In this document: positions 1 through 64,000 of the stretch, piece after piece | Layout: every line of letters starts with the position of its first letter | Position numbering within the stretch: the stretch's first letter is position 1 | Assembly: GCF_000732725.1 (NCBI RefSeq) | Contig: NZ_JPNB01000003.1 | Span: 186,001-250,000 of the forward strand | Source: Kineothrix alysoides | GTDB taxonomy: Bacteria; Bacillota; Clostridia; Lachnospirales; Lachnospiraceae | Reading direction: 5' to 3' | Length of the DNA: 64,000 nt | The notes under the pieces: generated by a model | What the model was told of the DNA's origin: nothing | Seen by the model: the letters and a program-made list of their open reading frames with translations, nothing else | Databases searched by the model: none | Position numbers and translations under genes: made by a program

Positions 1-79
1 CTGTTTTGGTGCTGCCGCATGCCATCAGACCGAAGGTCATTGTGATTGCCATTGTGATTGCTAATACTTTTTTCATCAT
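1..79 (-). CDS. Sugar ABC transporter substrate-binding lipoprotein, N-terminus only
   Basis: Only the first 26 codons are inside the window; the gene continues past the left edge. The peptide begins MMKKVLAITMAITMTFGLMA followed by CGS: a lysine pair, a hydrophobic stretch and a lipobox (LMAC), as in lipid-anchored binding proteins of Gram-positive bacteria. AAGGAGG lies 9 bases before the ATG. It follows the permease and ATPase genes of a ribose/galactose-type importer in the same direction, 141 bp downstream of the permease, so the missing part is probably the periplasmic-binding-protein domain that delivers the sugar. The binding-protein identity is inferred from position and signal peptide, because no ligand-binding domain is visible. 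Confidence 0.75.
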   Translation of the reverse strand, partial: MMKKVLAITMAITMTFGLMACGSTKT

Positions 80-220
80 AATAATTATTTCCTCCTTTTT
101 CTTATGAATCCATGAGTGCTAATTAAATATTGTAATACTTTCGGGTATTGTATTTTCTATATAGAGATACCTAAAAGTTATCACCTGGGTTGATTTTTCG
201 TGTCGGTAAAATGTTACCCT

Positions 221-1195
221 TTATCGGTTCCTTTTATTCATTACCATATCGAGCAGTACGGCACCAATGATAACACAGCCCTTTACAATCGATTGATAAT
301 AGGAAGACACGCCGATCAGGTTCATGCCGTTGTAGATAAAGCCGATGATGAAGATACCCATAAGTACTCCGGGAACCGTCGCTATACCACCTGCGAAGGA
401 TGTACCTCCGAGCACGCAGGCCGCAACCGCGTCCGTCTCATAACCTACACCGATATTGGATTGTGCAGATCCTGTCTTTGCGGTAAAGATAATCGCCGCA
501 ACGCCTGCCAAAAATCCGCTGACCGTATATACACCGACTTTCGTCCAGAACTCGCTGACGCCGGAAGCGATTGCAGCGTTTACGTTGCCGCCTACCGCGA
601 AGATATAACGTCCGAACTTGGTCCAGTGAAGCAAAAGATACATAATGATCGAAATTACAATTAATATAACGATCGGAATCGGCAATCCTAAAAACTTATT
701 GGAGTAAATACCCTTAAAGGCTTCGCTCGTAAGAGAAATTGCCTTACCGCCGCTGATAACCTGAGACAATCCACGGATAATCAACTGTGTGGATAAGGTT
801 ACAACGAAGGGGAACATGTTAAATTTAGCGATTAAAAAGCCGTTCAAAAATCCGAAGAAGGTAGCTACCATAAGAGCAACCCCGCATGCCGTCCAAACGT
901 TCATTCCACTGTTGGTAATCGTAACGCCAAGCACGCAGCTCGTCAGAGCTAATTGGGCGCCAACCGCCAAGTCGATACCACCGGTAGTGATTGCAAGACA
1001 CATACCATAGGAAATCATACCGTTAATGGCTACCTGAGTAGCTACGTTCATAAAGTTCTTGGAAGTGGCGAATGTCGGCTCCATAATACCGATTACCACC
1101 ATCATCAGAAGCAGAACGAGACCGATTCCGTATTTTCCCATGAACATTTTTAAATTATCGTTATTCATACTCTTTACTTTGATTTTTCCTGTCAT
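221..1195 (-). CDS. Sugar ABC transporter permease (RbsC/MglC type)
   Basis: A 324-aa, very hydrophobic protein with about eight to ten membrane segments, of the BPD_transp_2 (branched-chain/monosaccharide) permease family. Recognisable family stretches are AITTGGIDLAVGA near residue 68 and GGTSFAGGIATVPGVLMG near residue 263. It forms the membrane channel of a monosaccharide importer with the double-NBD ATPase encoded 14 bp upstream. The start is supported by GAGGAGG a few bases before the ATG. The length is normal for the family. The C-terminal end (NGMNLIGVSSYYQSIVKG) is closest in style to MglC, but the transported sugar cannot be read from the sequence. Confidence 0.92.
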   Translation of the reverse strand: MTGKIKVKSMNNDNLKMFMGKYGIGLVLLLMMVVIGIMEPTFATSKNFMNVATQVAINGMISYGMCLAITTGGIDLAVGAQLALTSCVLGVTITNSGMNVWTACGVALMVATFFGFLNGFLIAKFNMFPFVVTLSTQLIIRGLSQVISGGKAISLTSEAFKGIYSNKFLGLPIPIVILIVISIIMYLLLHWTKFGRYIFAVGGNVNAAIASGVSEFWTKVGVYTVSGFLAGVAAIIFTAKTGSAQSNIGVGYETDAVAACVLGGTSFAGGIATVPGVLMGIFIIGFIYNGMNLIGVSSYYQSIVKGCVIIGAVLLDMVMNKRNR

Positions 1196-1209
1196 TTTCC
1201 TATCCTCCT

Positions 1210-2748
1210 CTATTTACCGCCGAAAGCCTTGGCTAAAATAACTTCTTCCGTTGCTGATGAGCTTAAGATTTCCTCTCTTGTAACCTCTCCGTTTATAGTT
1301 CCTTCATGGTAAATAAGGATGCGGTCGCTCATACCCATAATTTCCGGCAGTTCTGAAGAAATCATTATAACCGCCATACCTTTGGCAGCAAACTGACACA
1401 TAAGAGAATGGATTTCCGATTTAGCTCCGACATCCACACCTCTGGTAGGCTCATCCAAAATAAGAAGCTTGGGATTTGCCATAATCCATTTCGCAATTAC
1501 TACCTTCTGCTGGTTTCCACCACTTAGCGAAAAGGCGTCGTGCTCTATGCTGGCTGCTTTTACGGTGAGCTGCTTCGCCACTTCTTCGCATTCCTTCATT
1601 TCCCGCCTTTGATTGATCAAAAGACCTTTCTGCTTTTGGGGAAGATTAGGAAGGGAAATGTTTTCCCTCAGGGAACGCAGCAGACATAAGCCGTAGTTCT
1701 TTCTATCCTCATTTACCATACAGATTCCTTTGTTAATGGCTGCGCGAGGATTTTTATTTTTGATCTCCTTGCCTTCCAGATACATCTTACCGCCGTCTAT
1801 GGGGTCAAGTCCGAATATCGCCCTCATCGTCTCGCTTCGTCCTGAGCCTACCAAGCCCGAAACTCCCAGTATTTCACCTGCACGCACCTCGAAGTTAATA
1901 TCCTTAAATCCCTTTCCGCTTAAGTTTTCCGCTTTGAATACGACATCGCCGATCTTGCAGTCCACCTTCGGAAATACGTTCTCCACCTTACGTCCTACCA
2001 TTTTAGAGATCAGTTCATCTCTGGATATTTCAGACAGAGGAGCGGATGTGATAAACATTCCGTCTCGGAATACCGATACGGTATCACATATCTTGAAAAT
2101 TTCTTCCATACGGTGTGAAATGTAGATAATCGCCACACCCTTCGCCTTCAGTTCCCTGATAACGCGGAACAGGTGATCTGTCTCTTCACTGTCCAAAGAG
2201 GATGTAGGCTCATCCATAATAATCATTCTCGCATCCGAGGATACCGCTTTAATGATTTCCACCATCTGAACCTGTGCCAGCGTCAGTTCCTTAATCAATG
2301 TCTTGGGCCCGTAAGGGAAATCGAACTGCTTTAATATTTCTCCTGCTCTTTCGTTTTGTTTTTTCTTATTGAGAAAAAACTTACCTACCGTATCTTCCCT
2401 CTTAAGGAAAATGCTTTCTGCGATGGATAGATGCGGTTCCGGATTCAATTCCTGATGAATCATCGCGATTCCGGCATTAATAGCATCTACCGGCCCTTTC
2501 ACCTGATAGGGCTGCCCTTCAAAGATGATTTCCCCTTTGTCCTGCTTATGAAGACCGATTACAATTTTCATGAGCGTAGATTTGCCGGCACCGTTTTCTC
2601 CCATCAGAGCATGTACCTCGCCTGGTTTCACGTACAGCTGAACATCTTTAAGTGCCTGTGTTCCTCCGAACGCCTTGCTGATACCTTCGCATTGTAAAAT
2701 ATACTCATTCTTACCGTCTGTGTTCTTTTCCAACGCTTTCACCTCCAT
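1210..2748 (-). CDS. Sugar ABC transporter ATP-binding protein, two NBDs (RbsA/MglA type)
   Basis: A 512-aa ATPase with two fused nucleotide-binding domains, the arrangement of monosaccharide importers. Domain 1 has Walker A GENGAGKST at residues 50-58 and Walker B MIIMDEPTSSLD. Domain 2 carries a degenerate P-loop (SGLVGSGRSE), the signature LSGGNQQKV and LLILDEPTRGVD, as is normal for RbsA/MglA. It powers uptake through the neighbouring permease. It lies 3 bp downstream of the FGGY kinase stop, so translation is probably coupled. Start uncertainty: the ATG at 2748 has no clear ribosome site, whereas GGAGGTG sits 6 bases before a TTG at 2733, which could be the true start (507 aa). Confidence 0.93.
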   Translation of the reverse strand: MEVKALEKNTDGKNEYILQCEGISKAFGGTQALKDVQLYVKPGEVHALMGENGAGKSTLMKIVIGLHKQDKGEIIFEGQPYQVKGPVDAINAGIAMIHQELNPEPHLSIAESIFLKREDTVGKFFLNKKKQNERAGEILKQFDFPYGPKTLIKELTLAQVQMVEIIKAVSSDARMIIMDEPTSSLDSEETDHLFRVIRELKAKGVAIIYISHRMEEIFKICDTVSVFRDGMFITSAPLSEISRDELISKMVGRKVENVFPKVDCKIGDVVFKAENLSGKGFKDINFEVRAGEILGVSGLVGSGRSETMRAIFGLDPIDGGKMYLEGKEIKNKNPRAAINKGICMVNEDRKNYGLCLLRSLRENISLPNLPQKQKGLLINQRREMKECEEVAKQLTVKAASIEHDAFSLSGGNQQKVVIAKWIMANPKLLILDEPTRGVDVGAKSEIHSLMCQFAAKGMAVIMISSELPEIMGMSDRILIYHEGTINGEVTREEILSSSATEEVILAKAFGGK

Positions 2749-2751
2749 TTT

Positions 2752-4281
2752 TCATTCAAACAAATTTTCTTTTTCAATTTTTCTCCCCAGCAGAGTGACC
2801 TGTTCTAATACACGGCCGCTCGCCTTATATATCTCTTTGAACAATCCGTAATATTCCTCATAAATACGGTGTCTGGCAGCGTCTGGGATTATCTCCATGT
2901 CTTTGTAGCGAACGGTGTTTTTACACCCTTCCTCTATATCCTTAAAGATTCCGGCTCCTACTCCTGCCGCAATCGCTGCTCCTAAGCTGGCCTGTTCCTC
3001 AGTTTCCATTACCCTTAAGGGTATGTTATAGATATCTGCCTGCATCTGTAACCACGGAGTGCTTCTCGCACCTCCTCCTGATGCTACCATGTAGTCCTTG
3101 GTCTTTAGCCCTAGTTCACCGCACAGCTCGATACACTGCATCAGCGCATAGGAAACGCCTTCCATCACAGCTCTCGTCAGTTCTATCGGCCCCGTATTGA
3201 TATTCACTCCTACGAATTCGCCGCTGATATCAGGATTCAAGTGAGGCGTCCTCTCTCCGTTTAAATAAGGAAGGAATATGACACCGTTGCTTCCCGGAAC
3301 TACCCTGCTTACCGCTTCGTCTATTTTCTTATAATCCGTCTGTCCTAACAGCTTGTTGCACCATTTTAAAGAGATTCCTGCATTCATGATAGCTCCCATG
3401 GTAATCCATCTGCCTTTTTTATAGCCGCAGAAGGTATTGGTGGAAAGCCCAGGGTTCAAAATCGGTATATCGCTTTGGAAAGACACTTGTCCGCTTGTTC
3501 CTATATTTACGGAGGAACCTCCTGCGAATGTAATACCGTTTCCGATTCCCTGCATTACCTGATCTCCGCCGCCTGCAGCAACTATCGTTTTCACGGACAG
3601 TCCTGTTTGCCTTGAAGCTTCCTCACTGACTCTCCCCACCGCTTCATCGGTATTAAAGCAAGGAGGAAAAATCTCTATCGGAACAGAAAAAATATCCAAA
3701 ATCTCTTTCGACCAGCTTCCGTTTTTAATATCAAAAGCGAGTGTCGCAGAGGCATCCGAATAATCGGAAGTAATTTCACCGGTAAGCCTAAATTTTATAT
3801 AATCCTTGGGGAGACACACGTGGCGCACCCGTTTATAATTCTCAGGCTCGTTTTCCCTTACCCACAATAGGGAGGGGAGCAGAAATCCCGAATAAATCGG
3901 ATTCATGACAAGTTCTTTCAGCCTTTTATCTCCCAGCGTCTCCTTCATATATTTCACCTGCTTTGAGGATCTGGCGTCACAATGAAGGATGGCCGGCCGT
4001 ATGACTTCCTTCTTCTCGTCCAGCATAACGGCTCCGTGCATCTGTCCCGAAAAGCTCACTCCCGCAATTTCCTCCGGTTTTACACCGCTCTTTGGAAGGG
4101 CTTCCCTTATAGCCGAAACACAGGCTTCCCACCAATGTCTCGGATCATGCTCCGCATATCCGTTATAAGGAGAGGCAAATTGATAATCTCTGGCGCAGAC
4201 TGCTTTTACCACACCATTTTCATCTATAATCAATACTTTCAGGCTGGAGGTTCCTAAATCAATTCCCATTAAATATGACAT
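2752..4281 (-). CDS. FGGY-family carbohydrate kinase, xylulokinase-like
   Basis: A 509-aa sugar kinase of the FGGY/ASKHA fold. The N-terminal phosphate-binding loop is MGIDLGTSSLK. Further family motifs are GVSFSGQMHGAVMLD (the XylB-style GQMHG), AILHCDARS, GGGDQVMQGIGNG, and GGGARSTPWLQMQADI before the C-terminal helix. It should phosphorylate a ketose or polyol taken up by the adjoining importer. XylB is the nearest named relative, but D-xylulose is only one possible substrate. The start is placed at 4281 because AGGAGG lies 8 bases upstream; an in-frame upstream extension of 13 residues has no such site. A dispersed repeat separates it from the upstream ADP-dependent kinase gene. Confidence 0.88.
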   Translation of the reverse strand: MSYLMGIDLGTSSLKVLIIDENGVVKAVCARDYQFASPYNGYAEHDPRHWWEACVSAIREALPKSGVKPEEIAGVSFSGQMHGAVMLDEKKEVIRPAILHCDARSSKQVKYMKETLGDKRLKELVMNPIYSGFLLPSLLWVRENEPENYKRVRHVCLPKDYIKFRLTGEITSDYSDASATLAFDIKNGSWSKEILDIFSVPIEIFPPCFNTDEAVGRVSEEASRQTGLSVKTIVAAGGGDQVMQGIGNGITFAGGSSVNIGTSGQVSFQSDIPILNPGLSTNTFCGYKKGRWITMGAIMNAGISLKWCNKLLGQTDYKKIDEAVSRVVPGSNGVIFLPYLNGERTPHLNPDISGEFVGVNINTGPIELTRAVMEGVSYALMQCIELCGELGLKTKDYMVASGGGARSTPWLQMQADIYNIPLRVMETEEQASLGAAIAAGVGAGIFKDIEEGCKNTVRYKDMEIIPDAARHRIYEEYYGLFKEIYKASGRVLEQVTLLGRKIEKENLFE

Positions 4282-4314
4282 TGTACATTCCTCCTCACCG
4301 TTTCTATTTTCTTT

Positions 4315-4435
4315 GAACAAAAGTGTGCTTCGTACACTCTCGCTGCCAAATTCTTTAACAGCACAGCTTTTGTTCTACGCGCGCAGCTGCGCATCCATCT
4401 TTCTTTAATAGGAGCACTTTCCTATTAAAGGATAA
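4315..4435 (+). repeat. Dispersed repeat C, copy 1
   Basis: Begins GAACAAAAGTGTGCTTCG, runs through AGCACAGCTTTTGTTC and GCGCAGCTGCGCATCCA, and ends in a short hairpin (TTAATAGGA / TCCTATTAA). The same ~120-bp pattern occurs at 36034, 36147, 53222, 53873 and 56943. This copy sits inside a leftward operon between the FGGY and ADP-dependent kinase genes. Confidence 0.85.
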
Positions 4436-5744
4436 AGCAGGTGTGTACGCCTGCGGTAAACGTATCGCCCAAGCCTATGGTATACTTGGGGCGCTCCAGA
4501 TATCTGGAAGGAACCACCTTGATCATGCGCTTCGTATCCTGCTTACCTGCTGCTTCGGCGAATTGAAGTCCTCTTTCGCTGAGAGCTAATAAAAGAGTCT
4601 CTTCGCATTCCACAGGATTCCCGTATCTGCCTATTCTTGCTCTCGTAGCCGACATGATATTTCCCATGGTCAGCCCTCGTTCGATATCCACGCCCTTAAG
4701 CTCCTCGCCGTAATACATGGCATAATCTTTCGTATGAAGGACAATTCCCTTGACCGGATACTTGGAAAGAAGTACTTCCAAGCCTTTCAACACGTCCTCT
4801 ATGGTCTCAATGTCTATTTCGTATCCGAAGCGTTTTGCCTGCTGCTCCAACTCTTCTTCGTTCATTCCGATGATATGAGCATATCTTCCGAATGTATCCG
4901 AGACCTGCTCTTTCACCTTAGGGTTCATATAGAAAGCACCTTCGAAATATATCACTGTCTCCGGATGCTTCTTACGCATCGTCTCCAAATGAGGGATAAG
5001 CTCCCGCAGACGCTCCTCCATGATTCCGGAATCTATGATTGCATCAAAACCGGATATTAAATAGGAAGAAGGTGACTTATCCTCTTTGTTCCAATAATCC
5101 AGAAATTCTTTCTTAATAGGAACTTTCTTGTGTACTGTATCGTAGAAAAGTATCAAACGGTTGGACAGCGGTATTTCTATTTCCCGTCCCAGAACCCGTA
5201 TCCTATCGCCCTTGTTAAATTGGAGAATAAAATGATACACCGGCTCCTCCATGGACGTCCCCTTCATAATGGGTACTTTTTCATCTCCTTCGATGATTGT
5301 CGTTCCTTCGTGATCCATCATCTCCGATACTTTCCTGCACGCGTCTGTCAAATGAACGGTAACAGGGAATCCCATCGTTCCTATGGCCGCCGCCGCTTGT
5401 GCGCAAGTGCCTCCCAATGCAAATTCGGATACAAACATTTCCTTCAGGTAATCGCACACCGAGATATTTGTAATATCGAAGTTACCGCCAAGTCCCTGCA
5501 TCAGATAAAAGCTGCTGATACGGGCAAAGTCTTCTAACGTATTCATAACGTCGCCTTCCTTGACATAAGGCTCTTCTATTAAATAGGTATCCAATATTTC
5601 ATTGTATATTTTCGAATCCCAGACCAACACCACATCCAAATTGCTTGTATATGCGAATACAGGTGCCTTTCCCTCTTTTTTGCTGTATGCTGCAAGAGAA
5701 GTGCTTTCTTCGAGGTATTGTCGGTATTTATCTACATATGACAT
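4425..5744 (-). CDS. ADP-dependent phosphofructokinase/glucokinase-family sugar kinase
   Basis: A 439-aa protein of the ADP_PFK_GK family (ribokinase superfamily), best known from archaea, where ADP rather than ATP is the phosphoryl donor. The C-terminal GLGDTFTAG is the family's catalytic and anion-hole motif, with the base Asp inside it. GGTCAQAAAAIGTMG near residue 112 resembles the substrate-side Gly-rich stretch. The length fits the family (about 430-480 aa). It stands first in a transcription unit with a strong promoter at 5865-5893, followed by the FGGY kinase and ABC importer genes. This suggests a second phosphorylation of the same sugar before aldol cleavage. ADP use and substrate are inferred from the family and not shown here. 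Confidence 0.8.
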   Translation of the reverse strand: MSYVDKYRQYLEESTSLAAYSKKEGKAPVFAYTSNLDVVLVWDSKIYNEILDTYLIEEPYVKEGDVMNTLEDFARISSFYLMQGLGGNFDITNISVCDYLKEMFVSEFALGGTCAQAAAAIGTMGFPVTVHLTDACRKVSEMMDHEGTTIIEGDEKVPIMKGTSMEEPVYHFILQFNKGDRIRVLGREIEIPLSNRLILFYDTVHKKVPIKKEFLDYWNKEDKSPSSYLISGFDAIIDSGIMEERLRELIPHLETMRKKHPETVIYFEGAFYMNPKVKEQVSDTFGRYAHIIGMNEEELEQQAKRFGYEIDIETIEDVLKGLEVLLSKYPVKGIVLHTKDYAMYYGEELKGVDIERGLTMGNIMSATRARIGRYGNPVECEETLLLALSERGLQFAEAAGKQDTKRMIKVVPSRYLERPKYTIGLGDTFTAGVHTCFIL

Positions 5745-5840
5745 TTTTTAAACACATCCTTCTACCTGATAATTCTTTACCGTCCGGACGGAATATATAC
5801 TGCTTTTTCCGCTCCATTTTCCATGCCACTCTTTGCGTTT

Positions 5841-5857
5841 CACTTTTATTAAGAATT
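5841..5857. promoter_or_regulatory. Weak operator-like site near ADP-kinase promoter
   Basis: CACTTTTATTAAGAATT matches one half of the ACTTT-N3-AAAGT palindromes found at 8748 and 17972, and like them lies just downstream of a -10 box. The second half-site is degenerate, so this is only a possible member of that operator set. Confidence 0.3.
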
Positions 5858-5864
5858 TAATAGA

Positions 5865-5893
5865 AGTATACATATAATCCAGAGTTTTGTCAA
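5865..5893 (-). promoter_or_regulatory. SigmaA promoter of the ADP-kinase/FGGY/ABC operon
   Basis: On the minus strand TTGACA (5888-5893), a 17-bp spacer and TATACT (5865-5870): near-consensus. The transcript would have a leader of about 115 bases before the gene at 5744. Confidence 0.75.
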
Positions 5894-5932
5894 TATCTTT
5901 CATGAAAAAATATATTTTTTCACGAAAGATAT
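5893..5932. promoter_or_regulatory. 40-bp near-perfect palindrome upstream of the promoter
   Basis: Arms ATATCTTTC and GAAAGATAT flank a perfect 20-bp A/T palindrome (TGAAAAAATA and its complement); 19 of 20 base pairs match. It abuts the -35 box of the leftward promoter, where an activator or repressor could bind. There is no T-run, so it is not a typical terminator. Confidence 0.5.
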
Positions 5933-6034
5933 TATGATTGTTGTATATTTTACACATTTCTTATCGTATTTCATTCGTGTTTTTGAATCGTTTTTTGTTT
6001 ATTTTGTACACATTTGAAAGCAGGTTAATTTTGG

Positions 6035-6073
6035 ATAAAAAAAGAGAATGGATGAAATTAAAATCCAGACTCT
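6035..6073 (-). terminator. Rho-independent terminator after dhaL
   Basis: On the minus strand AGAGTCTGGAT pairs with ATCCATTCTCT (two mismatches) across a 9-base loop and is followed by a run of T. It ends the aldolase-dhaK-dhaL transcript. The rest of 5933-6160 shows no gene. Confidence 0.75.
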
Positions 6074-6160
6074 TTTCTTCAATAATTATTCTTATTTTAT
6101 TTATAATTTATTCTTAATTTGTTCTTTTTTTATTCACATTTTACCAGTTTTACCAGGGAA

Positions 6161-6799
6161 CTATTCCTGCGCTTGCAAATACCTGTGCATTGCTTCAAAT
6201 ATAATCATTACGGAGGTCGCTCCGGCATCCTGGAAGCCGATTGCACGTTCCATCAAGGATTTCGCTCTGCCGAATTTCGCCACCATATCCTTCGTCGCTT
6301 CTACTCCGCCGGCTGCCGCCATAGCCGCATCTCCCATAAGAAGCGTCAAATCATCCTTGTCCGCCTTTTCGAGAGCCGCTGCTGCGGGTTCTAACGCATC
6401 CACCATCGTTTTATCGCCGATTTCCGCTTTTCCGCGAAGCTTGATTGTTTTGACAGATGCACTGATTATCTTGGAAAACAACTCTCCGTCCAATTCTGTC
6501 GCCGGTTCCAAGTCCTTGATACCTCCAAGGAACATTGATCCAAATATAACACCGGACGCTCCGCCCATGGAATTGAGCATCTGCATTCCTGTGGTTTTGA
6601 ATACATCGTTAATCGTCGCCAAATCATCTTTTGCCAAAAGCGCGGCTTTTGCTTTCTCCATACCGCCGGACATTCCTATTCCATGGTCGCCGTCTCCGAT
6701 TTTACTGTCTACCTCTGTGAGGTATTCTTTGCTGTCGATAATCGCATCGCATGCCGCTATAATCATTTGCTTACAGGTTTCTACATTAATACTTTTCAT
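6161..6799 (-). CDS. dhaL: Dihydroxyacetone kinase-type subunit DhaL
   Basis: A 212-aa protein of the DhaL (Dak2) family, the nucleotide-binding half of two-subunit dihydroxyacetone kinases. The motif VDSKIGDGDHGIGMSGG near residue 31 supplies the Asp residues that hold Mg and nucleotide; SMGGASGVIFGSMF follows. It partners with DhaK, encoded immediately upstream with a 4-bp ATGA overlap, and GGGAGG precedes this ATG. No DhaM (PTS phosphodonor) gene is present nearby, so whether PEP via another PTS protein or ATP is used cannot be decided. In this locus it probably phosphorylates a triose or tetrose ketone released from sugar breakdown. Confidence 0.9.
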   Translation of the reverse strand: MKSINVETCKQMIIAACDAIIDSKEYLTEVDSKIGDGDHGIGMSGGMEKAKAALLAKDDLATINDVFKTTGMQMLNSMGGASGVIFGSMFLGGIKDLEPATELDGELFSKIISASVKTIKLRGKAEIGDKTMVDALEPAAAALEKADKDDLTLLMGDAAMAAAGGVEATKDMVAKFGRAKSLMERAIGFQDAGATSVMIIFEAMHRYLQAQE

Positions 6800-7800
6800 A
6801 TCAAAGCCTCCCTCGCGTAATAGGGGGAACAGCAAGAAGCGTCATAATATTTTTTCAGTTCCTCGTCCAGCCTTAAAATAGTAATAGAGAATCCACCCAT
6901 TTCCTGACAAGTACACCAGCTTTTTATCTCCGCGTCATGAACTTTTATTCCCTCGCTCTTTAAATGCTTGTCCAATTCATAATATACTGTGTTGAGTTCC
7001 ACAAGCGTAGTGGAACCCAAGCCGTTTACAAGGACAGCTACCTCGTCATCAGAATTAAGAGACATTTCCCTCTTTAGTTCATCATACATGCGATCCACCA
7101 GCTCATCCACCGGCTTCATGGTAGTTCTTTCAATACCCGGCTCTCCGTGCATACCCATTCCGAATTCAATTTCATCCTCTCCTAATTCAAAGGTCGGCTT
7201 GTTTAGTCCGGGAATGGAGCCGGGCGATGTAGCAAGACCGATGGTGTTTATATTATCTCTCGCCTTCTCGGTCACGCGCAGCACTTCTTCTAAGGAAAGG
7301 CCGGCATCGCAAGCAGCTCCCGCAACCTTGATCACGTAGATGTCGCCCGCAATACCTCTGCGGTCTTCGATTCTTTCCTTCGGGGCGGATGCACAATCAT
7401 CCCACACACGTACATGTGCAGTCTTTATATCCTCAAAGCCGCACATTTCTTCGGCCATATCGAAATTCAGGTTATCTCCTTCATAATTTCCATAGATAAA
7501 CAAAACTCCCTTGCCTTCATCTACCGCCTTCGCAGTTTCGGTAATTACCTGCGGATTGGGAGATGCGAATATGTTGCCGTTGGCAGATGCGTCAGCCAGT
7601 CCTTTTCCTACGAATCCGGAAAATAAAGGCTCATGCCCGCTGCCGCCGCCAATGACCAGGGAAACCTTCCCTTTTCTTCTATTCTTATAGACAATGCAGT
7701 TCGTCTCCGGAACTGCCTCGAAATATTTATCGTAGGCAGCCAGAAAGCCTTGTATACTTTGTGTTACAATGTCGCCGCTTCGGTTTAATATTTTTTTCAT
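6796..7800 (-). CDS. dhaK: Dihydroxyacetone kinase-type subunit DhaK
   Basis: A 334-aa Dak1-domain protein. VIGGGSGHEPLFSGFVGKG near residue 50 is the substrate loop, and GMGMHGEPGIER contains the His that covalently holds the hydroxyketone in characterised DhaK proteins. I placed the start at 7800 (MKKILNRSG) because GAGG lies 9 bases upstream; longer forms begin with TTG at 7815 or an ATG at 7809 too close to the ribosome site. It overlaps dhaL and lies about 20 bp downstream of the aldolase gene, so the three are one operon. DHA, erythrulose or a related ketone are all possible substrates. Confidence 0.9.
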   Translation of the reverse strand: MKKILNRSGDIVTQSIQGFLAAYDKYFEAVPETNCIVYKNRRKGKVSLVIGGGSGHEPLFSGFVGKGLADASANGNIFASPNPQVITETAKAVDEGKGVLFIYGNYEGDNLNFDMAEEMCGFEDIKTAHVRVWDDCASAPKERIEDRRGIAGDIYVIKVAGAACDAGLSLEEVLRVTEKARDNINTIGLATSPGSIPGLNKPTFELGEDEIEFGMGMHGEPGIERTTMKPVDELVDRMYDELKREMSLNSDDEVAVLVNGLGSTTLVELNTVYYELDKHLKSEGIKVHDAEIKSWCTCQEMGGFSITILRLDEELKKYYDASCCSPYYAREALI

Positions 7801-7821
7801 GTCATCCATCCTCAACTTATA

Positions 7822-8697
7822 TTAAATCATCTTAGACAGTTCGTAGTATTTTACCTTATCATCATCGTTAAACAATTTGATCTTCTGCTCGCATACTTCC
7901 TGCATAGCCTTTACACTGTCCGGATACAGCTCGAAGGGTTCACGAACTTTCTTATCCTGAAGAGTGATACGAAGCTGCTGATAGAACGCATCCTTAATAT
8001 CAGAAGAAATATTTATTTTATTAACGCCGCGTTTTACTGCTTCGGCAATTTCACTATCCTTATTGCCTGAACCGCCGTGAAGTACAAGAGGAACGGATAC
8101 CTTGCTCTTGATTTCAGAAAGCAGATCCTGCTTAAGTTCCGGTTTCATTCCTTCAGGATAAATGCCGTGTGCCGTTCCGATAGCGATTGCTAATGTGTCG
8201 CATCCTGTCTCTTCTACAAAACGAACAGCATCCTCAGGCTTTGTATAGATAATTTCATCGGTGCCGCCTTCTGTATCTCCGTCTGTGGTTCCAATGGTTC
8301 CAAGTTCGCCTTCTACCGAAACTCCGAGAGGATGAGCAAGCTCACATACTTTTTTGGTAGCCGCTATATTCTCTTCGAAGGGAAGATGGGACGCGTCGAT
8401 CATAACCGAGGTGAAACCTGCGCGAATAGCACGAACGATAGGTTCCCATCCGCTGTGGTCTAAATGGATACATACCGGAACCTTCGAATTGCTGGCACGG
8501 TCGATGCACATTTTCAAGAAGCTGTCTCCCTGAAATTCCAATTCCAACGGATGAATTGCCAAAATAACCGGCGCCTGCAATTTCTCGCAAGTATCCATTA
8601 CACCGTTTAAGATCTGGCCTGTACCGATATTAAATGCAGGTACGGCAAAATTGTGTTCGTTTGCAACCTTTAATAACTCCTTCATGTTAAGTAACAT
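7822..8697 (-). CDS. Class II ketose-bisphosphate aldolase (FBA/GatY/KbaY family)
   Basis: A 291-aa zinc-dependent aldolase. HLDH at residues 78-81 holds the catalytic Asp and a zinc His; GTAHG (His 177) and LHGGSG (His 207) supply the other zinc ligands, and EGELG near 131 is the conserved acidic loop. NISSDIKDAF near 230 binds the phosphate of the dihydroxyacetone half. It should split a ketose phosphate into DHAP (or DHA) plus an aldehyde. It heads the operon with dhaK and dhaL; AAAGGAGG precedes the start. Its family includes fructose-, tagatose- and sulfo-sugar aldolases, and the exact substrate is unknown. Confidence 0.92.
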   Translation of the reverse strand: MLLNMKELLKVANEHNFAVPAFNIGTGQILNGVMDTCEKLQAPVILAIHPLELEFQGDSFLKMCIDRASNSKVPVCIHLDHSGWEPIVRAIRAGFTSVMIDASHLPFEENIAATKKVCELAHPLGVSVEGELGTIGTTDGDTEGGTDEIIYTKPEDAVRFVEETGCDTLAIAIGTAHGIYPEGMKPELKQDLLSEIKSKVSVPLVLHGGSGNKDSEIAEAVKRGVNKINISSDIKDAFYQQLRITLQDKKVREPFELYPDSVKAMQEVCEQKIKLFNDDDKVKYYELSKMI

Positions 8698-8746
8698 ATT
8701 GTTTTTCCTCCTTTGATTTATGCAGCATTGTCATAATATTTACCAG

Positions 8747-8763
8747 CACTTTTATAAAGTACT
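8747..8763. promoter_or_regulatory. Palindromic operator at the aldolase promoter
   Basis: ACTTTTATAAAGT (8748-8760, ACTTT-N3-AAAGT) within a longer imperfect palindrome, just downstream of the -10 box. The same motif with identical spacing is found at 17972-17984 in front of the dehydrogenase gene beside a ROK regulator, which is the likely binder. Confidence 0.6.
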
Positions 8764-8772
8764 TTTGCAAAC

Positions 8773-8801
8773 ATCATACCTCTTGCTTTTCTTTCTGTCA
8801 A
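8773..8801 (-). promoter_or_regulatory. SigmaA promoter of the aldolase-dhaK-dhaL operon
   Basis: Minus-strand TTGACA (8796-8801), 17-bp spacer, TATGAT (8773-8778). The initiation region is covered by the ACTTT-N3-AAAGT palindrome. The remaining A/T-rich stretch to 9091 holds no gene that I can support; it must contain the rightward promoter of the epimerase-like gene. Confidence 0.75.
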
Positions 8802-9091
8802 CGCTTTATGAAATTTTTTTTCTCATTTTTTGTTATTTCTTCGCTATTTTTCACTATTATCATGCTTTTTATCCAAATTTAGTGTGCGTAATGAAATTTT
8901 ATTTCTTGATTTTTCATTTGATTCAGTCTACAATGTGATTACAAAACTTTAGCTGACACATTTCTTTCATATCTTTCCCTAATATTTTTTAATTAAACAT
9001 AAATACTAATATTAGCTCAATATCAAAAAACGCAAAGAAAGGTCAGAAATCAAAAAGAGAATAAGGAAAAGGAAAGGAGATCAATTAAATT

Positions 9092-10075
9092 ATGAGTAAA
9101 AACAAATACATCGGACATCCTCTTCAGTTATCCGGCGTGGAGGAATACCGGCTTCTGGGAGGAAAAGGGGACGGTATGCACCTGCTTCGCATCCGCAACG
9201 GACTCGGAATCGACATGACCGTCTGCGCAGACCGCTGCTGCGACATTTCAGAGCTTTATTTCGACGGTTCGCGGATGAACTACACTTCCCCTTCCGGCTA
9301 TGTAAGCCCCCAGTATTTTCAGGAGGGCCGCGACGGTTTTGGATTCCTGAAATCCTTTAACTGCGGCTTGATCACCACATGCGGACTTCAGAATATCGGC
9401 GTTCCAAATGAAGAAAACGGCAAGCTTCACGGACTTCACGGCACCATCGGAAATATCCCTGCGGATCACATTTATTATGAAACCGATGAAGAAGCCATCC
9501 GTATTCACGCAACCATGCGTGACCATATAATGTTCGGTGCCAAGCTGACCCTTAACCGCACAATAACCGTTGGCCTTACGGATAATCTCATTTCCATCGA
9601 GGATACCGTAACTAACGAGGGTTCCGGCGAAGAAGCCGCTATGCTTCTCTATCACATAAACGTAGGCTATCCTCTCCTGGACGAGACTGCAAAGCTGGAA
9701 ATCAACTCCGATCAGGTGATTCCGAGGGATGACAGAGCTGCCGAGGATCTGGATACTTGGAATAAGATGTTAAAACCCGTTCCTAATTTCGTGGAGCAGT
9801 GCTATTATCATAAATTCGCAGAGAAAACTGCAAAAGTGAGAGTCAGCAACGAATCCATAGGAAAGGGCTTGGAGTTATCCTTCGACACCTCAGTTTTCCC
9901 CGAATTTACGGAATGGAAAATGATGGGAGAATACGATTACGTTTTAGGTATTGAGCCCTGCACCAACACGCTTGAAGGCCGAAATGCCATCGGCGAAAAG
10001 AAACAACTTCAGTATTTAGCTCCTGGACAGTCCAAGAAATATACTGCCGAGCTTCGTTTATTCAGAATCAAATAA
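9092..10075 (+). CDS. Aldose 1-epimerase-like protein (DUF4432 family)
   Basis: A 327-aa protein of the galactose-mutarotase-like beta-sandwich fold. Family hallmarks are VCADRCCDISELYFDG near residue 41, CGLITTCGLQNIGVPNEENG near 96, LHGLHGTIGNIPA with paired His near 112, and LLYHINVGYPLL near 187. Proteins of this group are found in sugar-utilisation loci and are thought to interconvert anomers, but many have no tested activity. GGAAAGGAG precedes the ATG. It is transcribed away from the aldolase operon and is followed by the cupin gene, fitting preparation of an incoming or intermediate sugar. Length is normal for the family. Confidence 0.82.
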   Translation: MSKNKYIGHPLQLSGVEEYRLLGGKGDGMHLLRIRNGLGIDMTVCADRCCDISELYFDGSRMNYTSPSGYVSPQYFQEGRDGFGFLKSFNCGLITTCGLQNIGVPNEENGKLHGLHGTIGNIPADHIYYETDEEAIRIHATMRDHIMFGAKLTLNRTITVGLTDNLISIEDTVTNEGSGEEAAMLLYHINVGYPLLDETAKLEINSDQVIPRDDRAAEDLDTWNKMLKPVPNFVEQCYYHKFAEKTAKVRVSNESIGKGLELSFDTSVFPEFTEWKMMGEYDYVLGIEPCTNTLEGRNAIGEKKQLQYLAPGQSKKYTAELRLFRIK

Positions 10076-10077
10076 AT

Positions 10078-10151
10078 GTTACAGTTCAGCCTTCGCAAAA
10101 TTGCATAGAGGCGCAATTCGGGCTTCGCGGTGCTGGAAGCTGATTTGTTAC
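10078..10151. repeat. Short copy of palindrome-ended repeat B
   Basis: Starts GTTACAGTTCAGCCTTC, identical to the start of the repeat at 44043, and ends GAAGCTGATTTGTTAC, a degenerate complement. About 74 bp, lying between two co-directional genes, so it would be transcribed as a hairpin. Confidence 0.65.
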
Positions 10152-10186
10152 CAATAAATCATATAACACTTAAGGAGGTACCAACA

Positions 10187-11383
10187 ATGAGTAAGGTAAG
10201 AAAAGTATTTGAACAAGGAAAGGGAGTTTTTCATCTCGCTCCCACATGGGTTCCCCGCGGCTTCAATGAGCCGGGCCATCGTCTGAGATTGCATCCTGAC
10301 GACTACTATGCTTTCGGTATGGATCGCGGAGGTATCTGCGAGCGCTGGATGGGATCTACCACGGTAGCGTTAAACGGCCCCAAGACCGGTGCTACGGAAG
10401 GTATGAGCTTCGTCTACGACGATGAAACCGGAGAAAAAATATTATTTAAGGACTGCGTGGATGAACTGGGCGCAGACCTGATCGGCGAAAGCCTTCAGGC
10501 AAAATACGGCACATGGCCGACCTTTGCCAAATTATACGACTATGACAAGCCGTTATTCCATCATCTGCACCTGACCGAGGAAATGGCAAACCGCATCGGC
10601 ATGCATGGCAAGCCGGAGGCTTATTACTTCCCGGTACAGTACAACTCTTCCTATTTGGGACGTTTCCCGCTGACTTACTTCGGTTTCGACCCGTCCACTA
10701 CGAAGGAGGAAGTGAAGGAATGTCTGCGCAACTACGATAAAAAGGATACACGTATCACAGAACTGTCCCGCGCTTACCGCATTCAGCTCGGTACAGGCTG
10801 GTATACGGCGGCCGGCGTTATTCATGCTCCCGCTTCTCTCGTAACCTTCGAGCCTCAGTGGAACAGCGATGTTAATACTATTATGGAAAATGTCACCATG
10901 GGCGAGGTTAACCCTCACAATCTTCTGACCGACTGCCAGCCGGAATCGGAAAAAGACAATATCGACGCTTTATTCAGCCAGATCGACTGGGAAGAAAGCA
11001 CCCGTTCCGATTACAAGGAAAAATATTTCCGCGCTCCTAAGGTACGTGAAACAAATCAGGAAGGCCTTAGCGAAAAATGGGTGGCTTACGCCAACGAATG
11101 GGTAGCTGCAAAAGAAATTACCGTTGCTCCCAAGGCTTCCGTTGTTGTTAAGGACGCTGCTTGCTATACTGCCTTGGTCGTTCAAGGACATGGTACTTTC
11201 GGCGCTTACGAATGCGCAGCTCCAGAGCTTCTTAGATTTGAGGATATATCCGGAGACGAGTTCTTCGTATCCGAAGCGGCTGCGGGAGAAGGTATTACCA
11301 TTACCAATACCGGCGCTTATGAACCCCTCGTTATCTTACAGAATTTTGCGAACAACAACAAAGAAGTTCCTGCTACTGTTTAA
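10187..11383 (+). CDS. Cupin-fold protein, phosphomannose-isomerase-like sugar isomerase candidate
   Basis: A 398-aa protein with two cupin-like halves. HHLHLTEEMANRIGMHGKPEAYYFP near residue 127, split here as HHLHLTE and GKPEAYYFP, gives the His-x-His and Glu metal ligands seen in type I phosphomannose isomerases. TGWYTAAGVIHAPASLVTFE near 202 supplies a second His-bearing strand. It could isomerise an aldose and ketose in the same pathway as the upstream epimerase-like gene. AAGGAGG lies 8 bases before the ATG at 10187, so I trimmed an in-frame upstream extension. I do not recognise a precise characterised orthologue, and the substrate is unknown. Confidence 0.7.
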   Translation: MSKVRKVFEQGKGVFHLAPTWVPRGFNEPGHRLRLHPDDYYAFGMDRGGICERWMGSTTVALNGPKTGATEGMSFVYDDETGEKILFKDCVDELGADLIGESLQAKYGTWPTFAKLYDYDKPLFHHLHLTEEMANRIGMHGKPEAYYFPVQYNSSYLGRFPLTYFGFDPSTTKEEVKECLRNYDKKDTRITELSRAYRIQLGTGWYTAAGVIHAPASLVTFEPQWNSDVNTIMENVTMGEVNPHNLLTDCQPESEKDNIDALFSQIDWEESTRSDYKEKYFRAPKVRETNQEGLSEKWVAYANEWVAAKEITVAPKASVVVKDAACYTALVVQGHGTFGAYECAAPELLRFEDISGDEFFVSEAAAGEGITITNTGAYEPLVILQNFANNNKEVPATV

Positions 11384-11390
11384 AAACAAT

Positions 11391-11465
11391 ATAAGGCAAG
11401 CGGCTTGCCGCTTGCCTTATATCAACCAACAAAAACTCCGGGAATCCATAATCCGGAGTTTTTTA
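11391..11465 (+). terminator. Tandem hairpins ending the cupin transcript
   Basis: First a perfect 14-bp stem with a 2-base loop (11391-11420), then AAAACTCCGG paired with CCGGAGTTTT (11431-11465) followed by T residues, a canonical intrinsic terminator. Confidence 0.85.
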
Positions 11466-11572
11466 ATCTGATTTTCCATACTGATTTCTTGAAGATAACC
11501 CAATCAGAACTTGTAATATTATAGAAGTCCCCGGAGAAGTTGGCTTGCCCGCAAAAATTGAGTTTACCATAA

Positions 11573-12145
11573 TCACAATAATGCAATGAGGTCAGATTTT
11601 TCATAACGATTGTGGCCTTGCAAACTCTTTTTATATTTCCAGCATTGAATAGCCTCTTCTAAAGATTTCCCTGCATTATTTGCAAAAAAATCTCGAATGT
11701 AAGTATTGTATTCAAATTGTTTGCCAATAGCTGTTTTACCTTTTTTCTTTTCTTCTAAAATTTGATAATAAGCAGAGACTGCTTCGCTATAAGTCTTACC
11801 AGTATTCTCTTTTAACCACTTCTGGAAGTCAACATTAAAAGAAAAGCTCTTACCGATTCTTTCTTTGAAAAACACCCGATGCTTTTCCGTACAAACAAAA
11901 TCAGGTTCTATTTTCTCAGTATCCAGAATAGAATCAATATTTGACGGCTTTTTAGTTTTAGTGTGAACAGGCAGCACCTCGCCAGTATCAAGAAAACAAG
12001 CGATTCTTTCCGTAATTTCTATTTTCCCGCCAGAGGTTGGAAGCTTGTTTTCCCTGCAAAAATCCACAAGTTCTTCTTTTAAGTAATAAAAGCTGCAGAA
12101 TGTTTTCCCGCTTAATTGCTTATCTAAATTTGGCCTTCCATTCAT
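11573..12145 (-). CDS. SAP and DUF6434 domain protein
   Basis: A 190-aa protein. Residues about 23-53 (LKEELVDFCRENKLPTSGGK then IEITERIACFL) form a SAP motif, a short helix-turn-helix known for DNA binding. Residues about 83-165 match the DUF6434 pattern (HRVFFKERIGKSFSFNVDFQ, then WLKENTGKTYSEAVSAYYQI and IRDFFANNAGKSLEEAIQCW). Such proteins are small, widespread in Firmicutes and of unknown role. The gene is more A/T-rich than the flanking sugar genes and lies directly beside an IS110 element, which suggests acquired DNA. GAGGAGA precedes the ATG. It is transcribed alone; no partner gene is evident. Confidence 0.75.
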   Translation of the reverse strand: MNGRPNLDKQLSGKTFCSFYYLKEELVDFCRENKLPTSGGKIEITERIACFLDTGEVLPVHTKTKKPSNIDSILDTEKIEPDFVCTEKHRVFFKERIGKSFSFNVDFQKWLKENTGKTYSEAVSAYYQILEEKKKGKTAIGKQFEYNTYIRDFFANNAGKSLEEAIQCWKYKKSLQGHNRYEKSDLIALL

Positions 12146-12236
12146 TTGTATTCTCCTCGTATAATATGTTTATCACCAAGATTTCTATTTGGTATAAGCA
12201 TATTTTTTTTAATATCTATTACTTAGTTACTTAAGA

Positions 12237-12457
12237 TTATCCCAATGGTAAAATATCAAAAGAGATATTTACCGGAAGGTGCTGCTTATTCTCCTTGCGA
12301 CACTTTAATAGTGATTGCTAAGTTAGCTTTCAGCCTGACTTAAATTGCTTTGCTGCTAACACAGATGTTGCGTCCTGACTAGATAGTCCGGCAAGATGGT
12401 TCTAATCAGTGAATGCTAATTACGCGAGGTTGCTGTCAGCATTTAAGATTGGGATAA
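12237..12457 (+). ncRNA. Candidate bridge-RNA region of the IS110 element
   Basis: TTATCCCAAT (12237-12246) is exactly complementary to ATTGGGATAA (12448-12457), closing a region with internal hairpins such as GTAAAATATC / GATATTTAC. It lies directly upstream of the transposase, where IS110 elements are known to encode the RNA that recognises target and donor DNA. Structure is by eye only. Confidence 0.5.
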
Positions 12458-12507
12458 CCTTTTGTTTTATATCTTCACAAATACTTAGTCGGAAAGGCGG
12501 TGATCAC

Positions 12508-13791
12508 ATGTTGAAGATTAATTACATGTCTACCTTATTTGTTGGTATCGATGTTAGTTCCAAATCCAACGTCGTATGTGCTATTGATTTTTATAAGAAC
12601 CCCTTGATTAAATCAACTGTTACTAATAATCAGCCTGGTGCTTATTCTTTGATATGTCAGCTCTTAGATGTATTTCACAAACATACTGATTTGAATACCG
12701 TTGTTATTGCTTTAGAGTCCACATCTATTTATAGCCTACATATCGCTAATTACCTTTCTTCCTGCGAAGAATTAATGCCGTACCATCCTTATGTGTTCTG
12801 CCTTAATCCTAAAATGACTGCCAACTACAGAAAATCATTTATTGGTATGAATAAGACCGATTTACTTGATGCCTTTGTTATTGCTGATTTTGCTCGTGTT
12901 GGTCGTATTGAAACTGATCCATGGCGTGGCTCTCAGTTCCTTGCTCTACAACGCCTTACAAGACACAGACTGCATCTTGTGGAAGCTCTCACTCGTGAGA
13001 AAACCTACATGGTTTCCAATATGTTTCTAAAATTTAGTGAACTTCCCATTCTTCCAAAGGAAGAACAGCCTTTTTGCGATAACTATGGCTCTACGGCAGC
13101 TTCTGTACTAACTGAATTCTTCTCAATGGAAGATATCATTAATGCTTCTCCCGAAGAACTTATTTCATTTCTAGGAGAAAAGAGCAGAAACCGAATTGAA
13201 AATCTTGAAGGTACAGCTTCACTTTTGCAGAAAGCAGCCAGAGATTCTTATCGTTTGGATAAATGTCTCTATGAACCCTTAAATATCTCTCTTGCCTGCT
13301 CATTCAACTGTATTGATGCATTTAAACAGGAGATAAAGATAATTGATAAAGCTATTGAAAAATCCATTGCTGGGCTTAATCCAAACGCTTACACCATTCT
13401 GATGTCTATTGATGGCATAGGTCCTGTATTTGCTTCCGGCATACTTGCTGAAATAGGTGATATCTCAGGCTTTCATTCACAGGATGCTCTTGCAAAATAT
13501 GCTGGGCTTACATGGACACGTGCTCAATCAGGTGAATTTGAGGCTGATGAAAGCCGGATGACCAAAGCCGGTAACCGCTACCTTCGCTATTACTTAGGCG
13601 AAGCTGCTAACAGTATGAAAAACCACTCTTCTGAGTACAGAAACTTTTACTATAAAAAGTATAATGAAGTCCCAAAACATAAACACAAAAGAGCACTCAC
13701 GTTGACGTCTCGTAAACTAGTACGGTTAATCTTTGGGTTGCTGACCAAAGAGAAACTGTATTCCACCGATAAGGCAGATGCTTTGTCGTAA
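12508..13791 (+). CDS. IS110-family transposase (DEDD recombinase)
   Basis: A 427-aa protein. The N-terminal RuvC-like DEDD domain starts with LFVGIDVSSKSNVV (first Asp), continues with VVIALESTSIYS (Glu) and has NKTDLLDAFVIADFAR (paired Asp). The C-terminal Transposase_20 domain has LMSIDGIGPVFASGILAEIG followed by KYAGLTW and TKAGNRYLRYYLGEAA, including the region of the essential Ser. The start at 12508 (MLKINYMS) is chosen because AAAGGCGG lies before it; an upstream in-frame extension would run through the structured leader. The frame is intact, so the element may be active. It works with an element-encoded bridge RNA in characterised relatives. Confidence 0.92.
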   Translation: MLKINYMSTLFVGIDVSSKSNVVCAIDFYKNPLIKSTVTNNQPGAYSLICQLLDVFHKHTDLNTVVIALESTSIYSLHIANYLSSCEELMPYHPYVFCLNPKMTANYRKSFIGMNKTDLLDAFVIADFARVGRIETDPWRGSQFLALQRLTRHRLHLVEALTREKTYMVSNMFLKFSELPILPKEEQPFCDNYGSTAASVLTEFFSMEDIINASPEELISFLGEKSRNRIENLEGTASLLQKAARDSYRLDKCLYEPLNISLACSFNCIDAFKQEIKIIDKAIEKSIAGLNPNAYTILMSIDGIGPVFASGILAEIGDISGFHSQDALAKYAGLTWTRAQSGEFEADESRMTKAGNRYLRYYLGEAANSMKNHSSEYRNFYYKKYNEVPKHKHKRALTLTSRKLVRLIFGLLTKEKLYSTDKADALS

Positions 13792-13808
13792 ATACGACTA
13801 AATCAGCT

Positions 13809-13832
13809 TACGTTTTTGTAAGAAAAAACGTA
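13809..13832 (+). terminator. Hairpin after the transposase gene
   Basis: ACGTTTTT pairs with AAAAACGT around a short loop, shortly after the transposase stop. The following bases to 14113 contain no gene I can support. Confidence 0.5.
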
Positions 13833-14113
13833 GGTTTATTAAGGTACTTTTTCTTTAAACAATACATTCAAAAATCTTTTAAATCGAATCTTGACATATC
13901 ACCAGATTGCTAATTTATATTTTTGCCAACATCTCATTTTGAGAACAGCCATTATCTTTTGCAATTTACCAACTTTAGGCTAACATTTCTTTTCCAAAAC
14001 CTTTGCTCCTGAATTCACGTCTATTGTTCCTTTTTCACCAGACTCCGCGACAGAGCCTCCATATACTGAATATGTAAATAATTGAAATTGCCGGTTGTGT
14101 TCAGCGGGAGTAC

Positions 14114-14959
14114 TTAACAGTCTGATAAAAACTTTAAAACATCATGTTCAGATTGCTTTCGCACCTTTTCACAAACCTTTGGATGCAGCAATTCGTCTTT
14201 TGACATCAGCCTCATTAAATTTAGATGTTTATATTTCTTCATGTCGGGCATGATTCCTATAAAATGGCCGCCATTCTCATAAACGTGGGTATGCAATTTT
14301 TCATGATATCTCACGGCCTCAATTCGCAGGCGCATTTTATCCACCGAAGTTGAAGCGGGCCACGAACAATCCTTTTTACCGGCCAGCAGCAATATATTGC
14401 CGCTGATATTTTCGACAGGTATTTCCGCTTTTTCATCTGATTCATATGCTTTGGAAAAGTACTTATACATTGGCAGCGTATCGTCTATAGATGTGTAGTT
14501 GTACGGCTTGCCCCGGTATGTTAAAAAGCTTTGACCAGACACCTTTTTCTTTGTGATAAAGCCCTCAGGAATAATATGAGTGGGCGAAACTGCAATCACA
14601 GCGGATACGTCTTTGAATACGACTCCGGCCATTAAAGCAAGTATGGAGCCCATTGACACACCGTAAGTGACTATCTTTTGAAACTGATTATTGTTGTATC
14701 GTTTAAGCATAGCAATGGCTTTTTCAACCATGTCCAAGGGCACCATATTAAACGATTGAGGCAGTCCGATACCCTTACAATAATAAAGAGCTAACGACGC
14801 AAACCCGTCTTCGGCAAGTTTTTCGGCAAGCAGCCCGGCAGAAATAAACTTACCCTCACCACCCATAAAAATGATAATGACTTTTTCACCGTGGTTTTGC
14901 GGGTCGTACAGCTGCCCTCTGAATCCGTCTACCGAAACAATATAATCATGCAATTTCAT
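14114..14959 (-). CDS. Alpha/beta hydrolase, BAAT/acyl-CoA thioesterase C-terminal-like
   Basis: A 281-aa alpha/beta-hydrolase. The nucleophile elbow is YGVSMGS near residue 98, the acid is probably the Asp in LLAGKKDCSWPAS near 210, and the His is in YENGGHF near 243, a complete triad. The central part (SPTHIIPEGF...PYNYTS) and the C-terminal DCSWPAS-motif are typical of the BAAT_C family (bile-acid-CoA:amino acid N-acyltransferase/acyl-CoA thioesterase C-terminal domain). It lacks the N-terminal thioesterase domain of the mammalian proteins. The substrate is unknown. AGGAG precedes the ATG. It stands alone between an IS element and a sugar locus. Confidence 0.72.
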   Translation of the reverse strand: MKLHDYIVSVDGFRGQLYDPQNHGEKVIIIFMGGEGKFISAGLLAEKLAEDGFASLALYYCKGIGLPQSFNMVPLDMVEKAIAMLKRYNNNQFQKIVTYGVSMGSILALMAGVVFKDVSAVIAVSPTHIIPEGFITKKKVSGQSFLTYRGKPYNYTSIDDTLPMYKYFSKAYESDEKAEIPVENISGNILLLAGKKDCSWPASTSVDKMRLRIEAVRYHEKLHTHVYENGGHFIGIMPDMKKYKHLNLMRLMSKDELLHPKVCEKVRKQSEHDVLKFLSDC

Positions 14960-15279
14960 AAAAATCTCCTGACTTTATCCGCTCTCTGTACAATATCCGA
15001 ATTCGTATGGTAAAAATAATCAGCAGTTATAGTTTAAGAGAGGTCCTCAAAACGTGATTTCTGCACCGGATAACTATATCTTACCATTCTTTTTATCATA
15101 TTTCTACCCTAACGCATTAACTGCATTCCCTTTCCTTTCCACTTTTCGGTTGTCTGTCTTACGCCCCCCCTTTTCCGCATCTCTAATGTATCGCCGGTCA
15201 TGGTTTTGAGTTCTGGATAGTCAACTTATATCACATAGCTGTCAATTTCCAGTTTCAGGCAGGCGGGCAGACACGAAAA
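14960..15279. other. Non-coding stretch between hydrolase and PfkB genes
   Basis: About 320 bp with a pyrimidine-rich section. No convincing gene or RNA is seen; the hydrolase promoter must lie at its left end. Confidence 0.4.
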
Positions 15280-15331
15280 TAAACGCTGAAACCCTCATAC
15301 CACTATGTGTTTGCGAGTTTTCAGCGTTTTA
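15280..15331 (-). terminator. Terminator after the PfkB kinase gene
   Basis: AAACGCTGAAA pairs with TTTCAGCGTTT across a loop of about 27 bases; T-rich on both strands, so it could act in either direction. Confidence 0.6.
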
Positions 15332-15390
15332 ATATTGGTGTTAGACTTAAAATTACGCTTGTCAAGACAGAAGAAAAGTACTATTTTTCA

Positions 15391-16515
15391 TCAATTTCTT
15401 TCCCAGCCCGCTTCTATCTTACGTTCCAGCTCCTCGAAGGATAAAAGTCCTCCCAAAGCATCGTAGGTTTCCACACAGGATGCACCCGAAGCCGCCGCGA
15501 AATCCACACATTTTTCCCACGGATACCCTTTCAGTATAGCGGTCAAGAACGCTGCGATGCACGTATCTCCTGCACCGGTAGCAGAGAGCACTTTCCGGGG
15601 CTTGAAGCTTCTCGCAAAGTGACTTATGCTGCCCCATCCGTTTACTATAGGCAGGAAATCTTCGCCGATGCCGTCAAGAACTTCCTGCGTATTGGTGGCG
15701 AAATAAAGCCCTGCACTGCCGCATTTTATAAGAATTATCTTCGCGCCAAAGCTTAGGAGTGTATCTGCCAGAGGTTTCACATCCGAGGTATTCAGCACGG
15801 AGGCCATATCCTTTCCTCCTGCCCTTTGCTTCCACTCCTTAAAACGGTCTTTGTCCAGCATGTAACACAATTCTTCAGCACTTGGTACGAAAATATCCAG
15901 ATATGGCATAACGTTCTTCAAAATCTTCTGCCAATCGGCTTGTCCCACTTCTGCCCTTTCATCGATGCCGCAAGTATCTAAAGAAGTGACAACATTCAAC
16001 GCTTTTACCCGCTTAAAGATTTCTATTAATTCTCTGCCGTCTTCCTTATACATTCTATACATGGCAGGGGGATAACCGAAATGAAACAGCCTCGCTTTTT
16101 CCACCAGCTCATAATCGATATCTTCCGGCCCGAAGGTATCGTTTCCTCCCGGATAGTGGAGAAATATCCTATCGATTCCGGCCGGTGCAAGCACAACAGA
16201 GTATGCGGTTCCTTCTTTTTGTGAAATAATCATATTTTCTGTCGTCGTATAGTTGGAATATTGCTGCAGTACAATTTTTCCCAAATCGTCGTCTCCAACC
16301 TTGCCCATCAGCCTCGCATTGACTCCGAATTTACACATGGCAAGTCCTGTATTAGATACACATCCTCCTGCATGGATATCCGCATTTCCCATAAATACCG
16401 TTTTGGAGGGAATCAATATCTGTCCGATTTCCTCCACCTCCGGCGTAATGAATACCGGCGTGAAGTCAAGACACGTCAATCCCGCAACCACAGCTTCCAA
16501 TGTTTTTTTCTGCAT
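15391..16515 (-). CDS. PfkB/ribokinase-family carbohydrate kinase
   Basis: A 374-aa kinase of the PfkB family. GGCVSNTGLAMCKFG near residue 47 is the substrate-binding signature, and LSATGAGDTCIAAFLTAILK near 320 is the ATP-site signature with the catalytic Asp. It is about 50 residues longer than typical ribokinases, with an insertion after residue 225 (DKDRFKEWKQRAGGKDMASV). It should phosphorylate a sugar or sugar phosphate. The start at 16515 (MQKKTLEAV) has GAAAGGAT 8 bases upstream; ATGs at 16527 and 16536 are alternatives. It is divergent from the ROK regulator gene, which probably controls it. Confidence 0.85.
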   Translation of the reverse strand: MQKKTLEAVVAGLTCLDFTPVFITPEVEEIGQILIPSKTVFMGNADIHAGGCVSNTGLAMCKFGVNARLMGKVGDDDLGKIVLQQYSNYTTTENMIISQKEGTAYSVVLAPAGIDRIFLHYPGGNDTFGPEDIDYELVEKARLFHFGYPPAMYRMYKEDGRELIEIFKRVKALNVVTSLDTCGIDERAEVGQADWQKILKNVMPYLDIFVPSAEELCYMLDKDRFKEWKQRAGGKDMASVLNTSDVKPLADTLLSFGAKIILIKCGSAGLYFATNTQEVLDGIGEDFLPIVNGWGSISHFARSFKPRKVLSATGAGDTCIAAFLTAILKGYPWEKCVDFAAASGASCVETYDALGGLLSFEELERKIEAGWERN

Positions 16516-16723
16516 ATTTTTCATCCTTTCTCGCATATCTGCCTTACCTCTTGGTAATTTCTTACACCAAATTCGCTGTCAACTCATCTTTTTTAGTCAC
16601 CTTTTCATTTTTCCCTTGCCTACACTATAACATTTTTTTCATTTTTTACAATCCCCAGTTTGTCTTTCTATTAGCTACTGGCAGAATTTTAATTTTCATG
16701 TATAATTATTATATGAACCCACA

Positions 16724-16746
16724 AACGTTATCATCAACAACGTTAC
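16724..16746. promoter_or_regulatory. AACGTTA repeated site upstream of the ROK gene
   Basis: AACGTTA at 16724 and again at 16739, 15 bp apart, in the divergent intergenic region between the PfkB and ROK genes. AACGTT is itself palindromic. Possible operator; no further support. Confidence 0.3.
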
Positions 16747-16785
16747 AGTGCTACATTATGTCATAAAAGAAAGCAGGCCCTATCC

Positions 16786-17904
16786 ATGAAACGATCAAAG
16801 CAAAACGACAAGCCGGAAAGCAGTATCGTGCGCGTAGCCAGGTATATCCTGGAACAGGAGGAGACCTCCAAGAACGAAATCGCTTCCGCCTTAAACCTAA
16901 GCATGCCCACCACGCTGCAATGCGTAAAGGACTTAATCAATCAGGGTATCATTCAGGAATCCGGGGAATATGAATCTACAGGCGGGCGCAAGGCGAAGAC
17001 CCTTTCCGTCGTCGAGACACTGCACTACTCCGTAGGCATTGAAATTACTGCAAATCATATTTCCTTCGTCATCATCGACATGAAAGCCAATATCATTGAC
17101 ACTCTGCGCACCCGCCTCGTCTTCCATCACGCGGAGCGCTATTACGCTACGTTGGCCAAAAAGCTTACGCAGTTCATCTGGGATTCCGGCGTACCCCAGA
17201 GCAAGATTCTGGGAGTAGGCATTTCCATTCCGGGTATCGTCATCAGTTCTGAAAACCGTCTGGTGATATCCCATGTTTTATACTTAAAAGACATCGACTT
17301 GAACTCATTGGCAAAGCATATACCTTATCCTGTCTGCTTTGAAAACGATGCCGTATGCGCCGCCATGGCTGAGCTGAAACATTTTCATAACAACATGCTG
17401 TATCTTTCCTTAAGCAATTCCGTAGGAGGTGCTATTTTCTTAAATAACGAGCTGTATTACGGCAACCATTTTCGAAGCGGTGAATTCGGACATATGTTAA
17501 TCGAGCCTGACGGAAAGCAATGTTACTGCGGCAAATGCGGCTGTGCCGACGCTTATTGTTCCGCAAAGATTCTGGCAAATTACGCCAAGGGAAATTTAAG
17601 TGCCTTTTTCAAAAAACTTCAGGAAGGCGATGCAGAGATCCAGATTGCCTGGAGCCATTATTTGAAATATCTGGCAATCATCGCATCCAACTTGCACCTC
17701 ACTTTCGACTGTGACATCATTCTCGGCGGCTATGTAGGCAGCTACATCGAACCGTACCTTCCCGAGCTGTGGGATAATATGCAGGAATATCTTCTTTTCG
17801 AGCAGGATAACAGTTTTCTTCATCCGTGCCGTTTCCAGCAGAATGCGGCAGGCGTAGGCATTGCTATGCACTTTATTAATCAGTTTTTCTCAAAAATAAA
17901 CTAA
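16786..17904 (+). CDS. ROK-family transcriptional regulator
   Basis: A 372-aa protein with an N-terminal winged-helix (residues about 15-65: SKNEIASALNLSMPTTLQCV recognition helix) followed by a ROK sugar-kinase-like domain. GVGISIPGIV near 145 and SVGGAIFLNNELYYG near 209 are ROK signatures. The zinc-binding motif is GHMLIEPDGKQCYCGKCGC with a His and clustered Cys near 235-255. Such proteins (XylR, NagC) release DNA on binding a sugar. It sits between the divergent PfkB gene and the dehydrogenase pair. The palindrome ACTTT-N3-AAAGT, present at the dehydrogenase promoter and at the aldolase promoter, is a good candidate for its operator. Confidence 0.9.
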   Translation: MKRSKQNDKPESSIVRVARYILEQEETSKNEIASALNLSMPTTLQCVKDLINQGIIQESGEYESTGGRKAKTLSVVETLHYSVGIEITANHISFVIIDMKANIIDTLRTRLVFHHAERYYATLAKKLTQFIWDSGVPQSKILGVGISIPGIVISSENRLVISHVLYLKDIDLNSLAKHIPYPVCFENDAVCAAMAELKHFHNNMLYLSLSNSVGGAIFLNNELYYGNHFRSGEFGHMLIEPDGKQCYCGKCGCADAYCSAKILANYAKGNLSAFFKKLQEGDAEIQIAWSHYLKYLAIIASNLHLTFDCDIILGGYVGSYIEPYLPELWDNMQEYLLFEQDNSFLHPCRFQQNAAGVGIAMHFINQFFSKIN

Positions 17905-17936
17905 TAAAATAATTTTCGTTTTTTCTTTTGTTGCCC

Positions 17937-17965
17937 TTGACAAAATCTTTTTTTTGTATGATAAT
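17937..17965 (+). promoter_or_regulatory. SigmaA promoter of the dehydrogenase pair
   Basis: TTGACA (17937-17942), 17-bp spacer, GATAAT (17960-17965), just after the ROK gene, so the ADH/SDR pair is transcribed from its own start. Confidence 0.75.
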
Positions 17966-17971
17966 TAAATC

Positions 17972-17984
17972 ACTTTAGTAAAGT
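17972..17984. promoter_or_regulatory. Palindromic operator ACTTTAGTAAAGT
   Basis: A perfect 13-bp palindrome (ACTTT-AGT-AAAGT) immediately downstream of the -10 box, where a bound repressor would block initiation. Same arms and spacing as at 8748-8760. Confidence 0.6.
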
Positions 17985-18024
17985 ATTTTAATTAAGTTGT
18001 TTCATACGAGAAAGAGGTGCAATT

Positions 18025-19050
18025 ATGTTACAGCAGGTTATGACCAGTCCGGGTGTCATTGAATTTCGTGAAATTCCGATTCCGACCCTCGGAGATAATG
18101 ATGTTCTCATAAAAATTATGAAAATTGGTGTATGCGGTTCCGACATCCACGTTTACCACGGTAAACATCCCTTTACCTCCTACCCCGTCACGCAGGGTCA
18201 CGAGGTATCCGGTGAAATCGCCGCTCTCGGCGCAAAAGTGGATTCCTTCAAGGCAGGCCAAAAGGTAACTATCCAGCCGCAGGTAGTATGCGGAAAATGC
18301 TATCCCTGCACCCACGGGAAATACAATTTGTGCGAGGAGTTAAAGGTCATGGGCTTCCAGACCACAGGAGTTGCTTCTCACTTTTTCGCTGTGGACGCTT
18401 CTAAGGTAACTCTCCTTCCCGATGCCATGTCTTTCGACGAAGGTGCTATGATAGAGCCTCTCGCCGTGGCAGTTCATGCCGTTAAACAGGCCGGCGACGT
18501 AAATGGCCTGAATATCATCGTATTAGGAGCCGGTCCTATCGGTAATCTGGTGGCACAGACCGCCAAAGGCTTCGGTGCAAAGAGCGTTATGATAACGGAC
18601 ATCAGCGATTACCGTCTGCAAAAAGCGGCGGAGTGCGGCATCGATTACTGCATCAATACGAAGGAAGCAGACTTGGGCGATGAGATTCTGAAAGCCTTCG
18701 GTCCCGATAAAGCGGATATCATATATGACTGCGCAGGCAACAACATCACCATGGGGCAGGCAATCAAATATGCGCGGAAAGGAAGCACGATTATCCTCGT
18801 AGCTGTCTTTGCCGGAATGGCCACTGTGGATTTGGCTGTTGCCAACGACCACGAGTTGGATATTAAGAGTACCATGATGTACCGAAACGAGGATTATATA
18901 GACGCTATCCGTCTGACAGATGAAGAAAAGGTTCATTTGGCTCCTCTCGTTTCAAAACATTTCGCCTTCAAGGACTATCTGGATGCCTATAAATATATAG
19001 ACGCAAATCAGGAAACAACTATGAAGGTTATTATTAACGTACAAGAATAA
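18025..19050 (+). CDS. Zinc-dependent MDR-family dehydrogenase (sorbitol dehydrogenase-like)
   Basis: A 341-aa medium-chain dehydrogenase. GVCGSDIHVYHG near residue 36 and GHEVSGEIAALG near 58 carry the catalytic-zinc ligands. CGKCYPCTHGKYNLC near 91-105 gives the four structural-zinc Cys. VLGAGPIGNLVAQ near 172 is the Rossmann nucleotide loop, followed by the acidic residue of TDISD that favours NAD. It probably oxidises or reduces a polyol/ketose pair in the cytoplasm. It is followed 24 bp later by an SDR gene under the same promoter. The exact polyol is unknown. Confidence 0.88.
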   Translation: MLQQVMTSPGVIEFREIPIPTLGDNDVLIKIMKIGVCGSDIHVYHGKHPFTSYPVTQGHEVSGEIAALGAKVDSFKAGQKVTIQPQVVCGKCYPCTHGKYNLCEELKVMGFQTTGVASHFFAVDASKVTLLPDAMSFDEGAMIEPLAVAVHAVKQAGDVNGLNIIVLGAGPIGNLVAQTAKGFGAKSVMITDISDYRLQKAAECGIDYCINTKEADLGDEILKAFGPDKADIIYDCAGNNITMGQAIKYARKGSTIILVAVFAGMATVDLAVANDHELDIKSTMMYRNEDYIDAIRLTDEEKVHLAPLVSKHFAFKDYLDAYKYIDANQETTMKVIINVQE

Positions 19051-19074
19051 TTTCTTAGAAAGGGAAAAAATATT

Positions 19075-19842
19075 ATGTCATACTTAGACGAGCTTTTTGG
19101 ATTAAATGGTAAAGTAGCTATCGTAACCGGAGGAGGCCGCGGGATCGGTCAGGTAGTAGCAGAAGGGTTAGCGAAATCTGGTGCGAAGGTTGTGGTACTT
19201 GGAAGAAGCGGAGCTGACGAAACCATTGATTCCATTACAAAAGCTGGCGGAAAGGCTTATTTTATAGCTTGCGATGTTACGAAAGAAGAACAGGTAGACG
19301 CTGCTCTCGCTGAAATTATGAAGCGTTCCGGTTCTATCGATATTGTTTTCAATAACGCCGGAATCTGCATGCATCAAGGCACCTTCGAGGCGACGATCGA
19401 AGAATTCCGTGAGGTAATTGACTGCAATCTGACCGGCGAGTTCATTGTTTGCCGTGCGGTAGGCAAGATTATGATAGAAAATCACATCAAGGGCAGCATC
19501 ATCAATATGGCATCCATGTCGGGAAGTATCGTAAATATTCCTCAGTGGCAGTGCTCTTACAACGCTTCTAAAGCTGCTGTTATCCATATGACGCGTTCAT
19601 TGGCTGCAGAATGGGCGTTAGATGGTATCCGCGTTAATAGTTTAAGTCCCGGGTATATAGCAACGCCGATGTCCGTGGATACGCCTCAGGAATTAAAGGA
19701 TGCCTGGATTCCGTTGATGCCGATGCACCGTATGGGAACTCCGGAGGAACTGATTCCGGCTGTTCTCTACCTTGCCAGCGATGCTTCCGGTTATACGACA
19801 GGAAGCGATATTATCGTTGACGGCGCTTATACCTGTATTTAG
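19075..19842 (+). CDS. Short-chain dehydrogenase/reductase (SDR)
   Basis: A 255-aa classical SDR. The cofactor loop is TGGGRGIGQ near residue 19; NNAGIC near 92 and the active-site Ser (NMASMSGS) and YNASK near 162 complete the catalytic set. SPGYIATPMS near 197 and GSDIIVDGAYT at the end are typical of sugar or polyol dehydrogenases such as gluconate 5-dehydrogenase or arabinitol dehydrogenase. It is co-transcribed with the MDR dehydrogenase. AGAAAGGG precedes the start. With two dehydrogenases and a PfkB kinase side by side, a polyol-to-ketose-phosphate route is likely, but the order of steps is inferred. Confidence 0.88.
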   Translation: MSYLDELFGLNGKVAIVTGGGRGIGQVVAEGLAKSGAKVVVLGRSGADETIDSITKAGGKAYFIACDVTKEEQVDAALAEIMKRSGSIDIVFNNAGICMHQGTFEATIEEFREVIDCNLTGEFIVCRAVGKIMIENHIKGSIINMASMSGSIVNIPQWQCSYNASKAAVIHMTRSLAAEWALDGIRVNSLSPGYIATPMSVDTPQELKDAWIPLMPMHRMGTPEELIPAVLYLASDASGYTTGSDIIVDGAYTCI

Positions 19843-19867
19843 TCAACTTCTCTATTATTCTTCTAAT

Positions 19868-19907
19868 AATCCCCCGAATCATATGTTGATTTGGGGGATT
19901 TGTTTTT
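19868..19907 (+). terminator. Terminator after the SDR gene
   Basis: AATCCCCC pairs with GGGGGATT, followed by TGTTTTT: canonical intrinsic terminator. Confidence 0.85.
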
Positions 19908-19920
19908 GTGTAGGGTGTGG

Positions 19921-20167
19921 GTTGCGAGAGACTGGGGGCGGCGGCATTGGGGTTGGGGCCTGCCGTGCGCGGCTGTATTTTCTAAATGAAACCGTTAGTG
20001 TGTTGGAACGGAACGGGTCGGCAGCAGCGTACATCCATGTACGATGCTGCCTAAACGCCGCATCCATGCGGCGTTTTCCCTTGGTTGTGAGGGTTTCATT
20101 AAGAAAATATCAGCCGCTTACTAAACGGACCCAACCCCAATGCCGCCGCCCCCAGTCTCCCACTACG
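19921..20167. repeat. Large palindromic element A, copy 1
   Basis: Outer arms 19928-19957 and 20130-20159 are perfectly complementary over 30 bp. Inside, GCGGCTGTATTTTCTAAATG pairs with the conserved ATTAAGAAAATATCAGCCGC. Two inner hairpins follow: GTACATCCATGTAC, and CGCCGCATCCATGCGGCG. Lies between the convergent SDR and ribH genes. Related copies at 21149 and 33944. From here to 20335 nothing else is recognisable. Confidence 0.9.
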
Positions 20168-20335
20168 CTATGAATGAGAGTTTTGTATCCCGTACATTTA
20201 CTGGAGTGAACCAGTATATCAAATAACCGGACTGAATATGCAGGATAAACTTTCCTATGTCACAACTGAAAGTTTAGACAAGTAATCGGTCCAGTTAATT
20301 TGTGGATGATATACCAGAGCGCACTGCGCTTCAAT

Positions 20336-20800
20336 TTATACCATGTTTTTCATGAGGTTTACCATTTCGATAGCTCCAACAGCACAATCGAACCCCTTAT
20401 TGCCGGCCTTTGTTCCGGCTCTCTCTATTGCTTGCTCGATGTTCTCAGTGGTAAGTACTCCAAACATCACCGGAATACCGGTGCTTAGTGATACGCTGGC
20501 GATTCCCTTGGAAACTTCGCTGCACACATAATCATAATGGGATGTGCTTCCCCTGATAACCGCTCCCAAACAAATCACCGCATCATATTTCTTGCTATTA
20601 GCCATGGCAGAAGCCACCAGCGGAATCTCAAAGGCTCCCGGCACCCACGCCACTTCAATATCCTCCTCTTTCACCTCGTGCCGAAGCAACCCATCTACCG
20701 CACCGCCAAGCAGCTTTGCAGTAATAAACTCATTAAACCTCGCCGCCACAATTCCAACTCTGATCCCTTTTGCTACTAACTGTCCTTCATAAGTCTTCAT
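20336..20800 (-). CDS. ribH: 6,7-dimethyl-8-ribityllumazine synthase
   Basis: A 154-aa lumazine synthase, the penultimate riboflavin enzyme, which joins the pyrimidine intermediate to dihydroxybutanone phosphate and assembles into capsids. VPGAFEIPL near residue 51, [17 protein letters not shown] near 76 (substrate loop with the catalytic His) and [18 protein letters not shown] at the end are family hallmarks. The start at 20800 (MKTYEG) has AGGAGA 8 bases upstream; a GTG two codons earlier is less likely. It belongs to the rib operon but is separated from ribBA by about 630 bp containing a palindromic element and a purine-rich tract, so it may have its own expression control. Confidence 0.96.
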
Positions 20801-20806
20801 AATCAC

Positions 20807-21075
20807 ATTCTCCTATTCTTACTTTTTTGCTTTTTCTATTTTTTCACTTTACTTTTTCTATTGCCTTGTTCTATATCTGTTCCATTTTATCTATCCTATC
20901 ATCATCTATCTTCGTAGTTTCTCACTGAAGTAAATCATCCTACATGCCTCTCCCTATGTTCTTACTCTATTTTCCTTTTATCTTTTATTCTCCTTATCTT
21001 TTGTTTCTTTTACCTTTTATTTTTTATCCCTTCTATCTTTTATCTTTTATCCCTTTCTCCTCTATACATATTTCA
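20807..21075. other. Polypyrimidine/polypurine tract inside the rib operon
   Basis: About 270 bp that is strongly C/T on the plus strand (repeated TTTTATC and CTTTTATC words), so the leftward rib transcript is an A/G-rich leader just ahead of ribH. No gene is visible. The spacer between ribBA and ribH also contains element A copy 2. Confidence 0.6.
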
Positions 21076-21148
21076 ATTTTAAATAAAAATCACACCTGAG
21101 AAATTCGTAACCTTCGCAAATTTTATGTACAATTTCGTAACCTTGCCG

Positions 21149-21376
21149 GGCCTTTCTTCGGCGGATTGGGGGGCTGGTCTGTCAGTGAGCGGCTTGCATT
21201 TTCTTAATGAAAACCCCGACCCCCAGGGAAAACGCCGCACGGATGCGGCGTTTAGGCAGCGCTGCACATGGATGTGCATCGCTGCCGGCCCGTCCGCAAC
21301 CGACACCTCAACGTTTTCATTTAGAAAATTCAGCCGCGAGCGCCGGAACAGAACCCCAATCCGCCGAAGAAAGGCC
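21149..21376. repeat. Large palindromic element A, copy 2 (inverted)
   Basis: Reverse orientation relative to copy 1. Outer arms 21149-21171 and 21354-21376 are perfectly complementary over 23 bp but have a different sequence from the arms of copies 1 and 3. The inner core (TTTTCTTAATGAAA, CGCCGCACGGATGCGGCG, GCACATGGATGTGC) is conserved. It lies between ribBA and ribH and would be transcribed with them. Confidence 0.9.
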
Positions 21377-21432
21377 ATCACCACCAAGACCATTATACAT
21401 AAAATTTTCACAACCTCCCCTTTCTCTTCCCC

Positions 21433-22635
21433 CTATTTAAAATTCAAATAATGCCCCATCCTATCCCTCTTCGTCCGCAAATATTCCACATCATGCTTAT
21501 TCGCCTCCGCCTCAATCGGCACGCGCTCCGTAATTTCTATGCCGAAATCCGAAAGCTGATATACCTTGTCAGGATTGTTCGTCAACAGCCGCAAAGTCTT
21601 CACTCCCAAATCCCGAAGTATCTGCGCTCCAATGTAATACTCCCGCATATCCTCTGCAAATCCCAGCGCCAGATTAGCCTCCGCCGTATCCAATCCCTCG
21701 CTTTGCAATTCATACGCCCGCAATTTATTCAGCAGTCCAATGCCTCTTCCTTCCTGGCGCATGTAAAGAAGAATGCCTCTTTCTTCTTTTTCTATCCTCT
21801 TCATGGATTGTATCAACTGCTCACCGCAGTCGCAGCGCATAGAATGAAATACATCCCCGGTCAGGCATTCCGAATGTACTCTGCACAGCACATTCTTTCC
21901 ATCTCCCACTTCTCCTTTCACAAGAGCGATATGGTGTTCTCCATTTAATTTATTCCTGTATCCATAAGCCCTGAAATCTCCATACGCCGTTGGAAGGAGG
22001 GGACTTGCAACGCGCTCTGCCAAATGATCGAATCTTTTTCGGTAATCCTGCAAGGCCTTAATCGTAATGAACTTAAGATTCCATTTGTGCGCGAGTTCTA
22101 TAAGCTCCGAAGTTCGCATCATACGCCCGTCTTCTGCCATAATTTCACAGCATAAGCCACACTCGCGCAGGCTCGCAAGCCGCATCAAATCTACCGTTGC
22201 CTCGGTATGCCCGCCTCGCTCCAGTACACCGTTTTTCTTAGCCAGAAGAGGGAACATATGGCCCGGACGGCGAAAGTCTTCCGGCTTTGCTGCAGCCTCT
22301 ACTGCCTTAAGAGCAGTAACGCTCCTCTCTTTTGCTGATATGCCTGTCACGGTATCTACATGGTCTATGGATACGGTAAACGCCGTAGCGTGGTTATCCG
22401 TGTTGTCACTTACCATTTGTGGAAGCTGTAACTGCTCGCATATATCCGCACTCATGGGCATGCAGATGAGACCTTTTCCGTAAATTGCCATAAAATTAAT
22501 ATTCTCTGTCGTGGCAAACTGTGCGGCACAGATAAAATCGCCCTCATTCTCTCTATTTTCATCGTCCGTGACAAGAATGATTTCACCTCTTTTCAGCGCC
22601 TCTAATGCTTCTTGAATTGTGTTGAATTCAAACAT
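21433..22635 (-). CDS. ribBA: Bifunctional DHBP synthase / GTP cyclohydrolase II
   Basis: A 400-aa fusion. Residues 1-200 are 3,4-dihydroxy-2-butanone-4-phosphate synthase: [11 protein letters not shown] near 24 (metal and substrate acids) and [11 protein letters not shown] near 143. Residues 205-400 are GTP cyclohydrolase [22 protein letters not shown] near 256 holds the three zinc Cys, and [13 protein letters not shown] near 297 the catalytic Arg. It supplies both branch precursors of riboflavin. AAGGAGGG precedes the start; it follows ribE by 12 bp. The order ribD-ribE-ribBA-ribH is the standard Firmicutes operon. Length is normal. Confidence 0.97.
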
Positions 22636-22647
22636 GACCTTCCCTCC

Positions 22648-23277
22648 TTAAAATCCATTTTGAATTAAGAACTCTTCCGTTATTTTACCTTTGTCCTGCA
22701 CAAATTTTTCAACATACTTTCCTATCATATCGTTTTCTAAATTTACGGAGGAACCTGCGCCTTTTCTAAAAAGTATAGTTTCCTTTGCTGTGTGTGGAAT
22801 TACCGATACACAAAAGCTGCCACGGGAAACTGCTGCTACGGTCAGGCTCACGCCGTCTATGGCTATCGAGCCTTTCTCTACGATATAGCGCATGATATTG
22901 GATGGTGCTGCGATTTCATATAAAAGGGCTATACCGTCCTTTTTTACGGAGGCCACTTTCCCCACACCGTCGATATGTCCGGTCACCATATGACCCCCGA
23001 ATCTTCCTCCTGCCATCATCGCCCGTTCCAAATTTACAAGACTTCCCCCTTGCAAGTTCCCTAATACGGAACGGGAAAGAGTTTCATTCATTACGTCCGC
23101 ACCGAATCTACTATCTTTTACCCATGCCGCGGTCAGACAGACTCCATTTACGGCTATGCTGTCGCCAACCTTCAAATCTTCTGATATACCATCGGTCTCA
23201 ATGGTCAAAAAAGCAGATCGGCTTCCTTTCTTTATACTTTCTACCTTTCCCATCTCTTCTATTATTCCGGTAAACAT
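22648..23277 (-). CDS. ribE: Riboflavin synthase alpha chain
   Basis: A 209-aa protein with two lumazine-binding repeats: MFTGIIEEMG at the start and MVTGHIDGVG near residue 98. VGDSIAVNGVCLT and its second-repeat equivalent GSIAIDGVSLT are the substrate-contact segments. It catalyses dismutation of two lumazine molecules to riboflavin. The gene overlaps the end of ribD by 16 bp, a sign of translational coupling, and AGGTGG precedes its ATG. Confidence 0.96.
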   Translation of the reverse strand: MFTGIIEEMGKVESIKKGSRSAFLTIETDGISEDLKVGDSIAVNGVCLTAAWVKDSRFGADVMNETLSRSVLGNLQGGSLVNLERAMMAGGRFGGHMVTGHIDGVGKVASVKKDGIALLYEIAAPSNIMRYIVEKGSIAIDGVSLTVAAVSRGSFCVSVIPHTAKETILFRKGAGSSVNLENDMIGKYVEKFVQDKGKITEEFLIQNGF

Positions 23278-24374
23278 GTATAGTCCACCTCGCTTTCTAT
23301 AAGAAAATCCTCGCCAATCTTCGTAATTGTCTGATTTTTCAGCCTTATGCAGTCACCCATCCTCTCGATTCCCATGCCTTCCACAGGAGTCTTCGCTTTT
23401 TCTCCCCCCAATATCTTAGGAGCAATATAGACTTGTATTTTATTTACGATACCGGTTTGGAGAGCGGAAAAATTCAGAGCTCCTCCTCCTTCCAAGAAAA
23501 CGCTGTCAATTCCCCGCACCCATAGCTCCTTCATCAGAAGTTGTAAATCGATATGTCCCTTCTCCTTTGGAAGCACGATAATTTCGCAGCCGCACTGCTT
23601 AAATTTCTCTTGCTTCTCCTTATCCTGGCAGGCGGTAGCTATTATGGTCGCTCCCTGCCCCGTCTTGCCTGCTAACTCTACAACAGCCGCTTCGAGAGGT
23701 GTATACAAATTCGTATCGCATATGATGCGTATTGGATTTCTGCCTCCGTTCATTCGGCAGGTGAGAAGAGGATTATCCTTAATTACCGTCTTTACACCGA
23801 CCATAATAGAGGAATAGCGACCCCTATCCTGATGGACATTTTCTCTCGCTGCTTCTCCTGTGACCCATTTGGAATCTCCGCATGCCGAAGCTATTTTTCC
23901 ATCCATGGTCATAGCGTATTTCATGACAACGAAAGGGGTATTTGTTTGTATGCAGTGGAAGAACACCTGGTTCAACCTCTCTCCTTCTTCCTCGCGTATA
24001 CCGGTTACCACTTCGATTCCTGCCGCCCGCAATGCTTCGATTCCCTTACCTGCTACCTCAGGATTAGGGTCCGTGCAGGCAATAACTACTTTCTTGATTC
24101 CGCTTTCTATAATCGCTTCCGTACACGGCGGTGTTTTTCCGTAGTGGCAGCAAGGCTCCAGATTGACATACAATGCGGCTCCCTCTGTATTCTCCTTGCA
24201 GCTTGTAAGTGCGTTTCTCTCCGCATGTGGCCCCCCATAGTTTTCATGAAACCCCTGCCCGATAACCTTCCCCTTCTTTACAATAACAGCACCTACCATA
24301 GGATTCGGATTTACTCGTCCTATTCCTTTTTTCGCAAGTGCAAGTGCCATTTCCATAAACTTCTCATCCGTCAT
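23262..24374 (-). CDS. ribD: Bifunctional pyrimidine deaminase/reductase
   Basis: A 370-aa two-domain enzyme carrying out the second and third steps of riboflavin synthesis. Deaminase domain: HAERNAL near residue 51 and LEPCCHYGKTPPC near 75 supply the zinc His and Cys. Reductase domain: KYAMTMDGKIAS near 155, and VFLEGGGALNFSAL near 296 with the NADPH-binding glycines. I chose the start at 24374 (MTDEKFMEMALALAKK), which matches where family members begin; the ATG at 24398 lacks a ribosome site, and GGGAG is 13 bases before 24374. First gene behind the FMN riboswitch. Confidence 0.95.
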   Translation of the reverse strand: MTDEKFMEMALALAKKGIGRVNPNPMVGAVIVKKGKVIGQGFHENYGGPHAERNALTSCKENTEGAALYVNLEPCCHYGKTPPCTEAIIESGIKKVVIACTDPNPEVAGKGIEALRAAGIEVVTGIREEEGERLNQVFFHCIQTNTPFVVMKYAMTMDGKIASACGDSKWVTGEAARENVHQDRGRYSSIMVGVKTVIKDNPLLTCRMNGGRNPIRIICDTNLYTPLEAAVVELAGKTGQGATIIATACQDKEKQEKFKQCGCEIIVLPKEKGHIDLQLLMKELWVRGIDSVFLEGGGALNFSALQTGIVNKIQVYIAPKILGGEKAKTPVEGMGIERMGDCIRLKNQTITKIGEDFLIESEVDYTCLPE

Positions 24375-24539
24375 ATCGCCAGCTTTACTCCCTTCCATAC
24401 AATCTGAGGCGTCAAATCGCCTAACTTATGTTAATTAATAACAAATACACGCTTTCCAGATTGCTCTCATTAAACAGAAATCTGCTTTATGCAATCCCGC
24501 AGCCAAGTCCTTTGGCAGCGCAGGGCTTCCACTATGAAA

Positions 24540-24576
24540 TAAAAAAGCTGCCTTGAGTATATAATCCCAAGGCAGC
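24540..24576 (-). terminator. Second terminator in the rib leader
   Basis: Minus strand: GCTGCCTTG pairs with CAAGGCAGC, followed by a run of T. Lies between the riboswitch and ribD. Confidence 0.75.
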
Positions 24577-24597
24577 AATAAAAGCACGTTAATCATA

Positions 24598-24631
24598 TAA
24601 AAAGCTCTGAAATGAGAAACATTCCAGAGCT
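24598..24631 (-). terminator. Riboswitch expression-platform terminator
   Basis: Minus strand: AGCTCTGGAAT pairs with ATTTCAGAGCT and is followed by TTTTTAT, about 40 bases after the FMN aptamer. Probably the main FMN-dependent attenuator. Confidence 0.75.
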
Positions 24632-24670
24632 AATATACAAAAGAAAACACGTTAAATGTGCTATCAAAAA

Positions 24671-24777
24671 ATCTTCTTTCATCCAGACTGTACTGTCGGC
24701 TTCGGAATCTCACCGAATCATGCCTTGCGGCTCGTGGGCTTTACCACCGGTAGGGAATCGCACCCTGCCCTGAAGAT
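24671..24777 (-). promoter_or_regulatory. FMN riboswitch (RFN element)
   Basis: Minus strand, closed by ATCTTC / GAAGAT (P1). It contains the conserved blocks AGGGCAGGGTG, ACCGGTGGTAAAGCCC, CACGAGCC and GATTCGGTGAGATTCCGAAG, then GACAGTACAGTCTGGATG. FMN binding turns down ribD-ribE-ribBA-ribH. Confidence 0.96.
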
Positions 24778-24862
24778 ATGTATTTAATTATTTTACATGA
24801 TAGCAGATTGATATTTATTTGTCAATAACCTGTTTCTCTGCTTATCTCTATGCTTGCCTATA

Positions 24863-25828
24863 TCATCCTTTTACGGCTCCTTGTGCCATTCCTTTCACCA
24901 TGTTCTTAACAAGAACGAAATAAAGCAGAACGATGGGTACGGCTATAAATACGCTTCCGGCGGCAAATCTTGCGAATTCCGTTTCATCCAGACTCATAAG
25001 ACCTACTGCGACCGTATAAAGGTTCTTTTCCTTTAGGAGAAGCTTAGGCAGAATGAAATCGCTCCACGGCCAGGTGAAGGAGGTAAGCAGGGTATAAACG
25101 ATAATCGGCCGGGAAAGCGGAAGATTAATCTTGGTAAACACCTGAAAATTAGTAGCTCCATCAATTCTTGCCGCCTCATCGATGGCTCTCGGGATCGTAT
25201 CAAAAAATCCCTTCTGTGTCAGATAGCCCATGGGTGCTCCTGCACTGTAAATGAGTATCAGCCCCCATAAATGATTGATTAAATTAAACTGGGTCATCAG
25301 AAGATATACGACTATCATCCCCATAAAGGAAGGGAACATGCTAAGTACCATCGTCGTCTTCATAATAGGCTTTCTTGCCCTGAATTCGAATCTGGACATC
25401 GTATAAGCTGTCAATATAACAAGAAAAGTTCCGAGAATACAGCTTCCTGCCGCTACAAACAATGTATTGGCGAACCACCTGGGATAATTATACATAGCGA
25501 TATCCGTGAATAATCGCTGAAAACTTGCCAGACTGTATGCCTTCGGGAAAAATCCGTTAAAGGAATAAATCGTTCCCGACTCGGAAAAGGAGGCCAAAAT
25601 CAGCCATAAACAAGGAAAGAAAAAAAGGAAGGATACTGCCAGTAAAATAATATAAGTAATTCCCGTGTCGAATATCCTGCCCAAGGCGTGGATAACACTT
25701 ATTGAGTATTCTTTACTCGTTGAGTGCTCTTCACTCATTGAGTGCTCTTCACTCATTGAATGCTCTTCACTCATTGAATGCTTCTCACTCATTGATAAAT
25801 CCTCTCTTTTATTTTGCTTCGTTCTCAT
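24863..25828 (-). CDS. Maltodextrin-type ABC transporter permease (MalG-like)
   Basis: A 321-aa inner-membrane permease with six predicted membrane segments. The EAA loop EAARIDGATNFQVFTKINLP near residue 215 contacts the ATPase. The C-terminal part is ordinary MalG. The N-terminus is odd: residues 13-42 consist of five six-residue repeats of the type MSEEHS, encoded by 18-bp tandem repeats. The start at 25828 overlaps the upstream stop (ATGA) and has AGGAGG; a second possible start at 25792, just before the repeats, has GAGAGG. No ATPase gene is nearby, so a shared MsmK/MalK-type ATPase elsewhere is expected. Confidence 0.9.
   Translation of the reverse strand: MRTKQNKREDLSMSEKHSMSEEHSMSEEHSMSEEHSTSKEYSISVIHALGRIFDTGITYIILLAVSFLFFFPCLWLILASFSESGTIYSFNGFFPKAYSLASFQRLFTDIAMYNYPRWFANTLFVAAGSCILGTFLVILTAYTMSRFEFRARKPIMKTTMVLSMFPSFMGMIVVYLLMTQFNLINHLWGLILIYSAGAPMGYLTQKGFFDTIPRAIDEAARIDGATNFQVFTKINLPLSRPIIVYTLLTSFTWPWSDFILPKLLLKEKNLYTVAVGLMSLDETEFARFAAGSVFIAVPIVLLYFVLVKNMVKGMAQGAVKG
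25703..25793. repeat. Tandem 18-bp coding repeats at the malG-like 5' end
   Basis: Units of the form TCACTCATTGAGTGCTCT, about five copies with a few substitutions. Unit length is a multiple of three, so gain or loss keeps the frame. Confidence 0.85.
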
Positions 25829-27180
25829 CGGAATGTATCCTCCTCCCTATAGGACGGCGATTTTATATAGACCGTTAACGATATGATCGAGGTAATGACA
25901 AAAATCACCAGACTGATGGCAGCCCCCAGGCAATAATAGTTATTATTAATAGAAAGATTGTACAGCCAGTTGATCAAGAGGTCTGTATCGCTGGCAAGGA
26001 AATAGCCATCCATATACAACCCTCCCCGCAGAAAATAGAAGATGCCGAAGTTATTGAAATTGCCTACAAACTGTCCGATAAGTACCGGCAATGTGGAAAA
26101 CAGCACAAAGGGCATGGTAATCCTTAGAAACTGCTTCCACTTCCCCGCTCCGTCGATTCTCGCCGCTTCGTACAGTGAGATGTCCCTGTTCGAAAGAATG
26201 CCTGTAGCTAACAACATGATAGAAGGAGTACTGATCCAGCAGTTTACCACTATTCCTATCAGCCTCGCCGTCCACTTTGCATCCAGGTCGAGAAAGCCTA
26301 TGGCAGCTCCTCCCCCTGCGGTAATGAGTTGATTGACCGGTCCGCCGTAAGAAAACATGAATTTGAACGCCAGAAGCGTAATAAATCCGGGAATCGCATA
26401 AGCCAATACCGGGAACATCCTCCAGAACGCTTTGCCTTTTACACAGTCCTTATCGAGCAAGAGTGCCAGCCCAAGACCGGCAAAATAATTGAGCACGGTA
26501 GCTGCAACGGCCCATAGCAGATTCCAGCCTAGAATTTTGACAAAGGTAGGCGCAAACTGCGACAGCGATAAGAGTTTCACGAAATTGGCAGCCCCTACCC
26601 AATCTACCAGTTCCGGAGGAACCACCGTCCCGCCGTAATTGGTAAATGCGATAAGTATCATAAATATAATGGGCAGAACATTAAATACGAACACTCCGGC
26701 CACCGGGAGTATCAGCACTGTCACATAGAACTTTTTATCCCAAAGCTGCATCGCCTCTTCTCTAAGGGTGAGAATTCTTCTTCCCTGCTCCAGCCGCTTC
26801 TTCATACGATATGCGTCACCGATATTCATAGCATAGAGGTATAAAAATGCCGCCAGCACCAGCCATGCAAAAATTCCCATCAAAAGCATTACCACCGAAT
26901 TATCTCCGGTAACTCCAAGCCAGGCATCTCCCTTTTTCGTCCCCAGCGTGAAGAAACCGGCAATATCTGCAAAGCCTCTCGTAATGAAATAGTAAAGGAC
27001 GCTTAGCTGGATTAGGAAAAATAATATACCTTTCCCTCTGGCCCCATATTTAAACTGCCCTCCGCCCATGATAACGATGGACAGCTTCACATTTGGGCCG
27101 CTATCTCTTAACAAACCTGCTGCCTGCTCCATTTTCCCTTTCATTTTCTTCCCATATCCTTCCTCTTTCAATGTTACCAT
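25825..27180 (-). CDS. Maltodextrin-type ABC transporter permease (MalF-like)
   Basis: A 451-aa permease. Two extra membrane segments lie near residues 48-70 and 93-118, before the six-segment core, as in other Firmicutes MalF proteins. The EAA loop is EAARIDGAGKWKQFLRITMP near residue 337. It pairs with the MalG-like permease (4-bp overlap) and the lipoprotein encoded just upstream to import oligosaccharides. The start is uncertain: the ATG at 27180 follows the upstream stop by 3 bp without a clear ribosome site; in-frame ATGs at 27144 and 27132 are alternatives. Confidence 0.9.
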   Translation of the reverse strand: MVTLKEEGYGKKMKGKMEQAAGLLRDSGPNVKLSIVIMGGGQFKYGARGKGILFFLIQLSVLYYFITRGFADIAGFFTLGTKKGDAWLGVTGDNSVVMLLMGIFAWLVLAAFLYLYAMNIGDAYRMKKRLEQGRRILTLREEAMQLWDKKFYVTVLILPVAGVFVFNVLPIIFMILIAFTNYGGTVVPPELVDWVGAANFVKLLSLSQFAPTFVKILGWNLLWAVAATVLNYFAGLGLALLLDKDCVKGKAFWRMFPVLAYAIPGFITLLAFKFMFSYGGPVNQLITAGGGAAIGFLDLDAKWTARLIGIVVNCWISTPSIMLLATGILSNRDISLYEAARIDGAGKWKQFLRITMPFVLFSTLPVLIGQFVGNFNNFGIFYFLRGGLYMDGYFLASDTDLLINWLYNLSINNNYYCLGAAISLVIFVITSIISLTVYIKSPSYREEDTFR

Positions 27181-27183
27181 TAC

Positions 27184-28683
27184 TTATTTCAGGGTAAATA
27201 TCGCATTGTGGATTTGAGAGTCCACCTGCTCCAGCCCCTTCTTCATTGCCGGAAGATCCTGATACTTCTTCTCCTCGGTTTTTCGAAACGCATCTTTCGC
27301 AATATCCGTAAAAAAGGTTTCGCCCGGCGTCCATATCTGAGCTACTTCCCTGATGGAAGGCATCAGAATAATATTTCCCTTTTCCAGATTTTCAAAAAGC
27401 CGTCTGGATACATCGCCTGATACCTCTGCAGCATCCGCTCTCGCCGGAGCCACACCGAGCAGTTCATTTCGAAGCTTCATCATTTCATAGCCGGATGCGA
27501 ATTCAACAAAAGCAAGACAGGCATTAGGAGCCTTCGTATAAGCGCTGACCGCATATCCGTTCACGCCTCCCATAGACTTAGAATCCATCCATACAGGATT
27601 TTCCTCGGATAAATCCCCACTCTCCGGAAGCTTTGGCACGGGTGACATCACCATGTTTTCTTTTGCAAGCTCAGTTGCTTTTTCTTCATCCATTCCTTCG
27701 CTTTTATAGCTCTTGACCAGCTCTTCCAGAAAGGTGGAATAAACGTCCGGTGTGGACAACGTTGCAAAATAAGTGCCATCCGCTATTTTACCGTAACAGG
27801 TGGTATTGATCGTATTGTCAATGCATTCCTCGTTCATGGCGCCTGCCAACTGTGCCAGAACCCATGCTCCTTTTTCCGCCTCTGCAGCAGAGAATCCAAT
27901 ATCTTCCGGATCAGTGTTGTTGTCCCCGAATATATAACCGCCATAGGAGAAAAGAAAACCTCCCGAAAAATATACATCATAGAGGGCTTTCATGTAACCA
28001 TAGTTAAGCGGATTCTCCTCATGTCTGGCTATAGAAAAGGCATATAAATCATTCCAATTCTCCGTGATATCACAAATACCGTTTCCGTCCTTATCCCAAT
28101 CGGTCTCCCAGTTCGCAGGCAGCATATCCTTTCTGTAATAAAGCATCGGAGCCTGTACATTCACCGGTACTCCGCAGTAATAAAGGTTTCCGTCCACCTC
28201 CGTCTCGTACGCCTTCCAGGCTGCTTCCGGTATCTGCTCATAGCATTCCATATCCTGCACCGGAAGCGGGTAGACATGCTTGCCCTGCGCATATTGCATT
28301 ATAATGTCATTTGCCTGATACAATACGTCCGGTCCATAGCCATAAGGTCCGTCATTTGCCAAATCCAAATACTGATCCATATTGGCATCCACCGCCGTAA
28401 TTCCGTATTCTGCATATGCCTCATTGAATGCTTCCAAAAGTTCCTTCGCATATCCTCTTGCGATTGCCGTATCATTTTCCAGCACTCGGATTGTTACGTT
28501 ATGCTCCAGCTCTCCGGTAAATGCCCCACTGCTCTGGATCGTTTTCGGTGTTTCCTTGTCTTTTACTGAAACGCCGGTTTCTGCCGTCCGGTCCTTGGCC
28601 GCATCCGCATTGCCGCAGCCTGCAGCCAACCCCAATACCCCAGTTAACATGAGCGATAGTATTATTGCCTTCCTCTTCTTCAT
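27184..28683 (-). CDS. Maltodextrin-type ABC transporter substrate-binding lipoprotein
   Basis: A 499-aa extracellular binding protein. The signal peptide ends in the lipobox LAAGC near residue 23, so it is lipid-anchored. The body resembles MalE-like solute-binding proteins (DVLYQANDIIMQYAQGKHVY near 118, SMGGVNGYAVSAYTKAPNAC near 368). It is about 80 residues longer than E. coli MalE. It should bind maltodextrins or related oligosaccharides, supported by the GH13 enzyme gene 41 bp upstream. GAGGAGG precedes the start. Confidence 0.9.
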   Translation of the reverse strand: MKKRKAIILSLMLTGVLGLAAGCGNADAAKDRTAETGVSVKDKETPKTIQSSGAFTGELEHNVTIRVLENDTAIARGYAKELLEAFNEAYAEYGITAVDANMDQYLDLANDGPYGYGPDVLYQANDIIMQYAQGKHVYPLPVQDMECYEQIPEAAWKAYETEVDGNLYYCGVPVNVQAPMLYYRKDMLPANWETDWDKDGNGICDITENWNDLYAFSIARHEENPLNYGYMKALYDVYFSGGFLFSYGGYIFGDNNTDPEDIGFSAAEAEKGAWVLAQLAGAMNEECIDNTINTTCYGKIADGTYFATLSTPDVYSTFLEELVKSYKSEGMDEEKATELAKENMVMSPVPKLPESGDLSEENPVWMDSKSMGGVNGYAVSAYTKAPNACLAFVEFASGYEMMKLRNELLGVAPARADAAEVSGDVSRRLFENLEKGNIILMPSIREVAQIWTPGETFFTDIAKDAFRKTEEKKYQDLPAMKKGLEQVDSQIHNAIFTLK

Positions 28684-28724
28684 ACCTGCCTCCTCGTTTT
28701 CTATATACTTCTATGTTTCTGCCG

Positions 28725-30455
28725 CTAATCTTCCATCCCGATAACGGCGAATCCCCTTTGTTCCACCGTAACTGCAGCCGGAGCCTCAAACCTTGCACGG
28801 TTGCCGCAGAGAAGTTTGACAAAGCCCCCGTCCTCCATATGCTCTGTCTGAGCTTCCTCCGTCATATTGATGAGCAGCCTTAATTTTTTCCCGGGAATGC
28901 CCCGTTCTACCAAAAGCATTTTCCCCTGAGCCGTCACTCTTATATCACCTTGGGCAATCTCAGGCCGCTTTCGCAATCCGGTCAGTTCTTTCACCTTTTC
29001 CATCAACCCGGCATCCCATGAACGTTCCTCCCAGTCGAAGCAGCGGCGGGAATCAGGATCGTAACCACCCTCCAGGCAGATTTCCGTACCATAATAAATG
29101 CATGCAGCTCCGATAAATATTATTTCAAGAGCAAGAGCTGCCAGCAACTTATCCTTGTTCTTCCCTACCTCTGTAAAAAAGCGGTGGGTATCGTGAGAAT
29201 CCAGAAGATTCAACATCATCCGGTTCACCTGTTCCAAATTTCTCATCAAATTGGCATTCAATTTCCACGCCATCTGTTCGGCATCAAAATTTTCCCTTGC
29301 AAAATAATCCAGACATGCCTTTGTAAACGCATAGTTCATAATACTGTCATACTGGTCACCCATAAGGTACGGATACGCATCATGCCAGTTCTCCCCGATA
29401 ATGACCGCCTCCGGCTTCGTCTCCTTAACTGCCTTGCGGAAGGTTCGCCAGAATTCATGAGAAATCTCATCCGATACATCCAATCGCCAGCCGTCAATTT
29501 CATATTCCTTTATCCAATACACCGCAATCCGTATGAGAAACTCCTGCACTTGTTTATTTGCTGTGTTCAGTTTAGGCATATAGTTGCAGGAAGCAAAGCA
29601 TTCATAGTTTATTTTCTCCGTATCCGGATAGTCTCCGTCAATCAGAAACCAATCATAGTATTCCGACTCTCTCCCCTTAGCAAGTACATCCTGAAACTGC
29701 TCTGTCTCCATACTGCAGTGATTAAATACTGCATCCAGCACTACCCGGATCCCTTTCCGGTGAGCCAGCCTTACCAGCTCCTTTAAATCCTCCTCCGTGC
29801 CAAACTGAGGGTCAACCTGCATATAATTAATAATATCATATTTATGATTGGATACCGACAAGAAGATCGGTGTCAGGTAAAGAGCAGTTATCCCAAGTTC
29901 CTTTATATAATCAAGCTTCCGGATAATTCCCTTTAAATCCCCTCCTGCGAAGCCTTTTGCAAAGGGCTTATCATTCCACTTCATATTGATATAGGAGCAA
30001 TCCTTTTTTATATCCTCCATAAAAAAACGATCGACAAATATCTGGTAAAATATCGCATCTTTCATCCAGTCCACCGTCGGCAGCAAATCATTTTTATTAA
30101 TATACGGCATCTGGAAAAAATTATAAAATCCCTCTTTAAAGTTATAGGTATCGGTGATACCGTCTTCGCTGAAATAATATACTTTCCCGTTTTGCTCAAT
30201 CCTGAAAATATATGCCAGCCGCACATCCTCAAGTTGTAATTTGATTTCATAATAATTATAAATTCTATCGCTATACCCTACATGCATAACCGCACTTTCC
30301 TGTTTTTCCTGAAAATTGTATTTGCATGCATATATTAAAAAAACCTTTGTCTCCTCATCCTCCTTTGCCATTCTAAACCTTATTACCAATTCCTTTTCTC
30401 CTATAGGAAAACAATATCTGGAATCGGGAATATGTAACATCGCATATTCGTTCAT
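28725..30455 (-). CDS. GH13 alpha-amylase-family enzyme, neopullulanase/cyclomaltodextrinase-like
   Basis: A 576-aa protein. An N-terminal beta-sandwich domain (residues about 1-120) precedes the (beta/alpha)8 barrel, the layout of neopullulanases and cyclomaltodextrinases. Catalytic residues: Asp in DGWRLDVSDE (about 326), Glu in VIIGENWHD (about 355) and Asp in LLDSHDTH (about 422); DAVFNHC near 254 is conserved region I. No signal peptide is seen, so it acts in the cytoplasm on imported oligosaccharides. The start at 30455 has GAGAGGA 7 bases upstream; a longer form to 30497 lacks this. First gene of the malE-malF-malG-like operon. Confidence 0.92.
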   Translation of the reverse strand: MNEYAMLHIPDSRYCFPIGEKELVIRFRMAKEDEETKVFLIYACKYNFQEKQESAVMHVGYSDRIYNYYEIKLQLEDVRLAYIFRIEQNGKVYYFSEDGITDTYNFKEGFYNFFQMPYINKNDLLPTVDWMKDAIFYQIFVDRFFMEDIKKDCSYINMKWNDKPFAKGFAGGDLKGIIRKLDYIKELGITALYLTPIFLSVSNHKYDIINYMQVDPQFGTEEDLKELVRLAHRKGIRVVLDAVFNHCSMETEQFQDVLAKGRESEYYDWFLIDGDYPDTEKINYECFASCNYMPKLNTANKQVQEFLIRIAVYWIKEYEIDGWRLDVSDEISHEFWRTFRKAVKETKPEAVIIGENWHDAYPYLMGDQYDSIMNYAFTKACLDYFARENFDAEQMAWKLNANLMRNLEQVNRMMLNLLDSHDTHRFFTEVGKNKDKLLAALALEIIFIGAACIYYGTEICLEGGYDPDSRRCFDWEERSWDAGLMEKVKELTGLRKRPEIAQGDIRVTAQGKMLLVERGIPGKKLRLLINMTEEAQTEHMEDGGFVKLLCGNRARFEAPAAVTVEQRGFAVIGMED

Positions 30456-30581
30456 ATACTTTATCCTCTCTAAATTTTCACCGGCGCTTATTGACAAATA
30501 CTAAAAAATTCTATATAACTTTTGAATAGACCCATTCCGGTCATTCCCGGAAAAGGAATATCCTACAAGGGGGAAACTTAA

Positions 30582-31379
30582 GTGAAAAATAAAATCACAA
30601 TCAGAGATGTTGCGCGGGAGGCCGATGTATCCATTGCAACCGTATCTTATGTATTAAATGGGCGCACAGACATGCGTATCAGCGAACAAACGAGAAAAAA
30701 GGTACTGCAGGTCATCAATCTTCTGGATTATACACCCAATCAGTCCGCTCAGGCGCTTGCAACAAACCGCAATCGCATGATAGCCCTGTATCTTACCCCC
30801 GATGCTTCTGTGTTAAACAAAGCGGAACAGATGTGTTTTATTCACCTTCTGTCGTCCTTTCTTCACGAAAAGAACTACGATCTTATATATCTGAGTGATA
30901 ACTATACGGAACAGTTCGACAATGCAGATGCGATTATCGGTTATGACATTTCTGCCGAATATTTTCATCAAATCGGTGACGTCAACTTCAGTCCATTATT
31001 AGCTGTGCACTGCTTTATTGAGGACCCCTTATTTTTCCAGATAAATTCCGATTATGCAAGGATTGCCGGTGAAGCTTCCCTTTTTTTCCAGGGTGAGCCT
31101 TACACTCTTTATTCTCTGAAGACTCCTAATATTCAGAAACAGCAATATCTTGAAAAAAACTTTTCCAAGGTGCATTATGTGGAAGACTTCCATGATCTTG
31201 ACAATACAGACGGGGAAAATATCCTTGTCATGGATCAGACGCTGCAAGAACTGCTGAAAAATCACCCTTCCTTGTACTATGTGCCCTCCATGTCCGCCGA
31301 AAAAGCGGAGGCTCTCATTACCTGCGTCGAATATGCACTTTTAAGAACCCCGCTTAAGCAGCATAATATCCTCATATAG
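30582..31379 (+). CDS. LacI-family regulator, short form
   Basis: A 265-aa protein. The N-terminal LacI helix-turn-helix is clear: [20 protein letters not shown] then LNGRT, and the hinge region [20 protein letters not shown]. The effector domain is about 70 residues shorter than usual and only loosely resembles a periplasmic-binding fold. It starts at GTG, with AAGGGGGA 7 bases upstream. It is divergent from the GH13 operon and convergent with the lipoprotein gene. It is the likely binder of the TTAACCGGTTAA-type operators at 32670 and 32724. Whether the shortened domain still binds a sugar is unknown. Confidence 0.85.
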
Positions 31380-31452
31380 ATAATGCCTTTCCGATTGATA
31401 TTTTGCAGATTAGTATCTTCGGATTACTATCTTCCAAATACAGAAAAGCTCT

Positions 31453-32631
31453 TTACTTGCAAGACACCACAAGCACCTTTGATGAAGCATCATAGGTGAA
31501 CGTATAGGTTCCGTCCTGTCCGGCAATCAGATTGGCGCCGCCGCCCTCCGAAACGAAGGAAAGGCTATCAGCATCGTCAGAAGCAATATTGGTAAAACGA
31601 ATGTATTCCGTTCCTACAGTAGCGATATCCCCGACCGTCACCATAGATGTGAACATAAACTCATCCCCTTCTGTAAGGCCGACGCTCAGCGTATATATGT
31701 CTCCATCCTGCGTAAACTCCGTTTCTGCCGAGTAAACATCCTCCCAGCCCGTTATGACCGCTCCTTTTATGTAGTAATTTACCTGCATATCCCCGGCATT
31801 CGCTGTTGCCTCACCATTATAGGTCCATGTAATCTTATCGTAGGGATTAATGTTGAATCCCTCTTTATTTTCCTCAGAATAGTTGGAGGCGCTTGTATCA
31901 TAAGTGTCCTCTGCCGGATAAGTGGTCAGGGTAAAAGTGTAATTGCCTGTTACCGCACATTTGATATTGGAACGCTTCGTGCTGGCTTCTCCCAGACCTC
32001 CGGAATTATAGAAATAATCCTTGCTGTCCAAAGAAATGGTATCCAGATAGCCATAGCCTCTCTGATCATTCCACTGCGTATTTATTGCGAACTGAAATTC
32101 ATCTCCTTCATTCAAGTCCAGTGTAATCGTATAAATGTTTTCCGAATCGCTTTCTTCCTTTGTCATTTTATGTACATCCGTAATGCTCGTTCCCCAATTG
32201 GATTCCAGCAACGCCAAACTCGTTCCGCTTCCCACAATGGCAAATTCCCTCTCGTCCTCTTGATAGGAAACAAATCCGGCAAAAGCGGACATATCTTCCG
32301 TTACCGGCTGCTCAAAATTGAACTTATGGCTCATCTGCGGCGTTGCAAACCAATCCACAAAGACATAGCCCTCTTTTTCAGGCACATATTCCTCTGCCAA
32401 AGCACCGTCAACAACTTCTGCTTCCTTTAAAACAGTCGCGGCGTCCGAATCATAAAAAGTCACCTTATGCACTGTTTCTTCCGTAGAAGATTCTTCCGAC
32501 ACACCTGCCTGTACTTCTTCCGCTGCACTTCCCGTCTCCTGCGTCTGAGCGCTACCGCAGCCTGCCAGAAGCAAGCCTGTTGTTACAAATCCTACTGCGA
32601 ACAATTTCCCTATTTCTTTTCTTCTCTTCAT
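31453..32631 (-). CDS. Secreted lipoprotein with InlB-type repeat and starch-binding-like modules
   Basis: A 392-aa lipoprotein; the lipobox LLLAGC lies near residue 24, followed by a Ser/Glu-rich linker. Residues about 55-115 (VTFYDSD...GYVFVDWFATPQMSHKFNF) match the Listeria-Bacteroides (Flg_new) repeat. Two similar beta-rich modules follow (FAIVGSGTSLALLESNWGTS... and VNYYIKGAVITGWEDVYSAE...), each ending in a TFT strand, resembling SusE/SusF-type starch-binding domains. It may hold starch at the cell surface for the neighbouring GH13/ABC system. The start at 32631 has GTGGAGG upstream. The repeat-domain names are recognised from pattern, so function is inferred. Confidence 0.72.
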   Translation of the reverse strand: MKRRKEIGKLFAVGFVTTGLLLAGCGSAQTQETGSAAEEVQAGVSEESSTEETVHKVTFYDSDAATVLKEAEVVDGALAEEYVPEKEGYVFVDWFATPQMSHKFNFEQPVTEDMSAFAGFVSYQEDEREFAIVGSGTSLALLESNWGTSITDVHKMTKEESDSENIYTITLDLNEGDEFQFAINTQWNDQRGYGYLDTISLDSKDYFYNSGGLGEASTKRSNIKCAVTGNYTFTLTTYPAEDTYDTSASNYSEENKEGFNINPYDKITWTYNGEATANAGDMQVNYYIKGAVITGWEDVYSAETEFTQDGDIYTLSVGLTEGDEFMFTSMVTVGDIATVGTEYIRFTNIASDDADSLSFVSEGGGANLIAGQDGTYTFTYDASSKVLVVSCK

Positions 32632-32669
32632 TTTTTCCTCCACCCTTAACTATAGTTATTCTTATTTGC

Positions 32670-32735
32670 TTAACCGGTTAATCAAAAAGGATTTTTTAAG
32701 CAAACTGCCGAATCACAGTTTGCTTAAACGGTTAA
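32670..32735. promoter_or_regulatory. Two LacI-type operators
   Basis: TTAACCGGTTAA (32670-32681) is a perfect palindrome with central CG, and TTAAACGGTTAA (32724-32735) is a near-perfect copy; both are preceded by TTGC or TGC. The 54-bp spacing (about five helical turns) would let one tetramer or two dimers loop DNA. The second lies just downstream of the -10 box. Confidence 0.7.
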
Positions 32736-32746
32736 ACTATATAAAT

Positions 32747-32775
32747 AATGTATCACTATTCGTATCCCATGTCAA
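32747..32775 (-). promoter_or_regulatory. SigmaA promoter of the starch-binding-type lipoprotein
   Basis: Minus strand TTGACA (32770-32775), 17-bp spacer, TACATT (32747-32752), with a LacI-type operator right after it. Confidence 0.7.
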
Positions 32776-32806
32776 CAATTGTTTGCCTACTTTTTCAGAA
32801 GTCTCA

Positions 32807-32954
32807 AATATTCGTTACTGTGCACTCCGTTCTCAGCAACGCATGATTTCTGCAATGCAAATTCGCTCTGCGAAGCAGAAATCATCTCTTGAATCACGTT
32901 CTTACGTAGCTTAACAGCAAGTGCTAAGCTACTGTCTGAACAGTAACAAATATT
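32807..32954. repeat. Palindrome-ended element E, copy 1
   Basis: Terminal inverted repeat of 15 bp with one mismatch (AATATTCGTTACTGT / ACAGTAACAAATATT), 148 bp overall. Internal stems GATTTCTGC / GCAGAAATC and GTAGCTTA / TAAGCTAC. Its right end overlaps the last codons of msrAB. Confidence 0.75.
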
Positions 32955-33885
32955 CCCCGTAGCCCTCCTTCTCCATTTTTTCCTTCGGTATAAATCTAAG
33001 AGAAGCGCTGTTAATACAGTACCTAAGACCTCCCCTATCCATAGGCCCGTCCTCAAATACATGCCCCAAATGCGCATCCCCGGTTCTGCTCCTCACCTCG
33101 GTCCTCACCCTGCCAAAGCTCGTATCGACAGCGTCCGTAATAAGTGCTGCATCGATAGGCTTGGAAAAAGCAGGCCAGCCGCATCCCGATTCAAATTTAT
33201 CATCCGACAAGAAAAGAGGCTCTCCTGTAGTAATATCCACATAAATTCCTTCCCGGAACTCATCGAAATATTCGTTATGAAAGGGCTGCTCCGTGGCACT
33301 ATTCTGTGTCACTTCGAACTGAAGATTTGTCAAGCTTTCCTTCAATTCCTCCGCAGATTTTTTTATATATCTCCGGCCTGTATCCACTGCGTTCTTCGCC
33401 TTCTCGAACTTATCCGCCCCGATATGGCAATATCCATGGGGATTCTTATCCAAATATTTCTGGTGGTACTCCTCCGCCCTAGAATAGTTATCCAGCGGCT
33501 TCACCTCGATTGCAATCTTTTCCTTATATTTTAATTGGAGCTTGCCGATGGATTCACGGATAATGCCCTCGTCCTCATCGTCCGTAAAATAAATTCCGGT
33601 CCTATATTGCGAACCTACGTCATTTCCCTGCCGATTCACACTCACCGGATTAATCACATCGTAATAAAGCTCCAGCAAAAATGGAAGTCCGATTACCGTA
33701 TTCTCATACACCACTCTAACCGCCTCCGCATGTCCTGTATTCCTATGGCACACTTCTTCATAGCTGGGATTTTTTGTATTCCCATTCGCATATCCGACCT
33801 CCGTCTCCAAAATCCCCTTAACCTCTTCCAAATACTTCTCCGTTCCCCAAAAGCAACCTCCGGCCAAATAAATTTCTTTCCTCAT
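32929..33885 (-). CDS. msrAB: Fused methionine sulfoxide reductase MsrA-MsrB
   Basis: A 318-aa fusion repairing both epimers of oxidised methionine. MsrA domain: [10 protein letters not shown] near residue 8, with the catalytic Cys, and [10 protein letters not shown] near 146. MsrB domain: [19 protein letters not shown] near 184, [11 protein letters not shown] near 227 and [11 protein letters not shown] near 295, with the reactive Cys at the end. The start at 33885 ([10 protein letters not shown]) has AAAGGAGA 8 bases upstream; an upstream extension would run into a repeat element. The last codons lie within a palindromic repeat, suggesting that the insertion replaced the original 3' end while leaving the domain intact. 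Confidence 0.95.
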
Positions 33886-33941
33886 AAAATTTCTCCTTTC
33901 ATCTAATATATTTTTTATTGTGTGTTGATTTGTCAGGTAAC

Positions 33942-34179
33942 GAGAGACTCGGGGCGATGGATTGGGTTTGGGGTCTGCGTACGCGGCTGTATTTTCTAAA
34001 TGAAACCTGTTCTGTGTCGGAACCGAACGGGCCGGCAGCAACGTACATCCATGTACGATGCTGCCTAAACACCGCTTCCGTGCGGTGTTTACCCTGAGTT
34101 GTGAAAGGTTTCATTAAGAAAATGCAAGCCGCTTACTAAACGTCCCCAAACCCAATCCACCGCCCCGAGTCTCCCACTA
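33942..34179. repeat. Large palindromic element A, copy 3
   Basis: Outer arms 33944-33973 and 34144-34173 pair over 30 bp with one mismatch. Inner core as in copy 1 (GCGGCTGTATTTTCTAAATG, GTACATCCATGTAC, CACCGCTTCCGTGCGGTG). It shares the outer borders CGAGAGACT and AGTCTCCCACTACG with copy 1. Lies between the msrAB and permease genes. Confidence 0.9.
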
Positions 34180-34402
34180 CGTACCGACTAAAAACTTCGC
34201 CGCAAAAATCATTACGCTATTACTTCCAAGTCATTTCCATCTCTATTCCCTCAACCCATACCTCTATCTTCCATTTCCCGCAATCTGCTCTCCTTCACTC
34301 AAGTTCTCAATCCCTATACGCATCTATGCACCAAGGCCCACACCTCTCACCTCCACTGCCTCCCAGTCATCCGTCACCCCATATCCCAGCCGTAGAACTT
34401 GC

Positions 34403-34564
34403 GCGGGGAAAGGCGGGGAGGGAAATGTTTTTAAGCGATTTTATGCTACGGAGGGGAGACAAAGAAAATTTTTCAGCCTCTGCTGAAAGATTTTCTGCCC
34501 TGGCTCACCGCAGTGTCCTGCATAATCAGAGCGCAAAAACATCTCCCTCCCCACCTTTCCCCTC
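34403..34564. repeat. Large palindrome D, different sequence family
   Basis: Outer arms of about 40 bases (34403-34445 and 34520-34564) pair with a few mismatches (GGGGAAAGG.GGGGAGGGA and complement). A second stem inside pairs AGAAAAT...TTTCAGC with GCTGAAA...ATTTTCT. Same overall plan as element A but no sequence match. The other bases from 34180 to 34620 are pyrimidine-rich and show no gene. Confidence 0.75.
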
Positions 34565-34674
34565 ACAACCTTCTCTCCCCTCCCAAATTTTTCTCACTTT
34601 TGTCAATTTTGTTGTAGAAATATGTCAGCTCATATGATATACTTTTCTGAAAAAATATAGAGGGAGGTCTTTTC

Positions 34675-35949
34675 TTGGAAAGCAAAAAAATCATTCAGGT
34701 CGAAGATAAGGTACCGGCCAGTCTCCTATTTCCGCTGTCCCTGCAGCACATGTTCGCCATGTTCGGGGCATCGGTATTGGTACCTATCATCTTCCAAATC
34801 AATCCATCCGTCGTACTGTTAATGAATGGTATCGGCACGCTACTGTTTTTCCTTATTACCAAAGGCAAAGCACCTGCATATCTCGGTTCCAGCTTTGCTT
34901 TTCTTGCACCGGCAGGTCTGGTCATATCCAAATGGGGGTATCAGGATGCTCTGGGCGGTTTCATCGCAGTAGGTTTAGCACTGTGTATTCTTTCTTTTGT
35001 TATTTACAAGTTCGGTATCAAATGGATCGACGTCGTACTTCCCGCCGCAGCTATGGGCCCCGTCGTTGCTCTCATCGGTTTGGAGTTGGCAGGAACTGCT
35101 GCTTCTACAGCCGGAATTCTTCCCGGTGCCGATGGCGCTGTGGATTCCAAAAATGTAATCGTATTCATAGTTACTTTGGCATTCGCCGTATTCGGAAATG
35201 TACTCTTCAAAAAGTTCTTCGCTGTTATCCCTATTTTGATTGCGATCGTCGCAGGTTATATCACCGCACTGTTCACTGGGGGCATTGCGCCCGGAACGGT
35301 TTCCGGAGCGCTTCATGCCAGCTTGTTCGTAATGCCGAATTTCCAGACTCCCCGCTTTAACCCGGAAGCTATCGTAATGATTCTTCCCGTTATTCTGGTT
35401 ATCGCTTCCGAGCACATCGGCCATCAGATCGTAACGAGTAAGATTGTGGAAAGAGACCTCCTCAAGGATCCGGGGCTTCACCGCTCCTTGTTCGCAGATG
35501 GTCTTTCTACCATGCTCTCCGGCTTCGTCGGCTCCGTACCTACTACGACCTATGGCGAGAACATCGGCGTTATGGCAATGACTAAGGTTTATTCCATTCA
35601 GGTAATAGCCGGTGCAGCTATCCTCTCGATCATCGCTTCCTTCGTAGGTCCCGTTGCCGCATTGATTCAGACCATTCCCGGTCCTGTCATCGGCGGCATT
35701 TCCTTCCTCTTATACGGTACCATCGGGGCTTCAGGTATCCGTATCATCGTTGACGGACGGGTCGATTACAGCGGAAGCCGCAATCTGACGCTCACCTCCG
35801 TGGTGTTTGTCGTAGGGCTTTCAGGCGTTGCCTTAAGCATCTTCAACATTACGCTTACAGGTATGGTTCTGGCAGCAATTGTCGGTATGGTTCTATCGCT
35901 TCTGTTCTATATCTTCGATAAGCTCGGATGGGCGAACGATAAGAATTAA
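34675..35949 (+). CDS. uraA: Uracil permease (NCS2 family)
   Basis: A 424-aa, highly hydrophobic nucleobase:cation symporter with about 12-14 membrane segments. SLQHMFAMFGASVLVPIIF near residue 21 is the typical NCS2 start (Q-H-x-x-A-M). EHIGHQIVTSKIVERD near 246 carries the Glu that contacts uracil, and GDGLS-type SLFADGLSTMLSGFVGSVPTTTYGEN (here split around residue 280) is the second signature. The start codon is TTG, chosen because GGGAGG lies 7 bases upstream and no ATG fits. It is a single-gene unit ended by a strong terminator. The match to UraA rather than xanthine permeases rests on the N-terminal half. Confidence 0.93.
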   Translation: MESKKIIQVEDKVPASLLFPLSLQHMFAMFGASVLVPIIFQINPSVVLLMNGIGTLLFFLITKGKAPAYLGSSFAFLAPAGLVISKWGYQDALGGFIAVGLALCILSFVIYKFGIKWIDVVLPAAAMGPVVALIGLELAGTAASTAGILPGADGAVDSKNVIVFIVTLAFAVFGNVLFKKFFAVIPILIAIVAGYITALFTGGIAPGTVSGALHASLFVMPNFQTPRFNPEAIVMILPVILVIASEHIGHQIVTSKIVERDLLKDPGLHRSLFADGLSTMLSGFVGSVPTTTYGENIGVMAMTKVYSIQVIAGAAILSIIASFVGPVAALIQTIPGPVIGGISFLLYGTIGASGIRIIVDGRVDYSGSRNLTLTSVVFVVGLSGVALSIFNITLTGMVLAAIVGMVLSLLFYIFDKLGWANDKN

Positions 35950-35971
35950 GAAATAACTACTTAGTAGTTTA

Positions 35972-36026
35972 AGAAGGGTGTTCCCTTTCTATGCACGCAA
36001 GCATAGAAAGGGACATCCTTTTTTTA
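35972..36026 (+). terminator. Terminator after the uracil permease gene
   Basis: A long stem formed around GTTCCCTTTCTATGC / GCATAGAAAGGGAC, followed by seven T residues. Confidence 0.85.
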
Positions 36027-36033
36027 TATTATA

Positions 36034-36146
36034 GGAAGGTGCTCCTACTACACAAACCATGGATGCGCAGCTACGCGCGCGGAACAAAAAGCTGCGCTTT
36101 CGAAGTATTGGGCTGCGAGAGTGTGCGAAGCACACTTTTGTTCTGT
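36034..36146 (-). repeat. Dispersed repeat C, copy 2
   Basis: Same pattern as copy 1 at 4315 but on the opposite strand: hairpin, GGATGCGCAGCTACGCGCG, GGAACAAA, then GTGTGCGAAGCACAC and TTTTGTTCT. Directly followed by copy 3 in tandem. Confidence 0.85.
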
Positions 36147-36265
36147 AATAGGAAAGTGCTTCTATTACACAAACCATGGATGCGCAGCTACGCGCGCGGA
36201 ACAAAAGCTGTGCTTCCGAAGTATTGGGCTGCGAGAGTGTGCGAAGCACACTTTTGTTCTATCAT
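36147..36265 (-). repeat. Dispersed repeat C, copy 3
   Basis: Almost identical to copy 2 and in the same orientation, giving a two-unit tandem with a unit of about 115 bp. Confidence 0.85.
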
Positions 36266-36305
36266 AGGAATGGCCCTGGTATTTTTACGTGGAAAATATT
36301 GTCTT

Positions 36306-36644
36306 TTAGCTTAGCTGAATTTTTTCCGGCTCCGGCCTCCACTGACTTTTCTCTAAATCGATACGGCCATTTTCCAGAAAGATAACGCCCTCCTGCTCTA
36401 GCATAAAGTGCTGGAAATCCTGCCCTCCGAAGGCGTGCAGGGGCGCCATCTCTCCTAACCTGTTGACCACTCTGTGGCAGGGAAGGTTCAGCTTGGCAGG
36501 AGCCTTGTTCATGGCATAGCCGATGACACGCGGTGCATGGGGCTTTCCCACAAGCCAGGCAATTTGTCCGTAGGTGGCAACCCGCCCCTCCGGAATCTTT
36601 GCCACCACCTCATAAATTTTTTGATACAACTCCGAATAAGCCAT
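36306..36644 (-). CDS. MGMT-family DNA alkyltransferase-like protein
   Basis: A 112-aa single-domain protein matching the C-terminal DNA-binding domain of O6-alkylguanine-DNA alkyltransferases. VATYGQIAWLVGKPHAPRVI near residue 22 is the helix-turn-helix with the Arg finger, and LPCHRVV near 53 retains the acceptor Cys that alkyltransferase-like (ATL) proteins usually replace by Trp. It may repair or flag alkylated guanine. Lacking the N-terminal Ada/Ogt subdomain, its size is that of ATL proteins. GAGAGGGGG precedes the start. Repair activity is inferred from the Cys alone. Confidence 0.82.
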   Translation of the reverse strand: MAYSELYQKIYEVVAKIPEGRVATYGQIAWLVGKPHAPRVIGYAMNKAPAKLNLPCHRVVNRLGEMAPLHAFGGQDFQHFMLEQEGVIFLENGRIDLEKSQWRPEPEKIQLS

Positions 36645-36670
36645 AGACTTCCCCCTCTCTTAACGTATTA

Positions 36671-36809
36671 TTACTATTCACAGCTTTGCTGTTCATGGCA
36701 ACAATATGTGCACAAATTGTATGTTTCATGCGATTTAATGCTGGCCACCTTGGGCTTTTGTACAAAAACAGCACAAAACACCTCGCGTAATAGTTGCTGT
36801 GGATAGTAA
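36671..36809. repeat. Palindrome-ended element E, copy 2
   Basis: TTACTATTCACAGC (36671-36684) pairs with GCTGTGGATAGTAA (36796-36809) with one mismatch; 139 bp overall. The ends resemble those at 32807 and 44043. Confidence 0.65.
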
Positions 36810-37040
36810 CTCCATATTTTCAGTATTTTTAACACTTTCACTGTTTTGTCTCGTATAAATGATGTATAATAAAAGAAAATATCACAATAGTGTATGGCCC
36901 TGAGGGTTACTATTCAACCAACAACATCGCGAAGTGTTTTTTGTGAACAAAGATCACCGAAAACCCAAGTTTTACAAGCGTTTGCATCAAATGTTACTAT
37001 GAAGCCGTAAGCGGAATAGTGCCCATTGAGGATTTAATAT
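36810..37040. other. Leader region of the KdpD-like gene
   Basis: No gene. Contains further short inverted motifs (GGGTTACTATTC near 36906 and GGAATAGTGCCC near 37013) resembling the ends of element E. The promoter of the two-component pair must lie here; TATAAAT-type sequences near 36855 are candidates. Confidence 0.35.
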
Positions 37041-38144
37041 ATGACAGTTTATCACAAATTCTTTTCCGAAGATACACGCTTATATAAAATATATAAAGAG
37101 AAATTTACCGATGTATCAGTTACTTTACTCCTGCTGCTTCTGGCGACGCTCCTTTCCTTCATCTATTGGAGAATATCACAGAACGCCGCCAACATTGCAC
37201 TTTTATACGTCATAGCCCTAGTTCTGATCGCGCGGAAGACAGAAGGCTATTTCTGGGGAATCTTCGCCTCGCTGGTAGGCGTTATCTGTATCAATTATCT
37301 CTTTACCTATCCATATTATTCGCTGAACTTTACGCTGACCGGCTATCCGATCACCTTTCTTGGAATGCTTGCCGTGGCTCTGACAACGAGTGCCGTTACC
37401 AACAACATGAGAAATCAGATGCAGATGCTCGCTGATAGGGAAAAGCTGTTGGTCGAAGCTGAAAAGGAAAAAATGCGCGCCAACTTGCTGCGCGCTATTT
37501 CCCACGACCTTAGAACTCCGCTTACCAGCATCATCGGCGCCAGCGCTTCTTATATTACCAATGAAGAGGTTTTGAACGAAGAGCAGAAAAAAGAGCTGGT
37601 TTCCCATATTTACGAAGATTCCAACTGGCTCCTTAACATGGTGGAGAATCTTCTCTCCGTTACCCGTATTCAGGACGGCGTAGCCAATGTCAACAAGTCC
37701 TATGAATCCGTGGAGGAGGTAATTTCAGAGGCTATTATCCGTCTTAAAAAAAGGCTGCCCGATACACAGCTTTCCGTACGTGTTCCTGATGAACTCATCA
37801 TGATTCCTATGGACGCCATTTTAATCGAGCAGGTTCTTATCAACCTTCTGGAAAATGCCGCGCTCCATTCCAGGAGTGAATTGCCTATCGAATGCTATGT
37901 GGACGAGACCGCGGATTTCGTTACCTTCCACGTCAGAGATTACGGCATCGGCATCTCCCCTGAGAGGCTGTCCACCATTTTCAGCGGAACCGCTTATACC
38001 GGCAACTCCTCTGCCGACAGCTCCAGAGGCATGGGCATCGGCCTTACCATTTGCAAGACCATCATTACCGCCCACAAGGGCAAGCTTAGAGTAAAATCAC
38101 ACGATGCAGGAACCGAGTTTTATTTCATCCTGCCAAAGGCATAA
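37041..38144 (+). CDS. Sensor histidine kinase, KdpD C-terminal-like (DUF4118)
   Basis: A 367-aa membrane kinase. Residues about 25-120 are a DUF4118 four-helix membrane region as in KdpD. The HisKA segment has the phosphoacceptor His 155 in RAISHDLRTPLTS, and the ATPase domain has ENAALHS (N box), DYGIGIS and GMGIGLTICK (G boxes). The large N-terminal KdpD and USP domains that sense K+ or c-di-AMP are absent, so it is about 500 residues shorter than KdpD. It pairs with the downstream response regulator gene. No kdpFABC genes lie nearby, so its target may differ from potassium uptake. Confidence 0.87.
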   Translation: MTVYHKFFSEDTRLYKIYKEKFTDVSVTLLLLLLATLLSFIYWRISQNAANIALLYVIALVLIARKTEGYFWGIFASLVGVICINYLFTYPYYSLNFTLTGYPITFLGMLAVALTTSAVTNNMRNQMQMLADREKLLVEAEKEKMRANLLRAISHDLRTPLTSIIGASASYITNEEVLNEEQKKELVSHIYEDSNWLLNMVENLLSVTRIQDGVANVNKSYESVEEVISEAIIRLKKRLPDTQLSVRVPDELIMIPMDAILIEQVLINLLENAALHSRSELPIECYVDETADFVTFHVRDYGIGISPERLSTIFSGTAYTGNSSADSSRGMGIGLTICKTIITAHKGKLRVKSHDAGTEFYFILPKA

Positions 38145-38182
38145 CCCAAAAATATGTTGTACAAAAAAGGAGTCCCGCCAAA

Positions 38183-38893
38183 ATGAGCGCCAAATCAACT
38201 ATCATTATTATCGAAGACGAAAAAAACATATGTAATTTCATGGCTACCACACTTACGGCCCAAGGCTATAAAATCATAACCGCTGCCAACGCAAAATCCG
38301 GTCTTTCTCTCATTGCCTCCTGCTGTCCCGACCTCATTCTTCTGGATATGGGACTGCCCGATATGGACGGCATCGACGTCATCAAGGATATTCGCTCATG
38401 GGCCAGCATTCCCATCATCGTCATATCCGCGAGAACGCAGGAGAAGGAAAAAGTGTTAGCACTGGACACCGGAGCGGATGATTATATTACCAAGCCCTTC
38501 GGTCCTTCTGAACTTTTTGCCCGGATTCGCACCGCCCTAAGGCACAGCAACCGCCTGAATACGGATTCCAGACTGACCCTCCGGCCCTACGAGGCCGACG
38601 GACTCATTATCGACTTCGATAAGCATCTGATTACGTTGAGCGGAAGCGAAGTGCATCTGACGCAAGTAGAATTCAAAATCATTTCACTTCTGGCTCAGAA
38701 TTCCGGCCGGGTCATGACTTATGACTCCATTATTTCTAATGTGTGGGGACCATATGCCGATGACAATAACCGCATACTGCGAGTAAACATGGCGAATATC
38801 CGTCGGAAACTGGAAAAAAATCCTGCGGAGCCGCACTACATATTCACTGAAATAGGCATTGGCTACCGGATGCTGGAAGACAAGGCCGGCTGA
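38183..38893 (+). CDS. OmpR/KdpE-family response regulator
   Basis: A 236-aa regulator. The receiver domain has the acidic pair (IIEDE), phosphoacceptor Asp 55 in LILLDMGLPDMDG, and the Lys in YITKPFG. The C-terminal winged helix (residues about 135-232: LTQVEFKIISLLAQNSGRVM, then WGPYADDNNRILRVNMANIR) is the OmpR type. It is the partner of the KdpD-like kinase 38 bp upstream, and AAAGGAG precedes the ATG. It converges on the cobO gene with only 4 bp between stops. All phosphorylation residues are intact, unlike the regulator at 61188. Confidence 0.9.
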   Translation: MSAKSTIIIIEDEKNICNFMATTLTAQGYKIITAANAKSGLSLIASCCPDLILLDMGLPDMDGIDVIKDIRSWASIPIIVISARTQEKEKVLALDTGADDYITKPFGPSELFARIRTALRHSNRLNTDSRLTLRPYEADGLIIDFDKHLITLSGSEVHLTQVEFKIISLLAQNSGRVMTYDSIISNVWGPYADDNNRILRVNMANIRRKLEKNPAEPHYIFTEIGIGYRMLEDKAG

Positions 38894-38897
38894 TCTG

Positions 38898-39425
38898 CTA
38901 GAATTCCACGCCCCGCCTGGCAGGAATTCCTTTTTCATAAGGGTGCCTGATACACTTCATCCGGGTAATATAATCCGCATATTCCAGGAAAAGTTCATCC
39001 GGCTCCCTTCCTGTCAACACTAGCTCAAGAGACGGTGGCTTTTCCTTTATCAATCGCTCCACCTCGCTCTTATCGATGAGATCCAGCTCATAAGGATAGG
39101 TAATCTCATCCAAAATTACCATTCCGTATCCGCCGCTCTCTATCTTCCTCATGACTTCCTTTAGTATTTCATTGTGTTCCCGCGTAATTTCCTTCTTATC
39201 CGCATCGCTCATATTTTTATAGAATCCATAGTTTCTGCTGTTTCTTAGAAGCTCGATTTCCTGTATCCGCTCCATGGCGGACAGTTCGCCGCTTTCATTG
39301 CCTTTCATGAACTGAGCAAATATTACGCGCTCGCCGCAGCCCGCAGCTCGCAGTGCAAGTCCTGCCGCCGCTGTGGTCTTTCCTTTTCCATCTCCGCAGT
39401 ACACATGAATCAATCCTTGCTTCAT
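38898..39425 (-). CDS. cobO: Corrinoid adenosyltransferase (CobA/BtuR family)
   Basis: A 175-aa enzyme that transfers adenosine from ATP to cob(I)alamin or cob(I)yrinate, making coenzyme B12. The inverted P-loop GDGKGKTTAAAG starts near residue 9. VIFAQFMKGNESGEL near 33 and VILDEITYPYELDL near 109 (metal-binding Asp-Glu) complete the signature. The start at 39425 (MKQGLIHVY) has AAGGAGG upstream, and its ATG overlaps the stop of the gene before it (ATGA), so the two are translationally coupled. No other cobalamin genes or cobalamin riboswitch are visible nearby. Confidence 0.92.
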   Translation of the reverse strand: MKQGLIHVYCGDGKGKTTAAAGLALRAAGCGERVIFAQFMKGNESGELSAMERIQEIELLRNSRNYGFYKNMSDADKKEITREHNEILKEVMRKIESGGYGMVILDEITYPYELDLIDKSEVERLIKEKPPSLELVLTGREPDELFLEYADYITRMKCIRHPYEKGIPARRGVEF

Positions 39426-40063
39426 CTCTTTCCTCCTTTGCCGAAAATACGCCGGTATCCGTAATTTAACTCCTTGGGATTGCCGGCCCTTTTTTCGCAA
39501 TCCTTTCTGTTACATCCGGCACATAGAGAGTGCTCTCTTTCTACCTCCGGTTCTTTCGTTTGAAGAGGCACGGTATATGCCACGCTCTTTTTGGGAATCA
39601 GCATGTAGGCACCATTGTAGCTTATTTCCTCCTGCCCGAAGGAATCTACGATTTTGGCCACATCCTCCATAGGAAGTTCTGTCCCCGGAAACTCATACTG
39701 ACCGCACCACAAGCCGGTGTGTTTTCTAAGAAAATCGTCTCCCCTCCCATAAGCCTTCATAAGAAGCTCCATGGCAATACATTCCGCCATATAGGCCTCC
39801 GACAGGCTGCCTTCCTCCATAAGGTTGCTTTGCACACAGTCCACACCCTCACCCAGCGTCATGAGTACTGCTGCCTTATCCCTTATCTGTCCACCCCATG
39901 AAAAATAAGCGGATACCGCAATATTCCTAAAGTACTTTTTATATACCGCTTTTAACAGAGGAAGGCCGGTATCACCAAAATGATACCGACCGCACATATT
40001 CTTTAACTCGCTTTCGCATAAATCCACTGATAATATCCTGTGTTCCTTCCGCTCGCTTTCCAT
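39422..40063 (-). CDS. Unknown protein with C-terminal Cys cluster, coupled to cobO
   Basis: A 213-aa soluble protein that I do not recognise with certainty. Its general look (central YMAECIAMELLMKAYGR, C-terminal QYEFPGTELPMEDVAKIVDS and ISYNGAYMLIPKKSVAYTVP, then a CAGCNRKDCEKR cysteine cluster) recalls the B12-dependent methionine synthase activation-domain proteins of Clostridia. The Cys spacing (C-x2-C-x4-C) suggests a metal or Fe-S site. It overlaps cobO by 4 bp, which supports a corrinoid-related role. GAGGTG precedes the start. An Fe-S or reductive-activation role for a corrinoid protein is only a guess. Confidence 0.55.
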   Translation of the reverse strand: MESERKEHRILSVDLCESELKNMCGRYHFGDTGLPLLKAVYKKYFRNIAVSAYFSWGGQIRDKAAVLMTLGEGVDCVQSNLMEEGSLSEAYMAECIAMELLMKAYGRGDDFLRKHTGLWCGQYEFPGTELPMEDVAKIVDSFGQEEISYNGAYMLIPKKSVAYTVPLQTKEPEVEREHSLCAGCNRKDCEKRAGNPKELNYGYRRIFGKGGKR

Positions 40064-40099
40064 AGATGCACCTCACTATTTTATGCACACTCTGTCTGT

Positions 40100-41965
40100 T
40101 CACGCCTTCACTCGCATGGCACGCATCGCATTCAGTATTGCGATGACCGCTACACCTACGTCGGCGAATACTGCCGCCCACATAGTTGCGATTCCCACTG
40201 CTGCCAATAATAATATCAGAATCTTCACTCCAATTGCAAATACTATATTTTGTTTTACGATAACGAGGGTCCTTTTCGATATTTGTATCGCCTTCACGAT
40301 CTTCGAAGGTTCGTCTGTCATAATCACCACATCCGCCGCTTCGATTGCCGCATCCGAACCCAAACCGCCCATGGCTATGCCGATATCTGCTCTCGCCAGT
40401 ACCGGAGCGTCGTTCATACCGTCACCGACAAAAATCAGTCTGCCCTTTTCCGACTTGCTCTGGAACAGCCGTTCCACCTGATCTACTTTATCCTTCGGCA
40501 AAAGTTCCGCATGCACTTCCTCGATTCCAAGTGCTCCCGCCACATTGGCTGCCGTCTTTTTCTGATCTCCGGTGAGCATGACGATATGTTTCATACCTAC
40601 CGCCTTAAGGCCTTCGATGGCCAGCTTCGCATCGGACTTGATTTCGTCCGCTATCACGATATAACCCAGATATTCCTTCTCTCTCGCCACATGAATGATG
40701 GTCCCTGCCTCATCCGGCTCCTTCATTTGAATATCCTGCCGCTCCATCCATTTGGTATTTCCCGCATAAACACGGCTGCCGTTTAATAGTGCACTGACTC
40801 CGTGCCCCGCGACTTCCTCCACCTCGCTTAGGAGCGACTTATCCACGTCCTTATGGTATGCTGCCAGCAGCGATTTTGAAATCGGATGGTTGGAATAACT
40901 CTCCGCATAAGCTGCTGTTTCCAAAAGTGCACCCTCCGCCACTCCCATTTCAGGAACCAGCTTCGTCACCGCAAAGGTGCCTTTGGTGAGCGTTCCGGTC
41001 TTATCCATCACTACGATTTCAGCGTCCGACAATGCTTCCAGGTAATTGCTGCCTTTGACGAGAATACCGGCTCTGCTGGCCCCTCCCAGACCTCCGAAGA
41101 AGCTTAAGGGAATACTGATAACTAATGCACAGGGGCAAGAGATAACGAGAAAGCTGAGCGCTCTATATATCCATATCGTAAATCCGCCGCCTAACAGGAG
41201 CGGAGGAATAAATGCCAGAAGCACCGCACAAATTACAACTACAGGAGTATAATATCTGGCGAATTTCGTAATAAAATGCTCCGCTTCCGACTTCTTGCTT
41301 CCCGCATTTTCAACAAGCTCCAATATCTTCGCTACCGTGGACTCCCCGTAGTTCTTATTTACCTTAACCTCCAACACCCCGGATAGATTTACGCATCCGC
41401 TGATTACCTCTTCACCCTCGGCTACATCTCTGGGAACACTTTCTCCGGTAAGAGCCATTGTATCCAGAGAGGAGGAGCCCTTAATAACCACACCGTCCAA
41501 AGGAATTCTCTCCCCGGGTTTAATCAATATCGTCTCTCCGATAGCCACTTCCTCGGGGCTCACTTCTTCAGCCTCACCGCCCCTTAGCACATTGGCATAA
41601 TCGGGACGTATATCCATAAGCTCCGCAATGGATTTCCTTGATTTGCCTACCGCATAGGACTGAAACCATTCGCCCACTTGGTAAAACAGCATGACGGCAA
41701 CCGCTTCCGGGTACTCTCCTATGAGAAAGGCTCCTACGGTGGCAATGGACATCAGGAAATTTTCATCGAATATTTGTCCGTGACCGATATTCTTCACCGC
41801 CGCCTTTACAATACTGCCTCCTATTACAAAATAAGCGATTAGAAATAACACAAGCTCTATATTTTCATTTAAATCCGGTATGATGTTGGATATCAAAATC
41901 GCAACCAGATATATGAGAGCACCTGTAACAATTCTTTTAAGCAACCTTTTTAGCTTCTTACTCAT
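40100..41965 (-). CDS. Heavy-metal P1B-type ATPase (CadA/ZntA type)
   Basis: A 621-aa metal pump. Membrane motif SCPCALVIS (CPC, metal site) near residue 277, phosphorylation motif DKTGTLTKG near 322, TGDQKKT near 475 and GDGMNDAPVLARADIGIAMG near 522 define the P1B class; the SCPC with C-terminal D-V-G-V-A points to Zn/Cd/Pb. It has no N-terminal metal-binding domain; that module is encoded separately just upstream (42006-42227). It expels divalent soft metals. Order arsR-HMA-ATPase on one strand indicates a metal-induced operon. AAGGATTAAGAG precedes the start. Confidence 0.94.
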   Translation of the reverse strand: MSKKLKRLLKRIVTGALIYLVAILISNIIPDLNENIELVLFLIAYFVIGGSIVKAAVKNIGHGQIFDENFLMSIATVGAFLIGEYPEAVAVMLFYQVGEWFQSYAVGKSRKSIAELMDIRPDYANVLRGGEAEEVSPEEVAIGETILIKPGERIPLDGVVIKGSSSLDTMALTGESVPRDVAEGEEVISGCVNLSGVLEVKVNKNYGESTVAKILELVENAGSKKSEAEHFITKFARYYTPVVVICAVLLAFIPPLLLGGGFTIWIYRALSFLVISCPCALVISIPLSFFGGLGGASRAGILVKGSNYLEALSDAEIVVMDKTGTLTKGTFAVTKLVPEMGVAEGALLETAAYAESYSNHPISKSLLAAYHKDVDKSLLSEVEEVAGHGVSALLNGSRVYAGNTKWMERQDIQMKEPDEAGTIIHVAREKEYLGYIVIADEIKSDAKLAIEGLKAVGMKHIVMLTGDQKKTAANVAGALGIEEVHAELLPKDKVDQVERLFQSKSEKGRLIFVGDGMNDAPVLARADIGIAMGGLGSDAAIEAADVVIMTDEPSKIVKAIQISKRTLVIVKQNIVFAIGVKILILLLAAVGIATMWAAVFADVGVAVIAILNAMRAMRVKA

Positions 41966-42005
41966 CTCTTAATCCTTCGCTTTCCTCGCATGCTGTCATT
42001 TTATA

Positions 42006-42227
42006 CTATTTCTCTATTACTTCCACATCCGGTTCGAACTTCTTCACAATTTTCTTGATCTCCTTGGTAATGCCCGCCGCCTTCGCTTCTTCCACGTCGA
42101 TTACCAGCTTCTGTGTCAAAAGGGTCACTGTGCTGCTCTTCACACCCTCCAACTTTCCTACCGCTGCCTCGATCTCACCTGCACAGTGTGCGCAGTCCAG
42201 CTCCTCCAAAATGTAAGTCTTTCTCAT
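42006..42227 (-). CDS. Stand-alone heavy-metal-associated (HMA) domain protein
   Basis: A 73-aa ferredoxin-like HMA domain. The metal site is LDCAHCAGEIEAAV (Cys 12 and Cys 15), followed by the usual VKSSTVTLLTQKLVI strand. In related pumps (ZntA, CadA) this domain is fused to the N-terminus; here it is free and may deliver metal to the ATPase encoded 40 bp downstream. TAGGAGGAG precedes the ATG. Confidence 0.9.
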   Translation of the reverse strand: MRKTYILEELDCAHCAGEIEAAVGKLEGVKSSTVTLLTQKLVIDVEEAKAAGITKEIKKIVKKFEPDVEVIEK

Positions 42228-42267
42228 TTCTTCTCCTCCTAATATTTCTTAAATTATTTTTTTATTA

Positions 42268-42636
42268 TCATTCCTCTTCGATATGGTCCAGACCTTGGCT
42301 TAAAATCGTCTTGATATGTCCATCCGCAAGGGAATAAAACACTGTTTTACCTTCTCTTCGGTTCCTTACCAGATCCATCTGCTTCAACGTACGGAGCTGG
42401 TGGGAAATTGCCGACTGAGTCATATTCAGAATCTGCGCCAAATCGCAGACGCACATCTCCGAACACATGAGGACATATAACATCTTAATTCTCGTGGAAT
42501 CCGCAAACACTTTGAAAAAATCAGCCAAATCATACAGCTTATCTTCCTCGGGCATCTGCTCATTCACCTTATGGATAACATCCTTGTGAACATGGATGTA
42601 ATCGCAGCCTTCTACTCTCTCCTGCTCTATCTTCAT
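42268..42636 (-). CDS. ArsR/SmtB-family metal-responsive repressor (CadC-like)
   Basis: A 122-aa winged-helix repressor. SEMCVCDLAQILNMTQSAIS then HQLRTL near residues 58-85 is the recognition region, and the CVC of the alpha3 helix is the thiolate metal site typical of CadC/ArsR members. Cys 11 near the N-terminus (EGCDYIHVH) may add a ligand, as in CadC. Metal binding should release it from the operator ATATGAACA-N2-TGCTCATAT located about 100 bp upstream, turning on the HMA and ATPase genes. AAAGGAGG precedes the start. Confidence 0.93.
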   Translation of the reverse strand: MKIEQERVEGCDYIHVHKDVIHKVNEQMPEEDKLYDLADFFKVFADSTRIKMLYVLMCSEMCVCDLAQILNMTQSAISHQLRTLKQMDLVRNRREGKTVFYSLADGHIKTILSQGLDHIEEE

Positions 42637-42715
42637 TGTACGCTTCCTCCTTTTGTTTAAATACCACTAAAGCATTTTCTTATATTTCAGGTAAAATCCC
42701 AATATATTCTCTCTA

Positions 42716-42756
42716 TTCATATGTCTGCATACATATGAACACTTGCTCATATGTTC
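42716..42756. promoter_or_regulatory. ArsR/SmtB-type operator region
   Basis: ATATGAACA (42733-42741), 2 bp, TGCTCATAT (42744-42752): the classic 9-2-9 ArsR/SmtB palindrome with one mismatch. It overlaps a second palindrome TTCATATG / CATATGAA (42716-42739). Placed upstream of the arsR-HMA-ATPase operon. Confidence 0.8.
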
Positions 42757-42879
42757 ATTATATCAATCTTATACTATATGTCAATATGTTTCTCATATAA
42801 ATTAAAAATTTTTATTAGTCTTTGAGGATAAACGAGCAGAGGACAACTCAGATATAAAATGCTGCGGACAGAAAAAAAC

Positions 42880-42917
42880 GCTGTGTGCGATAATTCCAAG
42901 TCGCACACAGCAGCTTT
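42880..42917 (-). terminator. Terminator after the nucleotidyltransferase gene
   Basis: GCTGTGTGCGA pairs with TCGCACACAGC across a 10-base loop, flanked by A-runs and T-runs, so it can act in both directions. Confidence 0.8.
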
Positions 42918-42938
42918 TTCTACTCTATATCAAACGCT

Positions 42939-43862
42939 TTATTTCTCCCACAATAGCTTAGGATAATCCCCTTCTTCCTTCATCTTCTGAATGGCATTTA
43001 CAACAGTCTGTTTATCTTCTTTATAAGTAACGCCGTACCAGCGGTCGTAGGATTTCAGTACCGTTACCTCCGCCTTATCCTTCTCCAGCAGTTCATTTAC
43101 CACACTGGGAAGAAAATACTCGCATTTCAGCGGATTTTCTTTTAAACCTTTTTCAAGAAAAATCGGAAAGCCAGAAACAAGCTCCTTCATGAAGCTTGCG
43201 GTAAAGCCCCACATATTCATGGATACCGTACTACCCTTGGGGATTACGTGCCAGGACGCCCCCTCATCCTCCGTATACGCAGTATCTTCTCCTCTTTTTT
43301 CGATATGAGTTCTCTCCGTAATTCCCTTTAAACGGCTGTTTTCGTCGGTCTCACATACACCTCTCGCCACATGGCCGTTTTCTGTCAGCGTGTTTTCCAG
43401 AACATAGCCCACCATGGCATATCTGTATTTTCCGCCGTCCTCATGGGTAGTCAGGTAACCATAAATCTGTGCAAACGCACTCCTTCCATAATAATCGTCC
43501 GCATTGATGACGACGAAGGGGCCATCCACTACTTCGGCACAGCTAAGCACCGCATGGCCGGTTCCCCATGGCCTCTGCCTTCCCTCCGGTACCTTTGCAG
43601 GCGACGGTATATTTCCAATCTCCTGAAATACGTAAGTCACTTCCATAAAGGACTCGATACGCTTACCAATAACTTCCCTAAAATCCTTCTCATTTTCCCT
43701 CTTGATAACGAAAATCACCTTTTCAAATCCGGCCTTTACCGCATCAAATAGGGAAAAATCCATAATGATATGTCCGTTTCCATCTACGGGGTCTATCTGC
43801 TTCAGTCCTCCGTAACGGCTTCCCATGCCTGCCGCCATTATTATCAGAACGGGCTTTTTCAT
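42939..43862 (-). CDS. Nucleotidyltransferase-family protein (sugar-1-phosphate type)
   Basis: A 307-aa protein with the GT-A nucleotidyltransferase fold. The nucleotide loop is MAAGMGSRYGGLKQIDPV near residue 9, and VINADDYYGRSAF near 118 contains the metal-binding Asp pair. It resembles glucose-1-phosphate uridylyl- or thymidylyltransferases but lacks clear GalU signatures, so the sugar and nucleotide are unknown. It should activate a sugar phosphate for polysaccharide synthesis. GAGGAGG precedes the start. It is monocistronic with its own terminator. Confidence 0.8.
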   Translation of the reverse strand: MKKPVLIIMAAGMGSRYGGLKQIDPVDGNGHIIMDFSLFDAVKAGFEKVIFVIKRENEKDFREVIGKRIESFMEVTYVFQEIGNIPSPAKVPEGRQRPWGTGHAVLSCAEVVDGPFVVINADDYYGRSAFAQIYGYLTTHEDGGKYRYAMVGYVLENTLTENGHVARGVCETDENSRLKGITERTHIEKRGEDTAYTEDEGASWHVIPKGSTVSMNMWGFTASFMKELVSGFPIFLEKGLKENPLKCEYFLPSVVNELLEKDKAEVTVLKSYDRWYGVTYKEDKQTVVNAIQKMKEEGDYPKLLWEK

Positions 43863-44042
43863 CTCAGTTCCTCCTCTTTCATCGCTTTTCTTTTATAAAA
43901 TATAGGCTTTATTTTCCTACCTTCATAAGATATACTTTATATTATAATTTGATTATAAGTTTTTATATTGTCAATTCTTTATACTATTGTATCTCTTTTT
44001 TGTAAAAAATGCACTAATATTATTACTTTAACATTATTATCC
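43863..44042. other. A/T-rich leader between divergent genes
   Basis: No gene. A/T-rich, must contain the leftward promoter of the nucleotidyltransferase. Followed by repeat B copy 1. Confidence 0.35.
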
Positions 44043-44179
44043 GTTACAGTTCAGCCTTCCATACCGCGAAATCAAAATTGTATCTCTATACAATTTGCGG
44101 GGGCTGCAAGTGCAAAATGCAGTTTTATCGCATTTTGTGTGCATACATGTTGCTGTTTAGCCGAAGACTGAACTGTAAC
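44043..44179. repeat. Palindrome-ended repeat B, full copy
   Basis: GTTACAGTTCAGCCTTC at the left pairs with GAAGACTGAACTGTAAC at the right (one mismatch), 137 bp overall. An inner stem is ATGCAGTTTTATCGCAT. It ends 26 bp before an AraC-family start, so it probably lies in that gene's leader. A truncated inverted copy is at 61047. Confidence 0.8.
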
Positions 44180-44205
44180 AATTATTCTATTTGCGGAGGC
44201 CAAAT

Positions 44206-45114
44206 ATGTCTTACGAAAGTATCACTTTAAAAAAAGAATTTATCATAGACAACCTCGTTTCCATCCACCACTACGAATATATGAGTGCGTTTGTTCTAAA
44301 GGAAGAAACGCATCCGTTCTGGGAACTTATCTGTGTGGACAAGGGAACCGTCAACGTAACCGTGAATCAGGAAACTCATACTCTGAACAAGGACGATATT
44401 ATGTTTCTTAAGCCGGGAAAGGCTCACAGTGTGCAATCTAACGGCTCTGCAGCCCCACATTTGATTATCATCGGTTTCGAATGCGGCTCTCCTTCCATGA
44501 ACTTCTTCGAGCATAAGGTATTAGAGGTCACGCCTTTAGGAAGTACGCTGCTGGGAAATATTATCCGCGAGGCCTATCTTACCTATTCCGGCCGCATGGA
44601 TGACCCGACCTGTCAAGAGCTCATACGCAGGGAGGAAACTTCCATTCCCTTCGCTTCCGAACAGCTTATCCAACTCTATCTGCTGCAGTTATTAATCCAG
44701 TTAAAACGAAGCGCTGGCGTGAATAGTTCTTCCATCGCCGCTATTCCCAAGTCCTCCCGCCAAAGGGGAGAGGACGAGCTTTTTTATAAAATCGTCGCCT
44801 ATATGGAGGAGAACATCAGCACCAAGCTGACAATACAACAGATATGCAAGGATAATCTGGTGGGACGCTCCCTTTTGCAGAAGATGTTCAAGGATCATAC
44901 GAGCTGCGGTATCATCGATTATTTCACCATTATGAAGATAAATGCGGCCAAACAGCTTATATGCGGCCAACAAATGAACTTCTCACAGATTGCCGATAAG
45001 CTGGGATATAATTCCATCCATTATTTTTCCAGACAATTCAAGCATATCGCGGGCATGACTCCTTCCGAATATCAAGCTTCCGTCAAAGCCGGGCATGAGC
45101 CGCCCGCGTTATAG
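44206..45114 (+). CDS. AraC-family transcriptional regulator
   Basis: A 302-aa regulator. The N-terminal cupin (residues about 20-95: HPFWELICVDKGTVNV, then LNKDDIMFLKPGKAHSV) is the effector pocket. The C-terminal double helix-turn-helix covers about 200-300: LTIQQICKDNLVGRSLLQKM, then FSQIADKLGYNSIHYFSRQF and GMTPSEYQAS. It probably binds a sugar and controls nearby or distant carbohydrate genes. It starts at 44206 with GCGGAGG upstream. It overlaps the convergent Cthe_2159-like gene by 6 bp at its 3' end. Confidence 0.9.
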   Translation: MSYESITLKKEFIIDNLVSIHHYEYMSAFVLKEETHPFWELICVDKGTVNVTVNQETHTLNKDDIMFLKPGKAHSVQSNGSAAPHLIIIGFECGSPSMNFFEHKVLEVTPLGSTLLGNIIREAYLTYSGRMDDPTCQELIRREETSIPFASEQLIQLYLLQLLIQLKRSAGVNSSSIAAIPKSSRQRGEDELFYKIVAYMEENISTKLTIQQICKDNLVGRSLLQKMFKDHTSCGIIDYFTIMKINAAKQLICGQQMNFSQIADKLGYNSIHYFSRQFKHIAGMTPSEYQASVKAGHEPPAL

Positions 45115-46806
45115 CGCCGGACCTATTTCACCGCCCGGCGGTGTCTGTCCATCCGGAGGCATCTGACCATCATCCGTCCGCTCACTACCCTGAGGTATCT
45201 GACCATCATCCGGTCGCTCACTGCCCTGAGGTACCTGACTTCCGTCCGGCCGCTCACTGCCCTGAGGCATCTGACTTCCGTCCGGCCCCTTACCCTCCCA
45301 GTTCATCTTTTCCCCTCCTCCGCCAAAGCCGCTTAGCTGTCCATTGCTTGTAGCTATGCCGGATAAAGTAATCTCTGCCGTCTGTTCACCGCAAGTCAAG
45401 GTATAGGTCCCATCTTTTAAAAGATCAGGAGTGCTTATCAGAACCGACTGATATTGTTTCTGCGGCGTAACGGATATTATCACATTGCCGTCCGCATCGG
45501 TAAGTACCGCCTCTGTTCCTGCCGAAGCTGCGGAAGTAAGGTTATTTAATAAGGAATACTGGGTGGAACTGTCCGAAAAGCCCTGCGCCATACCGGAACT
45601 ACCGGTTACTACGAAGGTCCCCCCCGTAATCTGCGCGCTTCCGTTATAATCCAAGCCAGCATTTCCGTCATCTTCAGGACCGCTTATATGAGCGGTTCCT
45701 CCCGTTACATATATGGAGCCATTGCTGTCAATCCCATCCCCGCCCGCATCTATCGTAATTGTGCCGCCGTTTATAGCGATATAGCAGTTCGTATCATTTC
45801 CCATTTCTCCGCCCCTGCCAAAGCCGCCGCTCTTTTCGGTTTCTGCAGAGCTGTTACCGCTGGCCGCATTCAGTCCGTCATCCTGAACCCTAATATCTAT
45901 CATACCCCCGTCAATGACTAAGGCTGTTCCTTCGATTCCTTCCTGCCCATTCAAAACGTTAATCTCTCCCCCGCAAATATATACATAGCCTTTGGTAGCA
46001 TCGTCGCCGTTTTTGGACTGTATTCCATTGCCATCCGTTACCGTCAGATTAAAGGTTCCATCTTTGATCTTCACGCAATCCTTTCCGTTCAAAGCATCCT
46101 TTAACGCCGTGATATTAAGTGTCCCTCCGGTTATGATGAGGTCGTCCTTAGAAACGATTCCATGCTTATAATTTCCGGTAATATTCAATACTCCACTGCC
46201 ATTAACCGTCAAATCCGCCTTGCTGAAAATAACCGCATCCACGTTGTTGTCATCGCTCTGAATGCGCTCTGCGCTATCGGTCAGCGTGTTCTCACTTCCT
46301 TCCGCTAAGGTAATGAATATCTTATCTGCATTTTTAATATATATAGGAGCATTATCTGCAGAAGAAAGTGTAACTCCGTCCAACACGAGCTGCACTTTAT
46401 CGGTATCCTCTGCATCCACTACGATTTGTCCGTCCATAAGCGTTCCCGACAGCACATAGGTGCCCTCATCGCTAATTGTCACTATATTTCCCTCTGCCTT
46501 CGCCCCGTCTCCTGATACCTCGGCGCTCTCCCCTTTTAAAGCGATTAATACCGCCGTGCTCTCTTCATAACCTATGTCTAAATCTCTGGCCGTGAATTCT
46601 TTGTCCACCTCTACCTGCGATTCCGCAGACACTGATGCCGACGTCTGCACACTCGGATCGCTGTCCGAAGCTGTCTGCGTACTGGCAGCTACTTCTTCCG
46701 CTTCCTGCGTATTGCTTCCTTGTGCGTTTCCGCAGCCCGTTATAAGAGCTGCCACAAGCAAAGCTGCTGCCAAGCCTTTCAACCTTTTTCTTTTTTTATT
46801 TTTCAT
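45109..46806 (-). CDS. Cthe_2159-like carbohydrate-binding lipoprotein (DUF4353)
   Basis: A 565-aa exported protein; lipobox LITGC near residue 22, then an acidic Ser/Ala/Glu linker. The main part (residues about 90-450) is a repetitive beta-structure with runs such as ISDEGTYVLSGTLMDGQIVV, ADKIFITLAEGSENTLTDS and GGTLNITALKDALNGKDCVK, as in the Cthe_2159 family, a calcium-dependent polysaccharide-binding parallel beta-helix. The C-terminus is a Pro/Gly/Ser tail of 12-residue repeats (GSERPDGSQVPQ), probably spanning the cell wall. It is the last gene of the VTC-DUF4956 operon, about 98 bp after DUF4956. The start at 46806 follows AAGGTAAGGA. Confidence 0.82.
   Translation of the reverse strand: MKNKKRKRLKGLAAALLVAALITGCGNAQGSNTQEAEEVAASTQTASDSDPSVQTSASVSAESQVEVDKEFTARDLDIGYEESTAVLIALKGESAEVSGDGAKAEGNIVTISDEGTYVLSGTLMDGQIVVDAEDTDKVQLVLDGVTLSSADNAPIYIKNADKIFITLAEGSENTLTDSAERIQSDDNNVDAVIFSKADLTVNGSGVLNITGNYKHGIVSKDDLIITGGTLNITALKDALNGKDCVKIKDGTFNLTVTDGNGIQSKNGDDATKGYVYICGGEINVLNGQEGIEGTALVIDGGMIDIRVQDDGLNAASGNSSAETEKSGGFGRGGEMGNDTNCYIAINGGTITIDAGGDGIDSNGSIYVTGGTAHISGPEDDGNAGLDYNGSAQITGGTFVVTGSSGMAQGFSDSSTQYSLLNNLTSAASAGTEAVLTDADGNVIISVTPQKQYQSVLISTPDLLKDGTYTLTCGEQTAEITLSGIATSNGQLSGFGGGGEKMNWEGKGPDGSQMPQGSERPDGSQVPQGSERPDDGQIPQGSERTDDGQMPPDGQTPPGGEIGPAL
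45160..45295. repeat. 36-bp tandem coding repeats in the lipoprotein tail
   Basis: About four units encoding GSERPDGSQVPQ-type 12-mers. In frame, so copy number can vary without breaking the gene. Confidence 0.75.
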
Positions 46807-46904
46807 ATTAATCCTTACCTTTCTCATTAATAGTCTTACTTTTTTCATTAATAACCCTGCCATTACCATAGTCTGCAAATTTTAAAACTGCCATTACCTT
46901 TATA

Positions 46905-47570
46905 TTAAAGCTCTTCGCTTCCCAAGCATATTCTTCCGCAGGTTATTTCCAGGTTCCCGTTTCTGCATCGTAAATCATCGATAAATTCCTTTTCCTGCTC
47001 CTTATCCCGCAGTGCAATCCGGTACTCCAGCTTGTAAAGGCTGCCCATATTGGCAGTCTTCACTCTGATAAGTTGTGACTTCGTCGTATATTTTTCGAAT
47101 AAATCATCGAATACTCCGGTATAGTCCAGGCCTTCCGGTATGGTAATCCTTAGTTCCTTGTCCTTCTTTCCCGGCTCACCAAAATCGGTGATATTGTAAA
47201 GGATGCTCACACCTCCAACAATTACCACAAAAATTATAGCTGCCGTAATATATCCGGTACCGGTGGCAAGACCTATTGCCATAGAAAGGAAAATGCTGCT
47301 GATTTCCTTGGCGCTTCCCGGTATGGAACGGAAACGCACAAGGCTGAAGGCGCCCATTACGGCTATTCCGGTTCCCAAATTTCCGTTTACCAGCATGATC
47401 ACCATCTGTACCATGGCCGGAAGCAGCGCCAATGTCATAATAAAGCCTTTGCTGCTGTCGTTGTACATGCTATGTATCCAAGCGATGGCTGCCCCCAGAA
47501 GCAGGGAACAAACGATGCAGATTAAAAAGCCCTGTATGGAAAATGTATCGGTTAATATCGAGTTAAGCAT
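46905..47570 (-). CDS. DUF4956 membrane protein
   Basis: A 221-aa protein with four membrane segments in the first 125 residues (LICIVCSLLLGAAIAWIHSM, IMTLALLPAMVQMVIMLV, a GTGIAVMGAFSLVRFRSIPG loop, and TGYITAAIIFVVIVGGVSIL) followed by a cytoplasmic domain. The motif MGAFSLVRFRS is the most conserved stretch of DUF4956. Its role is unknown. Members are commonly encoded next to VTC-like polyphosphate polymerase proteins, as here, where the genes overlap by 8 bp. AAGGAGA precedes the start. It is likely to be a membrane partner of the VTC-like protein. Confidence 0.88.
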   Translation of the reverse strand: MLNSILTDTFSIQGFLICIVCSLLLGAAIAWIHSMYNDSSKGFIMTLALLPAMVQMVIMLVNGNLGTGIAVMGAFSLVRFRSIPGSAKEISSIFLSMAIGLATGTGYITAAIIFVVIVGGVSILYNITDFGEPGKKDKELRITIPEGLDYTGVFDDLFEKYTTKSQLIRVKTANMGSLYKLEYRIALRDKEQEKEFIDDLRCRNGNLEITCGRICLGSEEL

Positions 47571-48309
47571 ATTTTATCTCTCCTTTTCGTATCGTGAATT
47601 CATTTTTCTTTCCTATATTCTGCCGGGAATACTGATAGCCCCGCCCGTATTTTGAAAAAGACACCGGATAGATGTTCAGTTCGTCCAGCATATGGGAAAG
47701 CCATAAGGGCATGGCACCCGCAATCTTGATTTCCATAAGTCTCTGTCCCTTCTTCAGCAAGGGACTGCCCCATACTCCAGCTTCCAGATGCAGTTCTTCT
47801 TCCCTCCACAATATGTCGCTGTCAAAGGTAATACGCAGTTTTGAATCCTCAATGCCGTACATGGCAATTCTATTATAAGAGATATACATGGCAGGCTGTA
47901 AATTTTTGTAAAATTTCAGAAACCAGTCGATTTCCCGGACAATTTGACTTGTCCTCGGAGCCGGAAGGTTGTCGTAAAGATAGTGTTCACTTTCTATCAG
48001 CTCCATTTCTTCTCTTCTTTTGTATACGACTCCCTTATATTTCTTCTTCAATTCCACGAATACCGGAGTACCCTCCGCAGGCGTTCCATAGCTTCTAAGC
48101 CTTAGCTTTTCCTTATATACCGGCTTCTCTAATGAGCTGCAGATCAACTGATGGTCCGGTGTATCGAAGTAGATATTGCATATTGTGGTCTTACCAAAAT
48201 GGTCAATGACCATATGGCCCTCCAGCCGTTCTTTTAACAATTTATATGTATTCTCACTGAGTAAATATTTCTTTTCATACCGTTTAAAGGTTCCCTGGTA
48301 TTGGCTCAT
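47563..48309 (-). CDS. VTC-domain (polyphosphate polymerase-like) protein
   Basis: A 248-aa soluble protein of the VTC/CYTH tunnel fold. The basic residues lining the tunnel are present: FKRYEKKYLL near residue 7, KEKLRLRSYG near 65, and VELKKKYKGVVYKRR near 84, with Glu residues (PVFVELKKK, LMEIKIAGAMP) that bind metal. In yeast VTC4 this domain makes polyphosphate from ATP. In bacteria the homologues are untested in most cases. The start at 48309 has GGAGGG upstream. It leads the VTC-DUF4956-Cthe_2159 operon, whose promoter has CTTAAA boxes shared with a two-component system. Confidence 0.85.
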   Translation of the reverse strand: MSQYQGTFKRYEKKYLLSENTYKLLKERLEGHMVIDHFGKTTICNIYFDTPDHQLICSSLEKPVYKEKLRLRSYGTPAEGTPVFVELKKKYKGVVYKRREEMELIESEHYLYDNLPAPRTSQIVREIDWFLKFYKNLQPAMYISYNRIAMYGIEDSKLRITFDSDILWREEELHLEAGVWGSPLLKKGQRLMEIKIAGAMPLWLSHMLDELNIYPVSFSKYGRGYQYSRQNIGKKNEFTIRKGEIKYA

Positions 48310-48351
48310 CCTAATCCCTCCTATCATTTGCATGTTGCTTTTGATAGGTTC

Positions 48352-48407
48352 ATTGTATCGCCTGTACCTAAAACGAACCTTAAACTTTACTTTAAATTTA
48401 CTTAAAG
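48352..48407 (-). promoter_or_regulatory. Promoter with 11-bp-spaced boxes of the VTC operon
   Basis: Three direct repeats CTTAAA, CTTTAAA, CTTAAAG start at 48379, 48390 and 48401, 11 bp apart, followed leftward by a -10 box TACAAT (48352-48357, minus strand). The nearest box begins 22 bp from the -10 box and covers the -35 position, as for OmpR/PhoB-activated promoters. The same boxes lie at 53381 and 53392. Confidence 0.7.
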
Positions 48408-48411
48408 TTTA

Positions 48412-49293
48412 TTATAAATTCTGTTCGAGTACAAAATTCCAAAATACTTCCGCATTGGTAGGCAACACGTGATGTCGTTTGCGAATCATAGATAAAAAGG
48501 AAATATGTTCCGGAGCAATAATATTTAAGTATGCTAATTTACCGTTATCGGTATACCGCTTCACGGAAACAGGACTGATGGCGATTCCCATATTGGATAT
48601 GATCAAAGGGATAATACTCGCAATCTGATTATATAGACACAATACATGGCAGGGTTTTGAAATTTCCAAAAACCAATTATGAATTTCGCTTTGCAAAGGC
48701 TGTCTTGAAGGAATAAATAAAGGCTCCTCACATAGCTCGTGCAATTGTATCGTCGTCTGTGCAGCCAATGGGTGGTCCTTGCTTACAACCGCTATCCAAG
48801 TTTCTTTTTTCAGGGAAACTGCTTCAAAATTCGATGAATTAAAAGGCTCGCGGATAAAGCCGATTTCGGCTATACCCTGCTCCAGCCTCTGACATATATC
48901 ATTGCTGTTGCCGCACCATATATCATAGCTGATGAGAGGGTATCTCTTTTGAAAAATGGGGATAATATCGGGCAGTATACTGGCACTGCATGTCTCCGTC
49001 ACGTCGATGGAAAGAAATCCTTTTACGGTTTGCTCTCCCATTTGCGTTAGCTGCTGGGTCGTATGATTGGCCATATTTAAAATATGTTCTGCCTGCTGCG
49101 CCAAGTATTTACCTTCTTCGGTCAACTGAATCTTACGCTTTCCGCGAATGAACAGAGAAACGCCCAGCTCCGCCTCAAGCTGTGCCAGCTGACGGCTTAA
49201 AGGAGGCTGAGAAATATTCAGTTTCCTGGCCGCGTGTGTAATATTTAATTCCTGAGCCACAGTAAGAAAATATTGTAATGTTCTTAATTCCAT
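48412..49293 (-). CDS. LysR-family transcriptional regulator
   Basis: A 293-aa LysR-type regulator. The helix-turn-helix covers residues 1-60 (LNITHAARKLNISQPPLSRQ, then LAQLEAELGVSLF) and a substrate-binding domain follows (about 90-290). The start at 49293 (MELRTLQYF) has AAAGG upstream and fits the family's usual beginning. It is divergent from the YoaK-like gene and probably controls it. The effector is unknown. Confidence 0.9.
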   Translation of the reverse strand: MELRTLQYFLTVAQELNITHAARKLNISQPPLSRQLAQLEAELGVSLFIRGKRKIQLTEEGKYLAQQAEHILNMANHTTQQLTQMGEQTVKGFLSIDVTETCSASILPDIIPIFQKRYPLISYDIWCGNSNDICQRLEQGIAEIGFIREPFNSSNFEAVSLKKETWIAVVSKDHPLAAQTTIQLHELCEEPLFIPSRQPLQSEIHNWFLEISKPCHVLCLYNQIASIIPLIISNMGIAISPVSVKRYTDNGKLAYLNIIAPEHISFLSMIRKRHHVLPTNAEVFWNFVLEQNL

Positions 49294-49382
49294 ATTTATA
49301 ATACCTTTCAAGTATGATATAGGATATATTATATGTATTTTAGATAATCAAGTCAATGTGCTATTCTATTGTGCGTAGTATA

Positions 49383-49436
49383 CTGTTCACAGTTTGGTCT
49401 TCCGCTAAACTGTAACATAGAAGGCCGGATAGTAAC
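49383..49436. repeat. Degenerate piece of repeat B/E
   Basis: ACTGTTCACAGTTTGGTCTT and CTAAACTGTAACAT resemble the ends of the elements at 44043 and 36671. Lies in the LysR/YoaK intergenic region. Confidence 0.45.
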
Positions 49437-49495
49437 GATTCCTGCACAGAAATACCATCTCACTGTATTTCGTATTTACAGGCTATGAGAAAGGC

Positions 49496-50200
49496 ATGGT
49501 TATCATTATGATTAAATGGATCAGAAATGAAATAGATTTACTTTTACATTATAATATGTCGATGGTCGGCGGTTTCTTAGGCGCGTACGCCTTATTGGAA
49601 AGAGGGGGGAATTTCGGTTCCTCACAAACTTCGAATATGATATATTTAATGGTCGGCTGGCTTCATGGAAGCGTGAGCGAAATACTAATTCACACATTCT
49701 CTTTGCTTATCTACATCATTACGTTGATCATCGCTTTCCTTCTGCCGAAATATGTTAAGACCGATATGCGCTGCATTTGTATCGTTGCGGAAGTGACAGG
49801 CGCTTTATTTACAGGCTTTTTGCCTGCCAAAATAAATCCTATCGTCGCCCTTTATCCGATCTTTGCGATGACCGGCTTACAATGGGGGACCTTCAGCGGC
49901 GCAAAGGGATATGCCAGCTCCACCATTTTCTCCACCAACAATTTAAGGCAGACCGTTTATTCCTTCACAGAATATTGCCGTACAAAGGAATCAGCAGAAC
50001 TGCAAAAATTTAAATTTTTTATGTTAACCCTTATTTTCTATCATTCAGGTGTCGTCATTGGATTTATTTCAGTAGTTAACTGGCATGTAACAGGGATTTG
50101 GATGTGCATCGCTCCGCTTATTACTGCATTTACTTTATTGACCGCCGCAACGGCGGCGCAGCGCAGAACAGATTTTGAAAACCTCGCTCAAAAATCTTGA
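49496..50200 (+). CDS. YoaK/DUF1275-family membrane protein
   Basis: A 234-aa membrane protein with six predicted segments. GGFLGAYALLERGGNFGSSQ then TSN near residues 22-45 is the conserved DUF1275 stretch, and FSTNNLRQTV near 143 the second. Family members (YoaK) are widespread and have no proven substrate. The start is taken at 49496; an ATG at 49508 (MIKWIRNE) is equally possible because the AAAGG lies close to the first. It diverges from the LysR gene and is followed by an aldo/keto reductase gene. Confidence 0.85.
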   Translation: MVIIMIKWIRNEIDLLLHYNMSMVGGFLGAYALLERGGNFGSSQTSNMIYLMVGWLHGSVSEILIHTFSLLIYIITLIIAFLLPKYVKTDMRCICIVAEVTGALFTGFLPAKINPIVALYPIFAMTGLQWGTFSGAKGYASSTIFSTNNLRQTVYSFTEYCRTKESAELQKFKFFMLTLIFYHSGVVIGFISVVNWHVTGIWMCIAPLITAFTLLTAATAAQRRTDFENLAQKS

Positions 50201-50261
50201 CTTCCCTTCTATTTAAAGCAATACTATGGATAGTACCAATAACCATATAAGGAGACAAATT

Positions 50262-51257
50262 ATGTATGAAGCATCATCTTCACGCTATCAATCTATGACC
50301 TATTCTCATTGCGGCGGCAGCGGCCTGCAATTGCCGGCTATTTCTCTCGGCCTTTGGCACAACTTCGGAGATACCGCTTCCTATGAAAATATGAAGCAGT
50401 TATGCTTTACCGCCTTCGATAACGGCATCACCCATTTCGATTTGGCAAACAACTACGGCCCTGCTCCGGGCAGCGCTGAAAAGAATCTGGGAATTCTGCT
50501 GGAAGAACATTTCAAGACATACCGGGATGAGCTGATCATCAGTACGAAGGCCGGCTATGATATGTGGGAGGGCCCTTACGGTAACTGGGGCAGCCGTAAA
50601 TATCTCATCGCCAGTCTGGACCAGAGCCTAAGGCGTATGGGATTGGATTATGTAGATATTTTCTATCATCACCGCATGGATCCCGACACTCCCTTGGAAG
50701 AGACTATGGGGGCACTGGCACAGTGTGTAACAAGCGGCAAAGCGCTGTATGTAGGACTTTCCAACTATGACGGAGAAACCTTAAAAAAGGCTTCCGCTAT
50801 ATTGGATGAACTGCACTGTCCATTCATCATCAATCAAAACAGGTATTCTATCTTCGACCGTTCTATCGAGGAAAATGGCCTGAAAAAGACCGCCGTAAAG
50901 CTGAAAAAAGGAATTATCGCATTCAGCCCTTTAGCTCAGGGCATGCTCACCGACCGGTATTTGAATGGCATCCCGCAGGACAGCCGTATTATGACCGACG
51001 GACGCTTCTTGACAGGCTCCTCTTTGACCGGGGAGAAGCTGGCGCAGATACAAAAGCTTAATGAAATGGCGAAAGACAGGGGACAGACCTTGGCAGAAAT
51101 GGCATTGAGCTGGATCCTTCGCGACGGCATGGTAACCAGTGTTCTGATTGGCGCATCCAAACCGTCGCAGATTCTCGATAATATCAAAGCCTTGGCAAAT
51201 ACGTCCTTTACAACGGACGAGCTTGAGCAAATCGATAATATTATAAAGTTACAGTAA
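50262..51257 (+). CDS. Aldo/keto reductase (YghZ/GprA-like)
   Basis: A 331-aa AKR-fold oxidoreductase. Catalytic set: Asp in HFDLANNYG near residue 57 with Tyr 62, Lys in ISTKAGYDMW near 100, and His in YVDIFYHHRMD near 137. SWILRDGMVTSVLIGASKP near 289 binds the NADP phosphate. It resembles YghZ-type L-glyceraldehyde-3-phosphate reductases, which detoxify aldehydes. The start at 50262 has AAGGAGA 7 bases upstream. Its 3' end overlaps the convergent histidine-kinase gene by 17 bp. Confidence 0.9.
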   Translation: MYEASSSRYQSMTYSHCGGSGLQLPAISLGLWHNFGDTASYENMKQLCFTAFDNGITHFDLANNYGPAPGSAEKNLGILLEEHFKTYRDELIISTKAGYDMWEGPYGNWGSRKYLIASLDQSLRRMGLDYVDIFYHHRMDPDTPLEETMGALAQCVTSGKALYVGLSNYDGETLKKASAILDELHCPFIINQNRYSIFDRSIEENGLKKTAVKLKKGIIAFSPLAQGMLTDRYLNGIPQDSRIMTDGRFLTGSSLTGEKLAQIQKLNEMAKDRGQTLAEMALSWILRDGMVTSVLIGASKPSQILDNIKALANTSFTTDELEQIDNIIKLQ

Positions 51258-52467
51258 ATCTTATGGAGCGCCCATCATCGCTTTTGGCTCCTATTTTTCC
51301 ATGATGGGCCTCCACAATAGACTTGGCGATGGACAGTCCTATGCCGTAGCCGCCGGTCTCTCTGGAACGGGAGCCGTCCGCCCGATAAAAACGGTCGAAC
51401 AGCTTATCAAGATTCTTCGTATCCAGTTCAAGCACAGTATTGTATACCTCCAGCTTCACTCCTTTTCTTGCTGCCGACAGAGTGACCCTTACCGTGCCGC
51501 CTTCGTCAGAATATTTCATGGCATTATCTACCAGAGTGGAGACTAACTGCTGGATGCTGTTCTCATCTCCGTGGAACATAAGTCCGGGCTGGATATCCAT
51601 TCGAAAGTTCTTACTTTGCATCTCCGCTACTGGTCGGAAGGAGCCTGCGATTTCTTCTACGGTTATGCTTAAGTTCATATCTACAAGCGCCAGCTTCAGA
51701 TTGTCCTCCTCCATCCTTGAAAGCATGAGCAGGTTTTTCACCAGCTTATCCAGTCTGCACGTCTGGTTGCGGATACTGGTAATCCATTCGCTGCTTCCTC
51801 CTGTCAACTCCAACACATCCGCATTCGCCGATATAATCGCTATAGGTGTCTTTATCTCGTGCCCTGCATCCGTAATAAATTGTTTCTGCTTCTTAGCATT
51901 TTCAATAATAGGCTTAATAGCACGTCTGGAAAATACAGATACCAGGAGGAACATGAGAACGAGGGTTATAACTGCTACCCCGCAGGAATTGAGCAAGAAT
52001 TTCGTTGCGGTAGAAATCTGTTCCCTGCAAAACACAAAAATCAGCATATACCCATCTGAATTCCGAACGAGAGAATATTTGTAATCGTCCGTATAACCGC
52101 TTTCTTTACTGAAGGAGAGTACCTTAGCGGCATAGTTCATCGCGGCCTCAGAAGATATGGCGATATGGCTCGTATCAATTTCCATAATATCCCCATCTTC
52201 TCCTATTTTCACAACAAAATATCTGGTTGCGAACTGTGTCTCCTCGTTCATTTCGAAATCAGAACGAAAACCACCCTTCGGAGGGTCCTTTTTTTCGAAC
52301 TTAGGGAACTTCCCTTGGTTCTGCGATAAAATATCGATTGCCCCGTTCAGACGCTGCTGCATCTGGTACACATTGATTCCGTTAATGGTACCGATTAAGA
52401 GCATCATTACCAAAAGCAGCGAGCCCATGGTAATCATAATGAATTTTCTCTGTAATTTCTTAATCAT
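51241..52467 (-). CDS. Two-component sensor histidine kinase
   Basis: A 408-aa membrane kinase. Membrane segments near residues 11-31 and 168-188 enclose an extracytoplasmic sensor of about 135 residues with no recognisable fold. HisKA: ITDAGHEIKTPIAIIS, phosphoacceptor His near 213. ATPase motifs: VDNAMKYSDEGG (N box), FYRADGSRSRETGGYGIGLS (F and G boxes). Its start overlaps the regulator gene by 8 bp and CTGGAGG precedes it. The pair probably autoregulates and drives the VTC operon through the CTTAAA boxes. Signal unknown. Confidence 0.9.
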   Translation of the reverse strand: MIKKLQRKFIMITMGSLLLVMMLLIGTINGINVYQMQQRLNGAIDILSQNQGKFPKFEKKDPPKGGFRSDFEMNEETQFATRYFVVKIGEDGDIMEIDTSHIAISSEAAMNYAAKVLSFSKESGYTDDYKYSLVRNSDGYMLIFVFCREQISTATKFLLNSCGVAVITLVLMFLLVSVFSRRAIKPIIENAKKQKQFITDAGHEIKTPIAIISANADVLELTGGSSEWITSIRNQTCRLDKLVKNLLMLSRMEEDNLKLALVDMNLSITVEEIAGSFRPVAEMQSKNFRMDIQPGLMFHGDENSIQQLVSTLVDNAMKYSDEGGTVRVTLSAARKGVKLEVYNTVLELDTKNLDKLFDRFYRADGSRSRETGGYGIGLSIAKSIVEAHHGKIGAKSDDGRSIRFTVTL

Positions 52468-53137
52468 CGCTTTCCTCCAGGGTGTAGCCTACGCTCCTTA
52501 CCGCTTTGATTTTCACATTGGCATCCAGGGAAGTAAGTTTTTTGCGCAAGTAGGAAATATATACCCATACCACATTGATTTCAGCTTCGGCATCGTATCC
52601 CCATATTCGTTCCATGAACTGTTCCGTAGAAATCATGCGCTTGGGATTTACCATCAGCATCTCCATCATCTGAAATTCCTTATTCCCAAGTCTTAACGCA
52701 GACTCCCCGTTGGACAGCTCATAATTTTCCTTGTTCAGCCTGATATTTCCCGCCTCTATCATATTCGGTGTAAATTCCGCCTTTCTCCTTCCCATTGCAC
52801 GTATTCTGGCTAACAGTTCTCCCATGGCAAAAGGCTTGCTCAAGTAATCGTCCGCACCCTTATCTAACCCCAAAATCCGGTCCTCTATTTCCGTTTTGGC
52901 GGTCAACATCAGAACGGGAGTATGAATTCCCTGCTGTCTTAGCTGCTCCAGCACCTGAATGCCATCCATTCCCGGCATCATAATATCCAGCACAATTACA
53001 TCGTAATTCTCCGACAGTCCGTAATCCAGAGCATCAACTCCGTTATATACCGGGTCCACGGAATAGTTGTTATGCTTTAAAATCGCCACAAGGGCATTCG
53101 ATAATTCTTTTTCGTCCTCAGCCAGCAAGATTCTCAT
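52460..53137 (-). CDS. OmpR-family response regulator
   Basis: A 225-aa regulator. Receiver: acidic pair in AEDEKE, phosphoacceptor Asp 51 in VIVLDIMMPGMDG, Thr in MLTAKTEIE and Lys in YLSKPFAMGE, all intact. Winged helix near residues 125-220 (GNKEFQMMEMLMVNPKRMIS, then VWVYISYLRKKL). The start at 53137 (MRILLAEDE) is the family's normal beginning. It partners with the kinase gene just downstream. Its own promoter (53365-53398) carries the same 11-bp-spaced CTTAAA repeats as the VTC operon, which supports direct control of both. Confidence 0.92.
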   Translation of the reverse strand: MRILLAEDEKELSNALVAILKHNNYSVDPVYNGVDALDYGLSENYDVIVLDIMMPGMDGIQVLEQLRQQGIHTPVLMLTAKTEIEDRILGLDKGADDYLSKPFAMGELLARIRAMGRRKAEFTPNMIEAGNIRLNKENYELSNGESALRLGNKEFQMMEMLMVNPKRMISTEQFMERIWGYDAEAEINVVWVYISYLRKKLTSLDANVKIKAVRSVGYTLEESDD

Positions 53138-53221
53138 ATGCACTCTCTCCCTCCGTATCATCCGTTTTCATCATCATATCCCATATAGTCCAAAAACTCA
53201 AATCCCATATAATCCTTTTCC

Positions 53222-53322
53222 TTTAGAACAAAAGTGTGCTCCTCACACTCTCGCAGCAAAATACTTTGGCTGCACAGCTTTTGTTCCGCGCGCATCTATA
53301 GTTTCTGTAATAGGAAGCAATA
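53222..53322 (+). repeat. Dispersed repeat C, copy 4
   Basis: TTAGAACAAAAGTGTGCTCC, AGCAAAATACTTTGGCTGCA, CAGCTTTTGTTCCGCGCGC. It lies in the leader of the response-regulator gene, between its promoter and start codon, and would be transcribed. Confidence 0.8.
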
Positions 53323-53364
53323 CTTTCACACATTAAAGCAATATTTTTTTCTATGATATAAAAA

Positions 53365-53398
53365 ATTATACCAAAGGTACCTTAAACAAACCTTAAAG
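53365..53398 (-). promoter_or_regulatory. Promoter with CTTAAA boxes of the two-component operon
   Basis: Minus-strand -10 box TATAAT (53365-53370). Direct repeats CTTAAAC (53381) and CTTAAAG (53392) are 11 bp apart; the second starts 22 bp from the -10 box, the same geometry as at 48379. Indicates autoregulation. Confidence 0.7.
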
Positions 53399-53515
53399 AA
53401 GCTCAAGGCACACATTGTCTACGGAGCGTAGATTGTACTTTTTCAAATTATTGTTTATACTTTGCAGGTAGGTATTTATCAGCTTTATAAGAATTGAAAG
53501 GAGCATTGTTTTAAA

Positions 53516-53860
53516 ATGAATTCAGAAAAAAGAAAACTTCTTCTTGAAGAATATAAAAATAGACATCCTGAAATGGGAGTCATCTCTTATCGCTGCATAA
53601 CAACCGATGAAAGCTTTTTAGGCATTTCCAAGGATACAAGAGCAGACTTTAATAGTACCAATGCCAAGCTGTCCACCAATTTTCATCCTAACAAGCGCCT
53701 GCTTCAGCTATGGAATCAGTATGGACCGGAAGGGTTCGAATTATCTGTTATAAAGGTATTAAAATATGATAATCCGGCCGACAACCATACCTCTGAGCTT
53801 GAAAAGCTGCGTCAGGAATGTTTTGAAGAGAATAAAAACGCGACGGCACTTTGGCGGTAA
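53516..53860 (+). CDS. Small GIY-YIG-like protein
   Basis: A 114-aa basic protein. Residues about 21-45 (GVISYRCITTDESFLGISKD) look like a degenerate GIY-YIG nuclease start, with VISY for GIY and FLGIS for YIG. NFHPNKRLLQLWNQYGPEGF near 61 and ELSVIKVLKY near 80 match the small GIY-YIG-type proteins common in Firmicutes. The usual catalytic Glu is hard to place, so activity is doubtful. AAAGGAG precedes the ATG. It is monocistronic, with repeat C copies on both sides. Confidence 0.55.
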   Translation: MNSEKRKLLLEEYKNRHPEMGVISYRCITTDESFLGISKDTRADFNSTNAKLSTNFHPNKRLLQLWNQYGPEGFELSVIKVLKYDNPADNHTSELEKLRQECFEENKNATALWR

Positions 53861-53872
53861 GAGGAATAGGAC

Positions 53873-53965
53873 GAACAAAAGTGTGTTTCGCCCACGCTCA
53901 CAGCCAAATACTTCGGCAGCACAGCTTTTGCTTGGCGCGCGTAGCTGTGAATGTATTGCCTTCCT
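53873..53965 (+). repeat. Dispersed repeat C, copy 5
   Basis: CGAACAAAAGTGTGTTTCGC, then AGCCAAATACTTCGGCAGCA, CAGCTTTTGCTTGGCGCGCG, diverged at the right end. It directly follows the GIY-YIG-like gene. Confidence 0.8.
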
Positions 53966-54029
53966 TATGATAGAAAAAAGACGGACAGCATATCAATCAA
54001 GCTGTACCGCCTTTTTAAATTTGGATGAT

Positions 54030-56681
54030 TTATCTGTTGGTGACTTTCTTTGCTAACTCTCCGCCGAGCATAGGAACCAATGCCAGAACCAACGAAACGA
54101 TTATTTCGTCAAATGAAAGCATTACAGTGCCAAAAATAGGGTTGAATAGCGGTATATAAATACTTGCCAGCAAAAATGCCAAGGAGGCAATTACACATTT
54201 ATTGAGATAGCTATTCTCAAAAATACGCATCTTGAAGATAGAAACCTTCTCGGAACGAGAGGAATAAGCACGAAGCAGTTCACCTAAAACTAAGGTAAGG
54301 AAGCAAGCGGTACGCGCTGCATCAATATCCTGATGCGCAAAGTATCCATAGGAAAATGCTCCCAGCGTACCGATAGCCAAAGCAATACTCTGAATTCCAA
54401 CAGCAATCGCCATTCGCTTGTCTACGATAGGCTCGGAAGGATCTCTGGGGTGACGGTCCATCACACCGGGTTCTTCTTTTTCCATACCGAGAGCAAAAGC
54501 CGGGAACGCGTCCGTAATTAAGTTAACAGAAAGAAGCTGTATCGCCACAAGCGGTACTGGCATGCCCGCAATCATGGCGATGAAAATAACGAGGATCTCA
54601 CCGATGTTACAAGAGAGCAAAAAGCCTACAACCTTACGTATGTTGCTATAGATGGTACGTCCTTCAGCAACTGCTCTTACAATGCTTGCAAAGTTATCGT
54701 CCGTCAGAATCATATCTGCGGCTTCCTTCGATACATCGGTACCGGTAATACCCATGGCAACACCGATGTCGGCATGTTTTAAGGAAGGAGCATCGTTCAC
54801 ACCATCGCCGGTCATGGCTGCGATATCGCCGTTAGCTCTGACAGCGTCAACTAAGCGTACCTTATGTTCCGGTGAAACGCGAGCGAATACATTGACGGTC
54901 TTCACACGCTCTCTAAGCTGTTCGTCGTCCATCTCGGAAATCTCACGTCCCTCCACAGCAACAGCGCCTTCTTCAACGATGCCGAGCTGACGGCCGATTG
55001 CGGTAGCTGTGATTTTATGGTCCCCGGTAATCATTTTTACCTGAATGCCGGCTTTTTTACAAACACTGATCGCATCCTTTGCTTCTTCTCTGGGCGGGTC
55101 GATCATTCCTACAAGACCAACAAAAGTCAAATCGTTCTCCGCTTCGAAGGAAGCATCCACTTGCTCTACCTGCTTGTATGCTGCTCCGATAACACGAAGT
55201 GCCTCCTCCGCAAAATTCTGATTTGCCGCAAGAATTTCCTGACGATTCTCTTCCGTCATCTCCTGAACGGTTCCGTTCAAATCGATGGAAACACAGCGGC
55301 GAAGCAGTTCATCGGGTGCACCCTTGGTATACATCACCGTCTTGCCTTCTATCTTATGGAATGTAGACATCAGCTTTCTATCGGAATCGAAAGGAATCTC
55401 CTGAAGGCGAGGATATTTTTTATCCCACTGATCCTTTACCATTCCTGCCTTGTGCGAGAGCACTACCATCGCACCTTCCGTAGGATCGCCTACAATAGTT
55501 TCTTTTTCAGAGTCATAAATCGCATCGTTACATAACAAAACGCATTCCAGAATCTTCTGTACCGCCTCCGCTTTCTTATTACCGGAAGCATCAAGAATAT
55601 CTCCGGCGGGACTGTAGCCCGTGCCGCTTACGTCGTACATCTTTTTGCCATCATAAATCTTCTGAATAGTCATCTTATTCTGGGTTAGCGTACCCGTCTT
55701 GTCCGAACAGATGACAGTGGTGCTTCCCAGCGTCTCAACAGCGCTCAGACGCTTAATTATCGCATTGCATTTTACCATCCTTTGCATACCCATAGCTAAA
55801 ACTACGGTAACAACTACGGTAAGTCCTTCCGGAATCGCCGCAACTGCCAAGGATACAGATGTCATAAATATATCAAAAAGTTCCATTCCACGAAGCCAGC
55901 CGAGCAGAAAAATAATCCCGCAAATCGACAGGCAGACAATACCTAACAGTTTACCAAGGCTGTCCAGCTTCTTTTGCAGCGGGGTAGCCTCGTCGCTGCT
56001 GCTGTTGAGCATACCTGCGATATTTCCCATCTGGGTCTTCATTCCGGTGTCAGTGATAACACCCTTTCCTCGCCCATATGTTATTACGGTGCCCATATAG
56101 GCACTATTGATGCGATCCCCTAAGCCCGCATCCTCGGGTAGAACTAATTTTGCATCTTTTTCCACCGGGACCGATTCACCGGTCAGGGCAGCTTCATCGA
56201 TTTTCAGGTTGATGGATTCCACCAGACGCAGGTCGGCTGGTATATAGTCGCCTGCCTCCAAAATAACCACATCACCGGGAACCACTTCATGAGAGGCAAT
56301 CTCAACGACTTGACCGTCACGCAGTGCCTTTGCATGCGGACTTGCCATTTCTTTTAGTGCCTTTAGCGCGTTACTGGCTTTGTTTTCCTGATATACACCA
56401 AGAAAAGTGTTGAGTACAACAATTGCCAGAATAACGATGCCTTCCAATTCTTCTCCAAGAAGAATTGAAATCACTGCAGCAACAATCAGAATCAGGACTA
56501 AAAAATCTTTAAGCTGATCCAGAGCCATTGCCAGAATGGACTTTTCTTTGCCGCCTTCCAGACGGTTTGGTCCGTATTTCTGATTGCGCTCCGTGGCTTC
56601 CTTACCGGAAAGGCCGGTGGACAGATCGACTTGTAGGTCTTCCGCGGTCTCTGAGGCGGATAGGTTAAAATACTTCTTCAC
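54030..56681 (-). CDS. Calcium-type P2 ATPase (PMCA/PacL-like)
   Basis: An 883-aa cation pump. Order: actuator with LTGESVPVEKD near residue 185, phosphorylation site CSDKTGTLTQNKMTIQ near 335, nucleotide-binding KGAPDELLRRC near 490, hinge MTGDGVNDAPSLKHADIGVA near 610, then the C-terminal six membrane helices, including NLITDAFPAFALGMEKEE. The motifs AAIPEGLTVVVTVVLAMGMQ in M4 (PEGL) fit Ca2+-transporting ATPases. GTG at 56681 is chosen as start because GGAGG lies 6 bases upstream; the upstream in-frame ATG at 56735 has none. It is monocistronic and likely exports calcium. Confidence 0.93.
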   Translation of the reverse strand: MKKYFNLSASETAEDLQVDLSTGLSGKEATERNQKYGPNRLEGGKEKSILAMALDQLKDFLVLILIVAAVISILLGEELEGIVILAIVVLNTFLGVYQENKASNALKALKEMASPHAKALRDGQVVEIASHEVVPGDVVILEAGDYIPADLRLVESINLKIDEAALTGESVPVEKDAKLVLPEDAGLGDRINSAYMGTVITYGRGKGVITDTGMKTQMGNIAGMLNSSSDEATPLQKKLDSLGKLLGIVCLSICGIIFLLGWLRGMELFDIFMTSVSLAVAAIPEGLTVVVTVVLAMGMQRMVKCNAIIKRLSAVETLGSTTVICSDKTGTLTQNKMTIQKIYDGKKMYDVSGTGYSPAGDILDASGNKKAEAVQKILECVLLCNDAIYDSEKETIVGDPTEGAMVVLSHKAGMVKDQWDKKYPRLQEIPFDSDRKLMSTFHKIEGKTVMYTKGAPDELLRRCVSIDLNGTVQEMTEENRQEILAANQNFAEEALRVIGAAYKQVEQVDASFEAENDLTFVGLVGMIDPPREEAKDAISVCKKAGIQVKMITGDHKITATAIGRQLGIVEEGAVAVEGREISEMDDEQLRERVKTVNVFARVSPEHKVRLVDAVRANGDIAAMTGDGVNDAPSLKHADIGVAMGITGTDVSKEAADMILTDDNFASIVRAVAEGRTIYSNIRKVVGFLLSCNIGEILVIFIAMIAGMPVPLVAIQLLSVNLITDAFPAFALGMEKEEPGVMDRHPRDPSEPIVDKRMAIAVGIQSIALAIGTLGAFSYGYFAHQDIDAARTACFLTLVLGELLRAYSSRSEKVSIFKMRIFENSYLNKCVIASLAFLLASIYIPLFNPIFGTVMLSFDEIIVSLVLALVPMLGGELAKKVTNR

Positions 56682-56942
56682 AGCATACCTCCATAATTTT
56701 ATTTTTAGGTTATAGGATATAATATTGAACTGCATTCTATCAGCTTTTTATTATATCCATTTGCTACAGAAAATAGCATATCATATTTAGTAAAATACCG
56801 ATAGTACTTTTCTTTTAGATAATAATTTTTTAATTTTTTTATCGTACATTAATAGAAACCACTCATGCAGACAAGCAGCTCGTCCCCATTATGGACGATT
56901 GATTCCGATGTTTAAGGAAAACTGTCAAAGACTATCAATAAA
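56682..56942. other. Leader of the calcium-type ATPase gene
   Basis: A/T-rich, without a gene. Should contain the leftward promoter. Ends at repeat C copy 6. Confidence 0.35.
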
Positions 56943-57050
56943 TTGCAACAAAAGTGTGCTTCGCACACTCTCGCAGCCAAGCACTTGGGCAGCACAGCCT
57001 TTGCTTGGCGGGCGTAGCTGCGCATCCATTGCTTCTGTAATAGACGTATT
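56943..57050 (+). repeat. Dispersed repeat C, copy 6
   Basis: GCAACAAAAGTGTGCTTCGC, then AGCCAAGCACTTGGGCAGCA, GGGCGTAGCTGCGCATCCA and the trailing TGTAATAG half-hairpin. Nearly a full-length match to copy 1. Confidence 0.85.
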
Positions 57051-57177
57051 TTCGTATTACATAAGAAGAGAACGAGACGCCTGTGAACAGACGCCCCGTT
57101 TCTATGATTTGATTCATTCAAAGCAGTGTCGCCATTTTGAAATTATACTATTGGAAAGGTCGTTTTATGAACCTTTC

Positions 57178-58860
<1,683 letters not shown>

Positions 58861-58973
58861 GCTTTATCTCCTTATTGTATCGTCATTATTTTATCTTCAA
58901 TTATATTATACGCAAAGTTATCAGGTCAGTGCATATATTGTCGTATTTTGAAGTTAATAGTCTGATACTATTT

Positions 58974-60056
58974 TCAAATGATAAACCATTCATTCAAAAG
59001 CTCGGATTCTCCACCATCTATAGGAACGCGATAAAAATAATCGTTATTTTGCGTTTCCTCATTTACCTGCGCTATTGCTTCATAATAAAGATATCCGTCT
59101 CCCGGAACAAAATGAAGGATTCCCCAGTATTCATCCGCCTTCATCGCAGCAATCGTCTTCATTTCCCCGCTCCCATCAGCAGGAAGCATAACAATTTTGC
59201 CGGCGAGGGAAGCATATAACTTCCCCTTCTCGATGAGAAAAGAATAGTTGGCAGAGCCCGTAAAGCTTATCGGAAGTTCTCTCTCCACCTTGCCGCTTTC
59301 TCCACTCCGTACCTGCATCTGATATTCATAAGTTCGGTAATCATAGCCCTCCGGTTTCGTCACAAGTGTCAGGCAATAAAGCTTACCCTCGTAAAAAGAA
59401 ACGCCGTCGATATATCCTACCTCATCCACCTGCGAATAAGCTGTCAATGTCTCATCCTTGCCGTTTTTTAAATAGATGCGGCCCAGTATATTCTTCTCCT
59501 CCGCCCCATCATAGCCATTATAGTACACATATCTTCCGTCATAGCCCAATATATTGTCGATACGATCGGTTTTTAATTCCTTTCGCTCTCCCGTGTTCAA
59601 ATCCACATAGGCATAACGCATCCGGTAACTGTCATCATATTCATAGCCATAGAACAGCTTATCCCCCAGCAGCTTTTCATGCCCCATACCCGCGAGAAAA
59701 ACATCCTTGGCCAGCACCTCCACATTACTGCCGTTCATGTCGGAACACTTTATGGAAAGCAACTCGTCCGTCACGCCCTCATAAGCCTCCTGCACCTTCT
59801 CCACATAGTAAATTTTATCCTCTTGAATCGTAAAAATGCTGCTCTGCTGGGGAATGCTCTCGCCGTATACTCCATTTACACCCCGGTACACCACTCCCTC
59901 GTAAGCGCACATGTTGGAAAAGCCTCTGGCTGAATAAAAAGAACTCTTCCCCCTATCCTCCGAAAATGTGTGCAGAACCCCGAATACGACCAGCACCAGC
60001 ATCACCGTGACAGCGATGGCTGCCGATATCCATAGCTTTTTATTTATTTCTTTCAT
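58974..60056 (-). CDS. DUF5050-like membrane-anchored beta-propeller protein
   Basis: A 360-aa protein. A single N-terminal membrane segment (residues about 8-28, KLWISAAIAVTVMLVLVVFG) is followed by an extracytoplasmic domain with repeated DGRYVYYNGYD / GDKLFYGYEYDD / EGKLYCLTLVTK strands, the pattern of DUF5050-type repeat proteins that form beta-propellers. The function of the group is unknown. The start at 60056 (MKEINKKLW) follows the aldose-epimerase stop by 2 bp, so translation is coupled. A short spacer (58861-58973) with no clear terminator separates it from the collagen-like gene. Confidence 0.65.
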   Translation of the reverse strand: MKEINKKLWISAAIAVTVMLVLVVFGVLHTFSEDRGKSSFYSARGFSNMCAYEGVVYRGVNGVYGESIPQQSSIFTIQEDKIYYVEKVQEAYEGVTDELLSIKCSDMNGSNVEVLAKDVFLAGMGHEKLLGDKLFYGYEYDDSYRMRYAYVDLNTGERKELKTDRIDNILGYDGRYVYYNGYDGAEEKNILGRIYLKNGKDETLTAYSQVDEVGYIDGVSFYEGKLYCLTLVTKPEGYDYRTYEYQMQVRSGESGKVERELPISFTGSANYSFLIEKGKLYASLAGKIVMLPADGSGEMKTIAAMKADEYWGILHFVPGDGYLYYEAIAQVNEETQNNDYFYRVPIDGGESELLNEWFII

Positions 60057-60058
60057 TC

Positions 60059-60940
60059 TTATTCTTCCACCGTGATATCGTATCCCGAAGCGAAGCTCTT
60101 TCCCTGCTGCACCTCGTTTCCCCATTTTCTTTCCTCTAAAGTCCCTGCAAAATCTGTGTGATCACAGATACCATTCCATGGCTCTATGCAGACGAAGGGT
60201 GCGTTTTTACCTGCCGGAGCCCACACTGCAACGACGGGCAAATCGAATTTCGTAGTGATATACGGCTTCTTGTCAGGGGTGAGGAGCGCTATTCTGTGAA
60301 TCTGATAGTCTTCCATGATAATCGCATCCCTTTCGAACAATTCTTCCGAAATCGGCAGCAATCCATCCTGTAGCTTATAGCTTTGCTTCTCGCCGCTTAC
60401 CAGACCGTCCTCTCCGATTGTAGTGCAGTTTATCTCATCTTCCTTATCAAATTTCAGAAAATATTCTTCCCGTTTTTCACCCCGGTTTATCGGACAATTA
60501 AAGGCAGGATGCCCTCCTATGGAAAAATAAAGCACTTCGGAAGAAGGATTCTCCACTCTCCATAGCACTTTCAGGGTCATATCCTCCAAGCGATAGCCTA
60601 TTTTCAGCTGAAAAGAAAAAGGAAATTGCTTCTTTGTCTCTTCGTTCTCTTCGAACGTAAACCATAGCTCTGTAGATTCATGAGACACCAGTTTAAATTC
60701 CACATCCCTTACAAATCCATGCTTTTCCATCTTATATGTCTTATTGTCCAAACGATACTCGCCGTTTTTCAAACCGCCTACGAGAGGAAACAATGTGGGA
60801 GAAGTCCTTCCCCAGTAACGGGCATCTGCGCACCACATATATTCCTTTCCACTTTCCGATTTTCTAAGTGATTTCAGTTCTGCTCCACGGGAATCCACAG
60901 AGGCTGTTAGCCTCCCGTTACTTATTTCAAAAATTGCCAT
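60059..60940 (-). CDS. Aldose 1-epimerase family protein (LacX-like)
   Basis: A 293-aa mutarotase-fold protein. GGHPAFNCPI near residue 152 has the catalytic-type His, and FVCIEPWNGICDH near 252 carries the conserved Glu; RTSPTLFPLVGG near 49 is the substrate-loop signature. It resembles LacX-type epimerases of Firmicutes and would interconvert hexose anomers. The start at 60940 (MAIFEISNG) has AAAAGGAG upstream. It forms a two-gene unit with the downstream DUF5050-like gene; the reason for that pairing is not known. Confidence 0.88.
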   Translation of the reverse strand: MAIFEISNGRLTASVDSRGAELKSLRKSESGKEYMWCADARYWGRTSPTLFPLVGGLKNGEYRLDNKTYKMEKHGFVRDVEFKLVSHESTELWFTFEENEETKKQFPFSFQLKIGYRLEDMTLKVLWRVENPSSEVLYFSIGGHPAFNCPINRGEKREEYFLKFDKEDEINCTTIGEDGLVSGEKQSYKLQDGLLPISEELFERDAIIMEDYQIHRIALLTPDKKPYITTKFDLPVVAVWAPAGKNAPFVCIEPWNGICDHTDFAGTLEERKWGNEVQQGKSFASGYDITVEE

Positions 60941-61046
60941 CTTCTTTTCTCCTTTTCCACTCCCTGATAAAACTTTTATTAACACAATTATAGTTTAAAT
61001 TTTCTATTTTTACAATCCTGTAGCGTCCTTATCCACACAAATCATA

Positions 61047-61121
61047 TTGCAGTTCAGCCTTCGGCCAGACTGCAACATGTATGCACACAAAATGCGATAA
61101 AACTGTATTTTGGTGCTGCAT
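61047..61121 (-). repeat. Repeat B, truncated inverted copy
   Basis: Matches the reverse complement of the element at 44043 over about 75 bp, including an identical 34-base core (GCAACATGTATGCACACAAA then ATGCGATAAAACTG). The other half is missing. Confidence 0.85.
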
Positions 61122-61137
61122 CCTTTTTCCTATTTTA

Positions 61138-61183
61138 ACAAAAAGACAATCCACATGTTCGATTCACATGGATTGTCTTTTTC
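61138..61183 (-). terminator. Terminator after the orphan response regulator
   Basis: AGACAATCCA pairs with TGGATTGTCT; runs of A on one side and T on the other, so usable in both directions. Confidence 0.8.
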
Positions 61184-61187
61184 TCTC

Positions 61188-61874
61188 CTAGCCTACCTTA
61201 TACCCCGTTCCCCACACTACCTTCAAATAATGAGGCTCCTTCGGATTACTCTCGATTTTCTCCCTGATATGCCTAATATGTACGGCGATGGTATTATCTG
61301 CACCGATGGCCTGCATATTCCAGATGGATTCATATATCTGATCAATGGAAAATACCCGTCCTCTATCCTGAACGAGCAGGCGCAGAATTTTGTATTCAAT
61401 AGGTGTTAACTTCACTTCCCTGCCCACCACCGTCACTTTTCTTATAACATCATCAATCACCAGATCGTCTACCCGATAAATACGGTTGATATTCTCGCAC
61501 ATATTGGAAAGCTGAGTGTAACGCCTGAATTGGGAATTGATCCTCGCCATAAGCTCTAACGGGTGATACGGATTCAGGACGTAATCATCTGCGCCTGCAC
61601 CCAGTGCCGCGATCTTCATTTGCTCCGTATCGTTAGTCGATAATACAATAATCGGCATTCTCTCTGCATTCCTAACACTTTTAAGCTTTTCGATCCCATC
61701 TCTTTTCGGAAAATCGATGTCCATGATTACAAGATGAATATCGCTGCTTTTTAGCCTTTGCACCACATCCTGCAGCGCGTTCATCACAATTACCTGATAC
61801 CCCTCCTGTGCCAGAAAAATCTTGAGAACCTCCATGTTTGTCGTTGTCTGATTGTAAATCAATACATTTTTCAT
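61188..61874 (-). CDS. OmpR-family regulator with atypical receiver domain
   Basis: A 228-aa regulator. The receiver has the phosphoacceptor-position Asp 52 in VIMDIDFPKRDG, but the acidic pair after strand 1 is missing (VLIYNQTTTN instead of a DD/ED pair) and the conserved Lys of the K-P motif is replaced by Asn (YVLNPYHPLEL). The winged helix (LTPIEYKILRLLVQDRGRVF, then IRHIREKIESNP and VVWGTGYKVG) is intact. It probably works without normal phosphorylation. There is no kinase gene next to it; the ECF sigma operon lies 26 bp upstream, and the gene may be part of it. TAGAGAGGAGG precedes the ATG. Confidence 0.88.
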   Translation of the reverse strand: MKNVLIYNQTTTNMEVLKIFLAQEGYQVIVMNALQDVVQRLKSSDIHLVIMDIDFPKRDGIEKLKSVRNAERMPIIVLSTNDTEQMKIAALGAGADDYVLNPYHPLELMARINSQFRRYTQLSNMCENINRIYRVDDLVIDDVIRKVTVVGREVKLTPIEYKILRLLVQDRGRVFSIDQIYESIWNMQAIGADNTIAVHIRHIREKIESNPKEPHYLKVVWGTGYKVG

Positions 61875-61899
61875 TTGGTTTCCTCCTCTCTAAAGGGCC

Positions 61900-62979
61900 T
61901 TATTCATACTGTTTCAAATCTATATTGTCCATAATCTTCTTTGCATCACTTTCCGTAAAGCCCAAAAAGTCAATATACACCTCATAGCTTCCTACGGTAA
62001 TCGCTGCATGTATCTGCAATTTGTCGCTATCCTTTTCCTTTACCGAATCCACAAGCTTATAAGTATATACTCCCGACGTCGTGTACTCTCTTTCGTTGGT
62101 CACTCCTCCCGGAAATATTTTGGAAGATTCGTGCCCTTTAGTATCCGAGTAGTCGGTTCTTTCCATCCAAAGCACTTTATCGTCCGCCTCGTATCGAACC
62201 ATCGCCCAGCTTCCACAAACTGTAACCTCCGTAGATACAACCTTTTTTCCTATACTTATAGACGGCTGAGGAAATATAATATCTTCATTCCTTATAAATT
62301 CTTCCCATGTAACATAATGGTATACAGGAACTTCGCCATTTTCCCAAAGCTGATTCTTCGCTGTGCCGTCGGTCTGTGCCATATTTCCTGACACAGGTTT
62401 TTCTGCTTTCGAGGAAGCGTTTGCCCCTCTGTCACCGCTTACGCTGTTGCCTGTTACCGAGTTGCATCTTTCCGAATCTCCTACTGTCGAAGCCGGGCTA
62501 TCCGCTGCTGAATTACCGGTCACGGAATTGCCTGATACGCCGGCCATTTCAATATTCGCCTCATCCGCTGTCATTTGCATTTCCGCAGAAGCATTTTCAC
62601 CGGCAATCTCTCCCGCGATAAAGCTTTCATCCTGAGATGAGACTAGCATTGGACTTTCTTTCTCTTTTTCCACCGCCTCCTCCACCACATAAGATCTGCT
62701 CTGGGCAGCTTCTCCCTTGGACATAGTGAAAGCGTCGCCGGATTCGAATCCCCATTCGTTCACCCGTATGACATTCTGGAAATATTCTGCCGCCTTTACG
62801 GAGCCGAAGCCACAGACAAAGATCACGCACATAGCAGAAAATGCTGTAGCTGTAGCTTTCTGTGCCCGTTTCACGACACGCCGCCTATGTCTGCTCTCAT
62901 CCATACAGTTGGAAACATCAATATGAAATTCTTTTACATCCTGCATGGCCGACTGATAAGTACTTTTAAAATCATCCAT
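61900..62979 (-). CDS. Membrane anti-sigma factor candidate with SGNS-rich linker
   Basis: A 359-aa protein. The N-terminal cytoplasmic part (about 40 residues, ending HRRRVVKRAQK) precedes a membrane segment near residues 42-62. An extracytoplasmic linker rich in Ser, Gly, Asn follows, with repeated SGNSVTGNS-type units near residues 148-200. The C-terminal domain (about 215-359) resembles DUF4367 domains of anti-sigma factors. Its start overlaps the ECF sigma gene by 8 bp, the usual sigma/anti-sigma arrangement. It probably holds the sigma factor at the membrane and releases it on an envelope signal. CAAGGAGGAG precedes the start. Confidence 0.75.
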   Translation of the reverse strand: MDDFKSTYQSAMQDVKEFHIDVSNCMDESRHRRRVVKRAQKATATAFSAMCVIFVCGFGSVKAAEYFQNVIRVNEWGFESGDAFTMSKGEAAQSRSYVVEEAVEKEKESPMLVSSQDESFIAGEIAGENASAEMQMTADEANIEMAGVSGNSVTGNSAADSPASTVGDSERCNSVTGNSVSGDRGANASSKAEKPVSGNMAQTDGTAKNQLWENGEVPVYHYVTWEEFIRNEDIIFPQPSISIGKKVVSTEVTVCGSWAMVRYEADDKVLWMERTDYSDTKGHESSKIFPGGVTNEREYTTSGVYTYKLVDSVKEKDSDKLQIHAAITVGSYEVYIDFLGFTESDAKKIMDNIDLKQYE

Positions 62980-63535
62980 ACTGATACTCCTCCTTGAGAT
63001 TCTTTCTAAGCAGCTCCCTGCCCCTTGTGAGCTGGGATGTTACAGTAGATTCTTTCCTCTCTGTAACAAGGCATATTTCCTTTATGCTCATTTCCTGAAA
63101 GTAAAACAAATGTATGACTTCCCGGTATTTTCTCGGAAGCCCTATCACCGCTTCCAGTACTTCTTTATTCTGCTCTCTTTGGAGTGCATCCCTTTCCATA
63201 AGGCTTTCCGAATTCTCCTCGCTATGCAATGCACTTTCCTTTTCCGGCATAACATCTGTATGGCGGTACCATGCGGAACGCCATACTTTCCGGCACCCGT
63301 TCAGCGTTACCTTGATCAGCCATGCCTTTTCATGCTCTGTCGACTCGAATACTTTATTCGTTTTAATAAACTGATAAAATGTCTCTTGTACGACATCCTC
63401 CGCGTCCTGATTGTTCCTAAGCTGTAAAAATGCTATTTTATACAGCATGTCGCTGTATAAGTTTATTTTCAACTGTAACGCTTCCGTGTCAGCTACCTTC
63501 GAAACAGACAATTTATCCCCTTTTTTCTTGTCCAT
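62972..63535 (-). CDS. ECF-type sigma factor (sigma-70 family)
   Basis: A 187-aa ECF sigma factor. Region 2 (residues about 25-95) has AFLQLRNNQDAEDVVQETFY (the DAED motif), and region 4 (about 125-180) has IGLPRKYREVIHLFYFQEMS, then IKEICLVTERKESTVTSQLT. It redirects RNA polymerase to stress or envelope genes when freed from the anti-sigma protein encoded just downstream. GAGAGACC precedes the ATG. The long acidic stretch between the domains (MPEKESALHSEENSESL) is usual for the linker. Confidence 0.93.
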   Translation of the reverse strand: MDKKKGDKLSVSKVADTEALQLKINLYSDMLYKIAFLQLRNNQDAEDVVQETFYQFIKTNKVFESTEHEKAWLIKVTLNGCRKVWRSAWYRHTDVMPEKESALHSEENSESLMERDALQREQNKEVLEAVIGLPRKYREVIHLFYFQEMSIKEICLVTERKESTVTSQLTRGRELLRKNLKEEYQYG

Positions 63536-63727
63536 ATGTACGGTCTCTCATTTATACTTTCTATTTATTTTAGAGTTATCTTTCATCTTTCTTTTCTTAT
63601 CATTCATCTATAATTAATATCCCACAGAAAACAAAAATACTGCAAAAAAATCAATTATTTTTTCCTTATTTTTTTTCTTAAGCTCATAATCATCAATACC
63701 TCCAATAGATTAGACGCTTTTCCATAA

Positions 63728-63779
63728 GAAAAAGTTGCAAAAATTTTAATTATTCACAAAATTTTCACAACTTTTTCTA
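63728..63779 (-). terminator. Long-stem terminator after the VanZ-like gene
   Basis: Minus strand: AGAAAAAGTTG-TG-AAAATTTT pairs with AAAATTTT-TG-CAACTTTTTCT, about 19 pairs, with T-rich ends. The bases between it and the sigma-factor start (63536-63727) contain no gene and should hold the sigma operon promoter. Confidence 0.65.
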
Positions 63780-63806
63780 TCGAAGCAATATGCAGTTTTT
63801 GTAATT

Positions 63807-64000
63807 TCATATATTTTTCTTCCGCTTGCCCAAGCGGTCATCCATAATAGCCTCCCACTTTACGAAAGCAATCCAGCCCAGCGCGGCTCCGAAGCAGTTC
63901 AGCAGAATATCATCCACATCGAAAGCTCCGAAAGCGCTGAATAATTGGAAAACCTCGATTCCGAGCACGAAGATAAATGCATTTAAAAGAAGTATCAGGA
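63807..64000 (-). CDS. VanZ-family membrane protein, C-terminal part
   Basis: About 64 codons to the TGA at 63807 are visible; the gene enters from the right edge. The translation includes LILLLNAFIFVLGIEVFQLF, then SAFGAFDVDDILLNCFGAAL and GWIAF, which carries the VanZ signature E-x-x-Q and FDVDDILLNxxGAxLG. VanZ-like proteins are small membrane proteins, with teicoplanin resistance known for one member only. The role here is unknown. Confidence 0.8.
   Translation of the reverse strand, partial: LILLLNAFIFVLGIEVFQLFSAFGAFDVDDILLNCFGAALGWIAFVKWEAIMDDRLGKRKKNI

What the first reader, a model, noticed from the sequence alone, without database searches (positions are those of the whole stretch)
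19921..34179. Three-copy ~240-bp palindromic element with variable but complementary outer arms
Copies at 19921-20167, 21149-21376 (inverted) and 33942-34179 share a core (P2 stem with a conserved A.A mismatch, then two hairpins whose loops contain TCC). The outer arms (30, 23 and 30 bp) differ between copies, yet are self-complementary in each. Inner stems also change in pairs: GTACAT/ATGTAC versus GCACAT/ATGTGC, and CGCCGC/GCGGCG versus CACCGC/GCGGTG. This pattern points to selection or gene conversion for structure, in RNA or in hairpin DNA. No gene is encoded.
Basis: partly seen in the sequence, partly recalled or inferred. Interest (0 to 1): 0.75.

Follow-up and report, generated by a model that had tools for sequence, protein, structure and literature searches.

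The report
Mobile hairpin DNA with matching arms
The three large hairpins are copies of a known but unexplained bacterial "RNA" family, and in this group of gut bacteria that family looks like the centre of a small jumping DNA palindrome whose two arms keep changing but mostly change together.

Summary
All three copies match Rfam RF01731 (TwoAYGGAY) at 95-97 bits (cut-off 43); folding z-scores are -11 to -16. It is a known family: candidate RNA (Weinberg 2010), proposed CsrA sponge (2014), typed Cis-reg by Rfam.

New here: it behaves as a mobile palindromic DNA element. This genome has 15 distinct loci, a congener at least 62. Several sites lack it in relatives. In two genomes elements end in 16-bp inverted repeats abutted by 9-bp direct repeats: 27 of 51 match at 6 or more of 9 bases, shuffled mean 1.2. 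Arms differ between copies, yet paired changes outnumber single ones without wobble bias (171 G.T, 181 A.C), which points to DNA-level arm-to-arm copying. The core keeps strand-specific features: GGA loops, a T.T mismatch, a G.T excess (47 to 21).

Against a simple story: in another genus (G410) the arms show a G.T excess (46 to 16) and no target duplication was found; no transposase partner was found; the window genome's own copies have no clear terminal repeats or duplications.

The parts
19921..20167 (-). Copy 1 of the palindromic element (Rfam strand is -); core 19962-20124; outer arms 19924-19957 and 20130-20163
   Evidence: RF01731 95.3 bits; fold z -16.4; orthologous copy at the same place in G009
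21149..21376 (+). Copy 2 (Rfam strand is +); core 21182-21344; outer arms 21149-21171 and 21354-21376; lies between ribBA and ribH
   Evidence: RF01731 96.9 bits; fold z -11.3; orthologous copy in G009; gene names
33942..34179 (-). Copy 3 (Rfam strand is -); core 33976-34139; outer arms 33942-33973 and 34144-34175
   Evidence: RF01731 96.1 bits; fold z -15.2; in G009 the same place keeps degraded arms without the core, in G012 no similar sequence

Best explanation
In this group TwoAYGGAY is the conserved centre of a small mobile DNA element without a gene of its own (MITE type): a long palindrome made of a two-hairpin core between long inverted arms and, in sister species, 16-bp terminal inverted repeats. 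Shown: dispersed copies in varying number, sites without the element in relatives, inverted ends with 9-bp direct repeats (in G015 and G004 only), arms that change mostly in pairs. Inferred: a DDE-type transposase supplied in trans moves it (from the 9-bp repeats and lack of a gene), and the arms stay complementary because one arm serves as template for the other in a hairpin during replication or transposition (template switching), so a mutation is copied to the other arm or erased. Arms therefore drift fast yet stay matched. The core is under separate, strand-specific selection (GGA loops, T.T mismatch), perhaps because a protein recognises the folded single strand, RNA or DNA.
For: 15 distinct loci in the own genome, at least 62 in G015, 49 in G410; 12 of 16 genomes of the genus carry it, 4 gave no match (stricter filters, 38 candidates scored). 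Sites without the element: L027 and L020, L024, L026 in G009; L020, L026, L028 in G007; L024, L028 in G012, each with both flanks matched. Ends: CACGGAAATCAATTTT 93 times in G015 vs 2 for the reversed control. 9-bp repeats in a single register, 27 of 51 with 6 or more of 9 matches vs shuffled mean 1.24, maximum 6 in 1000 shuffles. Paired vs single arm changes 24:14 at 90-95% identity, 229:94 at 85-90%, 14645:3971 over 1277 non-independent comparisons; L084/L085 differ at 12 of 93 columns, all paired. Arm mismatches 171 G.T vs 181 A.C. Half-elements, and one element with the same ends and arms but another centre.
Against: No autonomous element with these ends was found in G015. The window genome's copies show no clear terminal repeats or duplications; some of its sites are relics in G009 (window copy 3, L022, L028), so loss also happens. 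24 of 51 elements have fewer than 6 of 9 matches in the flanking repeat. G410, the genome closest to the Rfam consensus, has asymmetric ends, no detectable duplication (17 copies, best z 2.7 over many registers) and a G.T excess in arms (46 vs 16), which fits single-strand selection. At one shared site two species carry different subfamilies, so replacement may mimic fast arm change. The arm counts use local alignments that prefer matched columns, and the conserved T.T mismatch has to be protected from any copying.
Confidence: 0.72

Rival explanations
1. A family of trans-acting RNAs that sequester CsrA or another GGA-binding protein through the hairpin loops (the published proposal, PMC4333381). 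Many copies because dosage matters; arms merely stabilise the RNA.
For: GGA in two or more hairpin loops in 114 of 164 copies and in one loop in 45; G.T over A.C in the core 47:21 and in G410 arms 46:16; csrA in the own genome and in 10 of 11 well-assembled carriers.
Against: csrA is also in 22 of 34 non-carriers, p 0.14; four of the six G023 copies lack GGA loops although G023 has two csrA matches; arms in this genus show no wobble preference; insertion hallmarks need another explanation. It does not exclude mobility: the core could be such an RNA carried by a mobile element.
Confidence: 0.2
2. Arms are kept matched by selection for a perfect DNA hairpin or cruciform (for example recognised by an enzyme) rather than by templated copying.
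For: Equal G.T and A.C fits DNA-level selection as well as copying; the core shows selection on structure.
Against: Paired changes dominate even between closely related arms (12 of 12 in L084/L085), which is hard without single-change intermediates; arm sequence and length are otherwise very free.
Confidence: 0.3
3. A REP/BIME-like repeat moved by a Y1 (HUH) transposase acting on single-stranded hairpins.
For: Palindromic, intergenic-type repeats; close copies often in inverted pairs.
Against: Y1_Tnp is absent in G001 and G006, which carry 21 and 13 matches, and only a fragment is found in G004; 9-bp flanking repeats in G015/G004 are not expected for that route (recalled).
Confidence: 0.05
4. 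A cis-regulatory leader or transcription terminator of neighbouring genes (Rfam types the family Cis-reg).
For: Strong hairpins beside genes.
Against: Gene orientations around 126 of 134 copies are mixed: 40, 37, 25, 24 (my own ORF calling); the right-hand gene runs in the element's direction in 65 of 126, p 0.79. Weinberg 2010 marks the motif as not cis-regulatory in its table.
Confidence: 0.03

Closest known systems
TwoAYGGAY RNA, Rfam RF01731
   Same: All three copies score over twice the cut-off; two hairpins with GGA loops and the long closing stem.
   Different: Described as an RNA; here copies are inserted mobile units, and variable arms run well beyond the Rfam model.
Prokaryotic MITEs (review PMC10969869, passages read)
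   Same: Under 500 bp, no gene, inverted ends, flanking duplications, many dispersed copies, folded sequence.
   Different: Arms of up to about 150 bp that differ between copies yet stay matched; a separately conserved two-hairpin core; no known parent element; duplications shown only in two genomes.
Template-switch maintenance of RNA hairpins (PMC8794818, passages read)
   Same: Paired stem changes explained by copying one stem half from the other in DNA replication.
   Different: There in rRNA and other RNA genes; here in a mobile palindrome with equal G.T and A.C mismatches.
CsrB/RsmZ-type CsrA-sequestering RNAs (named in PMC4333381)
   Same: GGA in hairpin loops, two per molecule.
   Different: Tens of dispersed copies with insertion hallmarks; expression and binding untested.
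REP/BIME repeats with RAYT (Y1) transposases (recalled)
   Same: Palindromic repeats, often in inverted pairs.
   Different: Much longer; no correlation with Y1 genes; flanking 9-bp repeats.

Membership tests
TwoAYGGAY (RF01731) | Score at or above the curated cut-off | tested here: met
   95.3, 96.9, 96.1 bits vs 43
TwoAYGGAY (RF01731) | Two hairpins with AYGGAY-like loops | tested here: met
   Two GGA loops in 14 of 15 own-genome copies, one in the other
TwoAYGGAY (RF01731) | Acts as an RNA | not testable with these tools
   No expression data; core G.T excess 47:21 is suggestive only
MITE | Short, gene-less, dispersed in many copies | tested here: met
   15 distinct loci in own genome, at least 62 in G015, 49 in G410
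MITE | Terminal inverted repeats | tested here: inconclusive
   Met in G015/G004; not resolved in the window's genome; ends asymmetric in G410
MITE | Target-site duplication | tested here: inconclusive
   Met in G015/G004, 27 of 51 with 6 or more of 9; not seen in G410; not resolved in G000
MITE | Sites without the element in relatives | tested here: met
   L020, L024, L026, L027 in G009, with L027 clean
MITE | Parent transposon with the same ends | tested here: not met
   None seen among TIR hits and 20 fetched regions of G015; a parent with more diverged ends or in another genome is not excluded
REP/RAYT system | Linked Y1 transposase | tested here: not met
   G001 and G006 carry copies but have no PF01797 match
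CsrA-sequestering RNA | GGA in several hairpin loops | tested here: met
   114 of 164 copies with two or more, 45 with one, 5 with none
CsrA-sequestering RNA | Goes with csrA across genomes | tested here: inconclusive
   10 of 11 carriers vs 22 of 34 others, p 0.14
CsrA-sequestering RNA | Transcribed and bound by CsrA | not testable with these tools
   Needs experiment
Cis-regulatory leader | Same-strand placement upstream of genes | tested here: not met
   65 of 126, p 0.79

The most novel reading that the evidence does not exclude
A mobile palindrome that re-makes one arm from the other in each round of transposition or replication (a snap-back or hairpin intermediate), so that arms evolve fast yet always match, and that carries in its centre a GGA-loop structure binding a host protein such as CsrA: a selfish element that doubles as a regulatory decoy.
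Probability: 0.15. Interest if true: 0.8.

Novelty: new variant of a known kind. Interest (0 to 1): 0.55.

Why it matters
A curated RNA family defined by paired changes appears, in this group, to be part of a mobile DNA palindrome. Paired changes alone are then no proof of RNA function, and comparing G.T with A.C mismatches helps to tell the two readings apart. The family also offers tens of natural copies per genome in which arm-to-arm copying could be measured, and it gives the CsrA-sponge proposal a genomic setting that can be tested.

Tried and rejected
Terminator or leader role: gene orientations around 126 of 134 copies are mixed. Y1/RAYT link: no correlation. A recurrent neighbouring gene: the largest cluster of neighbouring proteins touches 10 of 134 copies and is an ABC transporter-like protein by its look, no name call made. 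Phages and plasmids: no match to copy 1; viral contigs: no match to one core pattern, a weak test. The same pattern in genome contigs found nothing, but records near the window may be left out there. FMN riboswitch as control for wobble tolerance: uninformative (25 of 30 fetched sequences; 2 G.U, 0 A.C). Parent transposon by pairs of ends 0.9-3.5 kb apart within fetched loci: only pairs with mismatched ends, none with a transposase that I recognised; five solo ends are half-elements by eye (L266, L268, L269, L280, L285). Duplications in G410: not found (one search stopped with an error).

Rows dropped before counts: 4 of 134 copies with short flanks; 5 of 134; the six G023 copies were not in the core test (128 of 134); 45 of 74 G015/G004 copies had both ends within 2 mismatches and similar arm lengths, and 6 loci from the end-pattern search were added; one search's arm-partner test used six genomes, 112 of 134 copies; G410 arms used 30 of 49 copies. 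Offsets were chosen as the best of several; the per-copy count uses the one register found there.

Papers: searches; 7 papers hold 'TwoAYGGAY', 5 listed. Passages seen of PMC2864571, PMC11701678, PMC4333381, PMC7657543, PMC8794818 and PMC10969869; PMC11661157 and the rest in listings only. None of the passages that I saw calls the family mobile; supplements were not available, so this is not a claim that nobody has said so.

Full report
What is there. The three copies are full-length matches to Rfam RF01731, TwoAYGGAY: 19962-20124 on -, 21182-21344 on +, 33976-34139 on -. Each sits inside a longer palindrome; outer helices by MFE are 34, 23 and 32 bp and folding z-scores -16.4, -11.3 and -15.2. 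The conserved mismatch is T.T on the Rfam strand within CTTA/TTAG and is also seen by eye in both G015 subfamilies. Copy 2 lies between ribBA and ribH, copy 1 beyond ribH (ORFs; names). An FMN riboswitch lies at 24667-24781 on -.

How widespread. The own genome has 16 hits, two of which appear to be one locus on an inverted contig-end overlap, so 15 distinct loci. In a search of 61 genomes (own and relatives) 14 have a match: 12 of 16 in the genus and 2 of the other 45 (stricter filters, at most 38 candidates scored per genome, so low counts and zeros are not final). G015 alone gives 62 (150 of 166 candidates scored), and further elements with the same ends were not in that list, so 62 is a lower bound. 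In the order 34 of 392 genomes have a match, 30 of the 34 in the same family (at most 7 candidates scored per genome). G015 is Lachnospiraceae bacterium 28-4, judged by equal contig lengths.

Mobility. In G015 and G004 palindromes end in CACGGAAATCAATTTT and its complement. Within 2 mismatches this occurs 93 times in G015 against 2 for the reversed control. Direct repeats flank these ends in one register: match rate 0.44, no other register above 0.33; it corresponds to 9 bp abutting the ends. 27 of 51 elements match at 6 or more of 9 bases, shuffled mean 1.24 and maximum 6 in 1000 shuffles; 24 of 51 match less well. Nine own-genome sites were compared with G009: window copies 1 and 2 are occupied there; window copy 3 keeps degraded arms without the core; L022 and L028 have relic pieces; L020, L024, L026 and L027 lack the element, L027 as a clean difference of about 306 bp. 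With both flanks matched, the element is also missing at L020, L026 and L028 in G007 and at L024 and L028 in G012. Gain in the line to the window's genome is the simplest reading for L020, L024 and L026, but relics show that loss also happens. Half-elements, and one element (L271) with the same ends and arms but another centre, occur in G015.

The arms. Arms differ strongly between copies, yet a copy's own arm is its best partner in 53 of 54 copies of G015, 17 of 17 of G004, 14 of 15 of G000, 8 of 8 of G005, 6 of 6 of G023 and 8 of 12 of G019. Between homologous arms, changes on both sides outnumber changes on one side: 24:14 at 90-95% identity, 229:94 at 85-90%, 14645:3971 over 1277 comparisons that are not independent (129 of 134 copies). 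L084 and L085 differ at 12 of 93 arm columns, all paired, and at 15 of 161 core positions. The method leans towards matched columns, because each copy's arms were first aligned to each other. At one orthologous site (G004 L123, G015 L072) arms differ between the species and both palindromes stay matched; at another (L118, L113) the two species carry different subfamilies, so replacement or repeated insertion happens too.

RNA or DNA. Selection for pairing on a transcribed strand should tolerate G.U over A.C. Arms give 171 G.T and 181 A.C over 14 genomes (which includes 12 bases of each core end, gave 176 and 193). Core helices of 128 copies give 47 and 21 (Fisher p 0.0014 against the counts). 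This favours DNA-level copying for the arms and a single-strand constraint, RNA or DNA, for the core. Against a uniform story, 30 copies of G410, which scores highest with the Rfam model, give 46 G.T and 16 A.C in their arms (p 0.0002), have asymmetric ends and no detectable duplication (17 copies). The FMN control was uninformative.

The core. Two or more GGA loops in 114 of 164 copies, one in 45, none in 5, four of these in G023. This fits the CsrA-sponge proposal (PMC4333381, passages), but csrA goes with carriers only weakly (10 of 11 against 22 of 34, p 0.14). The right-hand gene runs in the element's direction in 65 of 126 copies, against a cis-regulatory leader.

Best reading. A MITE-type palindromic mobile element whose arms are kept alike by templated copying, with a separately conserved two-hairpin core. 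The mobile part is well supported in G015 and G004 and likely for the window's copies; the copying mechanism is inferred; the transposase is unknown. Copying between stem halves has precedent in RNA genes (PMC8794818, passages), and folded MITEs are reviewed in PMC10969869 (passages).

Noticed in passing
G015, G410 and G000 full lists; also G023, G339, G416: Copies closer than 600 bp are nearly always arranged - then + on the Rfam strand: 7 such, 2 ++ (one tandem array), 0 +- in the full lists of three genomes, and 4 more -+ in G023, G339 and G416 from capped lists. One +- pair lies 1456 bp apart. The window's copies 1 and 2 are also - then +. Unexplained.
   Followed up: partly
G015 and G004 element arms: 5' arms are purine-rich (mostly 0.56-0.77 A+G) and 3' arms pyrimidine-rich; in G000, G005 and G019 this is not so. 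Unexplained.
   Followed up: no
window 32813-32947: A repeat of about 135 bp with one further copy in the own genome and at least 15 in G009; not an Rfam match.
   Followed up: no
window 36018-36270: Another dispersed repeat, with many copies in the own genome and in G012.
   Followed up: no
L071 and L097 (G015): A 1025-bp stretch, 99.7% identical, beside or inside copies of the element, with a transposase-like protein: DDE_Tnp_1 at 22.4 bits, just under the cut-off of 23, from a 160-residue piece.
   Followed up: partly
L271 (G015 C1:1396341-1396723): A palindrome with the same ends and perfect long arms, but a centre unlike TwoAYGGAY.
   Followed up: partly
G000 flanks of several copies, e.g. 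L020, L024, L030, L032: AATTTTATGTACAATT and its complement flank several own-genome copies, in L020 as tandem units; it may be the end of this subfamily or another repeat.
   Followed up: partly
window 24667-24781: FMN riboswitch (115.1 bits) upstream of ribD, ribE, ribBA, ribH, with element copy 2 inside that gene row.
   Followed up: no
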